NCBI RefSeq assembly: GCF_900115975.1
Contig: NZ_FOYM01000017.1
Coordinates: forward strand, 1-64,000
Source: Desulfoscipio geothermicus DSM 3669
GTDB lineage: Bacteria > Bacillota > Desulfotomaculia > Desulfotomaculales > Desulfallaceae
Direction: 5' to 3'
Length of the DNA stretch: 64,000 nucleotides
Positions 1-64,000 of this stretch are shown piece by piece. The position numbers and the translations under genes were made by a program. Below the pieces are notes generated by a model that searched no databases, was not told the origin of the DNA, and saw only the letters and a program-made list of their open reading frames with translations. Every line of letters starts with the position of its first letter. Position 1 is the stretch's first letter.

Positions 1-182
1 CTATTTTACCAGATTGAGGGGTGTTTTTGTTGTTAGATTTCAGATTTACCAAGGGTTTGAGGGCATTTTTCTAGTGCGAAAGTTGAATTATTAATATTTT
101 ATATAAAATCTGATATTGATTAATATCTGGGTAACCTACTGACAACGAGCTTTAAACTTGGTGTCCTTAAAATAGGTAACAG

Positions 183-224
183 GCCCAGTATGTCAAGAAT
201 TGGCATACTGGGCTTTTGTTTTTT
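183..224 (+). terminator. Rho-independent terminator
   Basis: A 10-bp perfect stem (183-192 with 204-213) is followed by a T-rich run. No gene that it could end is visible in bases 1-182, which hold no convincing ORF, so it ends a transcript from outside the window or is left over from a lost gene. Confidence 0.75.
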
Positions 225-271
225 ATTAAAACATTCCGAAGCATTAAATAAATAAAAAGGAGGGGTAATAA

Positions 272-868
272 GTGCAAGCAGCGGTGAAAGTGCTTACACC
301 ACAAGAAGAGAGAATAATCAAGGGACAACTTACCGAGGAATTGACCACGGAAGAGGGGAGAAACCAAAGAAAAAGGGTAAACAAATTGCTGGCCAACTTC
401 AGGTCCAGGCCTCCTCGCGTAAATATTGAGAGAGCCCTTCTGTTCACCGAATCCTTTAAAGAAACGGAAAGTATGCCGATGGTGCTCAGATGGGCCAAGG
501 CTATGGAAAATATACTTAATAAAATTAAATTCGTCGAGGACAAGGCAATGGTCGTCAACCACATGGGTTTTGTTTCGCCCTGTTATGCACTGATGCATTC
601 GTACAACTGCTATATATATGGCCGTATTAAGGAAATGTATCCTTTTTACCTGGGTAATGTAACTGAAAAAAAACTGGACCAAATATGGACAGAACCTATT
701 TACATTAACTTTCGGCTGGCCGTTAATAATTTCCATTTTCCATCCTGTACCGATTGCAAGTTCCTGGACGGCTGCTCTTATGTGGATAACAATGACGGTG
801 ATTGCTGGGGCAACAGCCCGTCCTGCGCCGAGTGTCTCTGGTCCAGACAGTTGGTTCTCTGCCCGTAA
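272..868 (+). pseudogene. Chimeric remnant: glycyl-radical enzyme N-terminus joined to tungsten-cofactor radical-SAM maturase C-terminus
   Basis: The 198-aa ORF starts at GTG behind AAAGGAGGGG. Residues ~20-86 look like the N-terminus of a glycyl-radical (pyruvate formate-lyase-like) enzyme, including the stretch ALLFTESFKETE. From about residue 95 the sequence switches to the SPASM-type C-terminus of the radical-SAM maturase that works with tungsten-cofactor oxidoreductases: VSPCYAL, CTDCKFLDGC and CWGNSPSCAECLW. The radical-SAM core (CxxxCxxC) and the glycyl-radical C-terminus are both missing, so neither activity can survive. The junction lies near base 530-560. A deletion that fused two genes in frame is the simplest reading. 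The cysteine cluster could still bind a metal, but I would not assign a function. Family recognition is from memory of the motifs. Confidence 0.7.
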
Positions 869-908
869 AAGTTATTTAAAAGCTAACAGATATTTAATAA
901 AAAAGCTG

Positions 909-994
909 TTGACATGAAAGGTGATAGATAATTATTATATAAGCAAGTTATTATGTGTTATTTTTTTGACACAATATATAAATTCATTTTTATA
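909..994 (+). promoter_or_regulatory. Two candidate sigma-A promoters
   Basis: TTGACA at 909-914 is followed after 18 bp by TATTAT (933-938). A second TTGACA at 966-971 is followed after 17-18 bp by TTATAT-like bases near 989-994. Both lie just upstream of the small gene starting at 1020, which has its own strong GAGAGGGGGGG ribosome-binding site. The tandem arrangement is seen; use of either promoter is inferred. Confidence 0.45.
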
Positions 995-1019
995 TGAATA
1001 TTATTTGAGAGGGGGGGCT

Positions 1020-1304
1020 ATGAGGTTGGCTAAATGCTGTGACCCCAGCGCACCGAGAGTATATAATATTAAATTGGATACCGGCACGGTGGGCATACTG
1101 GGGTTGGACCTTATTATGGCCGAGGTGAGCTTGATGGAGCTGCTTTCTGAAGAGAAAGCTAAGAACGAACTGCTGCAAAGGGCCGCTGCCGGCAATTATA
1201 TACCCGGTTCAGCCAGAGAAAAGTATGCCGAGGCTTTGTACAGGGAATATATACACAAATTAAAGGAAAAAGATGGACCAGGTTGTCAATTTATTAAAGG
1301 GTAA
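1020..1304 (+). CDS. Small conserved-looking protein of unknown function
   Basis: The 94-aa ORF starts at ATG 1020 behind a very G-rich Shine-Dalgarno site; the reading frame is open further upstream (to 921) but without a ribosome-binding site. It begins with a vicinal cysteine pair (KCCDPSAP), then a short beta-rich segment (VGILGLDLIM) and a helical, charged C-terminus. The vicinal cysteines could bind a metal or form a disulfide. I do not recognise the family. It overlaps the next ORF by 32 bases, and its last ~10 residues lie inside that overlap, so its native end may have been replaced when the neighbour was rearranged. The flanking remnants belonged to tungsten enzymes, so a link to W or redox metabolism is possible but unproven. 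Confidence 0.55.
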   Translation: MRLAKCCDPSAPRVYNIKLDTGTVGILGLDLIMAEVSLMELLSEEKAKNELLQRAAAGNYIPGSAREKYAEALYREYIHKLKEKDGPGCQFIKG

Positions 1305-1962
1305 GGCAGAAACAGCCTTCTCCAATGTAATACAATACCTGAACCGGCAGTACACCGATTATTGCGGCAAAGCGGGGCTGGTATTCAAGCCCCTGGAATG
1401 GGAGCCCAGGGTTATAACTTACGAGGAACTTTACAACGAGGTAAGGGAACGCCTGGGCGGCCAGTTGGACGTGCGCATCAAGTCACTGGTGGATGACTTG
1501 CTGTCCCGTGGGACCGATACCAGGGTCGTGTGCCTGCGGGTGGTGGAAGAGGTAAGAAAACTCAGCCTGGATACCCGGCCCGTGGTGGTGCTCTTTTTCG
1601 CGCCGCCCTATTGTCCGCATAACACGGTAAAGGGCGAAACCGCCGCGGAAAGGGAGCTGCTGGAAATAATCAGGGAAGTAGCCGGTGTGGTTACGTCCGC
1701 AACGGGAGAAACGCCGGAGAATATGCATGTTGTCGCCGGGTTGTTGGGCGCAAAATACGGTCGCAGCTTAAGCTTTGACGACCTGGTTGGGATGGCGGAA
1801 CAGTTAATAGCGGACGAAACGGAGTTTAACAGGCGGGCGGGAATACCGTCAACCGCCAACGACCTGCCTGATTTTTTCCGGCACGAGAAAATCGGGCCGG
1901 GCAACTTGTGTTTCGACGTTCCCCGGGAAAGGTTGGAGAGATTGTTCAACAAGGAATTTTAG
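1273..1962 (+). pseudogene. Chimeric remnant: RocB-like M20 peptidase part joined to aldehyde ferredoxin oxidoreductase C-terminus
   Basis: A 229-aa ORF. Residues 1-~140 resemble the C-terminal half of RocB-type M20 proteins (ITYEELYNEV, then PVVVLFFAPPYCPH). From about residue 150 the sequence matches the end of tungsten aldehyde ferredoxin oxidoreductase, with the ETEFNRRAG motif followed by LPDFFRHE and a FDV segment near the end. RocB proteins are normally over 500 residues and AOR about 600, so both partners have lost most of their length and their active centres. The junction is near base 1690-1730. The frame is open and has a GGAAAA site before the ATG, so it may be transcribed, but a useful product is unlikely. 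With the ORF at 272-868 it shows that an AOR plus maturase locus once existed here. Confidence 0.65.
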
Positions 1963-2023
1963 GTGTTGGCCGAGTATTTTACATTAAGATGTGAATATTT
2001 AGCGACGGATGGAGAAAACCGGC

Positions 2024-3400
2024 ATGGATAAAGATACGGTAAAAAAAATAAAAAGCGTTGTCGGATCTGAGTATGTCCTGGAATCCCCCGAGGAGAGAAT
2101 ATGCTACTCCTATGACGGTACCGCCCGGCGCGGCATCCCGGCATTGGTTGTTTTGCCCGGTAACGCCCGGGAGGTTGCCGAGATTGTCAGGCTGGCCAAT
2201 GAAAAGGGTTTTCCCATCTTTCCCCGGGGGGCGGGAACAGGCCTCAGCGGAGGTTCGGTGCCTGCGGAGCAGGGTTTGGCGATGGTGCTTTCCCGGATGA
2301 ACAGGATCCTGGAGATAAGCCGGGATGACCTGCTGGCCGTGGTGGAACCGGGGGTTGTCACCGGCCGCCTGCACCGGGCGGTGGAAAAGGAAGGCCTGTT
2401 TTACCCGCCGGACCCTTCCAGCCTGCAGACATGTACCATCGGGGGAAACGTGGCCGAAAACGCCGGCGGTCCCAGGGCGTTCAAATACGGTGTCACCAGG
2501 GACTACGTGCTGGGGTTGGAAGTGGTTACCCCCACCGGCGAGATTATTAATACCGGGGGCAGGACGGTGAAAAACGTCACCGGGTACGACCTTACCGGGT
2601 TGTTGACCGGCAGCGAGGGTACCCTGGGCATCATCACCAGGATAACTCTTCGCCTGGTGCCGAAGCCCCGGGCCGTACAAACGGCGTTGGCCGTGTATAA
2701 CAGGGTGGAGGATGCGGCCAGCACCGTTACTGCCATGATCCGGCGCGGCATTATCCCGGCAACGTTGGAACTGATGGACCGGATCACCATCCGGTGCGTG
2801 GAAAATTACCTCAGGCTGGGCCTGCCGATGGACGCCGGCGCCATATTGCTTATCGAGGTGGACGGCTTGCCGGCACAGGTGGCGGAAGAGATGAAACTGG
2901 TCGAGGACGCATGCCGGCAAAACAGCTGCCGGGCACTGCAGACAGCCACCGATGCCGCCGAGCGGGAGCGGTTGTGGAAGGCCAGGAGGGCCGTATCCAC
3001 GGCCATTGTGCAGATTAAGCCCACCAAGATTTCTGAAGACGCCACCGTGCCCAGGAGCAAAATCCCCGAGATGGTGGAAAGGCTGAAATCAATCGGCGAG
3101 AAGTACGGCCTGCACCTACCCGTGTTCGGCCACGCCGGGGACGGCAATCTGCACCCCAACATCCTGGTGGACAAAAGGGATCCGGTTGAAATGGAGAAGG
3201 CTGAAAAGGCGGTGCAGGAAATTTTCCGGGCGGCGCTGGACCTGGGCGGCACCCTGTCCGGTGAACACGGGGTCGGTTTGCTTAAGAAACCTTATCTGGA
3301 GTGGGAAGCCGGGGCCGGGGGCATTGAGTACATGAAGGCTATTAAAAAAGCTGTGGACCCAAGAAACGTGCTAAACCCGGGTAAAATCTTTCAGGTGTGA
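2024..3400 (+). CDS. glcD: FAD-linked 2-hydroxyacid oxidase subunit (GlcD-like)
   Basis: The protein has the PCMH-type FAD-binding fold of glycolate oxidase subunit GlcD and D-lactate dehydrogenases: the glycine-rich PRGAGTGLSGGS pyrophosphate loop near residue 70, an NVTGYDLTGL segment, a GHAGDGNLHPN metal/substrate motif, and the C-terminal GEHGVGLLKK plus a final DPRNVLNPGKIF tail. It oxidises a 2-hydroxyacid such as glycolate or D-lactate and passes electrons to the iron-sulfur partner encoded directly downstream, whose start lies at its stop codon. I prefer the ATG at 2024, which has GGAGAAAA at a proper distance; an in-frame ATG at 2009 lacks a ribosome-binding site. The length (458-463 aa) is normal. 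The substrate cannot be decided from sequence. Confidence 0.88.
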   Translation: MDKDTVKKIKSVVGSEYVLESPEERICYSYDGTARRGIPALVVLPGNAREVAEIVRLANEKGFPIFPRGAGTGLSGGSVPAEQGLAMVLSRMNRILEISRDDLLAVVEPGVVTGRLHRAVEKEGLFYPPDPSSLQTCTIGGNVAENAGGPRAFKYGVTRDYVLGLEVVTPTGEIINTGGRTVKNVTGYDLTGLLTGSEGTLGIITRITLRLVPKPRAVQTALAVYNRVEDAASTVTAMIRRGIIPATLELMDRITIRCVENYLRLGLPMDAGAILLIEVDGLPAQVAEEMKLVEDACRQNSCRALQTATDAAERERLWKARRAVSTAIVQIKPTKISEDATVPRSKIPEMVERLKSIGEKYGLHLPVFGHAGDGNLHPNILVDKRDPVEMEKAEKAVQEIFRAALDLGGTLSGEHGVGLLKKPYLEWEAGAGGIEYMKAIKKAVDPRNVLNPGKIFQV

Positions 3401-3402
3401 TT

Positions 3403-4650
3403 ATGAAACTGAATGAAACACAGGAACAAATGATAAATCGATGCAGCCGTTGCGGCTCCTGCCAGGCCCACTGCCCGCTTTACCTGGCCACGGGGGTTGA
3501 GCCGCTGGTGGCCAGGGGCAAGGTAGAACTGTTGGAGCATCTTATCGAGGGTCGTTTGGAATGGAATGACAAGCTGGCCGAGGTCTTTTCCACCTGCCTG
3601 CTCTGCGGCAACTGCGGCGACAATTGTCCCAACCAGGTGCGGGTGGACCACCTTGTCCGCGAGGCCCGCCGGGATCTTGTCGCGGCCAGGGGATTGCCCG
3701 TGATAAAGCGGACGGTGTTCCAGCAATTGCTGAAAAATGACGGCCGGCTTAGCGCAGCGGCAAGGTTGGTCTGTTTTTACCAGCGGTCCGGCATACAGAG
3801 GCTGGTTAGAGCCGGCAAGGTACTGAATCTGTTGCCCGGCGGCCTGACGGTAAAGGAATCCCTGCTGCCCCGCCTCGCTGCCGGGGAGTTTCGCAAGCTG
3901 GTACCCCGGGTTAACCGGGGGAAAAAAAGCACGCTCAGGGTGGCTTACTTTACAGGGTGTATGACCAATTACGTTTTTCACCGGACCGGCCGCAGCGTCT
4001 TAAACTTACTGACCGGCAACGGGGTGGAAGTGACCATCCCGGAGCAGGGATGCTGCGGTTTGCCCGCCCTGGCCGCCGGCGATTACGATACCGCGGGGGA
4101 ACTGGCCCGGCGCAACATCGCCGGCTTTACGCAGAGTGAACCGGACTACATTGTTGTTGACTGCGCCAGCTGCCTGGGGACATTGCTTGAGTACCCAAGG
4201 CTTTTCGACGATGGCGGTACATTCGCCCGGGCGGAAGAAAAGGTTATGGATATCTCGCGGTTCCTGGTGGAGGTACTGGATATTAAACTGCCCCCGGCGA
4301 CCAAGGATGCGGGTATCGTTACCTACCACGACCCCTGCCACCTGAAAAGGACACCCGGCGGCAAGGAGTACCCACGCGCGCTGTTAAAGATGGTGTCCGG
4401 ACCTCGGTTTGTGGAACTGCCGGCGGATGCCGGGCGATGCTGCGGATCGGCGGGTTCATTCAACCTTGAGCACTATCGCCTTTCCCGGGAGGTTGTGAAG
4501 CCCAAAATTAGGGCGCTGGAAGTAATGCAGCCTGATATTATCGCCACAGGATGCCCAGCTTGCATGCTGCACCTGGAGCACGCTATAAAAGATGCATCGC
4601 TCCCCGCCAGGGTTGTACACACGGTGGAGTTATTGAATATTTTAACGTAA
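3403..4650 (+). CDS. glcF: Iron-sulfur subunit of 2-hydroxyacid oxidase (GlcF-like)
   Basis: The N-terminus carries two 4Fe-4S ferredoxin motifs, CSRCGSCQAHCP and CLLCGNCGDNCPN. The C-terminal half has two CCG-type domains (GCCGLP with CASC, then HDPCHLKR with RCCGSAGSF and CPACMLH) as in GlcF, LldE-type and heterodisulfide-reductase-like subunits. It takes electrons from the flavin subunit encoded upstream and hands them to a membrane or soluble acceptor. The ATG at 3403 lies two bases past the glcD stop; an in-frame GTG at 3397 overlaps that stop. Translational coupling is therefore likely. The length (~415 aa) fits GlcF. No membrane anchor is visible. Confidence 0.87.
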   Translation: MKLNETQEQMINRCSRCGSCQAHCPLYLATGVEPLVARGKVELLEHLIEGRLEWNDKLAEVFSTCLLCGNCGDNCPNQVRVDHLVREARRDLVAARGLPVIKRTVFQQLLKNDGRLSAAARLVCFYQRSGIQRLVRAGKVLNLLPGGLTVKESLLPRLAAGEFRKLVPRVNRGKKSTLRVAYFTGCMTNYVFHRTGRSVLNLLTGNGVEVTIPEQGCCGLPALAAGDYDTAGELARRNIAGFTQSEPDYIVVDCASCLGTLLEYPRLFDDGGTFARAEEKVMDISRFLVEVLDIKLPPATKDAGIVTYHDPCHLKRTPGGKEYPRALLKMVSGPRFVELPADAGRCCGSAGSFNLEHYRLSREVVKPKIRALEVMQPDIIATGCPACMLHLEHAIKDASLPARVVHTVELLNILT

Positions 4651-4741
4651 AGTCTTGCCTTTTTCCTTGGAATGTATTAAAATGCAATATAAATACAAGT
4701 AAATATTATCCCAACGGCGGGAAAATATGCTGGGCGCAGGG

Positions 4742-4777
4742 GCCTTTTGAACAGTAGACGTCAAAAGGCTTTTTTTA
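4742..4777 (+). terminator. Rho-independent terminator after glcF
   Basis: GCCTTTTGA pairs with TCAAAAGGC across a 10-base loop and is followed by eight T residues. It sits ~90 bases after glcF. The remainder of the gap up to 4997 is AT-rich and has no ORF. Confidence 0.85.
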
Positions 4778-4871
4778 TTTCCATGTATTTTAATATATTA
4801 AGTAAATTATTATTTCTTTACAATATAATGCATAACGATGATATCCAAGAAAAAAGTGTCCGGCATGGGAT

Positions 4872-4912
4872 ACCTTTTGAAGTGTTAATACTCTTTTCAG
4901 AAAGGTTTTTTT
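4872..4912 (+). terminator. Weak terminator or attenuator before the dipeptidase gene
   Basis: ACCTTT (4872-4877) can pair with AAAGGT (4901-4906) over a 23-base loop, followed by seven T residues. It lies in the leader of the dipeptidase operon, so it may be an attenuator. I could not match the leader to a known riboswitch class. Confidence 0.3.
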
Positions 4913-4996
4913 ATTAATCGGTGATTCAATATATTAAATTATCTATTAGATTTTTAAAAATATAGAATTTCTTAAGTCTGGATAAAGAGGTATGTT

Positions 4997-5989
4997 ATGC
5001 AAGTAATAGATATTCATTCCGACATTATTACTCATATCGTCTCTTTTAGAGAAAAAGGTGAGAATCAAGTTCTGGATAGATATCATTATAAGCGATTAAA
5101 GGCTGCAGGAATTACCTGCTTAATCATGGTTTTATGGGTTGAAGGAGAAAAACAAAACAGTGCATTTGAAAGATTTATTCAGTTGTTAGGTGCATTTCAG
5201 GCAGATCTTCAAGAGAGCAGCCGGTTCCGTTTGATAAAAGATATAAACGATTTAACAGACCGGCAGGACGGGAAGATATCCATCATTTTAGGATTGGAAG
5301 GGTTGCGATTTATGGAACAATGGCCGGTAGCCGGCCTGGACGAGGAAGAACGTATTAATCAAATAATTGCTTTTTTAAACTCTTTATATATTAGACATGC
5401 CATTCTGTGTTGGAATGAAATTAACAAGATTTCTTCCGGTACAGGAGCAAAACAGGCTTCGCCTTTAGGACTAAGTTCCTTTGGTAAAAAAGTAATAAAA
5501 AGGCTGGAAAAAGAAAAATACATTATTGATTTATCACATCTCGATCAGACTTCTTTTTGGGATGTTATACAAGAAACATCGAAACCCGTCATCTGTAGTC
5601 ATTCTAATGCCAGGGCACTTTGTGACCATCCAAGAAATCTTACTGATGAACAGATAAAAATAATAGGAGCACGTGGTGGATTAATAGGTATAAATGCCAT
5701 TCCGGAATTTGTTGACCCGGCTAACCCCAGTTTAGAAAGGTTTATAGATCATATAGATTACATAGCAAATCTTATCGGCATTGAGCATGTTGCTTTCGGA
5801 TTTGATTTTGTTGATTATTTGGAAACGTTTAAGCATGATCTGGAGGACAGAAAAACAGTTGGACTTGAGTCAGCTATTTGTGTTCCCAAGTTGCTAAAAC
5901 ATCTTCAAAAAAGGGGGTATTTAAAGGAAGAGATAGAGACAATGGCAAGCGGAAATTTTCTAAGATTGGTAAAACAAATATGGTCATAA
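4997..5989 (+). CDS. Membrane-dipeptidase-type (M19) metallopeptidase
   Basis: At 330 aa this has the amidohydrolase fold of the M19 (renal dipeptidase) family: the opening HxD metal motif in DIHSDII, the GLEG segment carrying the bridging glutamate, a DLSHLD strand, and the SHSNARALCDHPRNL motif with metal-binding histidines. M19 enzymes split dipeptides and tolerate a D-residue at the C-terminal side. The bacterial forms, like this one, lack a signal peptide or anchor and act in the cytoplasm. It is the first gene of an AT-rich operon with a complete peptide importer, and alanine racemase and alanine dehydrogenase follow, which points to D-Ala-containing dipeptides as substrates (inference). 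RBS AAAGAGG precedes the ATG. Confidence 0.85.
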   Translation: MQVIDIHSDIITHIVSFREKGENQVLDRYHYKRLKAAGITCLIMVLWVEGEKQNSAFERFIQLLGAFQADLQESSRFRLIKDINDLTDRQDGKISIILGLEGLRFMEQWPVAGLDEEERINQIIAFLNSLYIRHAILCWNEINKISSGTGAKQASPLGLSSFGKKVIKRLEKEKYIIDLSHLDQTSFWDVIQETSKPVICSHSNARALCDHPRNLTDEQIKIIGARGGLIGINAIPEFVDPANPSLERFIDHIDYIANLIGIEHVAFGFDFVDYLETFKHDLEDRKTVGLESAICVPKLLKHLQKRGYLKEEIETMASGNFLRLVKQIWS

Positions 5990-6034
5990 GCATTCCTGGT
6001 TAGTAAACAATTCATTGAGATAGGAGGTAGATTT

Positions 6035-7612
6035 ATGTACAAAAAGTTTATATTTCTAATATTCTCCATGTTTTTGGTTTTAAGCCTTGTTGCTTGTGGT
6101 AACAATAATTCTGCAACAGAAAAAGCCGGGGAAATGCAGTTGAAAAATGACTCGGAAACATTAATTGTCGCCATAAGTGCAGATATGGGAACGTTAGATC
6201 CCGGGGTTTCCATGGATAACTTGGCATGGAAAATTACGTACCCAACCTATGAAAGATTGGTAGAGTACGATGGTTCTTCCACAAAAGTGATACCCGGGTT
6301 GGCTAAAGAGTGGGAAGTTAGTGAAGATGGTTTGACCTGGACATTTTACCTGGAAGAAGGTCATAAATTTGCTGATGGATCAGAAGTGAACGCTGATGCA
6401 GTAAAATTTACCTTTGATCGCATATCAGCCCTTGAAAAGGGGCCATCCGAAACTTACGGAGTAATCGAAGAAGTTAAGGTAATAGATCCCTATACAGTAA
6501 AATTTACCTTAAAGAATCCTTTTCCTCCCTTTATTTCAACATTGGCAGCCAACTATGGAGGAATTGTAAATCCCAAGGTTATGGAAAAAGAAGAAAACGG
6601 TGATAAGGCTCAAAACTATTTATCCAGCCATACAGCGGGCAGCGGACCTTATCAATTGGCGGAGTGGAAGAAAGGGCAATATATTAAACTAACCGTAAAC
6701 CCACATGTAACAGTGCAACCTTCTTTCAAAAATATATACTTTAAGTTAGTTGCAGATGTTTCAGGAGCAAGATTGCAACTGGAGAAAGGTGAAATTGATA
6801 TTGCAGAGGGTATTCCGGTAGATCAAATAGTTGAGCTAAAAGGAAAAGAAAACATTACCATTATTCAGGAGCCAAGCTTATTTGTGGATTATATTTATGT
6901 TAATTCCACCAAAGGTAATGCTGCCCTTAAAAATCCAAAGGTACGCCAAGCATTAAGTTATGCTGTTGATTATTCGGCGATGACCGATCAGGTTATGCAA
7001 GGATTTGCCACCCAGATGAAAGGACCGGTACCTAAAGGATTATGGGGACACGATGAATCCCTGCATCAATATAACTACGATCCGGCCAAAGCCAAGAGTC
7101 TGTTGCAAGAAGCAGGAGTAAACAATTTGGAATTAACCCTTCTTTATGCTGACAGATTTCCAAACTGGGAGCAGGAAGCGATAATTGCCCAGGCAAATTT
7201 AGCTGAAGTTGGCGTGGATGTAAAATTAAACAAGGTTGCTTATGCAACGATGAGAGAAATGTTGGATAAGGGTGAATTTGATTTGGCCATGGGGGTCTGG
7301 AGTCCGGACTTCGGCGATCCGTACATGTTTATGAACTATTGGTTTGATTCTGAAAACCATGGTCTTGCTGGTAACCGGGCTTTTTATGTAAATAGTGAAG
7401 TGGATCGGTTGATTCGTCAGGCAGCGAGCATCAATGACCAGGCAGAGCGTGAAAAGCTTTATAAAGAAGCACAGAAAATAGTGGTAGAGGAAGCGCCATA
7501 TATTTACCTTTACCAGAAAGACTTCATTTTACCAATGAGTAGTAAAATAAAAGGGTTTGTATACAACCCGATGTTAGAAGGGATTTATAACTTGGCAGAA
7601 ATGTCCAAGTAA
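6035..7612 (+). CDS. Peptide ABC transporter substrate-binding lipoprotein (family 5)
   Basis: This 525-aa protein starts with a lipoprotein signal (hydrophobic segment then LSLVACGNN, lipobox Cys about residue 21). It has the SBP family-5 features of DppA/OppA/NikA: TLDPGVS, ERLVEYDG, a W-x-V-S-x-DGLTWTFYLEEG segment and a C-terminal EAPYIYLYQ. It binds the ligand outside the membrane and delivers it to the permeases encoded next. Gene order (peptidase, SBP, two permeases, two ATPases) is typical of dipeptide importers. GGAGGT precedes the ATG closely. Nickel or opine binding cannot be excluded from sequence, but the dipeptidase makes a dipeptide likely. Confidence 0.88.
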   Translation: MYKKFIFLIFSMFLVLSLVACGNNNSATEKAGEMQLKNDSETLIVAISADMGTLDPGVSMDNLAWKITYPTYERLVEYDGSSTKVIPGLAKEWEVSEDGLTWTFYLEEGHKFADGSEVNADAVKFTFDRISALEKGPSETYGVIEEVKVIDPYTVKFTLKNPFPPFISTLAANYGGIVNPKVMEKEENGDKAQNYLSSHTAGSGPYQLAEWKKGQYIKLTVNPHVTVQPSFKNIYFKLVADVSGARLQLEKGEIDIAEGIPVDQIVELKGKENITIIQEPSLFVDYIYVNSTKGNAALKNPKVRQALSYAVDYSAMTDQVMQGFATQMKGPVPKGLWGHDESLHQYNYDPAKAKSLLQEAGVNNLELTLLYADRFPNWEQEAIIAQANLAEVGVDVKLNKVAYATMREMLDKGEFDLAMGVWSPDFGDPYMFMNYWFDSENHGLAGNRAFYVNSEVDRLIRQAASINDQAEREKLYKEAQKIVVEEAPYIYLYQKDFILPMSSKIKGFVYNPMLEGIYNLAEMSK

Positions 7613-7630
7613 AAAAAGGATGGTATAACA

Positions 7631-8635
7631 TTGAAGCGGATTATTGTTAAAAGACTTTCCCTATTGGTTTTGGTTCTGTTTGGGGTCACGCTGATTACGT
7701 TCGTGATGTCTCACGTTATTCCCGGTGATCCGGCCAGGATGATGGTGGGACAAAGGGCCTCCGAAGAGACCCTGCAGAAAGTACGGGAAGACTTGGGCCT
7801 GGACCAGCCGGTCTGGGCCCAGTACCTCCTTTACATAAGGGGGCTTTTATCCGGAGATTTGGGAACGTCAATTCGAACACAGCAACCCGTCATTTCTGAT
7901 TTGGCTGCATTTTTTCCTGCAACGTTGGAACTGGCTTTATATGCCTTTATAATTGCTCTTCTTATAGGAATTCCTTTAGGGGTTATCAGCGCAGTGAAAC
8001 AAAATACCATCTTGGATCATATAGGAAGAGTGTTTTCCATCGGAGGGGTTTCGATTCCTGTATTTTGGAGTGGAATTGTTGCCATTATCATCTTTTATGC
8101 TCAGCTGGGCTGGCTACCTGCGTCCGGTCGCCTGTCCATCGGGTTAGAAATAAACAGAACAATTACAGGTCTTTATACAATAGATAGTTTGCTTACGGGA
8201 AATTGGAAAATCTTTAAAGATAGTCTATGGCATCTCATTTTACCGGCAATTACTTTATCTTATGTACAACTGGCTACGATTACAAGACAAGTGCGGGCCA
8301 GCATGCTTGAGGTGCTGAATCAGGAATATATCCGGACAGCCCGGGCCAACGGGATTGAGGAATGGTATCTCATTATTTTTTATGGGTTGCGGAATGCTCT
8401 GAAACCAACGGTAACTGTTGTAGGTCTGTCATTTGGATCACTTTTGGGTGGGGCTGTTGTAACGGAAACTATATTTGCATGGCCCGGAATGGGGAAATAC
8501 GTGGTAGATTCCATTGCTTTTCTTGACTTCCCATCTATTATGGGATTTACGCTAATTATTGCAATTGGATATGTCATAATTAATCTGATCGTAGACCTTC
8601 TTTACATGGTATTGGATCCACAGGTTAGGGAATAG
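7631..8635 (+). CDS. Peptide ABC transporter permease (DppB-like)
   Basis: A 334-aa inner-membrane protein with six predicted membrane segments. The N-terminus (LLVLVLFGVTLITFVMSHVI then PGDPARMM) is characteristic of DppB/OppB permeases, as is the later LRNALKP.VTV segment and the EAA-loop region near YIRTARANGIEEW that contacts the ATPase. The start codon is TTG with an AAAAAAGGATGG-type site ahead. It pairs with the second permease 13 bases downstream. No anomalies were seen. Confidence 0.88.
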   Translation: MKRIIVKRLSLLVLVLFGVTLITFVMSHVIPGDPARMMVGQRASEETLQKVREDLGLDQPVWAQYLLYIRGLLSGDLGTSIRTQQPVISDLAAFFPATLELALYAFIIALLIGIPLGVISAVKQNTILDHIGRVFSIGGVSIPVFWSGIVAIIIFYAQLGWLPASGRLSIGLEINRTITGLYTIDSLLTGNWKIFKDSLWHLILPAITLSYVQLATITRQVRASMLEVLNQEYIRTARANGIEEWYLIIFYGLRNALKPTVTVVGLSFGSLLGGAVVTETIFAWPGMGKYVVDSIAFLDFPSIMGFTLIIAIGYVIINLIVDLLYMVLDPQVRE

Positions 8636-8648
8636 GGGGGGACAAATA

Positions 8649-9530
8649 ATGGAGATGCAAGTTGAAAAACCAGTTTTTGAACCTGTTTCCGTCCAAAGAA
8701 AATCATTGTTATGGTATAAACTTCAGAAAAACCCCATGACGCTGGTGGGAATTTTACTGGTTACAGCCCTTACCGTTATTGCGATTTTTGCTCCTTGTAT
8801 AGCCCCCAGTGACCCTGTAAAAATAAATATTTTGGACCGGTTGGAAGCCCCGTCTGTTAAACATCCGTTTGGTACTGATGAAGTAGGACGCGATATTTTA
8901 ACGAGGGTTATTTATGGAGCAAGATTATCTCTGGGAGTGGGAATTACTGCAGTCGTTATTGCAGGGCTCATTGGTTCCTCCATCGGTGCTGTTTCCGGCT
9001 ATTGGGGTGGTACAGTGGATCAGATTATTATGAGAATTATGGATATCATTTTGTCTTTCCCAACCCTGGTACTTGCTATGACTTTAGCGGCAACTCTTGG
9101 ACCAAACCTGATTAACGCAATGCTGGCAATCGCTGTGGTAAAAATTCCCGTTTACGTGCGGCTGGCCCGCAGTGAAGCATTGTCCGTTCGAGAACGGTTG
9201 TACGTTAAAGCGGCGAAAACGTTTGGTTTGCCTGATTGGTATATTATTATCAGGCATATTATTCCGAATACTATTACGCCGGTAATTATTCAGACTACCC
9301 TTGACTTGGGGGATGTAATCTTGCTTGTAGCTACTTTGGGTTTCTTAGGTCTCGGGGCACAACCACCGCAACCAGAGTGGGGTACGATGATAAGCACAGG
9401 TTTTAAGCATATGATCGATCAATGGTGGTATCCTACTTTCCCGGGCTTGGCGATTTTTTTGGCCGTTGTAGGGTTTAATCTTCTCGGAGACGGGTTAAGA
9501 GATATTCTGGATCCAAAATCGGCAAGATAG
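8649..9530 (+). CDS. Peptide ABC transporter permease (DppC-like)
   Basis: At 293 aa this has the DppC/OppC layout: a cytoplasmic N-terminal stretch, a first membrane segment (LVGILLVTALTVIAIFAP), then FGTDEVGRDILTRVIYGARLSL, the hallmark motif of this permease type, and five more membrane segments. The EAA loop is around ARSEALSVRERLYVKAAKT. It forms the heterodimeric channel with the DppB-like subunit. RBS AGGGGGG lies before the ATG, at the end of the previous gene. Confidence 0.88.
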   Translation: MEMQVEKPVFEPVSVQRKSLLWYKLQKNPMTLVGILLVTALTVIAIFAPCIAPSDPVKINILDRLEAPSVKHPFGTDEVGRDILTRVIYGARLSLGVGITAVVIAGLIGSSIGAVSGYWGGTVDQIIMRIMDIILSFPTLVLAMTLAATLGPNLINAMLAIAVVKIPVYVRLARSEALSVRERLYVKAAKTFGLPDWYIIIRHIIPNTITPVIIQTTLDLGDVILLVATLGFLGLGAQPPQPEWGTMISTGFKHMIDQWWYPTFPGLAIFLAVVGFNLLGDGLRDILDPKSAR

Positions 9531-9542
9531 GGGTAGGGGAAC

Positions 9543-10502
9543 ATGTTACTGGATATTAAGCAATTATCGGTATCTTTTCAAACTTTTCAAGGATCAGTTC
9601 ACGTATTGGACCGGGTGTCCCTATCGGTCGACAGGGGAGAAATTTTGGCCATAGTAGGAGAGTCGGGGTCCGGAAAATCAGTAACCGCGTTATCAATATT
9701 AGGGCTTCTGGATAAGAATGCAAAAATTGAACAGGGTAACATTGTGTTTGATGGTACGGATTTAACAAAGCTATCAACCAAAGAGATTCAAAAATATAGG
9801 GGCAAACGAATAGGTATGGTCTTTCAGGAACCTATGACAGCTTTACATCCAACCATGAGAATTGGGGATCAGTTGACTAACGTCATCAAGCGTCACCACA
9901 AGTTAACGAAAAAAGAATCTCATCCAATTATGTTGGAGATGTTAAAGGATGTACATTTTGAAGAACCGGAACTCATTGCCCAAAAATACCCACATGAATT
10001 ATCAGGGGGAATGAGGCAAAGAATTGTTATTGCTTTGGCCATGTCGGCCCCTCCTGAATTATTAATTGCAGATGAGCCGACCACTGCTCTTGATGTAACC
10101 ATTCAGGCAGAAATATTAACTTTAATGAAGGAGTTAACACAAAAATACAATATAGCGGTTATTTTAATTACTCACGACCTTGGGGTTGTTAGAGAAGTAA
10201 GCGATAATGTATGTGTAATGTATGCGGGTAAAATTTTAGAAAAAGGTACAACGAAAGAAATATTGGATAACCCAAAACATCCATACACGAACTTGTTATT
10301 GCGCGCATTACCTGATCAGGTTAATCCGGGAGAAAGACTACAAGAGATAGAAGGGGAAGTACCTGATTTAAAACAACACCTGCCCGGATGTATTTTTAGT
10401 TCGCGCTGTCCGCTCAGTAAAGATGAGTGCTTTATAAAAGCACCACCCCAACTGTCATTGTCTGAAACACAAATGGTTCACTGCTGGGAGGTGAGCCGTT
10501 AG
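9543..10502 (+). CDS. Peptide ABC transporter ATPase (DppD-like)
   Basis: This 319-aa ATPase has Walker A GESGSGKS, a Q-loop in MVFQEPMTALHP, ABC signature LSGGMRQR, Walker B LLIADEPTTALD and the H-loop in LITHDLGVV. The C-terminal oligopeptide-transporter extension has cysteines in PGCIFSSRCP and a final C, a pattern that in DppD-type ATPases holds an iron-sulfur cluster. It drives import together with the next gene, whose GTG start overlaps this stop codon. Confidence 0.88.
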   Translation: MLLDIKQLSVSFQTFQGSVHVLDRVSLSVDRGEILAIVGESGSGKSVTALSILGLLDKNAKIEQGNIVFDGTDLTKLSTKEIQKYRGKRIGMVFQEPMTALHPTMRIGDQLTNVIKRHHKLTKKESHPIMLEMLKDVHFEEPELIAQKYPHELSGGMRQRIVIALAMSAPPELLIADEPTTALDVTIQAEILTLMKELTQKYNIAVILITHDLGVVREVSDNVCVMYAGKILEKGTTKEILDNPKHPYTNLLLRALPDQVNPGERLQEIEGEVPDLKQHLPGCIFSSRCPLSKDECFIKAPPQLSLSETQMVHCWEVSR

Positions 10503-11266
10503 TGGAGACTTTATTGCAAATTCAAAATATCAGTAAAGTATTTGGTAATTTTCAGGCTGTGAATAATGTTTCTTTTAAATTAAAAAAAGGAGAAACTTTT
10601 GGACTTGTGGGAGAGTCGGGGTCCGGGAAAACAACGATTGCTAATATGATTATTGGTATTCATGCTCCGGCGGATGGGAAAATTAAGTTTCAAAACCAAT
10701 CATTATGGGAAAGGGGTAAATACAACCGTAAAGAGCATGGCAAAATGCAAATTGTGTTTCAGGATCCCCAATCCTCTCTTGACCCAAGAATGACAGTCAG
10801 AAAAATTATAACTGAGCCTCTGTTTATCCTGCCATCAAGTATAAAGAAGTATAAAAGCAAGGAAGAAAATCTGGTGAATTTGATGAAAAGGGTAGGTTTG
10901 CAGGAAGAACATTTAGATCGTAATCCCCATGAATTTTCCGGGGGCCAGAGGCAAAGGATCGCAATTGCCAGAGCTTTGATTACCGACCCGGAATTTATAT
11001 TGTTAGATGAGCCTACTTCTGCCCTTGATGTTTCGGTACAAGCTCAAGTATTGAACCTGTTAAAAGACCTGCAACAAGAGAAGGGATTAACATATCTTTT
11101 TATATCCCATAACATGTCTGTTATCCGATATATGTGTAATCGGGTGGGAGTTTTATATAAAGGCAATATAGTAGAAATTGGAACAACAAAAGATATATTT
11201 GAATCTCCCAAACATCCATATACAAAAAAATTACTCTCTTCGATTCCGGGGATGCAAAAAAATTAG
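10502..11266 (+). CDS. Peptide ABC transporter ATPase (DppF-like)
   Basis: At 254 aa this has Walker A GESGSGKT, the QDPQSSLDPRMTV segment typical of DppF/OppF, ABC signature FSGGQRQR, Walker B LLDEPTSALD and the H-loop SHNMSVI. It is shorter than many OppF proteins (usually 300+ aa): it ends soon after HPYTKKLL and lacks the cysteine-containing extension. This is normal for some clostridial and NikE-like ATPases. It starts at GTG overlapping the preceding stop by one base, which argues for translational coupling. Confidence 0.86.
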   Translation: METLLQIQNISKVFGNFQAVNNVSFKLKKGETFGLVGESGSGKTTIANMIIGIHAPADGKIKFQNQSLWERGKYNRKEHGKMQIVFQDPQSSLDPRMTVRKIITEPLFILPSSIKKYKSKEENLVNLMKRVGLQEEHLDRNPHEFSGGQRQRIAIARALITDPEFILLDEPTSALDVSVQAQVLNLLKDLQQEKGLTYLFISHNMSVIRYMCNRVGVLYKGNIVEIGTTKDIFESPKHPYTKKLLSSIPGMQKN

Positions 11267-11312
11267 CAGACTATCGTTGTAAAGTTAAAAAACCATATCT
11301 TAAACCATCAGG

Positions 11313-11324
11313 TGATGATCATCA
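11313..11324. promoter_or_regulatory. Perfect 12-bp palindrome, possible operator
   Basis: TGATGATCATCA is a perfect palindrome 28 bases ahead of the XRE-cupin regulator gene. A perfect palindrome in the leader of a helix-turn-helix regulator is a reasonable candidate autoregulatory site; binding is not shown. Confidence 0.35.
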
Positions 11325-11351
11325 GACGGCCTGTCATTATCTGGGGGTAAT

Positions 11352-11897
11352 GTGTCAATGAGGTTAAAGGGTGAAAAATTAAGAGAGTTGCGAAAAAGAA
11401 TGGGATTAACCATTCAAAATTTTGCCAATTTATCGGGGGTAAGCGCCAGTTTAATATCTCAGATTGAAAGGGGGCTTGTCGATCCGACTTTAGGAACTTT
11501 CTGGAAGTTGTGTCAGGGTCTTAATGTACCGATCCACACCTTTTTTGAATCAGAATACTCTAAAGTAGTAGTGCGTTCCAATGAGCGAAAGATTATTCAG
11601 TTACCAAATTCTAAAATAAAGTATCAACTACTTTCACCAAACCTTCAAGGTGACATTGAGTTTCTTTTAGTGGAAATAGAGCCGGGTGAAAAAGTGGACA
11701 ATGATTTAATCTCTCATGAAGGTGAAGAGTGTGGATTTGTTATTGCTGGGGAATTGTGTGTTCATTTAGCTGGTGAAACCTATCATCTAAAAGAAGGAGA
11801 TAGTATTTGCTTTAAAAGCTCGATTCCCCATCGATTTGAAAACTGTGGTTCTATGTTATCACGTTCCATATGGGCCATCACCCCCCCTACGTTTTAA
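11352..11897 (+). CDS. XRE-family regulator with C-terminal cupin domain
   Basis: In this 181-aa protein residues ~5-60 form a Cro/CI-type helix-turn-helix (LRELRKRMGLTIQNFANLSG, then SLISQIERG). Residues ~105-180 form a cupin barrel (EPGEKVDNDLISHEGEECG, then GDSICFKSSIPHRFEN). This architecture belongs to regulators that sense a small metabolite through the cupin, often for amino-acid or polyamine catabolism. It is the last gene of the AT-rich dipeptide operon and probably controls it, perhaps in response to an alanine-type amino acid (inference). GTG 11352 and ATG 11358 are both possible starts; the GGGGG at 11342-11346 suits either. Confidence 0.82.
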   Translation: MSMRLKGEKLRELRKRMGLTIQNFANLSGVSASLISQIERGLVDPTLGTFWKLCQGLNVPIHTFFESEYSKVVVRSNERKIIQLPNSKIKYQLLSPNLQGDIEFLLVEIEPGEKVDNDLISHEGEECGFVIAGELCVHLAGETYHLKEGDSICFKSSIPHRFENCGSMLSRSIWAITPPTF

Positions 11898-12083
11898 AAC
11901 ATGGCTGCATTAATAAAGATCAAAAAAAATATCAAACTAACTAAATAACACCGTGCGGTGACTGAGGCGCATGGCCTTCTTTATACCTCCGCTGGAACAG
12001 GCATTACAAAATACTTAATATAGAATATTTTAACCGGTATTCATATCATACAACTGCAGTATAGTTATGAAGGAGGTTTAATT

Positions 12084-13226
12084 ATGGCGAATAATACCCC
12101 GGTATGGTCGGAAATTAACCTTGCTGCAATAGCGCACAATATCAGGCAACTAAAGAATATCACCAGGCCGGATGCCGAATTGATGGCGGTGGTAAAAGCC
12201 AACGCTTACGGGCACGGCGCCGGGCAAGTGGCTCGGGTGGCGATGGAAAACGGGGCCACCCGCCTGGGCGTAGCCCGGGTGAGCGAGGGAGAGGCACTGC
12301 GCCGGGCGGGTATTGACGCCCCGTTGCTAATTCTGGGTTACACCGTACCGGAGGATTACCCATCCCTGCTGGCCAACGACCTGGCTCAAACGGTTTACAG
12401 CCTTGCGGCAGCCCGGGAACTTTCCGCAACAGCTGCCCGGGCCGGTAAAAAGGCTGTGGTACATATCAAGGTGGATACCGGCATGGGTCGCCTCGGTTTT
12501 TGTATAGATAAGGAGGCAGTAAAGGAGGCCGTACGGGAGATTACCGCAATAGCCAAATTGCCCCACCTTGAGGTGGAAGGTATCTATACCCACTTTGCCG
12601 CTGCGGACAGCCGGGATAAGAGTTATACTATAAAGCAGTGGCGGAAATTCAATGAACTTCTCGAGGCCCTTTCGCGGGAAGGCCTGGCATTTTTATACAG
12701 GCACGCCGCCAACAGTGCAGCCCTGATTGACCTGCCCGAAACCCACCTGGATCTGGTTCGGGCCGGAATCGCCATCTACGGGGTGTACCCATCGAACGAG
12801 GTACTGACGGAACGCGTATCCCTGAAACCAGCTATGGCAGTAAAAGCCAGAGTGGCGCATGTCAAACGAGTGCCGGCCGGTACTGGGATCAGCTACGGGG
12901 TTACCCATATAACGCCCAAGGATACATTGGTGGCCACCATCCCGGCGGGTTACGCCGACGGTTACAGCCGGTTGCTTTCCTCTCGGGGAGAGGTGCTGCT
13001 GCGCGGCAGACGGGCGCCGGTGATTGGAAGGGTCTGTATGGATCAGTTTATGGTAGATGTGGGGCATCTCTCCGACGTTGAACCGGGGGAAGAGGTGGTT
13101 CTAATGGGTCGGCAGGGCGATGATATGGTAAGCGCTGACGAAATTGCAGGTAAAATCGGTACCATTGCCTACGAGGTGCTCTGCATGGTTAGCGCCCGGG
13201 TGCCCCGCTATTATGTATCGGGGTAA
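12084..13226 (+). CDS. alr: Alanine racemase
   Basis: A 380-aa fold-type III PLP enzyme. It has the PLP-lysine motif [11 protein letters not shown] near residue 38, the [12 protein letters not shown] strand, and the catalytic tyrosine region [12 protein letters not shown] near residue 270, plus [11 protein letters not shown]. It interconverts L- and D-alanine. It starts at ATG behind AAGGAGG. Together with the adjacent ald it could channel imported D-Ala to pyruvate rather than serve wall synthesis; a dedicated biosynthetic alr elsewhere would support that. A truncated second copy of this gene and its leader lies at 14677-14917. GC content is visibly higher than in the preceding operon. Confidence 0.93.
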
Positions 13227-13365
13227 TAAATTGTTATTGTAGCCTATTTTAAAAATTAACCCGGTTATCTTCAAGGTTACCAGGGAATATTTCAGCAAAC
13301 ATTAGTTTGGCACCGGAACAGACTTAACTCATAAAATAGACCCTAATTTTAAGGAGGTTTTTTCA

Positions 13366-14499
13366 ATGATTATCGGGGTGCCCAAGGAGATTAAGAATAA
13401 TGAAAACCGTGTAGCTATTACGCCTGCCGGTGTTGAAGCCATGGTAAGGACCGGGCATAATGTGGTGATTGAAACAAATGCCGGTGTGGGCAGCGGTATT
13501 TCTGATGAACAATACGTGGCGGCCGGAGCGCAAATATTGCCGGGGCCAAAGGAAGTATTCGATGCTGCGGACATGATTATGAAGGTTAAAGAGCCACTCC
13601 CACCTGAATATGAATTGTTTAAGGAATGTCAGTTATTATTTACCTATTTGCACCTGGCCCCCGAACCGGAGCTGACACGGGCCCTTTTAAACAAAAAAGT
13701 CATTGGTATTGCCTACGAGACTATCCAGCTGGAAGACGGTTCTTTGCCCCTTCTGACCCCGATGAGTGAAGTGGCCGGCAGGATGTCCATTCAAATTGCC
13801 GCTCAAGTCCTGGAAAAACCGCACGGTGGGAAAGGTATTCTCATGGGTGGGGTGCCCGGTGTACTGCCGGCCAAGGTAACCATTGTGGGTGGCGGTGTAG
13901 TGGGTACCAACGCCGCTAAGATCGCTGTCGGCATGGGTGCAGAGGTAACAATTCTGGATAATAATCCTAATCGTCTGCGTTATCTCAATGATATCTTCGG
14001 AGCCCGCTTAAAGACCCTCATGTCCAACAGTTATAACGTTAAAGACGCCGTTTCTCAAGCTGACGTGGTCATCGGTGCCGTATTGATACCGGGAGCAAAA
14101 GCCCCCAAGATAGTCACCGAGGAAATGGTAAAGGCCATGAGCCCCGGTTCGGTTATCGTAGACGTAGCCATTGACCAGGGTGGTTGCGTAGAAACGGTAA
14201 ACCGGGTTACAACCCACGCCGAACCTACTTTTGTTAAGCATGGTGTGGTGCATTATAGTGTGGCCAACATGCCCGGTGCCGTGGCCAGGACTTCTACCTT
14301 TGCCCTGACCAACGTAACCCTGCCCTATGCCATTGCCCTGGCTAATAAAGGTTATATGACGGCTATTCGGGAGGACAAGGCCCTGGCCCGTGGAGTTAAC
14401 GTAATAGACGGCAAAGTTACCTATAAAGCTGTCGCTGAAGCCCTAAACCTGGAATATACTCCGCTGGAGAAAATTACAGGTAATCCTTTTTTACATTAA
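13366..14499 (+). CDS. ald: Alanine dehydrogenase
   Basis: This 377-aa enzyme starts with the conserved [20 protein letters not shown]. It carries the [10 protein letters not shown] segment with a catalytic lysine, the HLAPEP histidine motif, the NAD-binding loop [12 protein letters not shown] near residue 173 and the DVAIDQGGC motif. It catalyses reversible oxidative deamination of L-alanine to pyruvate, NADH and ammonia, and is often induced for alanine use and during sporulation. It lies 139 bases after alr with its own AAGGAGG site. A diverged ald fragment follows at 14579-14676. Confidence 0.94.
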
Positions 14500-14519
14500 A
14501 CCGGAAAACACCTATTATC

Positions 14520-14547
14520 AAAAGCCTCTCATGATGAGGGGTTTTTT
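14520..14547 (+). terminator. Terminator after ald
   Basis: CCTC-TCATGAT-GAGG forms a short hairpin with flanking A and T runs and six T residues after it. It lies 25 bases after the ald stop. Confidence 0.6.
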
Positions 14548-14578
14548 CATTTTGTTCGGTAATAATCTGTAAGCGGTT

Positions 14579-14676
14579 CACCGACGAAGCCTACCGGGTT
14601 GCCGGTGCCGCAATGGTTTCCAGAGAGGATGCATTTGCCGGTGCTGAAATGATTATCAAAGTAAAAGAACCTTTAC
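14579..14676 (+). pseudogene. Diverged alanine dehydrogenase fragment
   Basis: One frame translates as TDEAYRVAGA...DAFAGAEMIIKVKEP, which aligns with the [10 protein letters not shown]...[14 protein letters not shown] part of the intact Ald (about residues 45-78). The differences are too many for a recent copy of the neighbouring ald, so this is the remnant of a second, older ald paralog. It has no start or stop of its own and runs into the alr duplicate. Confidence 0.6.
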
Positions 14677-14917
14677 TCATATCATACAACTGCAGTATAG
14701 TTTTGAAGGAGGTTTAATTATGGCGAATAATATCCCGGTATGGTCGGAAATTAACCTTGCTGCAATAGCGCACAATATCAGGCAACTAAAGATATCACCA
14801 GGCCGGATGCCGAATTGATGGCGGTGGTAAAAGCCAACGCTTACGGGCACGGCGCCGGGCAAGTGGCTCGGGTGGCGATGGAAAACGGGGCCCCCGCTAT
14901 TATGTATCGGGGTAATA
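14677..14917 (+). pseudogene. Deleted and frameshifted duplicate of alr
   Basis: From 14677 the sequence repeats the alr leader and first ~60 codons (12041-12258) almost base for base, including the AAGGAGG site and the ATG (here 14720). One A is missing in the AAGAATATC stretch, which frameshifts the copy after about 24 codons. At ~14891 it jumps directly to the last 24 bases of alr (13203-13228) and its stop, an internal deletion of about 945 bases through a short GCC-rich match. The near identity shows a recent duplication. Confidence 0.85.
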
Positions 14918-15030
14918 TATTTATAAGCTAATCATTTTTGCTTTTTCGCATATATCTGTGACTGCCGTAATGCTGATTAATTGGCATAACCCTTTTCGCT
15001 GTTTGTCACGGTTTCCTTGATCAGAAACAT

Positions 15031-15067
15031 TTAAGTACCCGGCGACATGTAGATGCCGGGTACTTAA
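15031..15067. terminator. Strong 13-bp inverted repeat, likely terminator
   Basis: TTAAGTACCCGGC (15031-15043) pairs perfectly with 15055-15067 across an 11-base loop. It lies between the alr remnant and the convergent gene ending at 15157 and may act in both directions. Bases 14918-15156 otherwise show no gene. Confidence 0.6.
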
Positions 15068-15156
15068 ATATAGTCGTTTAAACGGAGGTAAATATCCACC
15101 ACTTCGTTAATTCTCATCCGCACCAGACCGCTTGATGACGGAGCTGCACAAATAAT

Positions 15157-15831
15157 TTAGCCCAGGTAGGACTCAACTTGCGCTTCGAGCGACTGCATTT
15201 CCTCTTCAGTGAGTTCCCGTCCCAGAAAGGCCTGCAATGCTTTGATTGAAGCCCCCAGCGCAATCCTGCGCACATCGGTTTCCTCTTTTTTTGGCTCATT
15301 TACAGTCCGGCGTGTTTCGTACCTGGATGAAGGCAGGCCGGCAGGTGAGGGGCTTGAACTCTCTATGTCAGTATGTATCAGGTCAAAAGGGACATCCGGT
15401 AAGGCCGAATCATCTTCGATTTGTGCAGCACGTTCACCCCGGGCGGGCCACTGATCACCGCCGGAGTAAACTGCGGGCTCTGTCTCTGTGACAGGCGCCG
15501 GTTCATCCGCAACATGGACGGGCTCATGATTAGCTTTATCCAGGGCTTGTTTTTTCAGCCGCTTTTCCCTGGCTTTTTCTTTTTTCCTCAAGTAGCCGGA
15601 GAAAGCGCCCGCTATCTCCTCCTCCAACTGCAGCATCTCGAGCTTATGCTGTTCAACAAACACCAGGTTGCGCGATACTTTACCCTCGGCCATTTCAATT
15701 AACTCCATCTGGTTGGCCATCAGGGCTTGCAGCGAAGGGGATACCTTAATGGGCACCCTGGCCAGGTCCCTGTCTACCTCGTGCCCGGACGGAGTGATGA
15801 TTTTTTCCGGTTTACTCTTTTTCTTAACCAA
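15157..15831 (-). CDS. Uncharacterised charged protein with coiled-coil segment
   Basis: Not recognised. The best start is the TTG at 15831, which has GGGGAGTG six bases upstream; an in-frame GTG at 15870 has no site. The product (224 aa) opens with a lysine-rich KKKSKPEKI stretch. A helical heptad-like region follows (about residues 35-100: LQALMANQMELIEMAEGK, then Glu/Leu- and Lys/Arg-rich helix), then a long low-complexity Pro/Glu/Ser linker. The compact C-terminal helix pair (IALGASIKALQAFLGREL, then EEEMQSLEAQVESYL) could be a small binding domain. There is no signal peptide or membrane span. It stands alone between two intergenic regions. Confidence 0.6.
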   Translation of the reverse strand: MVKKKSKPEKIITPSGHEVDRDLARVPIKVSPSLQALMANQMELIEMAEGKVSRNLVFVEQHKLEMLQLEEEIAGAFSGYLRKKEKAREKRLKKQALDKANHEPVHVADEPAPVTETEPAVYSGGDQWPARGERAAQIEDDSALPDVPFDLIHTDIESSSPSPAGLPSSRYETRRTVNEPKKEETDVRRIALGASIKALQAFLGRELTEEEMQSLEAQVESYLG

Positions 15832-15953
15832 TTGAAACACTCCCCATTTATTTGTAAAATCACATATCACAATGTGAACACAAACTTGTCCAGATTTTAC
15901 CCGGTATAAATAACTAATTTTTTGGCACAGCTAATGACGGAGGTGAAAAACTA

Positions 15954-16094
15954 CTGAAAGAAAACAAGCACGGTTTGAATAGCATAGATATACCCCTGTA
16001 CCGGAACGTTGAACCGGGATTTATCCCCTTTTATGAAGTGGCCGCCGACCTGGTGGAAATGAAGAATATAAAGCCTGACCGGAAAAACGACTGA
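15954..16094 (+). CDS. Possible 46-residue protein
   Basis: A CTG codon at 15954 lies eight bases after GGAGGTG and opens a 46-codon frame (LKENKHGLNSIDIPLYRN, then FIPFYEVAADLVEMKN, ending KND). CTG starts are rare, and a competing ATG at 15934 reads only seven codons to a stop overlapping this start, so this may instead be the tail of a decayed gene. Composition looks protein-like. The rest of 15832-16500 contains no other convincing gene apart from the small ORF at 16293. Confidence 0.3.
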   Translation: MKENKHGLNSIDIPLYRNVEPGFIPFYEVAADLVEMKNIKPDRKND

Positions 16095-16292
16095 CCGGCT
16101 TTTACGGGAACTGAACCATGTCCGCCCGGTAGGGGGTAATGCAGCGCCTGAAGAGGCGTCAAACCGGACTTAAATCCTTAATTAACTTGCATAATACTTT
16201 ATCACAACGTGATGAAAATCCTGCTTGAAAAACTGAGGTGAACCAACCATGACACATAAAAAGATAACGATGCACTTCGCACCCAAAACCAG

Positions 16293-16421
16293 ATGGATAA
16301 GTTAAAGTGGGAGAATATCACTTTTGCCTCAATTAGGAAAACAATCAATGACCCAATATTCGAAGCAAGATTGAACACTTTAGATGAGGCTTTTACTAGA
16401 TCGAGGCCGACAAATAAATAA
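16293..16421 (+). CDS. Possible 42-residue protein or gene remnant
   Basis: The ATG frame reads MDKLKWENITFASIRKT and then NDPIFEARLNTLDEAF before ending at TAA. The amino-acid use looks like real coding sequence, but no Shine-Dalgarno site lies before the ATG and no family is recognised. A remnant of a longer gene is as likely as a true small gene. Confidence 0.25.
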   Translation: MDKLKWENITFASIRKTINDPIFEARLNTLDEAFTRSRPTNK

Positions 16422-16472
16422 AAGGCTATTACCCGGCGACGGTAATGCGGGTAGCCGATACCAACAACTCAA

Positions 16473-16503
16473 AATTCCCGGAACGATCCGGGAATTGTTT
16501 TTA
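16473..16503. terminator. Terminator at the end of the Uma2-like gene
   Basis: AATTCCCGG (16473-16481) pairs with CCGGGAATT (16488-16496); T residues follow on the plus strand and a run complementary to AAAA on the minus side. It lies just past the stop of the minus-strand gene at 16501 and could be bidirectional. Confidence 0.6.
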
Positions 16504-17055
16504 AAAAACTTCATTTAGATTTACTGACAAACCGGTTAAAAGGGGTGAAACCAGCCGCCGGCGCTCGGAGCGGGCATACAGGAGGGGGAGTTTTTCTTCA
16601 CCTTCTTCCAGGGAGTACACTTCCACAACCTGTGCCCCCGTATTAACCAGCCACAGTTCCTTAACCCCGTGCCGAGTGTAAAGCTTCTTTTTAATGGTTC
16701 GATCCCTTTCCGCCGTAGAGGGAGAGAGGATTTCCACCACCAGGTCCGGAGCGCCCTGGATATTGATGTCAGTAACGATGTGAGAACGCTCCCTGGAAAT
16801 GAACATGATATCAGGCTGTACCACATCCTGGGGAGATAATACCACATCCAGCGGGGCATAGAGAACTTCCCCGCAATCTTTTTCTATTACAAACTGGCGC
16901 AAAATGGCCTCCAGGTTGGCGGCCACTCTTTGGTGAATGACACTGGGCGACGGAACCATGAAGAACTCCCCCCCGATCAGCTCGTAACGCCGGTCTTCCG
17001 GCATCAGGCAGTAGTCCTCGTAAGTGAATTTAATATGCGGGTTGACCACGGTCAT
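16501..17055 (-). CDS. Uma2-family endonuclease-like protein (DUF820)
   Basis: At 184 aa this matches the Uma2/DUF820 layout: an N-terminal YEDYCLMPEDRRYELIGGE stretch with the first acidic residue, then VVQPDIMFISRER, and PDLVVEILSPST followed by KKKLYTRHGVKELWLV. The spaced D...E-x-lysine pattern is that of a PD-(D/E)XK nuclease core. Proteins of this family are abundant in cyanobacteria and some Firmicutes, mostly of unproven role and often of mobile origin. The gene stands alone. Confidence 0.82.
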   Translation of the reverse strand: MTVVNPHIKFTYEDYCLMPEDRRYELIGGEFFMVPSPSVIHQRVAANLEAILRQFVIEKDCGEVLYAPLDVVLSPQDVVQPDIMFISRERSHIVTDINIQGAPDLVVEILSPSTAERDRTIKKKLYTRHGVKELWLVNTGAQVVEVYSLEEGEEKLPLLYARSERRRLVSPLLTGLSVNLNEVF

Positions 17056-17122
17056 TTTAATTCACCCCTGACGATATTATACCGTCTTTTTTTTCCAAGT
17101 GTCAAATAGGCAGTCCAAAAAT

Positions 17123-17526
17123 TTATAGTCTTTCACCGCAACCCGTGCAACTGGAGCAGCCGGAGCAACCAACCTGTAGAACCGTTTTAAGACCCGGCCT
17201 GAACAGGTATTTTTCCCCGTTCTTCCCGGTCAATTCAATTTCGTCGGTGGAAGTCATCAGAGATATCAAGGTTCCTGCTGCGGAAAAGCAAAGGGAATTG
17301 GCATCCCCGTTTAAACCTGGGGCCTGGCAATTATAAGCATATAACGTACCCAACGGAGTTTGCACCGGAGTGGGCCGGGCCGGTTCCAGGGTCTTGAACT
17401 GTCCCCCGGGGTAAAAAGAAAGCCCGGTACGCACCTCTATGGGACCCAGGGGAGAATCTCTTTTTTTCAGTCGGGCGTAATCAAGGCTGATATCCTGTTT
17501 AAGAATATTTAGAATATAGGCAGCCC
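17123..17526 (-). pseudogene. 5'-truncated gene of unknown function
   Basis: The minus-strand frame is coherent only from about residue 80 of the open frame onward (LNILKQDISLDYARLKKR, then SPLGPIEVRTGLSFYPGG, and a cysteine-rich end CSGCSSCTGCGE). Upstream of ~17526 the frame is merely antisense to an Hcp fragment on the plus strand, so the real 5' part has been lost. I do not recognise the family. The repeated LGPIEV/LGTLYA pattern suggests a two-repeat beta-rich fold. There is no start codon in the surviving part. Confidence 0.5.
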
Positions 17527-17546
17527 AAGGCTTGTTGCATGCAGTG

Positions 17547-17693
17547 GGGCTTAAGGCGGTGGCCATCCTGCTCACCCTCCTGCACCTGGGCATCAAGGGC
17601 ATCCGTTTGGGCCCGAGCCTGCCGGCCTTTATAACTCCAAACGTGCTGGATGTTCTGGTGAAAAACTTCGATATCAAACCCATTACCACCCCG
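17547..17693 (+). pseudogene. hcp: 3' fragment of hybrid cluster protein (hydroxylamine reductase)
   Basis: The plus-strand frame reads [14 protein letters not shown] and then [20 protein letters not shown] before ITTP, which is the conserved C-terminal segment of Hcp. All cluster-binding cysteines lie upstream in a normal ~550-aa Hcp and are absent. Homology stops at ITTP. It is fused head-on to the truncated gene at 17123-17526, so one deletion probably removed most of both. Confidence 0.65.
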
Positions 17694-17741
17694 GACTGGG
17701 CATCGTCGCCCTGGTGGTGGCACCGGATTAGTTCGGTAACA

Positions 17742-18305
17742 TCAATACACTTCATTAATTGAGGCTTGTCTTTTTAAAATCTGCATAAGCCATTTCAAAA
17801 GGACCGCCATGGCAAAATATATTGGAAAAGAATAATAATAATTCCACTCCAATAACTGATAATAGCCCAACCACTTTAACAGCGGCTCCGAAGCAAAGGC
17901 AAATAGGCCGGATATAAAAATATTAGAAAAAATAAATAATCTCCAGGAGCTGAAATACTGATAAACAAGCATATATACTACCGGTATTACTGAAATGTCA
18001 TATGCGATAAATACATCCAGCAGTGGGACGAACTGATAATGATATTCCCACAAATCGAACTCCACACCTATTGCGTCAAACAACGTTGATAACGTCATAA
18101 CCATAAGTCCGTAGGTGATAATTTCAAATATTCTGCGGCGATCCACAACTTTCCACCAGGCTAACCATGGTATAACAACCAGGGCTACCAAAATCCACCA
18201 TTGCCAGGTGAATAGTATGTCGTTCAACCAGGTTTCTCTAAGAGCTACATCGGCATTTTTTTGTAGTTCATGTTCTTTTACAAAAGAAGAGGGGAGTTGT
18301 TTCAT
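17742..18305 (-). CDS. CBO0543-like integral membrane protein
   Basis: This 187-aa protein is predicted to have five or six membrane segments ([40 protein letters not shown]; then [20 protein letters not shown] and later segments). The WEY..Q..P and FxxDIS-type motifs recall the clostridial CBO0543 family, whose function is not established. It lies three bases downstream of rarD on the same strand, so the two are probably co-transcribed. Confidence 0.7.
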
Positions 18306-18307
18306 AA

Positions 18308-19267
18308 TTATGCCGTTTTTTTATCCTCCAAAGTTATTTTTTTGAAGAGCATGGATTCAAGCCTGATAAAAGATTTAGTTTTGGCCAGTGAAAATATAAT
18401 TAACGCAGTCCAGATAAAAACAAAGGATGAAAGATGAACGCCGGTAAACGGTTCATGATAGATAAAAACGCCTAAAATCAGCATCAGAGTCGGGGCAATA
18501 TACTGTAAAAATCCAATCACCGATAACGGAAGACGCTTTGCGCCGCCGGCAAACAAGAGCAGCGGAACTGCTGTGATAACACCGGCCCCTATTAAAAGCG
18601 ACGAGGTTATTGGAGAATCTAAACCAAAGGCTCCATTCCCGTTATTATGTACATATCTTAAAAATATTAATGCAAACGGGGAAATGAACAGGGTTTCCAG
18701 TGTAAGTCCGGTTATGGCCCCGGCGTTGACCACTTTTTTAATTAGGCCATATAAACCAAAGCTTATGGCTAATATTAATGCCACCCAGGGAACAGATCCA
18801 AAACGCAATGTCATGTTTAACACACCGATCGTGGCCAGGAAAAAGGATACTATTTGCCAGAGTGAGAGTTTTTCTTTTAATACAATAATTCCCAGCAGCA
18901 CACTTATCAGCGGATTAATGTAATACCCCAGGCTTGATTCAATAACATGATTATTATTTACCGCCCAGATGTAAGTAAACCAGTTTACACTGACCAGCGC
19001 GGCAGCCATCATAATACCCAGGAGCTTTTTCGGTTGAACAATGATTTCAAATAGCTCACTGATAAACGCCCTTAGCTTTGCTGTTACAAGTAAAACAAAT
19101 ACCATAAAGAAAAAAGACCATACAATGCGGTGCGCCAGGATTTCCTGGGACGGAACATTGTGGACAAACTTCCAGTAGACCGGTAAAATCCCCCAAAGCA
19201 CGTATGCGCCTACGGCAGATACAATTCCTGTAACCTGTTCATTTGTTTGTTCAAGCTTCATAGCCAT
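18308..19267 (-). CDS. rarD: RarD-type EamA/DMT transporter
   Basis: A ten-helix drug/metabolite-superfamily transporter with the RarD opening (GIVSAVGAYVLWGILPVYWK) and the VNWFTYIWAVNNNHVIESSLGYYI region (quoted in parts) shared with RarD proteins. The likely start is ATG 19267 (MAMKLEQ), with GGGG shortly ahead; the frame is open to 19312 without a clear site. Substrate is unknown; the historical chloramphenicol phenotype of RarD is not diagnostic. It ends at 18308, just before the CBO0543-like gene. Confidence 0.82.
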   Translation of the reverse strand: MAMKLEQTNEQVTGIVSAVGAYVLWGILPVYWKFVHNVPSQEILAHRIVWSFFFMVFVLLVTAKLRAFISELFEIIVQPKKLLGIMMAAALVSVNWFTYIWAVNNNHVIESSLGYYINPLISVLLGIIVLKEKLSLWQIVSFFLATIGVLNMTLRFGSVPWVALILAISFGLYGLIKKVVNAGAITGLTLETLFISPFALIFLRYVHNNGNGAFGLDSPITSSLLIGAGVITAVPLLLFAGGAKRLPLSVIGFLQYIAPTLMLILGVFIYHEPFTGVHLSSFVFIWTALIIFSLAKTKSFIRLESMLFKKITLEDKKTA

Positions 19268-19358
19268 TGCCCCGATCGTGAAAATTAACGAACAAAATAA
19301 TTGTAGGCCCAATCATTATAAAATGCAATAGCAGCAGGGCGGTATAAAACAATGGAGA

Positions 19359-19388
19359 AACCCGGCTCTGTATGTGCGCCGGGTTTTC
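19359..19388. terminator. Hairpin terminator between rarD and the Mo/W transporter
   Basis: AACCCGGC (19359-19366) pairs with GCCGGGTT (19378-19385) and is followed by TTTTC on the plus strand. It lies immediately after the stop of the minus-strand ATPase gene and probably ends that operon. Confidence 0.6.
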
Positions 19389-19390
19389 AA

Positions 19391-20425
19391 TTAAATCACG
19401 TGTGTGGAAGAACTGTTAAAACCGGCCCATAAATTGTCACCTACAGTGATTGCCGTTTCTTTGACAAACCGGGTGGTGGCAAAACATACCAGAGGGATCC
19501 CGATGTCAATGGTTATTTTGGATAGCGCGCCCTGGTTGCTGATATTTAATACTTTCCCGTTAAACTGGTAGTGATAGCACAAATCAAAAGGTTCCTTGGA
19601 TAAGGCAATATCTTCGGGGGGGACAGCCACCTTTACTTTTCCTTGCTTGCCGGTATTTACAAATATGTCTACGTCCGGGGCTAAAGAAACCTTGTCGTCG
19701 TTTACTTGCCCTTCAAAAATATTTTCTATTCCCACAAAGCTGGCTACGAAATCGTTCTGTGGTTTGTAAAAAATTTCCTGCGGCGTTCCCACCTGAATAA
19801 TTTGACCCTGGTGCATGACTCCAATTTTATCTGCCAGGTACATTGCTTCATTAAAGTCATGGGTTACGTGCAAGGTGGTTGTTTTCAGGGTTTGATGAAT
19901 TTTTTTCAGTTCCTCCTGGAAATTTTCCTTGGAACGGGGGTCCAGGGCGCTCAAAGGTTCGTCCAGTAAAAGTATTTCCGGAGAAATGATCAAAGCTCTG
20001 GCCAGCGCCGTTCTCTGCTGCTCGCCTCCGCTTAGGGTGGAAGGGTGCCGGTTCAGCAAGTGACCGATACCTAGCATGGCAACCAATTCATCTAATTTAC
20101 TTTTGATTATCTTTTTCGGGAGTTTGCGTATTTGGGCGCCAAAAATGATATTTTCTTTTACCGTTAGATGTGGAAAAAGCGCGTAGTCCTGATAAACAAA
20201 GCCTACTTTTCGTTGTTCCGGGGCAAGGGTCGCCAGGTTGCGTTCTTTAAACCGGATGGTGCCCTTATCCGGTCGATACATTCCCGCGATCGTTTCCAGA
20301 ATTACTGTTTTCCCGGTACCGGTGGGGCCGAGTATGATAAAATATTCTCCTTCCTGTACTTCCAGGTTGATATCTAACAGCTGAAATTCTCCCAATTTTA
20401 CGGTGACATGTTCCAATCTGAGCAA
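19391..20425 (-). CDS. Molybdate/tungstate ABC transporter ATPase (WtpC/ModC-like)
   Basis: This 344-aa ATPase has Walker A GPTGTGKT, the Q-loop in VYQDYALFPHLTV, signature LSGGEQQR, Walker B LLLDEPLSALD and H-loop HVTHDF. A C-terminal TOBE-like region (about 270-340) is the oxyanion-sensing domain in ModC and WtpC. Walker A GPTGTGKT is the form seen in WtpC-like subunits. It is the last gene of a minus-strand operon with permease, binding protein and DUF364 protein, under riboswitch control. Tungstate is favoured over molybdate only by context. Confidence 0.83.
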   Translation of the reverse strand: MLRLEHVTVKLGEFQLLDINLEVQEGEYFIILGPTGTGKTVILETIAGMYRPDKGTIRFKERNLATLAPEQRKVGFVYQDYALFPHLTVKENIIFGAQIRKLPKKIIKSKLDELVAMLGIGHLLNRHPSTLSGGEQQRTALARALIISPEILLLDEPLSALDPRSKENFQEELKKIHQTLKTTTLHVTHDFNEAMYLADKIGVMHQGQIIQVGTPQEIFYKPQNDFVASFVGIENIFEGQVNDDKVSLAPDVDIFVNTGKQGKVKVAVPPEDIALSKEPFDLCYHYQFNGKVLNISNQGALSKITIDIGIPLVCFATTRFVKETAITVGDNLWAGFNSSSTHVI

Positions 20426-20440
20426 CTTTCAATATCCCCC

Positions 20441-21256
20441 TTAACTACCCAACCGTGAGTGCTCCAGCTGGTTTCCCCCCAAATATTGAAATATAAATAG
20501 AGAAATTACTGAGATCAGTATGAGGATTGTTGCCGCCGCCATGGCCAGTTCGAGATCACCGGTGGACATGTTTAAAAACAATGAAACAGGGAGGGTTTCC
20601 GTTTTTAAACGGGTGGCGCCCGCCAGCATAAGGGCTGCGCCGAATTCCCCCAGCGCCCTGGCCCACGTGATCACCACCCCGGCTAAAATACCGTTCTTGG
20701 CCAGGGGGAGTGTAACCTGGCAAATGGCTTGGATTCGGTTGCAACCCAGGGTTCGGGCGACAAATTCAATGCGCGGATCGATATTTTCAATTACCGCCTT
20801 GAGTACCCGCAGCATATAAGGCACATTGACAAAAAATTGAGCCAGGATAATCCCTTGAACGGTAAACACAAAATTTAGACCGGCATTGATCAAAAAACGT
20901 CCGAAATCGGAGTTCCCGAACAGAATCAGCAATGCCACGCCGGATACTATTGGCGGCAAAGCCATGGGGACTTCCAATATTGTATTGACCAGTTTTTTGC
21001 CCGGAAATGGCAAACGAACCATACCGTAGGCGACAGGGACGGAAAAAACTATGCACATTAAAGTAGAGATTATCGAGGTGTAAAAGCTCAGCTTTATGGC
21101 AAACCGGATCTCTTCAATCAACAGACTCGTTAAAAGATTCGGCAATCCCCTGGTCAATACCATGGAAATAGCCAGGATGATAAATCCGGTCAGTATTGCA
21201 ATACATAAAGCGATAAAGGCGTTAAATAATATATTGATACTATTTTTGTTTTTCAC
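20441..21256 (-). CDS. Molybdate/tungstate ABC transporter permease
   Basis: A 271-aa membrane protein with about six spans and the binding-protein-dependent transport fold. The EAA-type loop (ARTLGCNRIQAICQVTLPLA) and the WARALGEFGAALMLAG segment are typical of ModB/WtpB/CysT permeases. It forms the homodimeric channel energised by the ATPase encoded 15 bases downstream. No anomaly was seen. Confidence 0.85.
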   Translation of the reverse strand: MKNKNSINILFNAFIALCIAILTGFIILAISMVLTRGLPNLLTSLLIEEIRFAIKLSFYTSIISTLMCIVFSVPVAYGMVRLPFPGKKLVNTILEVPMALPPIVSGVALLILFGNSDFGRFLINAGLNFVFTVQGIILAQFFVNVPYMLRVLKAVIENIDPRIEFVARTLGCNRIQAICQVTLPLAKNGILAGVVITWARALGEFGAALMLAGATRLKTETLPVSLFLNMSTGDLELAMAAATILILISVISLFIFQYLGGNQLEHSRLGS

Positions 21257-21282
21257 TATAGTTACACGCCCTTTTCAACTGA

Positions 21283-22080
21283 CTATTCCACCGGCTTAAA
21301 ACCATGTTTCTGAAAAATCTCTTTTCCTGCAGCGGAAGCCGTAAAATCAACGAATTGCCTGGCCAACTCCATTTGTTGAGAGTTTTTAATTACGCAAACA
21401 GGGATAGTTTTAATCATATTTTTTTCTTTGGGAATTTCAATAACCTCTATTTCTTCAGCCGCCAGGGCATTGTCTTCCCAGATTATGGACGCGTCTGCCT
21501 GTTTCATGCTCAGGTAAACCACCAGTTCATTAACGGTCGCGGCTTTTGCTACCGTGTTACGGGCCACGGATTCTTTCAGATTGTTTTCTTCCAGCAGTTT
21601 TTGAGCCAGTTTGCCGATGGCCGCAGATTTTTCATCAGCTAAAACCACCCGGACATCTTTTTTGCCCAGGTCTGCCAGACTTTTTATATTGGCGGGGTTA
21701 CCCCGGGGCACGCCGATTACGGGTATATGATAGGCCACATCTTTTTTTTCATCAACCAAACCTTTTTCTTTAGCTAAATCGTAGTAATATAAAGACCCGG
21801 GCACATACACATCTCCCTTGCCGCTGAGCTCAATTTGGCTAAGGTTTTGCGCCGATCCTGCATAGGAATAATGTACTTTGACGCCGAATTTTTCTGTGAA
21901 TAGTTTACCAATTTCGTCCATGGGCTTGCGCAGGCCGGCGCCGCTGTACACCTGCAGGGATCTAGTTTCCGTTTTGACTGCTTTATTGTCATCCTGGCTT
22001 GATGTGCTGCTGCCGCAGCCGGTCAGGGCAATAATCATCATCACTGCAATAATAAATATTGAGAGCCGTTTAACCAGCAT
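21283..22080 (-). CDS. Molybdate/tungstate-binding lipoprotein (ModA/WtpA-like)
   Basis: At 265 aa this has a lipoprotein signal (IIALTGCGSS, Cys ~22), then the ModA-type fold: LQVYSGAGLRKPMDE with the oxyanion-binding serine, HYSYAGSAQNLSQIE, DVYVPG, VGVPRGNPANI-like and the IWEDNALAAEEIEVIEIP region. It captures molybdate or tungstate outside the cell. ATG follows AAAGGAG. In family terms ModA-like proteins cannot be split into Mo- and W-specific forms by eye; the cofactor context suggests W. Confidence 0.82.
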   Translation of the reverse strand: MLVKRLSIFIIAVMMIIALTGCGSSTSSQDDNKAVKTETRSLQVYSGAGLRKPMDEIGKLFTEKFGVKVHYSYAGSAQNLSQIELSGKGDVYVPGSLYYYDLAKEKGLVDEKKDVAYHIPVIGVPRGNPANIKSLADLGKKDVRVVLADEKSAAIGKLAQKLLEENNLKESVARNTVAKAATVNELVVYLSMKQADASIIWEDNALAAEEIEVIEIPKEKNMIKTIPVCVIKNSQQMELARQFVDFTASAAGKEIFQKHGFKPVE

Positions 22081-22101
22081 GGAAATAATACTCCTTTCTA
22101 A

Positions 22102-22872
22102 TTAATGTCCGCAGTGGCAGTATTTCTGGCAGCCTGTAAAATACGCTATTCCAGCAACGGTCACCCCGTAAAAAACCACGGGCTTTTCTTTAAGGATGGA
22201 TTTGTAAGTATTGTTTACCAGGGTGCTGCCGGTAGCAAAAACGATATTACTCCAATTTAGCACTTCCTCCGTGTTATCGACGTGCTCGACCAGCACGCCG
22301 TACTTGTACCGGCCGACGTTTTCGGGGTCTAAATCGGTGACCCTGATGGGAAAATGCCGGGCCAGGTTATCTACCATGGCGGGCTGCAAGCCGATGAAAG
22401 CGATGCGGGGGCAGGTGGATATCTTTTCAACGTATTTCACCAGGTTACGTGCGCATTCTTCGGGTTCTTCGTTTTTGCAGTGAACGGTGCGGTCAATCCA
22501 CTTCAAGTGCTTCAACACGGCGTTGATAGTGGCAATAAATATGGCGCGCTCAAAATTGTCGGACAGGCCAAGTTCCAGCACTTCCCGGACAGTGCCGCTG
22601 AACTTGCCCGGCATGTCGGTAAAGGCCTGGCCCACACCGTCCAGGAAACGGGCTTCGATCATTACTTCCCGGCCTTTTACCAGGGGAAAATCCTGCCGTT
22701 CGGGATTGCCGATGGATTCTTCGGGCGACAGGGTGCGCGCTGATACAATATGTACCTCCCGCTCCAGAAGTCCGTATTCTTCCGATATTTGTCGCAGTTT
22801 TTCCTGTAATCTGTCGTAGGTCAGTTCATCAAGCCGGATACTACGGAAATGCTTGTCATTACCGTTCATCAA
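22102..22872 (-). CDS. DUF364 (putative heavy-metal chelation) protein
   Basis: This 256-aa protein consists of an N-terminal DUF4213-like part (LTYDRLQEKLRQISEEYG, and later ERAIFIATINAVLKHL) and a Rossmann-like DUF364 domain (IAFIGLQPAMVDNLA, then VFATGSTLVNNT). The tail CQKYCHCGH is cysteine- and histidine-rich and could bind a metal. DUF364 genes often neighbour Mo/W or Ni transport and cofactor genes; the biochemical role is not established. It is the first gene of the transporter operon and directly follows the riboswitch-linked terminator. RBS AAAGGAGG. Confidence 0.8.
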   Translation of the reverse strand: MMNGNDKHFRSIRLDELTYDRLQEKLRQISEEYGLLEREVHIVSARTLSPEESIGNPERQDFPLVKGREVMIEARFLDGVGQAFTDMPGKFSGTVREVLELGLSDNFERAIFIATINAVLKHLKWIDRTVHCKNEEPEECARNLVKYVEKISTCPRIAFIGLQPAMVDNLARHFPIRVTDLDPENVGRYKYGVLVEHVDNTEEVLNWSNIVFATGSTLVNNTYKSILKEKPVVFYGVTVAGIAYFTGCQKYCHCGH

Positions 22873-22913
22873 ATTAATACCTCCTTTGTAAATTAATTAT
22901 TTTTTAAAGTAAA

Positions 22914-22944
22914 ATAAAAAAAACCGGAGAACAAGACTCCGGTT
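22914..22944 (-). terminator. Riboswitch-linked terminator ahead of the DUF364-transporter operon
   Basis: On the minus strand AACCGGAG pairs with CTCCGGTT over a 7-base loop and is followed by eight T residues. It lies between riboswitch copy A and the DUF364 start, so it is the natural off-switch of an attenuator. Confidence 0.8.
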
Positions 22945-22985
22945 GGTAAAGCACATCAAAAACTGCCCTGCATAAGCAAAAGTAG

Positions 22986-23078
22986 GCTCCTTTCCAACCG
23001 GGAGGCGCACCGGTTTCCCCGTACACCCTGTCGTTCACGGACCATATCTCTAAAGACTTAGGCCCCATGAATCGGAGC
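22986..23078 (-). ncRNA. Moco/Tuco-type riboswitch, copy A
   Basis: The minus-strand RNA contains the conserved GGTGTAC...GCGCCTCCCGGTTGGAAAGG core that marks molybdenum/tungsten-cofactor (Moco RNA) riboswitches, closed by a terminal GCTCC/GGAGC helix. The closing helix changes sequence but keeps pairing in copies B and C. The element is short (~93 nt), which suits the tungsten-type (Tuco) variants that lack one helix (inference). The attenuator at 22914-22944 follows. Confidence 0.8.
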
Positions 23079-23099
23079 ATGAAATTAAATTGTAATTTG

Positions 23100-23138
23100 A
23101 AAAAGCCGGCTCTGCGCAAAAAAAAGCAGTAACCGGCC
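23100..23138 (-). terminator. Terminator of riboswitch copy B
   Basis: On the minus strand GCCGGTTACTGC can pair with GCGCAG...GCCGGC, followed by CTTTTTC. It lies just downstream of riboswitch B and upstream of riboswitch A, so copy B has its own off-switch. Confidence 0.65.
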
Positions 23139-23155
23139 ATAAATCAACCGTACCA

Positions 23156-23259
23156 CCTCCTTTCCGCATCGGGAGGCACAGGCGTTTCCCCCTGCACCCT
23201 ACCGGTCCAAAAACCATAGCCAATATATCTTGAGCGCCTTAGGTTAAAGGACTCGGAGG
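23156..23259 (-). ncRNA. Moco/Tuco-type riboswitch, copy B
   Basis: Same core as copies A and C: a GGTAGGGTGCA segment, then GTGCCTCCCGATGCGGAAAGG, closed by CCTCC/GGAGG. It forms a tandem with copy A ahead of the DUF364-transporter operon, each copy followed by a terminator. Tandem cofactor riboswitches give a steeper or two-input response (inference). Confidence 0.8.
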
Positions 23260-23460
23260 AAATATTATTATTTGTCGGCAATTTTTTATATAATTCGCCA
23301 TTAAGTCTTAAGTTCCTGCACATCAACCCCTTTCGATTTTCATTTGCCGTATTTGTTAGGTCCGCATGCAAATGAAATTGAAGACGCGTACAAATTACAA
23401 AGGATAGCGGTTTGCTTGGCAGGTCCTGAAGCATTCAAAACATTCTGGAATATAAGGGGC

Positions 23461-23883
23461 TCACATTTTGTGACATAACGAAGTACGGGTGACATGCTTA
23501 ACCCTGGTTCTGCCGTGCTTGAGTTTCATATTTCCATACTTGTCACTGATGATGGCATAACCACTTGCCAATACTTTGGGGTCGTTTTTGATTTCGCCCA
23601 ATATGGCGTTGATTATTTTTTGCCTTACTTTCCGCTCATTTGTTTTGGCCGGGTAAAAAAAAGAAACGGCTGCATATCCGTAAGCATTTCTTTGTTCAAC
23701 CCTGACCAGCAGTCCGGCATCAGTTAATCTGTCGTAAACCAAGTAAGGATCAAATAGTCTACAATCCAACCCGCCAAATTTTTCACATATATCGTTGAGT
23801 ATTATTTCCCTTTCGTTATGTATGCCGGTAACCACTCCCGGCCTGAACAAAACAACAAAATTACCCAACTGGCTTTTTTTCAC
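23461..23883 (-). CDS. Unknown 140-aa protein under Moco/Tuco riboswitch control
   Basis: Not recognised. GTG start with AAGGAGGGG ahead. The protein is basic, mixed alpha/beta, without signal peptide or membrane span. Visible segments are NFVVLFRPGVVTGIHNER, FGGLDCRLFDPYLVYDRLTD (an N-terminal helix/strand unit), a YGYAAVSFFYP strand and a lysine-rich C-terminal half (ERKVRQKIINAILGEI). There are only two or three cysteines and no classical metal motif. It lies alone between riboswitch C and the tandem riboswitches, so its expression should follow Mo/W-cofactor level. That is the only functional clue. Confidence 0.75.
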   Translation of the reverse strand: MKKSQLGNFVVLFRPGVVTGIHNEREIILNDICEKFGGLDCRLFDPYLVYDRLTDAGLLVRVEQRNAYGYAAVSFFYPAKTNERKVRQKIINAILGEIKNDPKVLASGYAIISDKYGNMKLKHGRTRVKHVTRTSLCHKM

Positions 23884-23901
23884 GTCTGCCCCTCCTTGAA
23901 A

Positions 23902-23938
23902 GCAAAAAGCCCTTCATTGCGAAAAAGCAATGAAGGGC
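23902..23938 (-). terminator. Terminator of riboswitch copy C
   Basis: A perfect 12-bp stem (GCCCTTCATTGC with its complement, six-base loop) is followed on the minus strand by TTTTTGC. It stands between riboswitch C and the start of the 140-aa gene and is the strongest terminator of the three. Confidence 0.88.
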
Positions 23939-23960
23939 ATAGTTAACAATGCCTGCCATT

Positions 23961-24059
23961 CTCTTCTTTCCGCAATGGGAGGCGCACCAGTTTCCCGGTA
24001 CACCCTACCGGTCCGGCCGCCATGACGTAACCGCCTGCAGGCCTGCCGGACTCGAAGAG
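23961..24059 (-). ncRNA. Moco/Tuco-type riboswitch, copy C
   Basis: Contains GGTAGGGTGTACC, then GTGCGCCTCCCATTGCGGAAAG, closed by CTCTTC/GAAGAG. The closing helix differs from copies A and B by compensatory changes, which is good evidence for a conserved RNA fold. It controls the 140-aa gene through the strong terminator directly downstream. Confidence 0.8.
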
Positions 24060-24154
24060 TTAGTTTTTCTATAATATACTTTATAAAGAGTACTTTCCGC
24101 AATAGTGTTGAACAAATTTACCAGTAAACGGCGAGCCTGTTCATTTGCCGCGGT

Positions 24155-27028
24155 CTATGCCGGTTCCCCCGCCAGCAGGGCGACGGGGAAGCTTTTAAAT
24201 ACATAGATAAGCGGTATCTTGCCGTCACCGGTGCTAACCGTTTCACCGGTAAGCACATTCCTCCAGGCGCGCGGGGCTTCGTCCGGCAGCGCCAGGGCTT
24301 GGTCCCCCCACAGCTCCACCGGTAAAAGGAGCCGTTCCTTGGGCGGTTCATTCAGCAGCGTATCGTCCATTTCCGGCCAATGGCTTTGCAAATGCAGCCG
24401 CGCCGGCATGCGGGGCACCGCTACCAGCGCCCAGGTATGGCCGTGCCGCCTGGCAAAGGCGCACACGTGCTCGTATTGCAGGCTGCCGGTCTGCATGGGC
24501 AGGTATTCACCGGAAGCGAACAACCGGTGGTGCTCCCGGCGGTAATGCAGTGCCATATAGGTAAGGAACTGCTTTAGCCGTCCGTCTTTCCAGGATTTAA
24601 GCAAATCATCCACCAGACCGGGCAGGTCGCCGGCTTCCCGCCGCTGCAGTTCGGCCAGCTGTGCGGCCAGGCTCTTATAATCCACCGGGCGCCGGTTGTC
24701 CGGGTCCACCAGGCTGAAATTCCAGCTTTCCATGCCCTGGTAAATGTCGGGTACCCCCGGGGAGGTGATTTTCAGCAGCACCTGTGCCAGCGAACTGATG
24801 GCCCCGTAATAGGCGATAATATCCCGGAAGCGTTTGAAATCTTGCAGGAACTCGTTGTTTTGCCCGGGTTCCAGTATGGACAATGCAAAGTTTACCAGAG
24901 CATCTTCGTAACCGGTATCCGGTTCAAGCCACCTGGTGTACACCTTGGCCTCCCGGGAGGCTTTAATCAGGAATTCCTTCAGGCGTTCTTTGAAAGAAGA
25001 CTCTTCATCTTCCGCCAGGGGCCAGGCCCCGACCAGGGTCTGGTAGATGAGCAGTTCCACGTTGTCGTCGGGTACGGGCTGGTCGTCCACCACCTGCTTT
25101 TTGTCCCGGTTCCAGCGGCGCCATTTCTCCAGGTGGTTCACCCAGATGGCGGGTATTTCCGACAGTAAGTTGATGCGCGCCCGCACGTCTTCGCTGCGCT
25201 TGGTGTCGTGGGTGGATGTAGCGTTCAGGGTGTGGGGCCGGCGCTCCTGCCTGGCCCGGTTGCGCCGGTGAAACTCGTCCACGGCTATCCCCGTGCTGTG
25301 GGGCTCGCCGCCCACTTCGTTCAGGGAAATCAACCGGTTGTAAACGTACATGGCGGTGTCTTCCAGCCCCTTGGCCATGATTGGGCCGGTGAACTGCTGC
25401 CAGCGCATTACAAAGTCCAGCCAATTGCGCCGCCGGTCTTCCGGCAGCCAGTCCCCGAAATCCAGCAGCAGCACCCGGCGCAGGAAGCCGGCGGCCGGAC
25501 CGATGGCGCGGTGCCGCTTGACTGCCTCGGCTACGGCCTGTTCAACATAAGCCCGGTCCCGGTCGCTGACTGTGTAGTCGCGGGTGTAGGTCCGGTAAAC
25601 CGGGAAGCAGGCGGTCACTTCCACCAGCGCCTGTTCCAGTTGGTTGGGGGTGAGGTCGCGGCCGTGCCGGTCCTGTTTGGCCAGTTCCACCAGCTGCCGC
25701 GCCAGACTGCGCATCTCGCCGCCGAACAGTTCCGCCATCACCCGGCGCTTCCGGGCGTACTCCACTTTGGTAAAATTGGGCTCGGACCCGCGCAGGCGGG
25801 CGTAAACCCGGTCCAGGACAGCGATGCCGGGACTGTTGACGAACAGCTCGTTCAACGTGCGTAAAAAGTCGTAACCGGTGGTGCCGTAAACCGGCCACTC
25901 CGTGGGGAGTTCTTCGTCGCCGCTGAGTATTTTCTCCACTACTACATAAAAGCCGGGGTTACCCCCCGCGCCGTTCAGTTGTTCCTGCAACCGGCGCAGG
26001 TAGGTCAGGGGGTCGTGCAACCCGTCCACGTGGTCAATGCGCATCCCGGTGACCTGCCCGGCCCGGGCCAATTTCAGCACCAGGGAGTGGGTGGCCGTAA
26101 ACACTTCTTCATCTTCCATACGCAGCGATACCATGTCGGTGATGTTGAAAAACCGCCGGTAATTAATTTCCTGGTTGGCCACCCGCCAGAAGGCGATACG
26201 GTAAGCCTGCCGGGCCAGCAGCCGGTCCAGCAGGTTAAAACTTTGCGGATCTCCCCGGACCCCGTTAAAAATACGCAGATTTTCATTTATGAACGCTTTA
26301 ATCTCCGGGTAATTGTTATACAGGTCCCGGAGCCTGTCCTTAGCCTCGCGGAAAGCGGCCGCAAAGTCGTTATCCGTGCGGGGGGGGAGGTGCTCCAGCA
26401 GATCCAGCAACTGCGCCAGCTGTACCCGGCCCGGGTGGTCAGGACCGAGGTTGGCCGCCAGTTCCTCCGCCCGGTGCTGCAGGATTTCACCATATGTACC
26501 GGGGTGGAGCGGGAATTGCTTGTCATTGTATCTGAGCTGGAAGCCGTCAGCAGTGAGAATAAGGGCCAACTCTCCCTTTTCCAGCGCTTCGCCGTAAAAG
26601 GAGCTCAGCACGGGCAGCAGCACCTTGCCGGCCAGCCCGGGTTTGCCGGACCGCCAGTTTATATCAAAAAACGATGCGTAGGGCGAATCGGGGCCGAACT
26701 GGAGGACGTCCAGCCACCACGGGTTTTCGGTGCCGGCGGCCATGTGGTTGGGCACGATATCCAGTACCAGTCCCATGTCATGCCGCCGCAGGGCTCGGGC
26801 CAGGCCGGTGAACATATCCTCGCCGCCCAGCGCGGGGTTCAACTGGGTGGGATCGGTTACGTCGTAACCATGCTCGCTTTCCTGCCTGGCTTTAAGCAGG
26901 GGAGAGGCATAAATATCGGTAATGCCCAGGGCATGTAAATAAGGCACCAGGTCCCGGGCGTCGGCAAACCCGAACCGGTGGTTGAACTGAAGCCGGTAGG
27001 TGGCTGCGGGAATGCGTTGAGCCGGCAT
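24155..27028 (-). CDS. treY: Malto-oligosyltrehalose synthase
   Basis: A 957-aa GH13 enzyme opening with the TreY signature IPAATYRLQFNHRFGF and carrying the four GH13 motifs: DIVPNHMA, the nucleophile in GMRIDHVDGL, the acid in VVVEKIL, and NATSTHDTKR. It converts the reducing end of maltodextrins into a trehalosyl unit by intramolecular transglucosylation. TreZ, encoded two genes upstream on the same strand, then releases trehalose. It starts three bases after the GH57 gene. The length fits the usual range (about 700-1000 aa). Intracellular; no signal peptide. Confidence 0.92.
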   Translation of the reverse strand: MPAQRIPAATYRLQFNHRFGFADARDLVPYLHALGITDIYASPLLKARQESEHGYDVTDPTQLNPALGGEDMFTGLARALRRHDMGLVLDIVPNHMAAGTENPWWLDVLQFGPDSPYASFFDINWRSGKPGLAGKVLLPVLSSFYGEALEKGELALILTADGFQLRYNDKQFPLHPGTYGEILQHRAEELAANLGPDHPGRVQLAQLLDLLEHLPPRTDNDFAAAFREAKDRLRDLYNNYPEIKAFINENLRIFNGVRGDPQSFNLLDRLLARQAYRIAFWRVANQEINYRRFFNITDMVSLRMEDEEVFTATHSLVLKLARAGQVTGMRIDHVDGLHDPLTYLRRLQEQLNGAGGNPGFYVVVEKILSGDEELPTEWPVYGTTGYDFLRTLNELFVNSPGIAVLDRVYARLRGSEPNFTKVEYARKRRVMAELFGGEMRSLARQLVELAKQDRHGRDLTPNQLEQALVEVTACFPVYRTYTRDYTVSDRDRAYVEQAVAEAVKRHRAIGPAAGFLRRVLLLDFGDWLPEDRRRNWLDFVMRWQQFTGPIMAKGLEDTAMYVYNRLISLNEVGGEPHSTGIAVDEFHRRNRARQERRPHTLNATSTHDTKRSEDVRARINLLSEIPAIWVNHLEKWRRWNRDKKQVVDDQPVPDDNVELLIYQTLVGAWPLAEDEESSFKERLKEFLIKASREAKVYTRWLEPDTGYEDALVNFALSILEPGQNNEFLQDFKRFRDIIAYYGAISSLAQVLLKITSPGVPDIYQGMESWNFSLVDPDNRRPVDYKSLAAQLAELQRREAGDLPGLVDDLLKSWKDGRLKQFLTYMALHYRREHHRLFASGEYLPMQTGSLQYEHVCAFARRHGHTWALVAVPRMPARLHLQSHWPEMDDTLLNEPPKERLLLPVELWGDQALALPDEAPRAWRNVLTGETVSTGDGKIPLIYVFKSFPVALLAGEPA

Positions 27029-27030
27029 TT

Positions 27031-29466
27031 TTAGTTCCCCCTTTGCACGCGTAGTTTTTCACCCAGGGAATCAAAGCGGTCGACCCACGCCCGGGCACCC
27101 CCGTCTCCCTGCCGCACCTTTTCCCGCAGGCCCGGGTAAACGGCCTGGGCCAGCCGGTAATAGATGTTCTGGGCTTTCCACAGGTCCACTCTGAAAGGCA
27201 GCGAGCGGACCAGGTCAATCAATGTGTCAAACTTTTCCAGAATGCTCAGTTCGGTGGGATTGTTAAGGAACCGGACCGCCACCCGCTCCAGGGTTCTTTC
27301 CAGGACATACTTAAGGACCGCCTCGTCTAGGTTTACGGCGAAGGTTTTGGCCTCTTGCAGGTAAATTTTAATCTGCTCTATGTCCAGCGCATCGTTCATA
27401 AAAGACTGGCGCAACCTGGTATTCAGGTAAAAATCGGCGGCGCATTGCAGGGCGTGGGGCATGGGCATGCCCAGGTCCTTTAAAAACCGCATCAATGAAG
27501 CGTTGTGTTCATAAATGGTGCGGTAATCGGCTTCCAGTTGGGCCATGGTGGAATCGAGAATAATGCTTAGTATTTTGCGCTGCTGGTCCCGAAATAGATG
27601 TTTGAGCGAGTAAATGACACCCTCTTTGAAGTACAGGTCCAGCAGGCGGATCAGGTCCGGGAGGTCGGCCCGGTTGAAGGCTTCGGATACCCCCTGCACC
27701 ATTTGCTGGTAAGCCGTCTCGTCGCTGAAGTAGCGGACGCCGCCGCTCACGTTGTGGTGGCCGAAATAAACCACCCCGTAGCTTACGTGCGCCGATTCCC
27801 GGGTGATTTGCGAAACGACCTGCGCCTGGCCCACCGCCATTTTCATTTCCCCCGCCATCAGCACCTGTTTGTCCAGCCTTTCCACCGTGTAACAGTAGAC
27901 TTGGGACTTTTTTCCGAAATGATTGAACAGGGAACTGATGGCATAGTGGGCTCCCACCTTGGGCAAATCCACCATGGCCGGGGTGACAAATCCTTCATAA
28001 ATATAGGCGCCGTCCCGGTATTTGGGCACATTGCTTTTGGCATGTGCGAGGATATCCAGGAAAGCGGGTTCCAACCGCTTACCAAACAGCTCCTGCCCCA
28101 GCTGGATCACCCGCCCGGCGTACTGGAGCACCTGGACGGTTTCAATGCCCGAAATGTCATCAAAAAACCACCCGCAGCTGGTGTACATCAGCATGGCGTG
28201 CCGCTGCATTTCCAGCAGTTTCAGGACGGTAACCCGGTCCGCGGGCTCCAGCCGGCGGATGGCATGACTTGCCAGGAACCGGTCCACATTATCCGGGGAA
28301 CGGTTGAGTATTACGTTAATATATTCGTTTCGCGCCGCCCAGGGGTCTTTGAGGTATTTGCCCGCGTGTTTTTCGTATAACGGGTCCAGGGTATCCCGTA
28401 ACAGGTCCAGGGACTGCCGCAGCGGGGCCCGCCAGGCCTGGTTCCAATCCGGGTGCATGCCCGTGTGGCAGCCGCAGTCGCCCCGCCACCGGTCTACCCC
28501 GTGGGCGCAGCTCCAGGCGGTGTTTTCATGAATTTCCACCTCGTGTGTGGGCGGGTGCATGGCCAGGTACTCGCTGTAATTGGTGAGCCGGGCCAGTTTA
28601 TGGGATTCAATGTAATCGATGGCGTAAGCCAGCGCCATTTCTCCGTGACGGTGATGGTGGCCGTAAGTTTCGCCGTCGGTGGCGATGTGCACCAACTGCG
28701 GCCGGTCGCGGGTGTCGGAAAAGCCCTCCATTAACCGGTGGGCAAATCTTTCCCCGTTGGCAAGCAGGTGCTCAAAGGCCACTGCCTGGGAAATGGGACC
28801 GTCGTAAAAAAAGATGCAGATTGTCCGGCCCGAACGGGGCAGGCGCAATTGATAAGCCATGGTGGGGTCGATGCCCCGGGGGCCTGTTTCCTCCCAGTCG
28901 CCGCCGCCTATTTTGCGCACCCGCCGGGCCTGGTACTGGGTGAGGATGGTGAAGCGGATGCCCTGCTCGGCCATAATCTCCAGGCTTTCCAGGTCCACGG
29001 CGGTTTCCGGCAGCCACATGCCCTCCGGCTTGCGCCCGAAGCGGTGCTCAAAATCCTTGATGCCCCAGAACACCTGGGTGTATTTGTCCCGGCTGCCGGC
29101 CAGGGGCATGATCATGTGATTATAGGCCTGGGCCAGGGCCGAACCGTGGCCGGAAAACCTCTGCCGGCTTTCCCGGTCGGCTGCCAGCACGGCCCGGTAC
29201 ACCTCCGGGTCGTTGTCCGCCATCCAATCCAGCAGGGTGGGGCCGAAATTAAAACTTATCTTGGTGTAATTGTTGACTATTTTTTTAATATACCCTTTAT
29301 CGTTCAGGATGCGCGCGGCGGTATTGGGCGCGTAGCACTCCGCACTGATGCGTTCGTTCCAATCGTGGTAGGGGTGGGCTGAATCCTGCAGCTCAATATC
29401 TTCCAGCCACGGGTTTTCCCGGGGCGGCTGGTAAAAATGGCCGTGTATGCATAGATAACGTTCCAC
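27031..29466 (-). CDS. Glycoside hydrolase family 57 protein with DUF3536
   Basis: This 811-aa protein starts at GTG behind AGGAGG. The GH57 deacetylase-like barrel begins with CIHGHFYQPPRENPW; the FNFGPTLLDWM and HIATDGETYGHHH segments are strong GH57 markers. A long helical C-terminal domain follows (about residues 400-811), as in the GH57/DUF3536 group. Family members act on alpha-glucans (amylase, branching or pullulanase activities), but the DUF3536 group is little characterised. Lying between treY and treZ, it probably trims or reshapes glycogen or maltodextrin for trehalose synthesis. Confidence 0.85.
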   Translation of the reverse strand: MERYLCIHGHFYQPPRENPWLEDIELQDSAHPYHDWNERISAECYAPNTAARILNDKGYIKKIVNNYTKISFNFGPTLLDWMADNDPEVYRAVLAADRESRQRFSGHGSALAQAYNHMIMPLAGSRDKYTQVFWGIKDFEHRFGRKPEGMWLPETAVDLESLEIMAEQGIRFTILTQYQARRVRKIGGGDWEETGPRGIDPTMAYQLRLPRSGRTICIFFYDGPISQAVAFEHLLANGERFAHRLMEGFSDTRDRPQLVHIATDGETYGHHHRHGEMALAYAIDYIESHKLARLTNYSEYLAMHPPTHEVEIHENTAWSCAHGVDRWRGDCGCHTGMHPDWNQAWRAPLRQSLDLLRDTLDPLYEKHAGKYLKDPWAARNEYINVILNRSPDNVDRFLASHAIRRLEPADRVTVLKLLEMQRHAMLMYTSCGWFFDDISGIETVQVLQYAGRVIQLGQELFGKRLEPAFLDILAHAKSNVPKYRDGAYIYEGFVTPAMVDLPKVGAHYAISSLFNHFGKKSQVYCYTVERLDKQVLMAGEMKMAVGQAQVVSQITRESAHVSYGVVYFGHHNVSGGVRYFSDETAYQQMVQGVSEAFNRADLPDLIRLLDLYFKEGVIYSLKHLFRDQQRKILSIILDSTMAQLEADYRTIYEHNASLMRFLKDLGMPMPHALQCAADFYLNTRLRQSFMNDALDIEQIKIYLQEAKTFAVNLDEAVLKYVLERTLERVAVRFLNNPTELSILEKFDTLIDLVRSLPFRVDLWKAQNIYYRLAQAVYPGLREKVRQGDGGARAWVDRFDSLGEKLRVQRGN

Positions 29467-29469
29467 CGG

Positions 29470-31317
29470 TTATTCCTCCTTTTCTCGCCGGAACAAAACG
29501 CAGGTCCGGGGGGGTAAAGTAATTTGCACTTCACCTGCGGATTTAATCGAGGCGGGGGCGATGCCGCCGCCGCCCAGCCAGCGTTCTTCCGCAGTATCCA
29601 GCAGTTTGTGCCAGCGACCCGCCGGTACGGGCAGGGTAACGCCGGTGTCCTTTTCACTGAAGGAAAAGGCTATGCATACCTCGTCGTCGCCGCTTCGGCG
29701 GCGAATGAACAGCACCCGCCCGCCCCCGCAAGGGATCGCTTCCAGGTCATCTTTGCTCAAATTGGCCAGAGCCAGTACCTCCCGGCGCAACCGGATCAAT
29801 TGCCGGTAAAGCCGGTAGAGGACGCGGTGGTGCCCCTGCCGGCGCAGGTCGTGGTTCAGGCGGGAACGCCGGAAGGTGGCTTCGTCCTGCGGGTCGGGCA
29901 CCTCTTCTTCCCAGTCAAAGGCGGCAAACTCTTCCCGCCGCCCCTTGCGTACCGCTTCGGCCAGCTCCGGGTCGGTATGGCTGGTGAAATACTGAAAAGG
30001 CGCTGTTTCTCCATATTCCTCGCCCATAAACAGCATCGGTATGAAGGGGGAGAGGAATACCGCGCAGGCCGCCAGCTTCAGCCCGGCAAAGGATGTCAGG
30101 GTGCTCAGTCGCTCGCCGAAGGCGCGGTTGCCCACCTGATCGTGATTTTGGGCGAATACTACAAACCGGTTGCCGGGGCAGAGCACGGGCGAATTGCCGT
30201 GCCGGCGCCGCCGGTGGCGGGAATATTGACCCGTGTAAACGTAGCCCGCGCGGAAAGCCCGGGCCAGGTGTTCCAGGCGGCCGAAGTCTTTATAATAACC
30301 GCGCTGCTCACCCGTCAGCAGGGTATGCAGGGAGTGGTGAAAGTCGTCGGCCCATTGGGCGTCCATGCCGTAGCCGCCCATTACCGGCGGGAGGATCACC
30401 CGGGCGTCATTCAGGTCGCTTTCGGCGATCACATGCACCCGGCGTCCCAGCAGTTCGCCCTGCCGGTGCACCGCCGCCGCCAGTTCCTGCAGAAATGGTT
30501 GGGCCGAGAAATCTTTAATGGCGTGGACGGCGTCCAGCCGGAACCCGTCCATGTGAAATTCCGTCAGCCAGTAGAGGGTGTTTTCGATGAAAAAACGCCG
30601 CACCTCGTCGCTGGCCGGGCCGTCAAAATTGAGCAGCGCCCCCCAGGGGCCTTTATACCGGTCGGTGAAATACGGGGCGAAATCCGGCAGGTAGTTGCCT
30701 TCGGGCCCCAGGTGGTTGTAGACCACGTCCAGAATTACCGCCAGCCCTTTTTGGTGGCAGGCGTCCACCAACTGTTGCAGCCCCCGGGGGCCGCCGTAGG
30801 AGTTCTGTACTGCGTAGGGGTAAACTCCGTCGTAGCCCCAGTTGCGGCTGCCCGGGAACTGGGCCACCGGCATAATCTCGATGGCGGTGACGCCCAATTC
30901 GCGCAGTTCATCCAGGTGGGGGATGACGGCTGCAAAAGTCCCTTCGGGGGTGAAGGTGCCCACGTGCAGTTCGTACAGGATCAAATCGTCCTGAGCCGTG
31001 CTGCACCAGCAAGCGTCCGTCCAGTTGAAGTCGTGGTTATAAACCACCTGGGAAGGGCCGTGCACTCCTTCGGGCTGATAGCGCGAGGCGGGGTCCGGGC
31101 GCTTTTTCTCGCCGTCCAGCACGTAAAAATAACGGCTGCCCGGTTCCACGCCTTCCACCACGCCGTGGTGATAACCCCGCTTTCCCCGGGCCAGCGTCTG
31201 TTGCAGCTCCCGTGGAGCCACAATATGTACATCCACCCGGTCGGCCAGGGGGGCCCAGACCATAAACCGGCAGCGCCCCTCACCCAGATATGCAGCGCCC
31301 AGACTTACCTCGTTCAT
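29470..31317 (-). CDS. treZ: Malto-oligosyltrehalose trehalohydrolase
   Basis: A 615-aa protein with an N-terminal beta-sandwich (CRFMVWAPLADRVDV) typical of TreZ and branching enzymes, then a GH13 barrel with ELHVGTFTPEGTF, DVVYNHLGPEGNY (a TreZ hallmark), the nucleophile in GFRLDAVHAI, the acid in VIAESDLND and FAQNHDQVGNRA. It hydrolyses the bond next to the trehalosyl end made by TreY, releasing trehalose. ATG with AAGGAGG. It lies four bases from the GH57 gene, so the three genes form one operon. Confidence 0.92.
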   Translation of the reverse strand: MNEVSLGAAYLGEGRCRFMVWAPLADRVDVHIVAPRELQQTLARGKRGYHHGVVEGVEPGSRYFYVLDGEKKRPDPASRYQPEGVHGPSQVVYNHDFNWTDACWCSTAQDDLILYELHVGTFTPEGTFAAVIPHLDELRELGVTAIEIMPVAQFPGSRNWGYDGVYPYAVQNSYGGPRGLQQLVDACHQKGLAVILDVVYNHLGPEGNYLPDFAPYFTDRYKGPWGALLNFDGPASDEVRRFFIENTLYWLTEFHMDGFRLDAVHAIKDFSAQPFLQELAAAVHRQGELLGRRVHVIAESDLNDARVILPPVMGGYGMDAQWADDFHHSLHTLLTGEQRGYYKDFGRLEHLARAFRAGYVYTGQYSRHRRRRHGNSPVLCPGNRFVVFAQNHDQVGNRAFGERLSTLTSFAGLKLAACAVFLSPFIPMLFMGEEYGETAPFQYFTSHTDPELAEAVRKGRREEFAAFDWEEEVPDPQDEATFRRSRLNHDLRRQGHHRVLYRLYRQLIRLRREVLALANLSKDDLEAIPCGGGRVLFIRRRSGDDEVCIAFSFSEKDTGVTLPVPAGRWHKLLDTAEERWLGGGGIAPASIKSAGEVQITLPPRTCVLFRREKEE

Positions 31318-31379
31318 GACATACCTCCTTAAGGGGGTCAGACTTTAACTTATTTAAACTAACTGTATTATTCAAATAT

Positions 31380-33425
31380 TTAAATATGTCTCAGTTTATC
31401 CACTGACCGGAGCGTATGCAGTACCTCCGGCATCCGGCTGAAAACCTCAAAATCCACTGCCGCTTTGCGCCGCCAGTTGTGTTCGTTTTTCGTACCGGGC
31501 ATATTCTGCGGTTTTTCCTCCAGCCACAAATCCTCCAGGTTGATCATTACAATACGCGCCCGGCCGGCGGCCAGCTGTTTCAGGCAGCCCCGGAGAACGG
31601 TTCCCGTGTTGCCCGCCGGGGCTTTCAGCCGGCCTTTTTTGTGCAGGGCTGACAGTATGCCGGTGCGCCGGGCGGTGTCTTCATTTTGCCATTGTGCCTT
31701 GAAGGGGGGCATGTCGTGCGTGTTCAGGGCGGCCAGGGACCTGGCCGGAACGGGGTTGAATCCCCGGCGGGGGACTCGTTTCAGCTCGAAGGGCAGTATA
31801 TACATCCGGTATATTTTATGCCGGGCCATGGCCGTCCGGACTTCGCCCGGCACAGTGCCCAGGTCCTCGCCCACCAGCAGTGTTTTATGCCGGTGGGACT
31901 CCAGGGTTAAAATGGCGTAAAACTCTTCGGCATGATACCGCACGTAAACCCCTTCGCGGGCCGTCAAACCCTTGGGAATCCAGAACAGCCGGTGCAGGCC
32001 CATTACGTGGTCCAGTCGCAGGATCCCGGCGTGCCGGAGGTGGTGCCGCAGATACGCGATAAAGTACCGGTAATGCTGTTCCCGTATGCGCTCCGGATGC
32101 ATGGGGGCGAACTCCCAGTCCTGCCCCGCGGTGTTTAACGGGTCCGGCGGCGCGCCGGAACTGGCATCCATGGCAAAGGCGGCGCGCTCGCGCCATACGT
32201 CGTACCCGGCGCTGTGCACCCCCAGCGGCAGGTCCAGGTACAGACCGGCGCCACGTTTTCGGGCCAGCGTTGCCAGGGCCTGAAACTGTTCGGCGGCCAG
32301 CCATTGAGCGTACAGGTGGTAGCGCGCGGCCCCGGGGTCGTAGTCCCCTTCCCGGAGTTCGCCGTCCCGCATCCGGTCCGGCCATTCTTGCCAGCCGGCG
32401 CGCCGCTGCTCAACCACCGCCCGGAAGCGGGCGTAATCCGGGGCCGCCGGGTTTTCCGCCGCCCAGCGCTCCAGTTCGGTCCGGCGTCCGGGGGCAGCCT
32501 CGTAGCAGCAGCGGGCCAGCATTTCCAGTATGCGGCGTTTTACAGCCATCCCCCGGCGGTAATCCACCACGGGCGCGCCCCGCAGGGCTGCGATCTCCGC
32601 CTGAAACGCCGGGGAGTTCAACAATTCCCGCGCCTCCGGGCACTGCTGCAGTTCCGGGATGTGGTCCACGGCCAGGTAGAATTCGTTCCAGAATAACCGG
32701 CTGGCGGGCGCGTAGGGGCTGGGGTCGAAGGGTTCATCCAAAAAGGCGGCCAGCAGCGGCAGGGTGCCTACCATATCGCCCCCCAGCCCTTGCACCCAAC
32801 GAAGCAGCAGTTCCAGGTCGGCTATATCGCCGGCCGCCCAACTGCGCCCGGAACGCAGGGCGTAAAGCGGCAGGAAGACCCCCCAGTTCCGGCCGGTTGC
32901 CTCCGCCGGGGGCAGGTAAGCCTGTTGCGGCGCGACGATGAGCAGTGTATGATATACAGCGCCCTGTATAGTCAACATGCAGCGGTGGTAGCCCCGGGGC
33001 AGGCCGGCGGGCAGGTCAAGCTGTTTGGCCACGTAATCCACGCCCTCCACCGCCGCTGCGCGCACCGCGGGCAGGCGGTCCGGGCACCGGGTCCACTGCC
33101 GCGTTTCTCCGTCCTCCAGTTCCAGACGGCAGTCAACCGGAGTTTGCGCCTGGTTTGCGGGCACCCGCAGTTCCACATGAGCGGGCCGACCTTCCCGCAC
33201 TACGGTCACCGGTTCGCAGCAGCGCCGCCATAATTCCTGCCGGCGTTCCCGCAGTGCGCCGGGCACGTCGTCCATGTTTTCCACCGGCGCCCCCAGGGCC
33301 CGGAGCGCGGCCAGCAGCTGGTGCGGCGCGGCCTCCCGGCGCTTTCCCGCGGCATCCCGGTAGCTGGTTTGTATGCCGTACAGCCCGGCCAGCCGGTGCA
33401 GCAGCCGGACTTGCGTTTCATGCAT
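31380..33425 (-). CDS. malQ: 4-alpha-glucanotransferase (amylomaltase)
   Basis: This 681-aa GH77 enzyme has an N-terminal extension of about 180 residues, as in the large MalQ type. The barrel has PLGVHSAGYDVW, the nucleophile segment ILRLDHVMGLHRLFWIP, the acid in LLVGEDLGTVP and LNTHDMPP. It disproportionates maltodextrins, supplying longer chains for TreY and glucose for other uses. First gene of the minus-strand glucan/trehalose operon. GC content is very high, so long antisense frames overlap it. Confidence 0.9.
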   Translation of the reverse strand: MHETQVRLLHRLAGLYGIQTSYRDAAGKRREAAPHQLLAALRALGAPVENMDDVPGALRERRQELWRRCCEPVTVVREGRPAHVELRVPANQAQTPVDCRLELEDGETRQWTRCPDRLPAVRAAAVEGVDYVAKQLDLPAGLPRGYHRCMLTIQGAVYHTLLIVAPQQAYLPPAEATGRNWGVFLPLYALRSGRSWAAGDIADLELLLRWVQGLGGDMVGTLPLLAAFLDEPFDPSPYAPASRLFWNEFYLAVDHIPELQQCPEARELLNSPAFQAEIAALRGAPVVDYRRGMAVKRRILEMLARCCYEAAPGRRTELERWAAENPAAPDYARFRAVVEQRRAGWQEWPDRMRDGELREGDYDPGAARYHLYAQWLAAEQFQALATLARKRGAGLYLDLPLGVHSAGYDVWRERAAFAMDASSGAPPDPLNTAGQDWEFAPMHPERIREQHYRYFIAYLRHHLRHAGILRLDHVMGLHRLFWIPKGLTAREGVYVRYHAEEFYAILTLESHRHKTLLVGEDLGTVPGEVRTAMARHKIYRMYILPFELKRVPRRGFNPVPARSLAALNTHDMPPFKAQWQNEDTARRTGILSALHKKGRLKAPAGNTGTVLRGCLKQLAAGRARIVMINLEDLWLEEKPQNMPGTKNEHNWRRKAAVDFEVFSRMPEVLHTLRSVDKLRHI

Positions 33426-33704
33426 GATAAAACCCCCCGGAATAAATTCCCGCAGCCTCCCGGCGCGTGAATGCGCAAGCGCAGCGGTGACCGCAAAAAA
33501 AACAAAAGTCGTATGTCAGATTACTGGATATTGTGCGCAATTTTATCGTCTTTAAACAAAACCATCTATAATAGTATTATACTGTCGTCAGGATCCAAAC
33601 CTGTAAAAAAAAACAATAACCCGTTAATTTTTGCGGCGCTTTTTGCATAAGCTATACATGTTCATTCAATCAGGACGGGCAATGGATTCGAAAGGAGAAA
33701 CGTT

Positions 33705-34946
33705 ATGTCAGGGGAATACATGATAACCGGCGTAGCCGATTACGAGCCGTACGTCGGTGCGCAAACCATTGAGCGCCTCATAAAAAAGGCCAAAGCGCTG
33801 CAGGATCTGCACGTGGTGCATGTAAATTCCACTTATTACGGGGGCGGCGTGGCGGAACTTTTATCTTCGATGACCCTTTTACTTAACAATCTCGGTATTA
33901 AAACGGGCTGGCGCATCATCTTCGGTCCCCCGGACTTTTTTCGCATTACCAAGGGTATGCATAACGCCATCCAGGGAGGAGACATCAACTTATCGGACTA
34001 CGGTAAAAAATTATATGAGATTATAGTATATGAAAATTCAATTCGCATGAGATTGGACCATGACATAGTTGTGATACACGACCCCCAACCTCTGCCGCTG
34101 ATCAATCACTACCGAAAAAAAGGTCCTTGGATTTGGCGCTGCCATGTGGACCTGTCGAACCCGAACCGGGAACTCTGGGACTACCTGAAAACCTTTATCG
34201 AAAAATATGACGCCGTGATTGTCAGCATCAAGGAATACGCCCAGCAGCTAAAAACGCCGCAGTTGTTTTTTATGCCGGCCATTGACCCTTTCGCCACCAA
34301 AAACCGGGACCTGGGTGAAGAAATACTTAACGAAAGGCTTAAGCGGTACGATATACCCACCGACCTGCCACTGGTGGTGCAAATATCCCGTTTTGACCGC
34401 TGGAAGGACCCGGAGGGAGTAATCAAGGCGTTTAATATAGCCCGCAGGGAAGTGGACTGCACCCTGGTGCTGCTGGGTAATGTGGCCACGGACGACCCGG
34501 AAGGCCAGGAGGTTTTTGAATCGATGTTGGAGTACCAGGATGAGCGCATCATTATCCGGTCCGTTGAGGATGCGGCCCTGGTAAACGCCCTTCAGCGGCG
34601 CGCCGCGGTGGTGCTGCAAAAATCCATCCGCGAGGGTTTCGGTCTGACGGTCACCGAGGCCATGTGGAAGGGAACGCCGGTGATCGGCGGTAAAGTAGGC
34701 GGCATACCCTCGCAAATTCAGGACGGCGTGAACGGTTTTTTGGTAACATCTATTGAGGAAGCGGCGGATCGTATTGTCCGGCTGCTCAAAGATGAGGATT
34801 TGCGGCAGCGGATGGGCAGGGAGGCGCGGGAGACGGTGCGCAAAAACTTTTTGCTGATCCGGTTGGTGGAACAGTACCTGGATTTGTTTAGCTCCTTTGA
34901 ACCTTCTTACCGCTTGAAGAACGGGGTAGGTTACCGGCAGGGATAG
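33705..34946 (+). CDS. treT: Trehalose synthase, glycosyl-transferring (TreT)
   Basis: A 413-aa GT4 enzyme. The N-terminus (LHVVHVNSTYYGGGVAELL) and IWRCHVDLS are typical of TreT and its relatives; the C-terminal nucleotide-sugar domain has QISRFDRWKDPEGV and EGFGLTVTEAMWKGTPVIGG with the conserved E-x7-E. TreT makes trehalose from an NDP-glucose and glucose, or runs backwards. It is transcribed away from malQ/treZ/treY, giving the locus two independent trehalose routes. RBS AAAGGAG. Trehalose may serve as osmolyte or spore protectant (inference). Confidence 0.87.
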   Translation: MSGEYMITGVADYEPYVGAQTIERLIKKAKALQDLHVVHVNSTYYGGGVAELLSSMTLLLNNLGIKTGWRIIFGPPDFFRITKGMHNAIQGGDINLSDYGKKLYEIIVYENSIRMRLDHDIVVIHDPQPLPLINHYRKKGPWIWRCHVDLSNPNRELWDYLKTFIEKYDAVIVSIKEYAQQLKTPQLFFMPAIDPFATKNRDLGEEILNERLKRYDIPTDLPLVVQISRFDRWKDPEGVIKAFNIARREVDCTLVLLGNVATDDPEGQEVFESMLEYQDERIIIRSVEDAALVNALQRRAAVVLQKSIREGFGLTVTEAMWKGTPVIGGKVGGIPSQIQDGVNGFLVTSIEEAADRIVRLLKDEDLRQRMGREARETVRKNFLLIRLVEQYLDLFSSFEPSYRLKNGVGYRQG

Positions 34947-35029
34947 AAAAAGCGTGTATTTCGTTTTTTAAAACGATGGGCTGGACATTTTGTTCATTAA
35001 ATGTTAGTATATTCTTAAATTAAATAAGC

Positions 35030-35205
35030 TGTTCAGGTTCCCCCGCCTTGCGGGGGGGGGTGAAAAGGGAACCGGGTGCAAATCCCGGGCGGTCCGGCCA
35101 CTGTGAGTGGGGAGCGGTTCCCGAAATGCCACTGTCTGCGGACGGGAAGGCGGGAAACACGCTGTGAACCACAAGTCAGGAGACCTGCCTGGACGAAAGC
35201 ATGCA
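35030..35205 (+). ncRNA. Cobalamin riboswitch
   Basis: The leader shows the ordered elements of the AdoCbl/cobalamin aptamer: an AGGTTCCC start, AAAAGGGAA, GGTGCAAATCCC, the GCCACTGTGA core, a second ATGCCACTG, GGGAAGGCG and the B12-box-like AAGTCAGGAGACCTGCC at ~35173-35189. No gene follows it: bases 35206-35330 have only a small hairpin (GTGCCGC/GCGGCAC), then two terminators. The nearest gene, a DtxR regulator at 35572, lies past both. Confidence 0.9.
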
Positions 35206-35336
35206 GCCTTCCGCGCAAAGGCCAGGTGCTGTTTGAGGGATAGCGATAGACCCCGTGCCGCAATAAAGCGGCACCATCAGGGAATAAACGCGGGCGGGGA
35301 CCTCCGGCCTTTTGAAAAAACTATTCCATTAGTCAA

Positions 35337-35368
35337 AAAGCCCGGCTTTTCAAGAAAAGCCGGGCTTT
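35337..35368 (+). terminator. Strong hairpin after the cobalamin riboswitch
   Basis: A 14-bp perfect stem (35337-35350 with 35355-35368) with a 4-base loop, followed by AAATTTTAAAA. It probably ends the riboswitch transcript. Confidence 0.7.
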
Positions 35369-35403
35369 AAATTTTAAAACCCAATACTCCTTTCACGTTT
35401 TGA

Positions 35404-35441
35404 CCGCCCGTCGTCCTTTGGGGTGCCGGGCGGTTTTTTTT
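35404..35441 (+). terminator. Second terminator downstream of the cobalamin riboswitch
   Basis: CCGCCCG (35404-35410) pairs with CGGGCGG (35427-35433) and is followed by eight T residues. A doubled terminator isolates the riboswitch from the iron genes that follow. Confidence 0.8.
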
Positions 35442-35571
35442 ACGGTTCTAACCCGTGGCTCGCGAGTAATTTTACAAACTGGCAAAAATATAGCATGTAA
35501 ATATTATGTTATAAATATTATTTACAAAAAGAGGTGCTGGCAAAGGCCGCTAAAAGGGGGGTAAACCGGGG

Positions 35572-36021
35572 GTGTTGTCACCGAGCCTGGAAGATTACCT
35601 GGAAGAAATTTACCGTTTTTCGTTGCATAACGATGTGGTGCGGGTCAGTGATATAGCGGCTTGCCTGGATGTAACCATGCCTTCAGTTAATAGCGCCATC
35701 CGTAAACTGAGCAATGAAAACTACTTGATTTATAAAAGATACAAAGAACTGGTGTTGACGAACAAGGGGCGCCGGGTGGGTAAATTCCTGGTGGAAAGAA
35801 ACAGTATACTGCAAAAATTTTTGCAGGTAATTAATTCCGCATGCGACGTTAAAGCGGAAGCCGAGGCCATGGAACACTACTTGTCCCTGCCCACCATCAG
35901 GTCCATAGAGAGCCTGTTGGATTTTATGGAAAGCAATCGGGATTGTTACAAAAAATTTTTAGAGCACTGCCGGCACCGGCAGGAAAAGGGGCTGGGACTG
36001 GTGAACGGGTACAAGGATTAA
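35572..36021 (+). CDS. DtxR/MntR-family metal-dependent regulator
   Basis: This 149-aa protein opens with LSPSLEDYLEEIYRFS, the standard DtxR/MntR start. A winged helix follows (VVRVSDIAACLDVTMPSVNSAI, then LVLTNKGRRVG), and then a helical dimerisation domain with metal-ligand candidates (C, E and H in ACDVKAEAEAMEHYLS). It likely uses Fe(II) or Mn(II) as corepressor and controls the feoA-feoB genes 200 bases downstream. GTG or the next TTG starts it; AAAGGGGGG lies ~11 bases ahead. It lacks the SH3-like third domain, as in short MntR forms. Confidence 0.87.
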   Translation: MLSPSLEDYLEEIYRFSLHNDVVRVSDIAACLDVTMPSVNSAIRKLSNENYLIYKRYKELVLTNKGRRVGKFLVERNSILQKFLQVINSACDVKAEAEAMEHYLSLPTIRSIESLLDFMESNRDCYKKFLEHCRHRQEKGLGLVNGYKD

Positions 36022-36062
36022 AGTGAGGGTGCGCTGGTTGATACCGCATCCTCACTTTTATT
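36021..36062 (+). terminator. Terminator after the DtxR gene
   Basis: AAGTGAGG (36021-36028) pairs with CCTCACTT (36050-36057) with partial inner pairing, followed by TTATTTTA. It separates the regulator from feoA; 36063-36229 carries the feoA promoter region, in which I see no clear boxes. Confidence 0.65.
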
Positions 36063-36229
36063 TTACCGGTATGAATTATAGACAAGCCCGGCGTCAACGC
36101 CGGCAGAGGGCTTGTTGCTGAATATTACCAGACGCATGCTGTAACACATGCCGCCGGAGTGTCATATTATTTATTGATTGTTAGTTGCATTTAACATTTT
36201 TATCAGTTTGGTTAAGAGGAGGAGCATCT

Positions 36230-36484
36230 ATGGCTGGTAAAACGACTTTAAATAACTTGCCCAGCGGTTCCTTTGCCCTGGTAACCGAAGTTTTGGCCGA
36301 GGGTTTGATCCGCCGGAGGCTGCTGGACCTGGGCCTGGTGCCCGGCACCAGGGTGGAGGTTGTGCGCCGCAGTCCGGCGGGCGATCCCACAGCCTTCAAT
36401 ATTCGCGGCGCAATAATTGCCCTGCGTAAGGAAGTGGCCGGCCAAGTTCTGGTCAGTCCCCTGGGGGATGAAGCCGCCGGATAG
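36230..36484 (+). CDS. feoA: Ferrous iron transport protein A
   Basis: At 84 aa this is an SH3-like FeoA fold: LNNLPSGSFALVTEV, then RRRLLDLGLVPGTRVEVVRRSPAGDP and FNIRGAIIALRKEVA (shown in parts). It is a small cytoplasmic partner of FeoB. I place the start at ATG 36230, directly after AGAGGAGGAG; the longer frame from 36185 lacks a ribosome-binding site. Confidence 0.88.
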   Translation: MAGKTTLNNLPSGSFALVTEVLAEGLIRRRLLDLGLVPGTRVEVVRRSPAGDPTAFNIRGAIIALRKEVAGQVLVSPLGDEAAG

Positions 36485-36534
36485 GAGCCCCGGTCATCCG
36501 GGACAATATATTCATTGCAGAGGAGGGTTCAGGG

Positions 36535-37314
36535 GTGGGCCTGACATATCAGTCAACCGGGAAACTGGCAACCCGGGAGATCTTCAACGTGCCAGCATCT
36601 ATCAGGCAGCCGGTGGTTGCCCTGGCAGGTAACCCCAATACCGGAAAAAGCACGGTTTTCAACGCTTTGACGGGCCTGCGCCAGCATACGGGCAACTGGC
36701 CCGGCAAAACGGTGTTGCAGGCCAAGGGGAGCTATATCCATGACGGCCGCAAGTATACCCTGGTGGACTTGCCGGGGACCTATTCGCTGCTGGCCAATTC
36801 CGTGGAAGAGGAAGTGGCCAGGGACTTTATTTGTTTTGCCAGGCCGGATGCCACGGTGACGGTGGTGGATGCCACGTGCCTGGAACGAAATTTAAATCTG
36901 GTGCTGCAAGTTATGGAAATTACTGATAAGGTGATTGTCTGTGTTAACCTGATCGACGAAGCACGGCGCAAGAATATCCGGATAGATTCGGACAAATTAA
37001 GTGAAAGGCTGGGGGTGCCGGTGGTGACCACGGCGGCGCGCAGCGGTGAAGGGCTGTCGCGTCTGCTGGATGTTATCAGTGACGTGGTGTTTGGCCGGGT
37101 GCAGCCAAAACCCAGGCTTGTGCGATATACGCCGGAGGTGGAAGAAGCCATAGCCCGGTTGGAACCCGGGATCAGGGCCCTGGTGGGCGGGGAGATCAAC
37201 GCCCGCTGGGTGGCCTTGCGCCTGCTGGACGGAGACATCAAGCTGGGGCATTCTCTGGAAATATTTTGTAATAGACGCGAGCCGGTCCGGGCAGCGCGGG
37301 AGGTCTTGGTATGA
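36535..37314 (+). CDS. feoB: FeoB GTPase part (split FeoB)
   Basis: A 259-aa soluble protein with G1 GNPNTGKST, switch-I threonine region, G3 DLPGTYS, G4 NLID and the GDI-like helical domain to residue ~250. It equals the N-terminal half of FeoB and stops before the first membrane span. GTG start after AGGAGGG. The membrane half is encoded by the next gene, overlapping by four bases (ATGA). FeoB imports Fe(II) under anoxic conditions. Confidence 0.9.
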   Translation: MGLTYQSTGKLATREIFNVPASIRQPVVALAGNPNTGKSTVFNALTGLRQHTGNWPGKTVLQAKGSYIHDGRKYTLVDLPGTYSLLANSVEEEVARDFICFARPDATVTVVDATCLERNLNLVLQVMEITDKVIVCVNLIDEARRKNIRIDSDKLSERLGVPVVTTAARSGEGLSRLLDVISDVVFGRVQPKPRLVRYTPEVEEAIARLEPGIRALVGGEINARWVALRLLDGDIKLGHSLEIFCNRREPVRAAREVLV

Positions 37315-38708
37315 GTACCCGGACCATTTTGGGGGACCTGATGGAAGAGGCCAAGAACATTGTAGGTCCGCGTCAGGATCAGGTGCGGGACAGCGTGGTG
37401 AAAAGTATTTTCCAGGCCGCCGAAAATATTGCCGGTGAGGTGGTTAGTTGTTCTTCGCCGGGCCGGGCCAACTGGGATCGGAAAATTGACAATATCATCA
37501 CCTCGCCCGTCTGGGGATTTCCTTCAATGTTCGGATTGCTGGCGGTGGTTTTCTGGGTGACCTTGTCCGGCGCCAATGTACCGTCAGCTATCCTGGCCGA
37601 AGGGCTGTTTTGGATTGAGGACCGGCTGACGGACTTGTTTGCGGCCTTGCACGCCCCCGCCTGGCTGCACGGTTTTTTAGTTCTGGGGGTATACCGGAGC
37701 CTGGCCTGGGTGGTGTCGGTAATGCTTCCTCCCATGGCCATTTTCTTCCCCCTGTTTACTTTGTTGGAAGATTCGGGCTATCTACCCCGGGTGGCCTTTA
37801 ACCTGGACCGTTTTTTCAAAAAAGCCGGCGCCCACGGCAAGCAGGCCCTGACCATGAGCATGGGTTTCGGGTGTAACGCCGCGGGGGTCGTGGCCTGCCG
37901 CATTATCGAGTCGCCCCGGGAGCGGCTGATCGCTACGCTGACCAACAATTTTGTGCCCTGCAACGGCAGGTTTCCCACCTTGATCGCTCTGGCCACCATC
38001 TTTGTGGGTGGTTCCGTGGCGGTGTTTCCGGGCAGCGCGATGGCCACCCTGGCTGTGGCCGGGTTGGTGGTGTTCGGCATTGCCGTAACTTTGCTGGTAT
38101 CCTGGGTGCTGTCCCGCACCCTGCTGCGGGGTGAGCCTTCGTCATTCACCCTGGAAATGCCGCCTTACAGAAAGCCGCAGGTAGGCCGGGTTATCGTGCG
38201 CTCGGTGCTTGACCGGACCATGTTTGTGCTGGCCCGGGCGGCGGTGGTTGCCGCCCCGGCCGGCGGTTTCATCTGGCTGCTGGCCAACGCCCGCATTGGC
38301 GGTACCAGTGCTCTGGCCATCATAGCCGGCTGGTTGGACCCCCTGGCCGGGTGTATGGGGCTGGATGGCTTTATCCTACTGGCCTTTATCCTGGGCCTGC
38401 CGGCCAATGAGATTGTCTTGCCCATTCTGATCATGGGTTATGTCTGTGGCGGAGCCATGACTGAACTGAACAGCCTGGCCGACCTGCGCCAACTGCTGGT
38501 GGACCGGCACGGTTGGACCTGGCTGACGGCCCTGTGCACCATGCTTTTTTCCCTCTGCCACTGGCCCTGCGGCACAACTCTGTTGACCATTTATAAGGAG
38601 CAGCGGAACTGGCGCTGGACGGTTGCCGCCGCCCTGATACCGACCGCAGTGGGTGTTGTGGTATGCATGGTCGTGAATAACCTGGTACGAACACTGGATT
38701 GGGTTTAA
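37311..38708 (+). CDS. feoB: FeoB membrane part (split FeoB)
   Basis: This 465-aa protein corresponds to the permease half of FeoB, with about nine membrane spans and two nucleoside-recognition Gate domains (VFWVTLSGANVPS; MSMGFGCNAAGVVACRIIESP; LPANEIVLPI; LFSLCHWPCGTTLLTIY). The cysteines in GFGCN and HWPCGT are those of the FeoB pore. The split into GTPase and membrane polypeptides is translationally coupled by the ATGA overlap and occurs in other clostridia; it is probably not a frameshift, since both ORFs have clean ends. Confidence 0.9.
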   Translation: MSTRTILGDLMEEAKNIVGPRQDQVRDSVVKSIFQAAENIAGEVVSCSSPGRANWDRKIDNIITSPVWGFPSMFGLLAVVFWVTLSGANVPSAILAEGLFWIEDRLTDLFAALHAPAWLHGFLVLGVYRSLAWVVSVMLPPMAIFFPLFTLLEDSGYLPRVAFNLDRFFKKAGAHGKQALTMSMGFGCNAAGVVACRIIESPRERLIATLTNNFVPCNGRFPTLIALATIFVGGSVAVFPGSAMATLAVAGLVVFGIAVTLLVSWVLSRTLLRGEPSSFTLEMPPYRKPQVGRVIVRSVLDRTMFVLARAAVVAAPAGGFIWLLANARIGGTSALAIIAGWLDPLAGCMGLDGFILLAFILGLPANEIVLPILIMGYVCGGAMTELNSLADLRQLLVDRHGWTWLTALCTMLFSLCHWPCGTTLLTIYKEQRNWRWTVAAALIPTAVGVVVCMVVNNLVRTLDWV

Positions 38709-38756
38709 AACTACTCAATATTTAATAAAAATTTCGTTGAAGCCCGGTATAACATG

Positions 38757-38813
38757 AAAAAAAGGGGACTGGCTCCTTTTTCGTATTTTGAAAAAGGTGC
38801 CTATCCCCTTTGT
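38757..38813. repeat. Dispersed palindromic repeat
   Basis: An imperfect inverted repeat: AAAGGGGACTGGCTCCTTTT on one arm, AAAAGGTGCCTATCCCCTTT on the other. A close relative is at 58512-58563. The GGGGACAGGCACC-type core is dispersed in many clostridial genomes. Here it also serves as a terminator-like hairpin after feoB. Confidence 0.65.
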
Positions 38814-38867
38814 GTTTTATTTTATTTCTAGCATAACGTTTTACTGTACAGTTTGCAGGTTTCCGGT

Positions 38868-38873
38868 TATAAT
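38868..38873 (+). promoter_or_regulatory. Candidate -10 box of the MerR gene
   Basis: TATAAT at 38868-38873 lies 26 bases before the MerR-family start. A clear TTGACA box at the standard distance is absent; the preceding CTGTACAG is palindromic and could be an operator (inference). Confidence 0.4.
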
Positions 38874-38899
38874 AGAGGTGAGGTGGTAGCATTGGGGAG

Positions 38900-39349
38900 T
38901 TGAGGAAGTACAAAATAGGTCAAATAGCCAAAAAAGCGGGGGTGAGCAAAAGAACCATAGATTATTACACCAATCTGGGCTTATTAAAGCCCATCCGGTC
39001 GGAAAACAATTACCGGTACTATACCGAAGAATCCCTCGTACGCCTGCATATCATTGAAGGCATGAAGGCGAACCGGTTTACCCTGGAAGAGATCAGGGAA
39101 CAATTGGAGCGTTTGGATGACCTTGCTCAAACGGAAGCAGCCGGCAGCATTACAGACAACGCAATTAACATTGATGTCTTGCGCAATCAGCTAAAACAGT
39201 TGGAAAAACAACTTTTGCAACTACAGCCTGCGGTTGTCGGCCTGGACGCCCAAAAGGCCGCCGCGCTGAGAAACAGAATCATGGTGCAAAGTATGGCATT
39301 AGTACAGTCATTAATGCTATATATCAATGAAATAACTTGCAACCTGTAA
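38900..39349 (+). CDS. MerR-family transcriptional regulator
   Basis: At 149 aa, residues ~3-70 form a MerR winged helix (YKIGQIAKKAGVSKRTIDYY, then NYRYYTEESLVRLHII), followed by a long coiled coil (LRNQLKQLEKQLLQLQP) and a short hydrophobic C-terminus without the cysteine metal motif of metal sensors. The TTG start is preceded by GGGGAG. It may control htpX directly downstream (inference from adjacency); the effector is unknown. Confidence 0.82.
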   Translation: MRKYKIGQIAKKAGVSKRTIDYYTNLGLLKPIRSENNYRYYTEESLVRLHIIEGMKANRFTLEEIREQLERLDDLAQTEAAGSITDNAINIDVLRNQLKQLEKQLLQLQPAVVGLDAQKAAALRNRIMVQSMALVQSLMLYINEITCNL

Positions 39350-39429
39350 ATTTACCACCGGTGCCAATTTTAGACCTGCTTCTTTGGATATGATACAAAA
39401 TATATGATAAATGGGGAGGTTGGAGAAAA

Positions 39430-40275
39430 ATGAACACATTAAAAGCCTGGTTATTAATGGGCGTGCTGTCCATCCTGCTGGTGCTGATAGGTAACGCCAT
39501 GTTTGGCGAATCCGGCGCCATGCTGTTTTTCCTGATTGCCATGGGGATGAACTTTTTCAGCTACTTTTACAGCGATAAAATTGCCATTAAAATGACCCGC
39601 TCTTACCCCGTTTCCGAAGCCGAGGCACCGGAACTTTACGCCATTGTCAGGCGGTTGTCCCAGCGGGCCGGCATTCCCATGCCCAAACTTTACGTTACTC
39701 CTTCCGAACAGCCCAACGCCTTTGCCACCGGGCGCAGCCCGGCCCATTCGGCAGTGGCCGTTACCGAGGGGATCATGCGCATTTTGAACCGTTCCGAGGT
39801 GGAAGGCGTGCTGGCGCACGAACTGGCGCACATTAAAAACCGGGACGTCCTGGTGGGTACCATTGCAGCCGCTTTGGCCGGCGCCATCACCATGATGGCC
39901 AACGCTTTCCAGTGGGCGGCCATATTCGGTATGGGCGGCAATGATGAAGATGAAGGGGGTGCCGGCCTGGTGGGCGGTCTGGTGATGGCCTTTCTGGCGC
40001 CCATCGCGGCCATGATCGTGCAAATGGCCATCTCTCGCTCCCGGGAATACGGCGCGGACGCTACCGGTGCCCGGATTGCCGGCTCGCCGGACGGTCTGGC
40101 CAACGCATTGCTTAAGCTGGAGTCAGCGGCCCACCGCATTCCCATGCAGACCAACCCGGCCACCTCACACCTGTTCATCGTGAACCCGCTGTCGGGAGCC
40201 TCCGTGGCCAGGCTGTTCAGCACCCACCCGCCCATCCAGGAACGGGTGGAGCGGCTGAGAAGTATGCGGGTGTAA
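39430..40275 (+). CDS. htpX: HtpX-type membrane zinc metalloprotease
   Basis: This 281-aa M48B protease has two N-terminal membrane spans (LLMGVLSILLVLIGNAMFG; AMLFFLIAMGMNFFSYFY), the zinc site HELAH in VLAHELAHIKNRD, two further hydrophobic segments, a later glutamate in SRSREYGADATGA and the C-terminal STHPPIQERVERL motif. It degrades misfolded membrane proteins on the cytoplasmic side. RBS GGAGG lies slightly far from the ATG. All key residues are present. Confidence 0.92.
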   Translation: MNTLKAWLLMGVLSILLVLIGNAMFGESGAMLFFLIAMGMNFFSYFYSDKIAIKMTRSYPVSEAEAPELYAIVRRLSQRAGIPMPKLYVTPSEQPNAFATGRSPAHSAVAVTEGIMRILNRSEVEGVLAHELAHIKNRDVLVGTIAAALAGAITMMANAFQWAAIFGMGGNDEDEGGAGLVGGLVMAFLAPIAAMIVQMAISRSREYGADATGARIAGSPDGLANALLKLESAAHRIPMQTNPATSHLFIVNPLSGASVARLFSTHPPIQERVERLRSMRV

Positions 40276-40285
40276 AGCTTATAAA

Positions 40286-40322
40286 AGCAGGTAGTTTGCT
40301 TTAGGCAAACTACCTGCTTTTT
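40286..40322 (+). terminator. Terminator after htpX
   Basis: A 14-bp perfect stem (40286-40299 with 40305-40318) and five T residues, 11 bases after the htpX stop. Confidence 0.88.
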
Positions 40323-40493
40323 GGTGTCAGCTATAGCCGCCCCACCCAGTTTCCTGTTATGATATATTCCATGGAAGGGAATGGTTTTCCTTCTTCCGGT
40401 GTGATCAATATCACGCTATGCCATGTCGGGTTTTATGGCGGGTTGGAGTGGGCGTAATATAATATAGTGAAAAAGATGAACAGGTGAGTCTAT

Positions 40494-41912
40494 ATGTGTA
40501 ATCAATCTTTGTTGTTTACCGGCCGGCAGGTACAGCCGGCGGAATTTTTTGCGCAACTGGCCCGTTTTGTGGCCGTGCTGCGCAGCCTGGGTCTGAAGAC
40601 CGGCACTTCGGAACTGGCCGACGCCGCCCGGGCGCTGGCCGCGGTGGACGTGCTGGACCGGGAGCAGTTTCGCCTGGCCCTGCGGGCTACCCTGGTTAAA
40701 ACGCAGCGGGAAGCCCGGGTATTTGACCTGGCCTTTGACAGGTTTTTTGTGCCGTACGAGGTAAAGGAACAACTTCGCCGGCAGGAGGCCCGGGAAGTGG
40801 AGCAGCGGGAGCAGCTAATGGAAGACTCGGCGGCCGAGATCAGGGAGGGAGTTTCCCGCAGCGGCGGGGAATGGGCCGGCGGGGCCACGGAACAGTTAAA
40901 TCTGACCGACGAGCAACTGGAGACTTATTCCCGCCTGCCGGAGGAGGAAAGAAACAGGATTCGCAATTTATTGGAACATTACCGGGGTAACCCGGTGAAC
41001 GACCCGTCCAGCCTGATTGCCCAGGTGGTGCAGGCATCTTTGGATTACTGGCGGTACCACCTGAACCGGCAGCAGGAGGATACGGGGATTATCCGGCAGG
41101 AAGAAGAAGTGACTTATTACGGCGACGAGGCGGTGGATGAGGTGGTGCGCGCGGTATCCCGGGACTTGACCGGTGAGCCCGAGGAATCTTTGCTGGAGAG
41201 GGATATGCGCGCCATCGGCGAACAGGATATGCCCCGGGTTACCGTACTGATGCGCAAAATGGCCCGCCGGCTGGCCACCGGTTTATCCCGGCGCTATCGC
41301 GGCAGCCGCAAGAAGCGGGCCATCGACATTCGGCGCACCGTGCGGGGCAGCGTGCAGTTCGGCGGCACGCCCGTTTACCTGCGCTACCGCAGCAAACGGG
41401 TGCAAAAGCCGCGGCTGGTGCTGATATGCGACGTTTCCGCTTCCATGGCGCTGTACGCCCGGTTGATAATCCAGTTTGTGTACGGCCTGACAGATGTGGT
41501 GCGGGACATTGAAACCTTTATCTTCGCTGAAGACCTGGAGCGCATCACGCCCCAATTGCGCAGGCGACTGGGGTTTGCCGGCACCATGGCCGCCGTCATG
41601 ACCGAGAGCGAGCAATGGGGCAAGACCACCAATCTGGCGGAGGCGCTGCGGACATTTACAGCGGGTTACGCTAACTTGCTAACCAGGCAAACCTTTGTGA
41701 TTATCGTCAGCGACACCAGGACCCAGCACCCTGAAGATACCGCGCGCCAGCTGGAAGAAATGAAAAGGAACGTCAGGGACGTGCTCTGGCTGAATACGCT
41801 GCCCCGCAGTTTGTGGCGGGAAGTCCGCACGGTGGATTTATTCCGCAAAAAGGTGCGCCTTTTGGAAAGCAACACCCTGGCTCAGCTGGAGCGGGCCATG
41901 CATGCTTTGTAA
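40494..41912 (+). CDS. VWA-domain CoxE-like protein
   Basis: A 472-aa protein of the CoxE/YehP-like group. The N-terminus is helical (FFAQLARFVAVLRSLGLKTG, as in CoxE). A charged linker follows (about 100-250). The C-terminal von Willebrand A domain has the MIDAS DVSASM in LICDVSASMALYARL and the second metal loop in IVSDTRTQH. Such proteins usually pair with a MoxR-type AAA ATPase to remodel or metallate a partner such as CO dehydrogenase; no MoxR gene is visible in this window. Its last bases overlap the antisense tail of the Hsp20-like frame at 41773-42291. Confidence 0.83.
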   Translation: MCNQSLLFTGRQVQPAEFFAQLARFVAVLRSLGLKTGTSELADAARALAAVDVLDREQFRLALRATLVKTQREARVFDLAFDRFFVPYEVKEQLRRQEAREVEQREQLMEDSAAEIREGVSRSGGEWAGGATEQLNLTDEQLETYSRLPEEERNRIRNLLEHYRGNPVNDPSSLIAQVVQASLDYWRYHLNRQQEDTGIIRQEEEVTYYGDEAVDEVVRAVSRDLTGEPEESLLERDMRAIGEQDMPRVTVLMRKMARRLATGLSRRYRGSRKKRAIDIRRTVRGSVQFGGTPVYLRYRSKRVQKPRLVLICDVSASMALYARLIIQFVYGLTDVVRDIETFIFAEDLERITPQLRRRLGFAGTMAAVMTESEQWGKTTNLAEALRTFTAGYANLLTRQTFVIIVSDTRTQHPEDTARQLEEMKRNVRDVLWLNTLPRSLWREVRTVDLFRKKVRLLESNTLAQLERAMHAL

Positions 41913-42291
41913 TTTGTTTTATGTCATTAATGTCAACAGGGCCCGGCAGTTTTATTTCCCGCCGGAATTTGCCCGTGTTTATTTCCGAATTGACCAGGTT
42001 GTAGTCGGGTAAAATATCACCCGGTCTGGATATGACCCCCTGGACATGCAATTTCATCCCTGTTGCTTTTACATCAATTTCGCCGGGGTGGGTAATGCTC
42101 GGCATATCGATAACTATTATGTATTTATCAAAACCCTCGTAAATATCCGCTGGCAGCCTAATGCCCTTGCCCTGGTTCGGTTCAAAAAGATCAATCAGAA
42201 AATTTTCGTCAAGCAGTTTTTGTTCAAAGGCTTTATCGATCAGCTCATCATCCATGGGAACCATTTTTTTTAAAAAATCGCGTATATTCAT
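41773..42291 (-). CDS. Hsp20-like (alpha-crystallin fold) protein with lost C-terminus
   Basis: The minus-strand frame is coherent for about 122 residues: a helical start (MNIRDFLKKMVPMDDELIDK) and an Hsp20-type strand set (IYEGFDKYIIVIDMP, LHVQGVI, then REIKLPGPVDINDI). Normal Hsp20 proteins continue with an A-x-x-x-NGVL-x-I strand; here homology stops at INDI (~41922). The next 50 codons are antisense to the 3' end of the coxE-like gene and do not look like protein. The gene has therefore lost its end, probably by a deletion that brought the two genes together. Partial function is possible. The neighbouring spore genes raise the possibility of a coat-associated Hsp20. Confidence 0.55.
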   Translation of the reverse strand: MNIRDFLKKMVPMDDELIDKAFEQKLLDENFLIDLFEPNQGKGIRLPADIYEGFDKYIIVIDMPSITHPGEIDVKATGMKLHVQGVISRPGDILPDYNLVNSEINTGKFRREIKLPGPVDINDIKQITKHAWPAPAEPGCCFPKGAPFCGINPPCGLPATNCGAAYSARARP

Positions 42292-42405
42292 AATAATTTC
42301 ACCGGATCCCCAATAAAAAACTTTATAATAATCTATTCCACAGCGGGGTTTTTGGTTAATGTTTTGATTTTAATTAGTATAGAAAATCTAATGATCAGTT
42401 TACGG

Positions 42406-42414
42406 CATAGACTA
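42406..42414 (+). promoter_or_regulatory. CATANNNTA box (sporulation sigma-like -10)
   Basis: CATAGACTA lies 26 bases ahead of the GerP-like gene at 42440, fitting the sigma-K type -10 consensus CATANNNTA used in the mother cell. Similar boxes precede other coat-type genes here. The -35 element is not clear. Confidence 0.45.
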
Positions 42415-42439
42415 ATACTAAAAAGAAAGGGGATGAACC

Positions 42440-42697
42440 ATGGCTGTAAGTGTAATTACCGGGGGTATTCAGGTAAACTCCATTCGCAACAATTCCAAAT
42501 TGAATCAGGGTAAGAACGTATCCAACGGTTGGAGTATTACCACCAAAACAAATTTGTGTGTCGGGGAAGTAGGCGGCAACCTGAATTTAATCCCTTCAGG
42601 AGTTAATATTCTCAAGGATTGTGATTTGCTTGACGGTCCAACCAACAATACTATCGGTCCCTCTCCCACCGGTGGTTCCGTTGTTGAGGTTATTTAA
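42440..42697 (+). CDS. GerPA/GerPF-like small spore protein
   Basis: This 85-aa protein resembles the GerPA/GerPF spore-germination family: ITGGIQVNSIRNNSKLNQG, NVSNGWSITTKTN and GGNLNLI, the asparagine/glycine-rich short-strand pattern of these coat-associated proteins. GerP proteins help germinants pass the spore coat in Bacillus. AAAGGGG precedes the ATG, and a mother-cell-type -10 box lies upstream. It begins the spore-surface region and is followed by its own terminator, so it is monocistronic. Confidence 0.65.
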   Translation: MAVSVITGGIQVNSIRNNSKLNQGKNVSNGWSITTKTNLCVGEVGGNLNLIPSGVNILKDCDLLDGPTNNTIGPSPTGGSVVEVI

Positions 42698-42712
42698 CAA
42701 TATCTTTATTCG

Positions 42713-42757
42713 ATGCACCCCGCCGTTACCATTGGTAGTTGTGGGGTGTATTTTTTC
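42713..42757 (+). terminator. Terminator after the first GerP-like gene
   Basis: ATGCACCCC (42713-42721) pairs with GGGGTGTAT (42743-42751, one wobble) and six T residues follow. Confidence 0.75.
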
Positions 42758-42850
42758 GTCCATTAATTGCACGTCCTTTACCTGTTAATTAGTATAGGTT
42801 TGCGTAAAAGTTATATTTCTCACTAAAAATCACTAATTGGGCAGGCCGGG

Positions 42851-42859
42851 CATATTATA
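42851..42859 (+). promoter_or_regulatory. CATANNNTA box (sporulation sigma-like -10)
   Basis: CATATTATA lies 39 bases before the GerP-like gene at 42890, matching CATANNNTA. Same interpretation as the box at 42406. Confidence 0.45.
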
Positions 42860-42889
42860 CATAAATCAAGGGGAAGGGGATAAAACCTT

Positions 42890-43147
42890 ATGACCGGGAT
42901 GTCATTACAAATTAACATACATACGATACGCATCGCCGAAGTTAATACCGGCTCAGCAGTGGCCATCGGGAACAATTATTTTATAGGCTGGCAAACGTAT
43001 AACAAAATGAATAATGGTTTCGACCGGCTTAACGGAGACCGTAATGTCATGGCTGATGCGTCCTTTGAGGTTAATGACCCGGATTGCCAGGACATGATCT
43101 GCAACGAAAGGCAGAATGCTCCTTCTTCCCGGGCATTGTTCGATTAG
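42890..43147 (+). CDS. GerPF-like small spore protein
   Basis: At 85 aa, the segment LQINIHTIRIAEVNTGSAVA, then GNNYFIGWQTYNKMNNGF and LNGDRNVMAD, shares layout and the NGDRN motif with the next gene and the general layout with the GerPA/PF-like gene at 42440. The C-terminus carries two cysteines in DCQDMICNE. Shine-Dalgarno GGGGAAGGGG lies ~8 bases ahead of the ATG. Assignment to the GerP group is by pattern only; a spore-surface role is supported by the upstream box and neighbours. Confidence 0.6.
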   Translation: MTGMSLQINIHTIRIAEVNTGSAVAIGNNYFIGWQTYNKMNNGFDRLNGDRNVMADASFEVNDPDCQDMICNERQNAPSSRALFD

Positions 43148-43176
43148 GAGGGTAATTAATAGGAGGGTTATATACT

Positions 43177-43398
43177 ATGGAAATTAAAATTTACCCTGGT
43201 AAAATTGACTTGTCACATATCCAGTATAATTCAGGAGTATTTTACGGCGATAACAATATGCAGGATTGGAAAACCAATAACAAATACAATGCCGCAATTG
43301 GCCGGGTCAACGGTGACAGGAATCTAATTGCAAGCCGCTTGAATTATTTGCATGATCCCGACATTATTGACCTTCTGATAAGAAAGACGGAATCATAA
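43177..43398 (+). CDS. Paralog of the GerPF-like protein
   Basis: This 73-aa protein shares the pattern of the previous gene: GVFYGDNNMQDWKTNNKYNA followed by RVNGDRNLIASR. Acidic C-terminus (HDPDIIDLLIRK). RBS AGGAGGG. Spacing of 29 bases suggests co-transcription with the gene at 42890. Two tandem paralogs with a GDN/W/NGDRN signature suggest a recent local duplication. Confidence 0.6.
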   Translation: MEIKIYPGKIDLSHIQYNSGVFYGDNNMQDWKTNNKYNAAIGRVNGDRNLIASRLNYLHDPDIIDLLIRKTES

Positions 43399-43479
43399 TT
43401 TTGGCTTACCGGGGCTGTTGACAGACGGATATACAGTAATTTTCGGCGGGTTACTAATATACAAAAAGGAGTTGCTAAT

Positions 43480-44919
43480 ATGTTTAAAAAAATTCACGAA
43501 AGCAATTTTCCAGGCATAACCTACCAGCCGTATATCTATTTATTTGCCGCCTTCCTGGGGCACCGCTATGAATGTAAATACATAATTAATATCGGCGGCG
43601 GGAATGGCGCGAGTCTTGCCGGTTTTCACCCAAATTTTCAATTTATCGGCATAGGTTCCGGTTTCGATTTTCATTTAAATAAAATGCTTTTCCCCTTTGT
43701 TAAATGGCTGGAACACGACCTTGAAAACCCGGGAAGCATAAGTCTGCCCCAAGAGTTATTAAGCAATTCCGTTATTATTTGTACAGATGTTATCCAGCAT
43801 TTAAATAACCCCCATCATTTACTTGCAACAATTAAAAAATGGATGGATTATGCCCCGGTATGCTTGTTATCCGCCCCTGCAGCAGATTTGGCGCGGGATA
43901 TAACCAGCAGGGGATCGCTTGCGCATTCATCGCCGGCGCCCAAATGGAATCTTAAGGAATTTGAACAATTTCTATTATCTTTTGGCTTTAATATAACCCA
44001 TACGGGGCTTGCACTCGACGGTACCAGCCGCGAAAAAAACATCATTCTTTCAATAATTGAAAAAAATAATCTACAATGCAACTGCCCCGATAGTTTTAAG
44101 GTAGTAGCCATAATGGCGGCGTATAATGAAGAAGATATTATCTATCATTCAATTAAACGTTTAATTGACCAGGAAATCTATGTGTATGTAATCGAAAACT
44201 GGTCAACGGATGCTACTTATGAAATTATCAAGCAATTTGAAGGAAATGACTTTTTCCTGGGAAGCGAAAGATATCCCCCGGGAGGTCGCGAAAGCTATTT
44301 CCACCTGAAAGGGTTACTTAAGCGGACGGAAGAACTGGCAAAGAAAATAAACGCAGACTGGTTCATTCACCATGATGTGGACGAAATTAGAGAATCACCG
44401 TGGCCGGGCGTGAATCTAAAAGAAGGAATCTACCGGGCCGACCGCATGGGGTTTAACGCCATTGATCATACCGTGATCACATTCTGCCCCGTGGACAATG
44501 GCTTTGCACCAGGTTCTGATTTTGAGCGTTACTTCAAGTATTTTGAATTCAGCAAGCATCCCGGTGATTTCATCAGAATAAATGCTTGGAAAAATACCGG
44601 TAAACCCGTATTGTTATCTTTCTCAGGCGGGCACGAAATTGCTTTTGCTGGAAGACGGGTATTTCCTTACAAGTTCCTGATGAAGCATTACCCCATACGA
44701 TCTCAGAGCCACGGCGAGAAAAAGGTTTTTGCCGACAGAAAGCCCCGGTGGCATCCCGAAGAGAGGGCTGCCGGCTGGCATACGCATTATGATAACATTG
44801 CCCCGGAATCTTCATTTCTTCGGAGGCGGGAGGAGCTGAGATATTTTAACCGGGCGGCTTTTCACAAGGAGTTCTTGTTGGATCGCCTGTCCGGCATAGG
44901 AATATTCGGGCTTTTTTAA
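43480..44919 (+). CDS. Methyltransferase-like domain fused to a family-2 glycosyltransferase
   Basis: This 479-aa protein has two parts. Residues ~10-200 look like a class-I SAM methyltransferase: YIINIGGGNGASLAG in place of motif I, then VIICTDVIQHLNNPHHLLA, a typical motif-IV region. Residues ~205-479 look like a GT2 glycosyltransferase: VVAIMAAYNEEDIIYHSI, IENWSTDATYEII and DWFIHHDVDE, where the DVD could be the metal-binding DXD. Motif I reads GGGNGAS, so cofactor binding may be altered. It follows the GerP-like genes on the same strand and probably decorates a coat protein or glycan. AAAAAGGAG precedes the ATG. Confidence 0.7.
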   Translation: MFKKIHESNFPGITYQPYIYLFAAFLGHRYECKYIINIGGGNGASLAGFHPNFQFIGIGSGFDFHLNKMLFPFVKWLEHDLENPGSISLPQELLSNSVIICTDVIQHLNNPHHLLATIKKWMDYAPVCLLSAPAADLARDITSRGSLAHSSPAPKWNLKEFEQFLLSFGFNITHTGLALDGTSREKNIILSIIEKNNLQCNCPDSFKVVAIMAAYNEEDIIYHSIKRLIDQEIYVYVIENWSTDATYEIIKQFEGNDFFLGSERYPPGGRESYFHLKGLLKRTEELAKKINADWFIHHDVDEIRESPWPGVNLKEGIYRADRMGFNAIDHTVITFCPVDNGFAPGSDFERYFKYFEFSKHPGDFIRINAWKNTGKPVLLSFSGGHEIAFAGRRVFPYKFLMKHYPIRSQSHGEKKVFADRKPRWHPEERAAGWHTHYDNIAPESSFLRRREELRYFNRAAFHKEFLLDRLSGIGIFGLF

Positions 44920-44972
44920 CCGGGAATAATAATTTCAGACACAGTCCGGGTGCAATTTAAGCGCACAAAAAA

Positions 44973-45015
44973 AACTCGTCGCTTTGGCTTTATTGTAGAC
45001 CAGGCGGCGAGTTAT
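44973..45015. terminator. Bidirectional terminator
   Basis: AACTCGTCGC (44973-44982) pairs with GCGGCGAGTT (45004-45013, one mismatch), with a T run on one side and an A run on the other. It lies between convergent genes. Confidence 0.7.
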
Positions 45016-45022
45016 TTTATTC

Positions 45023-45559
45023 TTATAATCTGCCTTCCTTTTCCATTTTTTTAAATGCTTTATCAATAAATGTATCAACACCCGCAAAAAAGTACTCTTC
45101 ATACTCCTTTATTTCTTGGTCACTCCAGTCCCACCATCTTATTCTAAGCAAAGCCTTGATTTGTTCTTCCGAAAACCTGTACTTGATAATTCTGGCCGGG
45201 TTTCCGGCAACTATGGCGTACGGGGGGACATCTTTGGTAACCACCGAGCAGGACCCGACAATGGCGCCGTCGCCTATTTTCACCCCCGATAATACCGTGG
45301 CGTTATACAATATCAAAACATCGTTGCCAATGATGGTCGGGCCTTTGGAGAAACCGTCCTTATGAACTTCCCCGGTAAAAAAATAAAATGTCTTTAAAGG
45401 ATAGTTAGCCACATTATTTGAGTAGTGCTCACCGCCACCAAATATTTTAACCCCCAGCGCGAGACCGGAAAAATTCCCGATCTGAATAAGCTCACGGATA
45501 TCATAGGGCAAAAAATTAACGGGTTGCGCAATCGTATTTCTACCTATAATTATTGGCAT
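45023..45559 (-). CDS. CatB-like O-acetyltransferase (left-handed beta-helix)
   Basis: A 178-aa hexapeptide-repeat protein: IGNFSGLALGVKIFGGGEHY, then TIIGNDVLILYNATVLSGVK, GDGAIVGSCSVVTKDVPPYA and IVAGNPARIIKYRFSEEQI, the standard CatB/xenobiotic acetyltransferase series. The histidine in GGGEHY is the expected catalytic base. It transfers acetyl groups from acetyl-CoA, here most likely to a spore-surface sugar. RBS GGGGTGGG. Convergent with the MTase-GT2 gene. Confidence 0.83.
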   Translation of the reverse strand: MPIIIGRNTIAQPVNFLPYDIRELIQIGNFSGLALGVKIFGGGEHYSNNVANYPLKTFYFFTGEVHKDGFSKGPTIIGNDVLILYNATVLSGVKIGDGAIVGSCSVVTKDVPPYAIVAGNPARIIKYRFSEEQIKALLRIRWWDWSDQEIKEYEEYFFAGVDTFIDKAFKKMEKEGRL

Positions 45560-45727
45560 TGTCCCACCCCTTTTTTGTTTATCAGTTTTTAACCAGTATA
45601 TGTTAAATAATTAATCACGTTACACGATCATGGTAAAATCTCATAATTATATAAAATTCTTTACCCGGTAACCAAAAAACACTTGGGAGAATAGGTTATA
45701 AGTGTAAAAATAAACCGAGGTGATATA

Positions 45728-46198
45728 ATGGCCAAACAGCTTCTGCTAAACAGGGGGTTTGAAAACGGGCTGTTAAATTTTTACATCCAGGGCACCGTAT
45801 CGGCATATAGAGATATTGCCTACTGCGGCACAACATCGGCGCTGTTGCTGTCTGATCCAACCTCAATTGCTGAGTTATCGCAAGTAGTTATGTTTTTAAC
45901 CCCCGGCACTCCGGTAAAGTTTTCATTTCTTACCAGGAAATTTTACAACGAGGATATCCAGGGCGTATCCAACGTAAGGGCTGAAGTAAATTTCTTCAGT
46001 GCGCTGGGCATAGCCATACCACCGGGCATAGTCATCGCGATCAGGGGCCGCGATATATCTAAAACAAGATGGAATTACTATGAAGAATATGGTGAAGTGC
46101 CTTTAGGTACTGTGGCCGCCCAGATGGTAATCCGCCTGGAACTGCCTACAAGCGGGACCAGCGGCTTGCTGGTTGACAACCTGTCACTGGTTGCCTAA
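45728..46198 (+). CDS. Predicted beta-sandwich spore-surface protein (short form)
   Basis: At 156 aa this opens with LLLNRGFENGLLNFYIQGTV, then YCGTTSALLLSDP and the C-terminal SGTSGLLVDNLSLVA. This is the layout of carbohydrate-binding-module-like beta-sandwiches and of the Firmicute NTTRR-F1-type N-terminal domains that precede tandem repeats (pattern-based). No signal peptide is present, in line with a coat protein made in the mother cell. A paralog with the same N-terminal domain plus a Pro-rich repeat tail is at 59797-60618. GAGGTG precedes the ATG. The micro-ORF at 46318 lies 120 bases downstream. Confidence 0.65.
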   Translation: MAKQLLLNRGFENGLLNFYIQGTVSAYRDIAYCGTTSALLLSDPTSIAELSQVVMFLTPGTPVKFSFLTRKFYNEDIQGVSNVRAEVNFFSALGIAIPPGIVIAIRGRDISKTRWNYYEEYGEVPLGTVAAQMVIRLELPTSGTSGLLVDNLSLVA

Positions 46199-46278
46199 GC
46201 GGTTGCACCACCCGCATTCCCCGGCGGGTCAATGCCTAAAACCGGAGGCTGCAAAGAATAACAAAAAACCTTAATTTA

Positions 46279-46297
46279 CATATATTGCCATAAAATA
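46279..46297 (+). promoter_or_regulatory. Conserved promoter-like segment before micro-ORF 1
   Basis: CATATATTGCCATAAAATA is nearly the same as CATATATTACCATAAAATG ahead of micro-ORF 2 (minus strand, ~60868-60886). The CATATATTR part fits a mother-cell-type -10 box. Conservation in front of both micro-ORFs argues that it is functional. Confidence 0.45.
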
Positions 46298-46317
46298 AAC
46301 GAAAGGAGGGCTTTCCA

Positions 46318-46413
46318 ATGTTTTTGTTCCCGCCATTTTTATTTTTCCGGGTTGGCATTTCCCTTTTTTCCCTCATTTTCCCCTTCCTCTGGGTGTTTTT
46401 GCCCATAATTTAA
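46318..46413 (+). CDS. Hydrophobic micro-protein 1 (IFPF-WVFL family, 31 aa)
   Basis: ATG follows a strong AAAGGAGGG. The 31-residue product starts MFLFPPFLFFRVGISLFS and ends LIFPFLWVFLPII. Micro-ORF 2 (60755-60847) has the same length and layout (FPP, FFR-x-G-I, LIFPF-WVFLPI), and a third relative lies at 58353-58454. One hydrophobic helix with a central arginine is predicted. It sits just after a beta-sandwich coat-type gene and ends in its own terminator. I know no described family with this signature. Confidence 0.65.
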   Translation: MFLFPPFLFFRVGISLFSLIFPFLWVFLPII

Positions 46414-46422
46414 ATGAAACGG

Positions 46423-46455
46423 AACGGGGTAGGAGCTACTTTCTGCCCCGTTTTC
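46423..46455 (+). terminator. Terminator after micro-ORF 1
   Basis: AACGGGG (46423-46429) pairs with CCCCGTT (46446-46452), then TTTC. It lies 10 bases after the micro-ORF stop. Confidence 0.7.
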
Positions 46456-46499
46456 ATGTTCCAAAACAATTAAAAAAAGTCCCGAAATTAACGGCAATA

Positions 46500-46529
46500 A
46501 GAACCCCCTGCGGGTACAGGGGGCTCTTA
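46500..46529. terminator. Hairpin at the end of the sugar gene cluster
   Basis: AGAACCCCCTG pairs with CAGGGGGCTCT (46515-46526) across CGGGTA, allowing one wobble. It lies four bases past the last minus-strand gene of the cluster and probably ends that operon. Confidence 0.55.
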
Positions 46530-46532
46530 ATT

Positions 46533-46982
46533 TTACCGGTGTTTCAGCTCCCAGTTATAGGGGATATGGTTATCCAGGGGGTCCAGGCGCTCGATTTCCT
46601 CCGGGTCGTGGGGAATGGTGGCGCAATTGGCCACGATGGCCTTTTGGGTGCCCACGCCCTTGAACCCGTTCCACACCATGGGCGGAATTTTAACCAGACA
46701 GTAGTTATCCTCGCCAATGAATATTTCCTGGATTTCCCCGCGGGTAGGAGAATTTACCCGCTCGTCATACAGCACCAGCTTGATCATTCCTGCAACCACG
46801 GCGTAATTAAGGGTCATCCGCCGGTGGATATGCCACCCCTTGATCACGCCGGGGTAAACCACAGAAAAGTAGATTTCCCCGAACCGTTCAAATTCCGGGT
46901 CGGTCTCTTTCAACATGTGCATGATTTTGCCCCGCTCATCGGGAATTTGCCTGAGCGGTTTAATCACAACCCCGTCAATCAC
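46533..46982 (-). CDS. RmlC-like cupin sugar epimerase (dTDP-4-dehydrorhamnose 3,5-epimerase type)
   Basis: The cupin barrel has [27 protein letters not shown] with the catalytic histidine region, and VWNGFKGVG near the end, as in RmlC and in the epimerase of CDP-ascarylose synthesis. I choose the GTG at 46982 (AAAGGGG ahead), overlapping the rfbH end by eight bases; the frame is open to 47078, but that stretch is antisense-free rfbH coding. The product (149 aa) is shorter than RmlC (~180). With the CDP-dideoxyhexose genes upstream, an AscE-like 5-epimerase role is the best guess. Confidence 0.7.
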
Positions 46983-48549
46983 CGGCTTCAACCCCTTTAA
47001 TGAAATTGTCCAAGGTATCGAGGATGTACTCGATTTCCCGTTCACCAAGCCCCGGGTACAGGCCGATCCAGAATGCATTGTTCATAATTATGTCGGTGTT
47101 TTTCAAATCCCCCGCCACCCGGTGCTCCACCCCCCGGAAGGCGGGCTGCCGGGTCATGTTCCCGGCAAACAGCAGCCTGGTTCTGATACGGCGTTCTTCC
47201 AGGTAATTGATTAACTGTTGCCTGGTGAAGGGCGCACCCGGCCGCAGGGTAAGCAAAAAGCCGAACCAGCTGGGGTCCGCATGTTTCGTCGCCCGCGGGA
47301 GGATAAACCGGTCGCTGTGCTTTTGTAAGCCTTCGGATAGCAACTGGAAGTTCCGCCCGCGGGCCTGAATAAAACCGGGCAACTTGGCCAGCTGGGCCAG
47401 CCCCACGGCGGCCTGCAGATCCGTAAGCTTGAGGTTGTAGCCCAGGTGCGAATAGGTATATTTATGATCATAACCACGGGGCAGGTCCCCCAGTTGCTGC
47501 TGGAACCGCCGCTTGCAGGTATTGTCATGGCCCGGCGGGCACCAGCAGTCCCTGCCCCAATCGCGGAGAGATTCCACGATGCGCTTTAACAACGGGTCGC
47601 TGGTAATGACCGCCCCTCCCTCTCCCGTGGTAATGTGGTGGGCGGGGTAAAAGCTGACGGTGGCCAGGTCACCGAAGGTGCCGGTATATTTACCCCTGTA
47701 TTTTGAACCCAGGGCGTCGCAGTTGTCCTCAATCAACCAGAGATTATATTTGCGGGCGATTTCCGTCACGGCATCCAGGTTAAACGGATTGCCCAGGGTA
47801 TGGGCCAGGAAAATGGCCCTGGTCCTGGCGCCGACGGCGGCCTCCAACTGCCCGGTGTTGACATTGTATGTTTCCAGGTCCACATCCACAAAAACAGGCA
47901 CCAGGCGGTTTTGCACAATGGGCGTAACGGTGGTGGGAAAACCGGCGGCCACGGTGATTACTTCATCGCCGGGTTTGAGCCGGCGCTCGCCCAGTTTAGG
48001 CGAAGTAAGGGCGGAAACGGCCAGCAGGTTGGCCGAAGACCCGGAATTGGTCAACAGGCAGTAACGCGCCCCGAGATAACCGGCCAGTTTTTGCTCGAGA
48101 CTCGACGCGTACCTGCCGGCGGTCAGCCAAAAATCCAGCGCGGCGTCGATTAAATTAACCATTTCCTTCTCGTCATAGACCTTGCCGGAGCAAGATATCC
48201 AGGTTTGGCTCGGCTTAAAAGGCGCCGGCCGGTGGAACAGGTTGTAATATTGCCCGGCCCGGCGGGCGAAATCGCCCCGCCAGAGCTTTTCCAGGCAGGA
48301 TGCTGTAATTGTTCCCACCGTGCCCTGGATCTCACCGGCGCCAACTTTAAACCGGCAGTCCAAATCAACCCCCAAAGGCAGATCCAGTCTTTGGTCCACA
48401 GCGGCGATATCCGCCGCCTCCAGGACGTAAGCCGCTCCCCGGGGTGCAGGCGTTGTCACCGGCCAGACATGACATGTTTTACTTTCACAGACGGCCACCA
48501 GGGCGACACCATCTTTTATTTTTACAATATCCCCCGCTTGATAAGGCAT
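46975..48549 (-). CDS. rfbH: CDP-6-deoxy-xylo-4-hexulose 3-dehydrase (E1, RfbH/DdhC/AscC) with extra N-terminal domain
   Basis: A 524-aa protein. Residues ~105-524 are a DegT-family PMP enzyme with the dehydrase features: the PLP lysine is replaced by histidine ([12 protein letters not shown], His304), and cysteines 277, 335, 337 and 345 fit exactly C-X57-C-X1-C-X7-C, the [2Fe-2S] motif of E1. It removes the 3-hydroxyl of CDP-4-keto-6-deoxyglucose. Residues 1-~90 ([19 protein letters not shown], then [11 protein letters not shown]) form a small beta-rich domain absent from standard RfbH, reminiscent of PemK/MazF-like or SH3-like folds. The E3 reductase partner is not in this window. AGGAGG precedes the ATG. 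Confidence 0.88.
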
Positions 48550-48563
48550 GTTTTTCCTCCTCG

Positions 48564-49427
48564 CTATTGTTGCAGTGCCCTTTTCATTTCCCGCAACCCC
48601 TCCCGCACGCCGGTCAAAGGAGTTGTCACCCGGGCCCGTACCTTGTCAACTTTAAGCCCCGCGGCCAGGGGTCGAGGGGCTTTTTGACCCAACTCCGCCG
48701 TGGTAACGGGCACAATCAGGTTTTGATCAAGATCGAAAATTTGAGCCGCCTCCAGGGCAAATTGATAGCGATCTAGCAAATCAGGGCCGGCCACGTGGTA
48801 GATACCCTCTTCCCCCAGCTCAACCAGCTCTTTAACCACCCGGCATAAATTGGGGGCATAAGTGGGAGTGCCCACCTGGTCCCGGGGAACTTTCACCACC
48901 GCGCCCTGTTTAACGCGCCTGATTAAGCCCAATACAAAATTCTTCCCCTGCTGTTCGGGACCGTAGACCACCGTGGTGCGAATAATGAGCCAGGGGCTGC
49001 GGGATTGCTGAACCCGCCGTTCCACGGCATATTTGGCCCTGCCGTACACGGATATGGGGTTGGGTGGTTCATCTTCACCATAAGGGCCCGCCGCCCCGTC
49101 AAAAACATAGTCCGTGCTGAAATACACGATTTTGGCCCCGACCCCGGCGGCGGCCTCTAAAACATAACCAACCCCTTCGACGTTCACTTGATAACAGAGC
49201 CCCGGGTTTTCTTCGCATGCTTCCACGTTGGGCATGGCTGCGGGAATAAACACCACACCGGGAACCAGTTCCTCCATTAATTGACGGACCTGGTTCCGCT
49301 CCGTCATGTCCAGTTTGATCAAACCTTTTTGCGGGCAGGAAAAAAATGTGCCGGTAACCTGGTGATCACCTTTCAATGCTTCGTACAAACAACTGCCGAT
49401 CAATCCGGAAGTACCGATAATTAACAT
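48564..49427 (-). CDS. SDR sugar-nucleotide reductase (RmlD-like)
   Basis: An extended [20 protein letters not shown] nucleotide-binding motif, STDYVFDG and the catalytic [13 protein letters not shown] (Y-x3-K). It resembles dTDP-4-dehydrorhamnose reductase and the terminal reductases (AscF type) that make CDP-3,6-dideoxyhexoses. The natural start is ATG 49427 (MLIIGTS). No good Shine-Dalgarno site precedes it: the upstream bases belong to a dispersed repeat (49432-49520), which suggests that repeat insertion displaced the original leader. Length ~287 aa. Confidence 0.78.
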
Positions 49428-49431
49428 GGAG

Positions 49432-49520
49432 CCAGGCACCGCAACATTTCGACATAATTCAATACCAGGCATCAATTAATGCACCTTCCTGTCAGTGCCA
49501 GGCACCGCAACATCTCGCTA
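49432..49520. repeat. Direct repeat of a CCAGGCACCGCAACAT-type element
   Basis: CCAGGCACCGCAACATTTCG at ~49434 recurs at ~49497 with one change, separated by ~45 bases. A related GTGCCAGGTGTTGC... element lies at 59126-59150. It replaces the leader of the RmlD-like gene. Confidence 0.55.
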
Positions 49521-49573
49521 CTTTTCAACATAATTTTACGAAGTTTGTCGGTGCCTGCACTGCGTTTTTTTTC

Positions 49574-49604
49574 CGACGGCAGACGACGGACGACCGGCGA
49601 CTAA
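49574..49604. repeat. GACGGACGACCGGCGAC-type intergenic repeat
   Basis: A GAC/GGC-rich triplet-like stretch overlapping the end of rfbF; its complement resembles the GTCGGTCGTCGGTGGTCAGTAGTCGG elements at 54958 and 59101. All three copies sit at gene borders within the spore-surface region. Confidence 0.5.
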
Positions 49605-50377
49605 TACACCTTCCACGGGGAATTGCCGCTGTACCACATTTTATTCAGTTCCTGGTAATCTTTATAAGTGTCCATGCACTTCCAAAAACCTTCGTGCACG
49701 TATACGGCAAGTTCCCGCATGCTGACCAACTGTTCAAAGACTTCCTTTTCCAGGATGCAATTTTCATCCATGTAGTCAAAAATTTTCCTGCTGAAGACAC
49801 AAAAGCCACCGTTAATAAAATTGTCGAGCAAAGGTTTTTCCTTGAATTCAGTGATAACGCCTTTCGGGTCAACGGCAATTTCCCCGTACTTGGAACGCGG
49901 CCTGATACCCGTGATCACCCCAATCTTATCCTTGCGCAGGAAAAACTTTTCCAGTTCATGGAGATTTACGTTGGAAAGGCCGTCGCCGTAGGTTAAGAAG
50001 AAATAATCCCCGTCTATATACTTTTCAATTTTTTTGACCCGGCCGCCCGTATTGGTTTCCTGGCCGGTGTCGGCAAAAGTAATGTCCCAGTCTTCAACCT
50101 CGACCATATCCTGCATGAACGATTTAATGCCGTACTTTAAATTCAGCTGCAGGTCCCAGCGGTAAAACTTATAATTAATAAAGTAATCCTTGATCAGTTC
50201 GCCTTTATAACCCAGGCACAGGATAAAGTCGCTATACCCGTAATGGGCGTAATGTTTCATGATATGCCACAGGATTGGAAAATTGCCCACTTTAACAAGC
50301 GGCTTGGGCTTGTTTTCAGTCTCTTCCCGCAGGCGCGTACCTTTTCCGCCGCAAAGAATAACCACTTTAGGCTTCAC
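49601..50377 (-). CDS. rfbF: Glucose-1-phosphate cytidylyltransferase
   Basis: This 258-aa enzyme has the nucleotidyltransferase motif VVILCGGKGTRLREETENKP, then PILWHIMKHYAHYGYSDFIL and VEDWDITFADTGQETNTGGR, which are characteristic of RfbF/DdhA/AscA. It makes CDP-glucose from CTP and glucose-1-phosphate, the first step to CDP-3,6-dideoxyhexoses. GTG start with AAAGGGG ahead. It lies in the same operon as the CDP-glucose dehydratase and the E1 dehydrase. Confidence 0.93.
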   Translation of the reverse strand: MKPKVVILCGGKGTRLREETENKPKPLVKVGNFPILWHIMKHYAHYGYSDFILCLGYKGELIKDYFINYKFYRWDLQLNLKYGIKSFMQDMVEVEDWDITFADTGQETNTGGRVKKIEKYIDGDYFFLTYGDGLSNVNLHELEKFFLRKDKIGVITGIRPRSKYGEIAVDPKGVITEFKEKPLLDNFINGGFCVFSRKIFDYMDENCILEKEVFEQLVSMRELAVYVHEGFWKCMDTYKDYQELNKMWYSGNSPWKVY

Positions 50378-50397
50378 CAGTGCTGCCCCTTTCGGAA

Positions 50398-51441
50398 TTA
50401 AAGATTTAAGACCTCTTGATAATTTGGAAACACTTGATCCGGGTGAAAACCGGCAACTCTCGCGGATTGACGTTCCAAAACCAGCTCTCTCGCTTGCCCG
50501 CCGGTTGCCAGCCGGTCAACCAGCCGGGCTGTTTCCCGAATATCCTTGTCGCGGATCAACCGCCCGGCCTCCCCCAGGACCTCCGCCGCGACCCCGAAAT
50601 GATACGCGATGACGGGCACCTTGAGATACATGGCTTCGATTAGCGACGTACAGGTGCCGTTGTATTCGCTCATGCTTAAAAAGACATGAGACACTTGATA
50701 GTACGCCAGTAGCTGCGCAAAGGAAACCCGCCCGGTAATAAAGACATTCTTAATTTGCAACTCATTTACCAGCGCCAGCAGCTTGCGATAGTAGCCCGGG
50801 TTCCCCCGGTATTCGCCCACCAGGAACAACCGTGATTTTTGATTAACTCGCTTGTGATAGTAATTAAATACGCTGATAATGTCTTCTTGCTTGTTGTTGG
50901 GGCTGATCCGACCGGTGAACAGCAAGTTGACGTGATCATCGCGATACAGCTTTAACAGGTGCGGGTCGGGCTCCCGGTCGTAATCCCCGAGGTTGATCAG
51001 CGGCGGCAGTACCAGCGTGCGTTCAAAACCCAGTTCGTGCAATTCTCGCTCGTGGTATTTGTAGTTGGTAATGACCAGGTCCATATCATTTTTTAAAAAT
51101 TTTAACTCCTCCCGGCCCCTCAACTGATGTGTCCTGGACGGGTAGTCGCTGAAATATTCCGGTGGGACGATGCCGTGGTAAACCATTATTTTTTGCCGCG
51201 CTTTAAGCCCCGCCATAAATTGTGCCGCCTCGGAATCCATGAACATATGGTAGATAATTTGATTCCCCGGTTCCTGAAACTCATTAAAATCCAATGATCT
51301 TCCGCTAATTTCCTGCTCCCCGGTCGGGGTATAAATATTGGAAACAACGTCCGTATTTTTCAACCTCTCCTGCAGATATAAGACGGTATGGCTGATCGCA
51401 TCCCCGTATTTCAATAACGGGGTGATTTGATCTATTTGCAT
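50398..51441 (-). CDS. Family-4-type glycosyltransferase
   Basis: About 347 aa with a GT-B fold: an N-terminal acceptor domain (IIYHMFMDSEAAQFM; MVYHGIVPPEYF) and a C-terminal nucleotide-sugar domain (LLFTGRISPNNKQEDIISVF; VFLSMSEYNGTCTSLIEAMY; KVPVIAYHFG) with the E-x7-E-like pair around EYNGTCTSLIEA. The start at ATG 51441 has TGGAGG six bases ahead, better than ATG 51459. It likely adds the dideoxyhexose or another residue to the spore glycan. Sugar and acceptor are unknown. Confidence 0.82.
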   Translation of the reverse strand: MQIDQITPLLKYGDAISHTVLYLQERLKNTDVVSNIYTPTGEQEISGRSLDFNEFQEPGNQIIYHMFMDSEAAQFMAGLKARQKIMVYHGIVPPEYFSDYPSRTHQLRGREELKFLKNDMDLVITNYKYHERELHELGFERTLVLPPLINLGDYDREPDPHLLKLYRDDHVNLLFTGRISPNNKQEDIISVFNYYHKRVNQKSRLFLVGEYRGNPGYYRKLLALVNELQIKNVFITGRVSFAQLLAYYQVSHVFLSMSEYNGTCTSLIEAMYLKVPVIAYHFGVAAEVLGEAGRLIRDKDIRETARLVDRLATGGQARELVLERQSARVAGFHPDQVFPNYQEVLNL

Positions 51442-51467
51442 ATCCAGCCTCCAGGTCATTTTTTATA

Positions 51468-52451
51468 TTATAAAAGATTTAAAAGTCTCTTTTTCGACTC
51501 CTCGTAATCAAACAGGTGCAACCGGGATTCTGCGTACTCCATTACTTCATCGTAAAAAGCCCGCTCCAACAGCAATTTCCTGGCCAGTTGCGCCGCCTGT
51601 TCTATATCGTGATACGGCACGCATAAACGCGGAAATAAAATCTTTTGCGTATATAAATTCTGCGGCGCGATACAAGGCATTCGCACTGCGGCGCAGTCAA
51701 TGGGGAATCTCCCCCAGGTCAGGCGAAAATCCATATGCACACCCAAACTGGACTTATTTAACTCGACAATGTAATGATCCCAGGAAACGGAGTGGTAACA
51801 CCTTATGGAGGGAAGCGGAATATGTTTGCCGAACAGTTCAACGTATTTTTTTTCCTTGGGATCCTGCAAATCTACCGCACCCGGCAGGCCTGTTTTCGAC
51901 AGGGTTGCTAAATTGGCCAACCCGTTGCGGGACCAGTAGGAACCCATAAAACTCCCGAGATGGATTTCCTCCTCTTTTTGCACCGGGGGGCAAAGCTTTT
52001 CCCGCACTCTTTTTAAAGGAAACGGAAGGCCGATAAAACCAACCGGTTTGCGGGTTATAGCTTGAAAGAAGGGAACAGTTTCCGCGTTGGGAACCGCCAC
52101 CGCATCCGCCATGTTCAGCAGTTTTACCAGCCTGACCTGCGCGTCCCGCGGGGTAAAAGAAGTGAAATGTTCCAGCTCGGGCTCGGGATAAACGATTAAT
52201 TTGGCCTTGGAACGCTGCTTGATTTTTATGGCCGGCTCAATTAAACCGTCCCGGACCAGAACCATCACCACGTCAAAGTTATTGAAAAATTCATAACCCA
52301 CCCCGTACCTTCCCTGTTCAAAACCGGTGCCGCTGTAATGGATTCCCTCCATGACAGTGGCCCAAATGTGCAGGTTGTTGATTTCCAGGGTGCTCACCAT
52401 TCCGTCCACGTAAGGATTGAAAGGATAGCACGTGACAATGCAAAACTTCAA
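51468..52451 (-). CDS. Paralogous glycosyltransferase-like protein c (unrecognised family)
   Basis: At 327 aa this is one of three paralogs (with 53908-54924 and 54993-55979). Shared blocks are the opening MKFC, a WATVM-x-G-x-HY segment, LLNMADAVAV, KPVGFIGLPFPLKRVRE, a TWGRFPIDCAAVRMPCIAP block and the C-terminal KILFPRLCVPYHDIE then AESRL. The C-terminal part recalls GT-B glycosyltransferases of CgeB type, where a xAVRMPCI-like loop holds the nucleotide sugar, but I do not recognise the family. This copy is the most diverged. No signal peptide or membrane spans. Confidence 0.65.
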   Translation of the reverse strand: MKFCIVTCYPFNPYVDGMVSTLEINNLHIWATVMEGIHYSGTGFEQGRYGVGYEFFNNFDVVMVLVRDGLIEPAIKIKQRSKAKLIVYPEPELEHFTSFTPRDAQVRLVKLLNMADAVAVPNAETVPFFQAITRKPVGFIGLPFPLKRVREKLCPPVQKEEEIHLGSFMGSYWSRNGLANLATLSKTGLPGAVDLQDPKEKKYVELFGKHIPLPSIRCYHSVSWDHYIVELNKSSLGVHMDFRLTWGRFPIDCAAVRMPCIAPQNLYTQKILFPRLCVPYHDIEQAAQLARKLLLERAFYDEVMEYAESRLHLFDYEESKKRLLNLL

Positions 52452-52574
52452 CAGGGTTCACCTCGCAAATTTTCCGCAACCGCTTGCCGGTATCAGTCGC
52501 CGGTTTTAAGGTGCCAGTATTGCGCCGGTTGGATTTTATTCTTGCTGTAAAAACAGCGCAACTGGATAGTAGCG

Positions 52575-53882
52575 TCATCCGGTAACCTTAGCAAGCGTTT
52601 CCGCGGCCCGCTTGCCGCTCAACAGCGATTGGTCGCTCCACAAATAAGCCCACTCCCCGTACCTACCGATGCAATGGACATCTTTTCCCCGCAGGTATTC
52701 CAGAACTAAGCCCCGGTTTTTTTGATAATCCCGGTTGAACAGCACATTGGCGTATTTAATGTTCATACAATCGGCCAGAATGATCCGGTCATGCTGCTGG
52801 AGAATACCCGTTTCCACCAGGCTTTCAATGGTTTTTTCCAGAATGCCGGATATGGACAGCTTTAGGGGCTTATAGGGAGAATGGTAAATCTCCGCCTGGA
52901 TTCCGGTACAGCCCGGGGGAGCGTTGGCCGCGGACAAACTGCTGGTAAAATGCACCCGGGCCGGGAGCAGCCGCTCATCGTAAATGTAAAACCAGTGACA
53001 GTCGCCGGCCAGGTCCCCCCTGCCGATACCCAGATTTACCAGCACCACGCTGGTATGGGCGAGCCTGGCGGCAGCCTCCCGCACTTCCCGGGGGCAATCC
53101 TTGATGCAGCGGGCAAGCTCGGGCAGCGGTATTGACGAAACCAGCCTGTCGTAGTAACGTTCAAAACCGTTTTTAAAAACCAGCCGCTTATGACTCAAAT
53201 CAACTTCGACAACTTCAAACCCGTGATAAACTTCGGCCTCCGTCGCCAGGGACCGTAAAAAAGATTGGTAGCCGCCCTGGTCGGGGTACCGGAAACTTTT
53301 AATGTAGTAGACGTTGCGAAACCGGCCGGATAAGGCGCCCCGCAGCACTTCATCCAGGCCGGGCCGGTAAATGCGCCGTCCAATCCAATCGGTGGTCAAA
53401 AGTTCTGGTTCTACGGTCCAATATTTTCGGGTATAAGCACCGTAAAAGTGCCTGGTTAAAGCCCGGCCAAACCGGGCCACCAGCCAATCATGGTAATTTT
53501 GCCCGCCTTCTCCGGCCGGCTGCCCGCCGGCTTGCTCCGCCCGGATGAAATCCAAAAGGCACTGCACCACCAGTTCCGCGGGCAGCCCTTTCAAATTGGA
53601 CTCCACAGGATGCCTCACCCAGTGGGATTGAAAATAATTCAATACCAGCGGGGCAAACTCACCGTACCTGCCGGCGACACTTTCGGCAAACAGTCGCCGG
53701 ACATGGTCATCCCGGGTGAAAGAAATATGAATACCCTCGTCAAAAGTAAACCCTTCCACCGTATGGGAACGGCAGCGCCCGCCCCAGGTTTGTTTTTTTT
53801 CGTAAATGTCCGTTGCATGGTTGAAATGGTAAGAAAAGCTCAAGCCCGCTATGCCGGCGCCCAGCGTGACTACCCCGCGCAT
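52575..53882 (-). CDS. FAD-dependent oxidoreductase (UDP-galactopyranose mutase / amine-oxidase-like)
   Basis: This ~435-aa protein has the Rossmann FAD motif GAGIAGLSFSYHF, then a second FAD contact in WGGRCRSHTVEGFTFDEG and a C-terminal GRYGEWAYLWSDQSLLSGKRAAE motif, as in protoporphyrinogen-oxidase/UGM-like enzymes of polysaccharide loci. It may catalyse a redox-neutral or redox change of a nucleotide sugar. I start it at ATG 53882, right after AAGGAGG; upstream in-frame sequence lacks a site. It lies between two of the three paralogous transferase genes. Confidence 0.77.
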   Translation of the reverse strand: MRGVVTLGAGIAGLSFSYHFNHATDIYEKKQTWGGRCRSHTVEGFTFDEGIHISFTRDDHVRRLFAESVAGRYGEFAPLVLNYFQSHWVRHPVESNLKGLPAELVVQCLLDFIRAEQAGGQPAGEGGQNYHDWLVARFGRALTRHFYGAYTRKYWTVEPELLTTDWIGRRIYRPGLDEVLRGALSGRFRNVYYIKSFRYPDQGGYQSFLRSLATEAEVYHGFEVVEVDLSHKRLVFKNGFERYYDRLVSSIPLPELARCIKDCPREVREAAARLAHTSVVLVNLGIGRGDLAGDCHWFYIYDERLLPARVHFTSSLSAANAPPGCTGIQAEIYHSPYKPLKLSISGILEKTIESLVETGILQQHDRIILADCMNIKYANVLFNRDYQKNRGLVLEYLRGKDVHCIGRYGEWAYLWSDQSLLSGKRAAETLAKVTG

Positions 53883-53907
53883 CCCGTCCCCCTCCTTTTC
53901 CCTCCGG

Positions 53908-54924
53908 TTAGCCCAGTAAATTAAGCAATCTTTGCTTCGTTGCCGCTTCGGCAAAAAAGGACAGCCTGGACTCGGCATAGTCCATTACTTCTTCGTAAAA
54001 ACTGCGGCTTTTCAACAGCCTTTTGGCCAGTCCGGCCGCTCCCTCAACGTCCTGGTATGGCACGCATAAATCAGGGAAAAGGATTTGCTGGGCGTAAAAA
54101 CCCGGCGTGGAAATGCAGGGCATTCTGACCGCGGCGCAGTCAATGGGGAATCTTCCCCAGGTTTGACGAAAGTCCAGGTGAATCCCCAACATGGAATAAT
54201 TGACCTGGGAGATATATTCCTCCCATAGCCTGACCCGGTTATCCGAACTGAACGGATTGTAACTGGTCACCCTGAAGTGAATAGGAGGAATGGGCATGAA
54301 TTTTCTCATGATCCTGAGATAATAAAGTTCCTCCGGATCCTGCATATCCGCGGCCCCGGGCACCCCGATTTCCGTGAGAGCCGCCAAATTAACCAGCCCG
54401 TTGCGGCTGACCAATTTCCCCAGCGCGCTGCCCAGGTCGATGATTATCTTTTTGTCCACCGGCGGGCATAACTCTTCCCGCACTCTTTTTAAAGGGAAGG
54501 GCAGGCCCACCACGCCAACCGGTTTTGGGGTCAATCTTTTGATCACGGGGATATGATTTTCGTGATGAACCGCCACCGCGTCGGCCATATTCAGCAACCG
54601 GACAAACCTTACCTGTAGTTCCCGGTCCAAAAATGTTGTAAAATGCTCCAGTTCCGCATCAAAAAACACCACCACCCGGGCCGTGGACCGCTCCTTGATT
54701 TTTATGCCCACTTCAATGAGTTCTGAGCGCAGCGCCACCATAACCAGGTCGAACTCGCTGAAAAAATCGTAGGGCAGTCCGTAATATCCCAGGTCAAAAG
54801 AGACGCCGTTATAGTGGGTTCCCCCCATGATGGTGGCCCACTGGGAGATCTGGTTCACTTCATGGGTAAAGATTTCCCCGTCCAATTCACTGGGGGGAAG
54901 CAAACTGATCAGGCAAAACTTCAA
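53908..54924 (-). CDS. Paralogous glycosyltransferase-like protein b (unrecognised family)
   Basis: A 338-aa member of the same family: GGTHYNGVSFDLGYYGLP, FDLVMVALRSELIEVGIKIK, ARVVVFFDAELEHFT, LLNMADAVAVHHE, GVVGLPFPLKRVREELCPPV and TWGRFPIDCAAVRMPCIS. ATG start with GGTGAACC ahead (weak). The spacing between paralogs contains a repeat (54958-54988). The three copies probably add related sugars in sequence (inference). Confidence 0.65.
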   Translation of the reverse strand: MKFCLISLLPPSELDGEIFTHEVNQISQWATIMGGTHYNGVSFDLGYYGLPYDFFSEFDLVMVALRSELIEVGIKIKERSTARVVVFFDAELEHFTTFLDRELQVRFVRLLNMADAVAVHHENHIPVIKRLTPKPVGVVGLPFPLKRVREELCPPVDKKIIIDLGSALGKLVSRNGLVNLAALTEIGVPGAADMQDPEELYYLRIMRKFMPIPPIHFRVTSYNPFSSDNRVRLWEEYISQVNYSMLGIHLDFRQTWGRFPIDCAAVRMPCISTPGFYAQQILFPDLCVPYQDVEGAAGLAKRLLKSRSFYEEVMDYAESRLSFFAEAATKQRLLNLLG

Positions 54925-54957
54925 AACGGTTCACCTCAATTAGCTGTCCTGAAAATA

Positions 54958-54988
54958 GTCGTCGGTCGTCGGTGGTCAGTAGTCGGCG
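54958..54988. repeat. GTCGGTCGTCGGTGGTC-type intergenic repeat
   Basis: A TCGG/TGGTC-rich stretch between two paralogous transferase genes, almost the same as 59101-59130 and similar in reverse complement to 49574-49604. Confidence 0.55.
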
Positions 54989-54992
54989 AATA

Positions 54993-55979
54993 TCAGCCCA
55001 GCAAATTCAATAATCTTTCCATGGTCCTCTCAGGGGTGAAGAATTCCAACCGCGATTCGGCGTAGGCAACCGTTTCTTCGTAGAAACCGGGCTCCGAAAC
55101 CAGCCTGTGCACCAAATTTCTGGCTCCGTCGATATCGTAGTAGGGCACGCACAAACCGGGAAACAGTATTTTTTGCGTAAGCAGGGTGGGAGGAGCCACA
55201 CAGGGCATGCGGACGCCGGCACAATCCACCGGAAATCTGCCCCAGGTGTTTCTGTAATCTAGGTGGAGGCCCAGCAGCGACTTGTTGGCTTCGGTAATAT
55301 AATCCTGCCAGCCGAAGGCTTCGCGAAAGCGAATGGGCGGGATGGGCAGGTAAGCCCTCATTGACGCCACATATTCTTTTTCCACCGGGTGCCAGGCATC
55401 CACCGTGCCGGGCAAGCCGATTTCGGCAAGCGCCACCACGTTGACCAGCCCGTTCCTGTTCCGCTGCCAGTGAGCGCCCATGATGCTCCCCAGCTCAATT
55501 TCCTCCCGTTTTTGCACCGGCGGGCATATCTTGCGCACCCGCTCCAACGGAAACGGTAGGCCCACCAGGTCCACCGGTTTGGTAGTCAATAACTTTACGA
55601 AAGGAATGCTTTCATTATGAAGCACAGCCACGGCATCGGCGATATTTAACAGCTCCACCATTTTGGCCTGCTTGTCGCGCGGCATGCCGCTGGTGAAGGC
55701 CTCCATCTCCGCGCCTAAAAATACCACCACCCTGGTGGTTGACAGCTTTTTGATCTTAAGGCCTATTTCAACTAATTCTTCCCTCAGGGCAACCATTACC
55801 AGGTCGTATGCACTGAAATGATCATAATCCAGGTTGTAATAGCCCATGTCAAAGGCGGGGCCGCAATAGCAGGTTCCCCCCATAACCGTAGCCCAGTATT
55901 CCATATGGTTAATTTCCAACCTGTATTTTTTGCCGTGCATTTCCCACGGGGGCTCATGACTTACAAAACAAAATTTCAA
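54993..55979 (-). CDS. Paralogous glycosyltransferase-like protein a (unrecognised family)
   Basis: At 328 aa this is the third member: GGTCYCGPAFDMGYYNLD, YDLVMVALREELVEIGLKIK, LLNIADAVAVLHN, DLVGLPFPLERVRKICPPV, TWGRFPVDCAGVRMPCVAP and KILFPGLCVPYYDIDGA. It shares more with copy b than with copy c. It lies directly after the CDP-glucose dehydratase gene (11 bases), so it belongs to the sugar operon. No known catalytic motif can be named with confidence. Confidence 0.65.
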   Translation of the reverse strand: MKFCFVSHEPPWEMHGKKYRLEINHMEYWATVMGGTCYCGPAFDMGYYNLDYDHFSAYDLVMVALREELVEIGLKIKKLSTTRVVVFLGAEMEAFTSGMPRDKQAKMVELLNIADAVAVLHNESIPFVKLLTTKPVDLVGLPFPLERVRKICPPVQKREEIELGSIMGAHWQRNRNGLVNVVALAEIGLPGTVDAWHPVEKEYVASMRAYLPIPPIRFREAFGWQDYITEANKSLLGLHLDYRNTWGRFPVDCAGVRMPCVAPPTLLTQKILFPGLCVPYYDIDGARNLVHRLVSEPGFYEETVAYAESRLEFFTPERTMERLLNLLG

Positions 55980-55990
55980 CGCCGTTCACC

Positions 55991-56959
55991 TCAAGTAAGC
56001 TGCCGGGCATACCAGTCTATGGTTTCCAGCAGGGCTTGATCCAACGAATACCTGGGTTTCCAACCAAGAACATGCCTGGCCTTTTCCGTGCTCAGATATT
56101 GATGCTTAATTTCATTGCCGGCTTCGTTTTTAACAACCGGCTCAAGATTGGAATTCATTAATGAAAGGATCTTCCTGACCAGTTCAATGACCGTGATTTG
56201 CAATTCAGTGCTGAAATTGAACGCTTCGCCGTGGATGGGCAATTCATCCATTTTTTGGGCTAAAAACATGTACGCTTCAGCGCCGTCCTTAACATAAAAA
56301 TAATCCCTGATGAAAGTTCCATCGCTGCGGATCACCGGCGCGTCCCCCCGCAATGCCGAGCGGATGGTGCCGGGTACCAGCCGGTTAAAATTTAAATCGC
56401 CGGGCCCGTAAAAATTCCCGCACCTGGTAATGCACACCGGCAAACCGTAGGTGTGGTAATAGGCATGGGCGATTAAATCGGAACAGCTTTTGGACACGTC
56501 ATAGGGGTGCTTTCCCTGGAGGGGTGTTTCCTCGCTATAGGGCAGGTTTTCCTGGTCGCCGTAAGCTTTATCGCTTGAAGCCACAATAATCCTTTTCACT
56601 CCTGTGTTCCGGCGACATGCCTCCAGGATGTTCCAGGTGCCTCTGATATTGGATTCAAAAGTGGATAACGGGTTTTTATTGGCGATGCCCACTATGGTTT
56701 GGGCCGCCAGGTGAAACACCGTATCGATCTCGTATTCGTTGATCGCCCTTTCCAGGAGGTGGTAATCCTCGACGTTACCGCGCACAACCACCATCTTGCG
56801 CTGCAATTCCGCATTAAAAAAAATCCTGGACCTGGGCACGTAATCCCGCACCAAACCAACGACATTGGCGCCGCACTCAACCAGCTGTTCGCTTAAATGG
56901 CTGCCCAGCAAGCCGGTGCAGCCGGTGATAAAAACATTCTTATCCTTCCAATAACTCAT
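55991..56959 (-). CDS. rfbG: CDP-glucose 4,6-dehydratase-type SDR
   Basis: This 322-aa extended SDR has the NAD motif [39 protein letters not shown] (a strong marker of CDP-glucose/GDP-mannose dehydratases), a catalytic serine in [11 protein letters not shown] and Y-x3-K in [11 protein letters not shown]. It removes water from CDP-glucose to give CDP-4-keto-6-deoxyglucose, the substrate of the E1 dehydrase encoded downstream. It is slightly shorter than typical RfbG (~355 aa). The cytidylyltransferase and E1 genes in the same operon make CDP-glucose the likely substrate. Confidence 0.83.
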
Positions 56960-56982
56960 CTACATCTCACCTTTTTACTTGA

Positions 56983-58119
56983 TCAAGCGCCCTGGCAGGG
57001 ATGGAATTGCATAATCGCTCCGGCGTCAACGTCGATGATTAGGGAACTGATTGCCTGGTTGCCGTGGTTATCCGTAAAAATAACCAGCGCGGCATGCATT
57101 CCCCTGTCTACAAATTCAGGCGTACCCGTAATCCTGGCTGCTGCCTCCCGGGAAGGCAATGGCGTTATTATTTCCAGGGAGGCCCATTGCGGCAGGTTGA
57201 CGCATTTCACATCGACAATTTCATCGTCTTCATCATCGGCGGCAATATCCACGCTGAAGGGTACGGCCACCTTGGCCGTTAAAGTCCCGTCAGGGCCATA
57301 GAACCGCGGCGGCTCACCGCTATGCTCAATGATGCGGATCAGCGCATCCACGCCGACCCGGGTTTTTCCATCCTCAACCACAATTTGATAAGACCATAGC
57401 TGCCCCGGTTCCGTACCGGCGGTATCCCAGGTTACCACAAAGGTTTCGGCATCCACGGTCAATGGATTGGGCGCATGGGGCGGCCCCGGTTGCACAAATC
57501 CGCCGGCAAACCCGCTGGCCTCAACACCGGTGGCCAAACGGCAGGTTAGATCATCTCCGTCGGGGTCCACTGCTGCAATGGGGAAAGAAAAAATGGCATT
57601 ACACGGCGCATTGACAGTAACCGGGGCGATGGCCACCGGCGAGCTGTTAAGCGTCAAAAAATCTACTAGAGTGACTAACCTATAACTCCCTTCCGGGTTG
57701 TTGACGTGCTCCGGCCCGCCGATTCGATAACAGCTCTGTACGCCGGCCTGCCAGGGCTCGCCGGTATACGGGTCAACGGCTTCGCTGTAAGTATGCAGAA
57801 TGGTTGGATTTTGGGTTGACGGGTCCAGCGCCCGGCACAGAATCCAGTTTTCCTGTTCATTATCGTCAACTACCAAAAATCGCAGCATCCCGGTAAATAC
57901 CCCGTCGCCAAAGGCCAGGCTGCTGCCGCCGACGGTGTCAAGTATTTTATCACCCCGCACCGGATATCCGTCCGCTCCGCTGCCGTTAAAAAAATCACGC
58001 CTGAACGCCATGATCAGTTTAAACTCGGCAGTATTCGACGCCACATCCGGCCGGGGGGACCATGACAGGTGGCCAAAAAGATAGTGGGGGTATTTATCTA
58101 CTTTCAAATACCTCTTCAC
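56983..58119 (-). CDS. Surface protein with Ig/cadherin-like domains
   Basis: A 378-aa protein. The N-terminal ~165 residues are unusual (YPHYLFGHLSWSPRPDVASN, then FRRDFFNGSGADGYPVRGDK) and I do not recognise them. From ~165 on there are two Ig/cadherin-like repeats with calcium-type acidic loops (AVDPDGDDLTCRLATG; IAADDEDDEIVDVKC) and a WDTAGTEPGQLWSYQIVV strand. There is no signal peptide, so a cytoplasmically made spore-coat component is more likely than a secreted adhesin. First gene of the minus-strand sugar cluster, 24 bases ahead of rfbG, so the glycans may be attached to it (inference). Confidence 0.65.
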   Translation of the reverse strand: MKRYLKVDKYPHYLFGHLSWSPRPDVASNTAEFKLIMAFRRDFFNGSGADGYPVRGDKILDTVGGSSLAFGDGVFTGMLRFLVVDDNEQENWILCRALDPSTQNPTILHTYSEAVDPYTGEPWQAGVQSCYRIGGPEHVNNPEGSYRLVTLVDFLTLNSSPVAIAPVTVNAPCNAIFSFPIAAVDPDGDDLTCRLATGVEASGFAGGFVQPGPPHAPNPLTVDAETFVVTWDTAGTEPGQLWSYQIVVEDGKTRVGVDALIRIIEHSGEPPRFYGPDGTLTAKVAVPFSVDIAADDEDDEIVDVKCVNLPQWASLEIITPLPSREAAARITGTPEFVDRGMHAALVIFTDNHGNQAISSLIIDVDAGAIMQFHPCQGA

Positions 58120-58274
58120 CTCCCAAAATCTTCATCATAATGTTGCTTTTTACTGAATTTTAGTAACATCATATTCCTTTTCCCCCTGCGTTGACACTGT
58201 TTGGAATACAAAAAAACAGCTGACGGCACATGTAAACAAAATTGAATTAACAAGGATTTCCCGCCAGCGTATTT

Positions 58275-58313
58275 GATAACAACCCGGGGGTTTGGGACCC
58301 CCGGGTTGTTATC
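58275..58313. repeat. Perfect 16-bp inverted repeat
   Basis: GATAACAACCCGGGGG (58275-58290) pairs perfectly with 58298-58313 around a 7-base loop. No T run follows on either strand. It may still act as a transcription barrier between micro-ORF 3 and the surface-protein gene. Bases 58120-58274 hold no gene. Confidence 0.6.
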
Positions 58314-58352
58314 AATCCTCTTAGGTTGGAGCAAGCCAAGTGAAGGGTGGAA

Positions 58353-58454
58353 TCAACACAGTGCTAACCCTAAAGCAAAAGGAAAGGTAAAAGAGAGAAA
58401 TACCCAAAGGAAAGGGAAAATGATGGGTAATGCAGGTAAACCAAATGCCAACAT
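58353..58454 (-). CDS. Hydrophobic micro-protein 3 (IFPF-WVFL family, 33 aa)
   Basis: The ATG frame reads MLAFGLPALPIIFPFLWVFL and then SFTFPFALGLALC. The core aligns with micro-proteins 1 and 2 (x-G-I/L-x-x-F/L-x-x-IFPF-x-WVFL), but the FPP...FFR N-terminus is missing and no Shine-Dalgarno site precedes the ATG. A palindromic repeat (58512-58563) lies just upstream, so the 5' part was probably lost when that repeat arrived. Possibly a pseudogene. Confidence 0.45.
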   Translation of the reverse strand: MLAFGLPALPIIFPFLWVFLSFTFPFALGLALC

Positions 58455-58511
58455 GGTTAAAAATGGTATACCAAAAAGGGGACAGGCTTCGGTAAAAGGG
58501 GGCCAGGTAAA

Positions 58512-58566
58512 GAAGGGGACAGGCACCTTTTTCAAAAAACGCAAAAGGAGCCAGTCCCCTTTTGCG
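58512..58566. repeat. Dispersed palindromic repeat (second copy)
   Basis: AGGGGACAGGCACCTTTTTC pairs with the complementary arm ending CCAGTCCCCTTTT. It matches the element at 38757-38813. Partial arms flank it: AAAAAGGGGACAGGCTTCGG at ~58474 and TGTCTGTCCCTCTTTT at ~58567. This nested arrangement suggests insertion of one element into another. Confidence 0.65.
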
Positions 58567-58633
58567 GTGTCTGTCCCTCTTTTACTTTTTTTGTAGAACA
58601 TCCAACTATTTTTTCATAATATGACATAACAGA

Positions 58634-58732
58634 GTCCACTTGACGACCTGGACCCCAACATTCCATGGGGCGGGGGTTATCAATGCCCAAAAGGCCGCGA
58701 GCGCAGCCGCGGCCATACTACAACGCGAGTAG
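58634..58732 (+). pseudogene. Possible 3' stub of a subtilisin-like protease gene
   Basis: One frame reads TPTFHGAGVINAQKAASAAA before the stop; the GAGVINAQKA part is like the conserved C-terminal GxGxVNAxxA of S8 proteases. Only 32 codons remain. It ends nine bases before the next gene. The match is short, so this is tentative. Confidence 0.35.
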
Positions 58733-58741
58733 GTGAAACAA

Positions 58742-59095
58742 ATGCCCTGGACCTGCCGGTTGGTGGAACTAAAAGAACTTGAAAAACACGGGATCAAACC
58801 CAATCCGGGCGATATGTGGTTCGCGCCCTGGATAAACGGTCACAGCGAGTTATCCCCCGAATACAAGCAAAAATTTAAGGGAAAACGGCCTCCCATATGT
58901 GTCCAGTTGCCAAACGGCCACATATGGTGCGTTGATACGAAATTTGCCGGGCAAGAACATGGTTGGACGGTTTTCGGTACCCCACCGTGGATTACCGTGT
59001 ACCCGTCCGTATCCATTCCCGGCCCCAACGGCTACCACGGCTGGCTGGTAAACGGGGTGCTCACCGACGACCTGGAAGGGCGGACATACCTGTAG
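58742..59095 (+). CDS. Small phage-type protein (DUF6527-like)
   Basis: A 117-aa soluble protein, tryptophan- and proline-rich: PGDMWFAPWINGHSELSP, RPPICVQLPNGHIWCVD, GTPPWITVYPSVSIPGPNG and YHGWLVNGVL. I recall similar small proteins, named DUF6527-like, in prophages and satellite regions; their function is unknown to me and the naming is uncertain. AGGTG lies five bases before ATG 58742. It is the only plus-strand gene in this stretch and is flanked by repeats and stubs, which fits a mobile-element remnant. Confidence 0.5.
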   Translation: MPWTCRLVELKELEKHGIKPNPGDMWFAPWINGHSELSPEYKQKFKGKRPPICVQLPNGHIWCVDTKFAGQEHGWTVFGTPPWITVYPSVSIPGPNGYHGWLVNGVLTDDLEGRTYL

Positions 59096-59100
59096 TGGGG

Positions 59101-59130
59101 GTCGGTCGTCAGTGGTCGGTGGTCGGTGCC
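59101..59130. repeat. GTCGGTCGTCAGTGGTCGG-type intergenic repeat
   Basis: Near-identical to 54958-54988; it continues into GTGCCAGGTGTTGC, so two repeat families meet here. Confidence 0.55.
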
Positions 59131-59590
59131 AGGTGTTGCTTTGTTGCGATATAGTAATATTGCTCGCACCTTATTGGTTTCATCACCAGCCGGGGCATTT
59201 GAAAGCATGTTTAATGAGGTGAATCATTTTTTACCTCTTCCAAACGCTAGATGCCGGGAACGAATGGGACCACGTCGACTACGCAGAGGTCCTCTGCGCA
59301 GGCGTCATAGGGAAGCGCCTCTATAAAACAGATTGCAGCCCCCGCAGGCGGCCGTTCCGCAAGCGTCTATTAAGCAGCCGTCTCCTCAGTTGATGCTGTA
59401 GCAGCTGTTGCACTGCCGTCTGGTTATAAAGTTAAATCTGGACGCCATCAGCTTTTACTCTACAGTTTTTTATAATACATTATGACGGCATACATAATCC
59501 TCCTAAAATAGTGTGGTATTTTATTCAATAAAAAGCCAAAATGTTGCATGCAAAATTGAGAAATTTCTATAAAGGTGCCACCACGGGGAT
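59131..59590. other. Intergenic stretch with degraded coding fragments
   Basis: No intact gene. One plus-strand frame (~59261-59345) reads EWDHVDYAEVLCAGVIGKRL, which looks protein-like but is not recognised; it has no start and is followed by CGTCT/CGCAG-rich short-period sequence to about 59440. Bases 59440-59590 are AT-rich without an ORF. Probably decayed sequence next to a repeat. Confidence 0.4.
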
Positions 59591-59707
59591 ATGGAAACGG
59601 TTTACAGGCCCATTGAAGATATGTCACCCCATCTTGATCGGACAAAATTGCAGGAGATTATGCTCATTGGTTTGGTGGATGAAATGGATGTGCCGGTTAG
59701 ATTGTAG
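59591..59707 (+). CDS. Possible 38-residue protein
   Basis: ATG frame METVYRPIEDMSPHLDRTKL, then QEIMLIGLVDEMDVPVRL. Composition is protein-like and GGGG lies just before the ATG, too close to be ideal. No family is recognised; it may be a remnant. Confidence 0.3.
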   Translation: METVYRPIEDMSPHLDRTKLQEIMLIGLVDEMDVPVRL

Positions 59708-59757
59708 TGTTTGCTAAATCGCCGGTTAAGTCAAAGAACCCCCTTGTAGATAAAAAC

Positions 59758-59793
59758 AATAACCCGCTCCTTCCTGGGAAAAAGCGGGTTATT
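59758..59793. terminator. Terminator of the repeat-tailed coat-type gene
   Basis: AATAACCCGCT (59758-59768) pairs with AGCGGGTTATT (59783-59793); on the minus strand GTTTTT follows. It lies just past the stop of the gene at 59797. Confidence 0.75.
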
Positions 59794-59796
59794 TTG

Positions 59797-60618
59797 TTAT
59801 TCTTTTTTTTCAGTATCGGGAGTGTTACCATCATCTGATCGGCTGGAATCCTGGTTTTCTTGCCCCGGCGCACCCGTGGTGTGCAATGCCATGTTTGAGA
59901 AGGGCCAGCCGGGGAACGGTATCCCCGAGGTTGGTGGCGGTGTAAACGGTAAATTGGGAAACGGCAGGTTAGCAAAAGGCCATTCCGGAACCGCCGGGTT
60001 TTGCTGCTGCCCTGGGGTTACCGGGGTTGGCGATGGTGTAAACGGTAAACCAGGAAACGGCGGGTTTACAAAAGGTGAACCTGAAACTGCTGGGTTTTCC
60101 TGTTGCTCAGGGGATGCCGGGGCCGGCGGCGGTGCAGGCATGGCTACTTCGGCAACCAGCGCCAGGTCGTCAATCAGTAAACCGCTACTCCCGCTTGCAG
60201 GGGGTTCCAGGCGAATGATCACCTGCGCCGCTATAGAAAATAAAGGTACCTCAGCGTACCCCTCATAATAATTCCATGCCTTCTTACTAATGTCACGGCC
60301 CCTGATAGCTATGACTATACCGGGTGGAATAACAGTGCCCAGTGGGCTGATAAAATTAACTTCAGCTCGAATATTCGATACGTTTTCTACATCCTGGCTG
60401 ATGAATCTCTTGGCGCAGAATGAAAACTTGACCGGAGATAAGGGAGGGATAAAGTAAACTACTTGTGATATTTCCGCAATTTCGGTTGGAGTAGCGATTA
60501 GTTGCGCTGATTTTTCGCCACTGTAGGCAATATCATTGTTCGTTGAAACTGAACCTTGCGTGATGTAGCAGTCAAATTCATTTTCAAATCCCCTATTTAG
60601 TAAAAGCTGTTTAGCCAT
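59797..60618 (-). CDS. Beta-sandwich spore-surface protein with proline-rich repeat tail
   Basis: In this 273-aa protein, residues 1-~155 are paralogous to the protein at 45728 (MAKQLLLNRGFEN start, IPPGIVIAIRGRDISK, GSSGLLIDDLALVA end). Residues ~160-273 are a low-complexity tail of imperfect repeats, each with Q-x-NPAV, PF-x-N-PPFP-x-LPFTP and a following P/T/S-rich spacer, ending in an acidic/lysine tail. An N-terminal domain in front of a repeat tail recalls NTTRR-type and BclA-like exosporium proteins, though the repeats are PF/LPF rather than collagen GXT. AGGTGG lies ahead of the ATG. Confidence 0.68.
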   Translation of the reverse strand: MAKQLLLNRGFENEFDCYITQGSVSTNNDIAYSGEKSAQLIATPTEIAEISQVVYFIPPLSPVKFSFCAKRFISQDVENVSNIRAEVNFISPLGTVIPPGIVIAIRGRDISKKAWNYYEGYAEVPLFSIAAQVIIRLEPPASGSSGLLIDDLALVAEVAMPAPPPAPASPEQQENPAVSGSPFVNPPFPGLPFTPSPTPVTPGQQQNPAVPEWPFANLPFPNLPFTPPPTSGIPFPGWPFSNMALHTTGAPGQENQDSSRSDDGNTPDTEKKE

Positions 60619-60704
60619 AAAATGAAACCACCTCGCTTTTTATTTATTTTTTAACATATTCAAACTAGATTTTTTTGGTTACAAATGTTTTAAAGAGGAA
60701 TATA

Positions 60705-60737
60705 GAAAGTGGGTAGAACGAAATCCTACCCACTTTC
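60705..60737. terminator. Hairpin after micro-ORF 2
   Basis: A 12-bp perfect stem (60705-60716 with 60726-60737) lies 18 bases downstream of the micro-ORF 2 stop on the minus strand, separating it from the gene at 60618. The T run is weak. Confidence 0.6.
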
Positions 60738-60754
60738 CATTTTTAATCCCTAAA

Positions 60755-60847
60755 TTATAGTATGGGCAAAAACACCCAAATGAAGGGGAAAATTAGGGGG
60801 AAGATAGGAATGCCAATCCGGAAAAACAAAGGTGGGAAAAATGGCAT
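60755..60847 (-). CDS. Hydrophobic micro-protein 2 (IFPF-WVFL family, 30 aa)
   Basis: ATG behind AAAAGGAGG; 30 residues reading MPFFPPLFFRIGIPIFP and LIFPFIWVFLPIL. It aligns along its whole length with micro-protein 1, and the bases upstream of the ribosome-binding site are also conserved, including a CATATATTA box. The conservation is in protein, leader and ending hairpin, which is strong internal evidence for a real gene. A single membrane-inserting helix is predicted. It stands directly upstream of the repeat-tailed coat-type gene. Confidence 0.68.
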   Translation of the reverse strand: MPFFPPLFFRIGIPIFPLIFPFIWVFLPIL

Positions 60848-60877
60848 TGGGTAAACCTCCTTTTCTACATTTTATGG

Positions 60878-60886
60878 TAATATATG
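60878..60886 (-). promoter_or_regulatory. CATANNNTA box before micro-ORF 2
   Basis: Minus-strand CATATATTA, 31 bases ahead of the ATG of micro-ORF 2, matches CATANNNTA and is conserved in front of micro-ORF 1. Confidence 0.5.
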
Positions 60887-61070
60887 CAGATTGAGGACGG
60901 TTTGCTACTTGATTTAAGATTAAAGGATATCCTCAACCAGAAATGCATTGCAGAATAATCACGATACTGATATCAGCCATCTTAAATATTTCATTGGTTG
61001 AAAGAAATAAAAAGGCACGTCAATGACGTGCTTTATCGAACACTTTTAAGCCGCAACCCGGCCGGTATTA

Positions 61071-61628
61071 TTATTCCTCATCCTCATCATGATCATCGCA
61101 ATCACTATAATACTCCGGCGTATGCACCTGTATAAAGAGTTTGGTTTCGCCGATTACTTCGGCGGAAATGTCCATTTCTATGTCCAATTTGATCCGGTTA
61201 TCTTCAATGATTGCCGAATCTATCACCACGGGGCTTTTGTCTACGGTTATTTTGACATCCAGCGAGCCTGTATTTTGGCAATCGTAATTGTCGAAAGGTA
61301 AATTTTCAGCAAATTTTACCGTCCGTCTCAGAACGTCAGTTTCCTTTTCGTTGTTAAACGCATACCAGATGTGTATTTCAAAAATTCCCCCGGCAACGAT
61401 GGTAATTGCATTATTACTTGCATCTTTCACCTCCGGTTCGTTTAACCTTAGTTCAGTTACGGAACACCCTAAGATTTGGTTGGGGACTACGCCTTGGGGC
61501 GGATCAATAAATTCAATGCATTTTAACGATTTTTGTGCCTTACCACATACGGCTTTGGTGATAATCTCTCGAAAGGTTTCCCTTGGGGAACCGAATATGC
61601 TTTTATTCGCTTCGGCCGCTTCATTCAC
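61071..61628 (-). CDS. cotE: Spore coat morphogenetic protein CotE
   Basis: At 185 aa this follows Bacillus CotE from end to end: FREIITKAVCGKAQKS, NQILGCSVTELRL, the FEIHIWYAFNNEKETDVLRR block (INVWYSY in B. subtilis), AEVIGETKLFIQV and an acidic C-terminal tail. CotE builds the outer coat by recruiting coat proteins in the mother cell. The open frame extends to 61694, but I start at GTG 61628, six bases after GGGAGGG; a CATATTATA box at 61697-61705 gives a proper leader to that start. The vicinity of glycan and coat-type genes fits. Confidence 0.85.
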   Translation of the reverse strand: MNEAAEANKSIFGSPRETFREIITKAVCGKAQKSLKCIEFIDPPQGVVPNQILGCSVTELRLNEPEVKDASNNAITIVAGGIFEIHIWYAFNNEKETDVLRRTVKFAENLPFDNYDCQNTGSLDVKITVDKSPVVIDSAIIEDNRIKLDIEMDISAEVIGETKLFIQVHTPEYYSDCDDHDEDEE

Positions 61629-61696
61629 TTTTATCCCTCCCGTAAAACTTAATTGGATGCTGTGCCCGTTTGTACTCCACTTTTGCACTGTCAAAA

Positions 61697-61705
61697 TATA
61701 ATATG
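61697..61705 (-). promoter_or_regulatory. CATANNNTA box before cotE
   Basis: Minus-strand CATATTATA, 68 bases ahead of the chosen cotE start. It would fall three bases before the longer start at 61694, which argues against that start. Confidence 0.5.
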
Positions 61706-61783
61706 TTAAGGTTGGGATAAGTGTGCGATAAAAATCCTAAAAATACTGTGTGGTTGTTTATGCGTGCAAATAAGCCAAAATTA

Positions 61784-62707
61784 TTAGTTTGTTTTGGCTT
61801 TGGGTATACAAACTTTTAGCGGAATAACTTTGTAAGGGTTGCTTTTTATTTCAATTCCTTTTTTTATGCTTTCTAATTGAAAAATTCTCTTTTTATTCTC
61901 TTCCCCTTCGTCAGAGACAGTATCGTTGTTATCTGAGTTTTGCTCAGAAATATTCTCAGAATTTTCTTCATGTTTATCCTTGGAATTGCCCCCGGAATTA
62001 TCTTGGGAGTTAATCACTGCTTCCTGTAACTCATCCTGGTCACCGGCGCTCTTTTCACTGGCAATCGGTACGTTTTCTTTGCTGTTTTCCCCCTCCGCCA
62101 AATCAACTGTATCTGCTTTTTGATATATTTTATCGGTTTGCCGGGGAGTGGGTTCCGGTGTTTCTTTAGATAAACCACTGTTTTTGTCTTGGGACAGTAT
62201 TTCTTCTTTTTCCTCCGGCTCTGGGTCAGCACTAAAATGAGTTTTTCTTGTCCTGCGAAAAGCGGGATGGCCCCACAAAAATGGCCACCCTCTCCTGGGA
62301 TATGGGCGCCTTTTCCTTATTACATTACATTGTTCTTCGCTACCTGCTTCTTTTGATATATTTGCTTCACCAGCAGTTTTTGACTTGTCAGCCGGCTGGT
62401 CGGGAACCTCAGCTTTTAAACCGGATGAGTTATCAGTTTGTTGGGTGCTGTTTTGATCATGACTCTCTTGAAAAGTAAAATTTTTAAGCCAATGTTCAAC
62501 GGACTCTTCTGTATAAAAGTTTTTAAGACCGAATTTCGCTAAGTCTTTAGCAGTAAAGGGCCTTGTGTTAAGTTTAGCAATATCACCGGCATTAAAAATG
62601 CGAAGACCAAGTTTGGCAATATCATTGGCGTTAACTTTTCTTATTCCCAGTTTTTTTAACAGCTGGGGATCCATAGCTTTTAGGTCATTCACGCTCTTAA
62701 TTTCCAT
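61784..62707 (-). CDS. Low-complexity acidic protein with N-terminal DIAKLG-type repeats
   Basis: This ~307-aa protein has an N-terminus (residues ~20-65) with three 13-residue repeats (NANDIAKLGLRIF, NAGDIAKLNTRPF, TAKDLAKFGLKNF). A long Ser/Glu/Asn/Lys-rich disordered region follows, with a basic patch in the middle (RKRRPYPRRGWPFLWGHP), and a basic C-terminus (IPLKVCIPKAKTN). ATG 62707 follows AAAGGGGGG. No known family. The position between CotE and further small coat-type genes, with no signal peptide, suggests a coat protein. The small protein at 63295 shares the DFIKQTGLK/DFLKTL-type repeat. Confidence 0.6.
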   Translation of the reverse strand: MEIKSVNDLKAMDPQLLKKLGIRKVNANDIAKLGLRIFNAGDIAKLNTRPFTAKDLAKFGLKNFYTEESVEHWLKNFTFQESHDQNSTQQTDNSSGLKAEVPDQPADKSKTAGEANISKEAGSEEQCNVIRKRRPYPRRGWPFLWGHPAFRRTRKTHFSADPEPEEKEEILSQDKNSGLSKETPEPTPRQTDKIYQKADTVDLAEGENSKENVPIASEKSAGDQDELQEAVINSQDNSGGNSKDKHEENSENISEQNSDNNDTVSDEGEENKKRIFQLESIKKGIEIKSNPYKVIPLKVCIPKAKTN

Positions 62708-62981
62708 AGGTAACACCCCCCTTTTTTAGGAAAGTCGGGTTAAAAATTTTATGTATTTAAAATATGTTGGATAATTATTTTTTGTGCAGGGCAGTTTTTT
62801 ACAATTTATGTAACACTATGTAAATAATTGTCATAAAATAATGTAGTAACTATGCAAATAGTTTGTGTTTGAATGGGAGGTGCATTTAAAATCTCTTAAT
62901 AAAATCCATGGTTTGTAGTATTTGTAAGTAATTGACAAATAAAATGTATTTTGTGTTATGTGGCAAACTAAAACTTCAAAT

Positions 62982-62990
62982 CATAGTATA
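62982..62990 (+). promoter_or_regulatory. CATANNNTA box
   Basis: CATAGTATA, 31 bases before the small gene at 63021. The rest of 62708-62981 is AT-rich divergent promoter space with no ORF. Confidence 0.45.
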
Positions 62991-63020
62991 TTTTAACATT
63001 AATGCAAGGAGGTTTAATTT

Positions 63021-63197
63021 ATGGAAACTGTTTTCAGGATTAAGCAAATCACTAGTTCACCGGCGACGGTCGCCTGGAACGTAGGAGACGGGTTAATTAT
63101 TTCCGGCCCGGCTTTAGTCACTGATGCCAGAAGCGACGCAGTCCAACTCGCAGGCATACTTTGGATTCCATATAATTCAATAGCCGCTTTTATTTAA
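63021..63197 (+). CDS. Small GerP-like protein (58 aa)
   Basis: ATG behind AAGGAGG with a mother-cell-type -10 box upstream. The 58-aa product reads METVFRIKQITSSPATVAWN, then GDGLIISGPALVTDA and ILWIPYNSI. The short-strand, polar/Gly pattern resembles the small GerP proteins (GerPD/PE-like), but the match is weak. Likely a minor coat or germination protein. Confidence 0.55.
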   Translation: METVFRIKQITSSPATVAWNVGDGLIISGPALVTDARSDAVQLAGILWIPYNSIAAFI

Positions 63198-63294
63198 AGT
63201 TTTGGCTGTAGAATGGAAGAAAAATTTTTCTCCATATTATTTTTAAACAGATTTTAACGGCTATACAGTTATGCAATAAGGGGGGAATGAAGCT

Positions 63295-63513
63295 TTGGCA
63301 GATGAAAAAATTTTAAGCAGCAGCCAGGTTGCCGATTTATTCCAGCAGCCAGGAACCAATCCGGGTCTCGGAAAGGCTCCCAATTTGACGGATTTTATTA
63401 AGCAAACGGGTCTTAAAACGTCAAGCCTTAACGATTTTCTAAAAACACTTGAAGGGCAGATCAGTATCCAAACAGAAAGATCTGCTGCTGAAACATTAAA
63501 GAACACAATTTAA
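63295..63513 (+). CDS. Small protein with DFIK/DFLK repeats (72 aa)
   Basis: TTG start nine bases after GGGGGG. Sequence: ADEKILSSSQVADLFQQPGT, then NLTDFIKQTGLKTSSLNDFL. The two D-F-I/L-K units resemble the repeats in the N-terminus of the protein at 61784-62707. No known family. It lies between coat-type genes and ends in a terminator at 63565. Confidence 0.55.
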   Translation: MADEKILSSSQVADLFQQPGTNPGLGKAPNLTDFIKQTGLKTSSLNDFLKTLEGQISIQTERSAAETLKNTI

Positions 63514-63564
63514 CATCTGAGGTCTTTGATAAAATTTACTAGTTTTATCAATTAACATTTCTAT

Positions 63565-63596
63565 GCAAAGCCCCTGGTAATTGCCCGGGGCTTTGC
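63565..63596 (+). terminator. Hairpin after the 72-aa gene
   Basis: GCAAAGCCCC (63565-63574) pairs with GGGGCTTTGC (63587-63596). A second 10-bp perfect hairpin at 63714-63735 lies next to the end of the partial cotE paralog. Confidence 0.6.
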
Positions 63597-63748
63597 TGGC
63601 ACTATAGGAAAAATATAAATGGGTCATACATCGGCCATGAATAATGAATAAAATTGCATGAGTCTGTGGCTCACAACCGGGAATGAAAAATGCATCGCTG
63701 TTAAACTATAGAGGGCCTTGCTTAGAAGCAAGGCCTTTATAACAGCAA

Positions 63749-64000
63749 TTAATGTCTTTCCTCGTGTGGCTGATAGATACGCACCCGAACCCTGGTTTCA
63801 CTTATTATTTCTGCCAACACTCCCAGTTCAAGGTTGATTTTGATTTTATTATCCTTGGTAATAATAGCTTTCAGGCATTCAGGGTGTTTTATTATTTCTA
63901 CCCTGGCGTCAATCGGCTTAGTTTCATCACCGGCAAAATCCGTGATAGGGATAATTTCTTTTAGCGGTACGGTTTCTTTTACAACGTCGGTGGATTTGCC
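63749..64000 (-). CDS. Second CotE-like protein (partial, runs off the window)
   Basis: The last 83 codons of a minus-strand gene whose start lies beyond 64000. RVEIIKHPECLKAIITKDNK and then LELGVLAEIISETRVRVRIY match the C-terminal half of CotE, including the AE-I/V-I-x-ETRV core. It differs from the CotE at 61071 throughout and lacks the long acidic tail, so it is a true paralog, not a recent copy. Confidence 0.75.
   Translation of the reverse strand, partial: GKSTDVVKETVPLKEIIPITDFAGDETKPIDARVEIIKHPECLKAIITKDNKIKINLELGVLAEIISETRVRVRIYQPHEERH

Follow-up and report, generated by a model that had tools for sequence, protein, structure and literature searches.

Genomic Context of the 140-Residue Protein Gene

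The window, as we term the whole 64,000-nucleotide stretch of DNA that was analyzed, carries on its minus strand a gene for a 140-residue protein (23461-23883 (-)), recognized as an open reading frame and by homolog searches which place it in a family of 17. Its GTG start codon sits 7 nt past a Shine-Dalgarno sequence, AAGGAGG, read directly at 23891-23897 (-), and ahead of both lies riboswitch C, a P3-lacking (Tuco-type) aptamer of the RF01055 Moco RNA family. An earlier sequence-only reading had placed this riboswitch at 23961-24059; in our cmscan analysis that region falls inside a match at 23947-24069 (-) which spans the full model (positions 1-135) and scores 61.7 bits (E 2.1e-12) as Moco RNA, above the gathering score of 36 bits that defines membership, with outer P1 pairs that are weak in the alignment. 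A promoter-like site just 5' of the aptamer (TTGCGG, 18 nt, TATATT; 24073-24102 (-)) is rated weak because it was recognized only by eye and was not picked up by a consensus scan. Downstream of the aptamer, a terminator scan and ViennaRNA folding identified an intrinsic terminator at 23909-23938 (-), in which the perfect 12-bp stem described in the sequence-only reading was recovered as 12 uninterrupted pairs, GCCCTTCATTGC/GCAATGAAGGGC, followed by the T run TTTTTGCTTT, with a folding energy of -22.2 kcal/mol. A possible antiterminator hairpin, predicted by ViennaRNA at 23929-23960 (-) with -9.4 kcal/mol, shares the 5' arm of the terminator. At the level of sequence, the two elements of a transcriptional OFF platform, a terminator and a putative competing antiterminator, are therefore present in the window, and similar overlapping pairs of hairpins are predicted in most of the other homolog leaders.

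The 140-residue gene is followed by riboswitches B (23141-23270 (-), 68.3 bits) and A (22971-23089 (-), 73.0 bits), a tandem pair of RF01055 RNAs which likewise lack P3, and by a terminator-like hairpin found in the terminator scan (22922-22944 (-)). This pair stands ahead of a DUF364/DUF4213 gene annotated as a “putative heavy-metal chelation” protein (22102-22872 (-); Pfam PF04016, E 4.9e-9) and of a molybdate/tungstate ABC transporter, which comprises a substrate-binding protein (21283-22080 (-); PF13531, and TIGR01256 modA with 93 bits, over the cut-off), a permease (20441-21256 (-); TIGR01581 with 242 bits, over the cut-off), and an ATPase nearest to WtpC (19391-20425 (-); NF040840 with 418 bits, just under the cut-off of 440). 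For the DUF364/DUF4213 protein, whose first structure paper proposed heavy-metal chelation or pterin/flavin chemistry (PMC2954201), this setting, after tandem Tuco-type RNAs and ahead of the molybdate/tungstate transporter genes, points to tungsten. Elsewhere in the same genome, a second RF01055 tandem pair lies directly ahead of tupA (L056, G000:C32:36141-38603 (-); tupA at C32:38001-37264, with an AOR-type gene at C32:36737-36141). The window also contains a cobalamin riboswitch (RF00174, 128.5 bits) at 35018-35206 (+).

The Protein Family and Its Distribution

As the sequence-only reading had held, the 140-residue protein belongs to no recognized family. The best Pfam match (GPP34, E 0.14) is at background level, and nothing near a cut-off emerged from Pfam, NCBIfam, PHROGs, or PADLOC, whether the query was a single member, 14 members, or one of three consensus sequences, while a PDB sequence search returned no significant chain (best E 0.93 by phmmer and 0.19 with a profile). 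A match to AhpC (E 0.003) extends over 27 residues only, is far under its cut-off, and was rejected as background. The same reading called the gene an orphan, which is correct in that no named family includes it but not in that homologs exist, in 17 genomes including that of the window. Because of these homologs, and because dN was well under dS in nine homolog pairs, the gene is not a product of chance but a member of a real family under purifying selection; dN/dS was approximately 0.1-0.4 in homolog pairs with finite dS, and the test is conservative since some pairs include a few codons ahead of the true start.

Family proteins are 130-144 residues long and share nine invariant positions (V11, F13, G20, E26, L59, F75, Y77, R87, and L95). 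They have no invariant Cys or His across the aligned family, and their hydrophobic stretches are all too short to be a membrane helix or signal peptide. Two AlphaFold predictions, with four sequences each, gave poor models (pLDDT 59 and 44; pTM 0.56 and 0.39). Fold comparison of the model with pLDDT 59 returned weak matches (best Z 5.4) to alpha/beta folds of a generic kind, and the best Foldseek match to a poor model had an E of 0.04. None of these matches, those to a ferredoxin-like or IS200 TnpA-like fold included, was significant, the generic ferredoxin-like ones were set aside, and no fold is claimed; sequence and structure-model searches identified no activity, fold, or ligand-binding site for the family. 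No mention of the family was found in the literature within reach of our search; the riboswitch class is known, and the protein family that it controls here appears to be undescribed.

A search with the single protein identified homologs in 14 of 60 relatives. With a profile they were found in 17 of 113 class genomes; the genome of the window is counted in both figures. In a phylum-level sample of 398 genomes, homologs were confined to the same order, with none outside the class; viral contigs and plasmids yielded no homologs. One copy, in a 72%-complete genome (G074), matches over part of its length only and looks broken or misassembled. As the family is missing from 96 of the 113 class genomes, most of them tungsten users, it is considered accessory. 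A contig search with one family subgroup identified three named loci, in Desulforamulus aeronauticus DSM 10349 (L032), Desulforadius tongensis DSM 29799 (L034), and an uncultured Desulfotomaculum MAG (L033), and the type strains among these carriers make experiments possible.

Linkage to Tuco-Type Riboswitches

Of the 17 family genes, 16 have an RF01055 RNA immediately upstream. The lone exception (L009/L047) is at a contig end, where the upstream 1 kb consists of poor sequence and the tail of an apparent IstB-type transposition protein, and its original leader was probably displaced by this transposon remnant. Carrier genomes have approximately 10.6 RF01055 RNAs and roughly 3,300 genes each, such that under random placement a given gene would stand behind such an RNA 0.3% of the time; the resulting p-value for the linkage, ~2e-39, comes from a naive model that takes no account of common descent and, given shared ancestry, is far too small. 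The linkage holds in no fewer than five gene neighborhoods and with two expression platforms, with most leaders having a terminator and two (L049 and L051) having the ribosome-binding site GGAAAGGAG inside the 3' strand of the aptamer, and the RNA directly ahead of the gene is the sole constant across differing neighbors. Carriers had more RF01055 RNAs per genome than non-carriers (means of 10.6 vs. 4.3). Unusually many of these RNAs, 16 to at least 27 per genome, were observed in genus g4 (G003, G011, G013, G014, and G015) and likewise in family f8 (G097, G098, and G104), some of these counts probably being lower bounds set by the search.

The proposal of the sequence-only reading, that the gene is a candidate new component of Mo/W metabolism, gains support from this linkage and is itself drawn from it: the leader scores as Moco RNA, and most homologs, in addition to standing behind RF01055 RNAs, adjoin Mo/W or Tuco-switched genes, so that neither of the two results that the reading would have counted against itself was obtained. 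On the basis of linkage, the 140-residue family is a candidate for a part in tungsten metabolism that we consider well supported.

The RNA had been described only as “Moco/Tuco-type,” which can be sharpened. P3 columns are deleted in the cmscan alignments of riboswitches A, B, and C, and in the homolog leaders a junction of 2-4 nt joins P2 to the AGGG-type segment. Because stem P3 is absent, all leaders are assigned by structure to the Tuco type, an assignment that in its published form is correlative, P3-less RNAs having been found to accompany tungsten-cofactor use and the rationale for them having come from operon content (Regulski et al., PMC2408646).

Neighboring Genes in Other Genomes

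Neighboring proteins of the family gene, identified with NCBIfam, vary by lineage and are, as annotated, mostly Mo/W-related. The tungstate-binding protein TupA is encoded beside the family gene in seven loci (L042-L046, L048, and L054), with scores of 215-245 bits on the TupA model, under its strict cut-off of 400; at L044 tupA and the family gene overlap by 4 bp, which suggests translational coupling. ModABC-like genes are found at L041 and L052, as a Mod/Wtp-like transporter is in the window, and a molybdenum-cofactor-synthesis-domain gene is the neighbor at L051. At L050 and L053, Mo-hydroxylase maturation genes lie upstream and an aldehyde dehydrogenase downstream. Furthermore, L048 (7741-14163 (+)) holds on one strand a riboswitch, the family gene, a 149-residue protein, an [FeFe] hydrogenase, two further proteins which by our own reading are of redox type, and an aldehyde dehydrogenase, a run that is possibly a W-free backup operon.

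Genome-wide presence of TupA or AOR did not significantly separate carriers from non-carriers (p 0.14 and 0.07, respectively). One clade of aldehyde dehydrogenases (at least 72% identity) in families f3 and f12 was present in 8 of 9 carriers vs. 0 of 8 non-carriers, with a p-value (4e-4) that overstates independence because adjacent genes are inherited together. In carriers this dehydrogenase is either behind an RF01055 RNA or in one gene run with the family gene, and no RF01055 RNA was found at clade orthologs in other genomes. This clade is missing from the window genome and from the remaining f1 members. A clade of L-glutamate-semialdehyde-type dehydrogenases was observed to be Tuco-switched only in carriers, its orthologs in other genomes lacking such an RNA (L057-L063 vs. 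L064-L073 and L075-L076). The association of the family with uptake of tungsten on the one hand and with W-free backup enzymes on the other fits a response to tungsten shortage.

A Proposed Role in Tungsten Shortage

To our knowledge, little is established about how tungsten is handled between its uptake and its insertion into enzymes. The reading that we favor, at a probability of roughly 60%, is that the 140-residue gene belongs to the Tuco regulon, is turned OFF by Tuco via its terminator, and encodes a small soluble protein which acquires, holds, or economizes tungsten in the cell. When Tuco is plentiful, it would bind the P3-lacking aptamer, the 12-bp terminator would form, and transcription would end short of the gene; under a shortage of tungsten or Tuco, the antiterminator would use the 5' arm of the terminator and the protein would be made, along with the adjoining genes for tungstate uptake or with the W-free aldehyde dehydrogenase in other genera. 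The protein would most likely act intracellularly upon tungstate or Tuco, a role we prefer because uptake genes are the commonest neighbors. Counting against the overall reading are the accessory distribution of the family, the non-significant separation of carriers by genome-wide TupA or AOR, the weak outer P1 pairs of riboswitch C, the correlative nature of the Tuco assignment, and the poor structure models. A narrower form, in which it is a dedicated handler made upon cofactor shortage, i.e., a carrier of tungstate or tungsten-pterin or a protein that matures tungsten enzymes, is put forward only tentatively.

We regard it as unlikely that the protein is instead a regulator, such as one that binds nucleic acids and, upon Tuco shortage, shifts the cell from W-dependent to W-free enzymes. 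Such a role would explain the linkage to both uptake genes and W-free enzymes, and most members are basic (pI 9.0-9.9 in 12 of 14), with Lys/Arg-rich tails in the window's subgroup; however, two members have a pI below 8, no DNA- or RNA-binding family was matched, and the best fold comparison was weak and generic. It is less plausible that the leader senses Moco rather than Tuco and that the gene belongs to molybdenum metabolism. Here the correlative basis of the Tuco assignment (PMC2408646) and the Mo-hydroxylase maturation genes adjoining some loci, of the XdhC and DVU_1551 types, have to be set against the lack of P3 in every leader and against TupA as the commonest neighbor.

Still more doubtful is the explanation that the protein takes part in a replacement pathway free of W, as a subunit or helper of, for example, the neighboring NAD-type aldehyde dehydrogenase, which would stand in for the W-dependent AOR. 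The distribution of the aldehyde dehydrogenase clade among f3 and f12 carriers, its RF01055 linkage or shared run in carriers alone, and the [FeFe] hydrogenase in the run at L048 are all in line with this explanation, but co-inheritance of adjacent genes inflates the apparent independence of that distribution, and in the window genome and other f1 members the family gene is beside uptake genes even though the clade is lacking. Finally, that the open reading frame is a mere passenger or leader peptide and the riboswitch serves other genes is very improbable: although other Mo/W genes follow at some loci, the window gene has its own riboswitch and terminator while the genes behind it are served by a tandem pair of their own, the position directly behind the RNA persists across different neighbors, and dN/dS is low.

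The family lends support to the idea that Tuco riboswitches govern a broader response to shortage, in which W-free backup enzymes take part alongside uptake. A family that has the Tuco switch as its only constant genomic companion also provides a short list of organisms in which the role can be tested and a gene to delete.

Comparison with Known Systems

Riboswitch C resembles the Moco/Tuco riboswitches of Regulski et al. (2008; PMC2408646) in scoring over the family threshold and, as in their Tuco type, in lacking P3, and it resembles known OFF switches of this class (RF01055, PMC2408646) in having a terminator after the aptamer. It differs in its target, since known RF01055 systems control known Mo/W genes whereas the gene behind riboswitch C encodes an unnamed protein family. 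Tandem Moco/Wco riboswitches have been described (PMC9481103), to which the pair at 23270-22971 in the window is similar, and the homologs at L041, L050, L052, L053, L054, and L055 also lie behind tandem pairs; riboswitch C, in contrast, is single and has its own terminator. With the tungstate uptake regulon (TupA, WtpABC, and ModABC) the family has Tuco-type leaders and adjacency in common, but unlike those proteins it shows none of the features of a transporter, signal peptide, or membrane protein, and it is unrelated to them in sequence. Lastly, the Tuco-switched aldehyde dehydrogenase found with the family in other genera recalls the control of cofactor-free isozymes by B12 riboswitches, a category of riboswitch target that is listed for B12 (PMC3766115).
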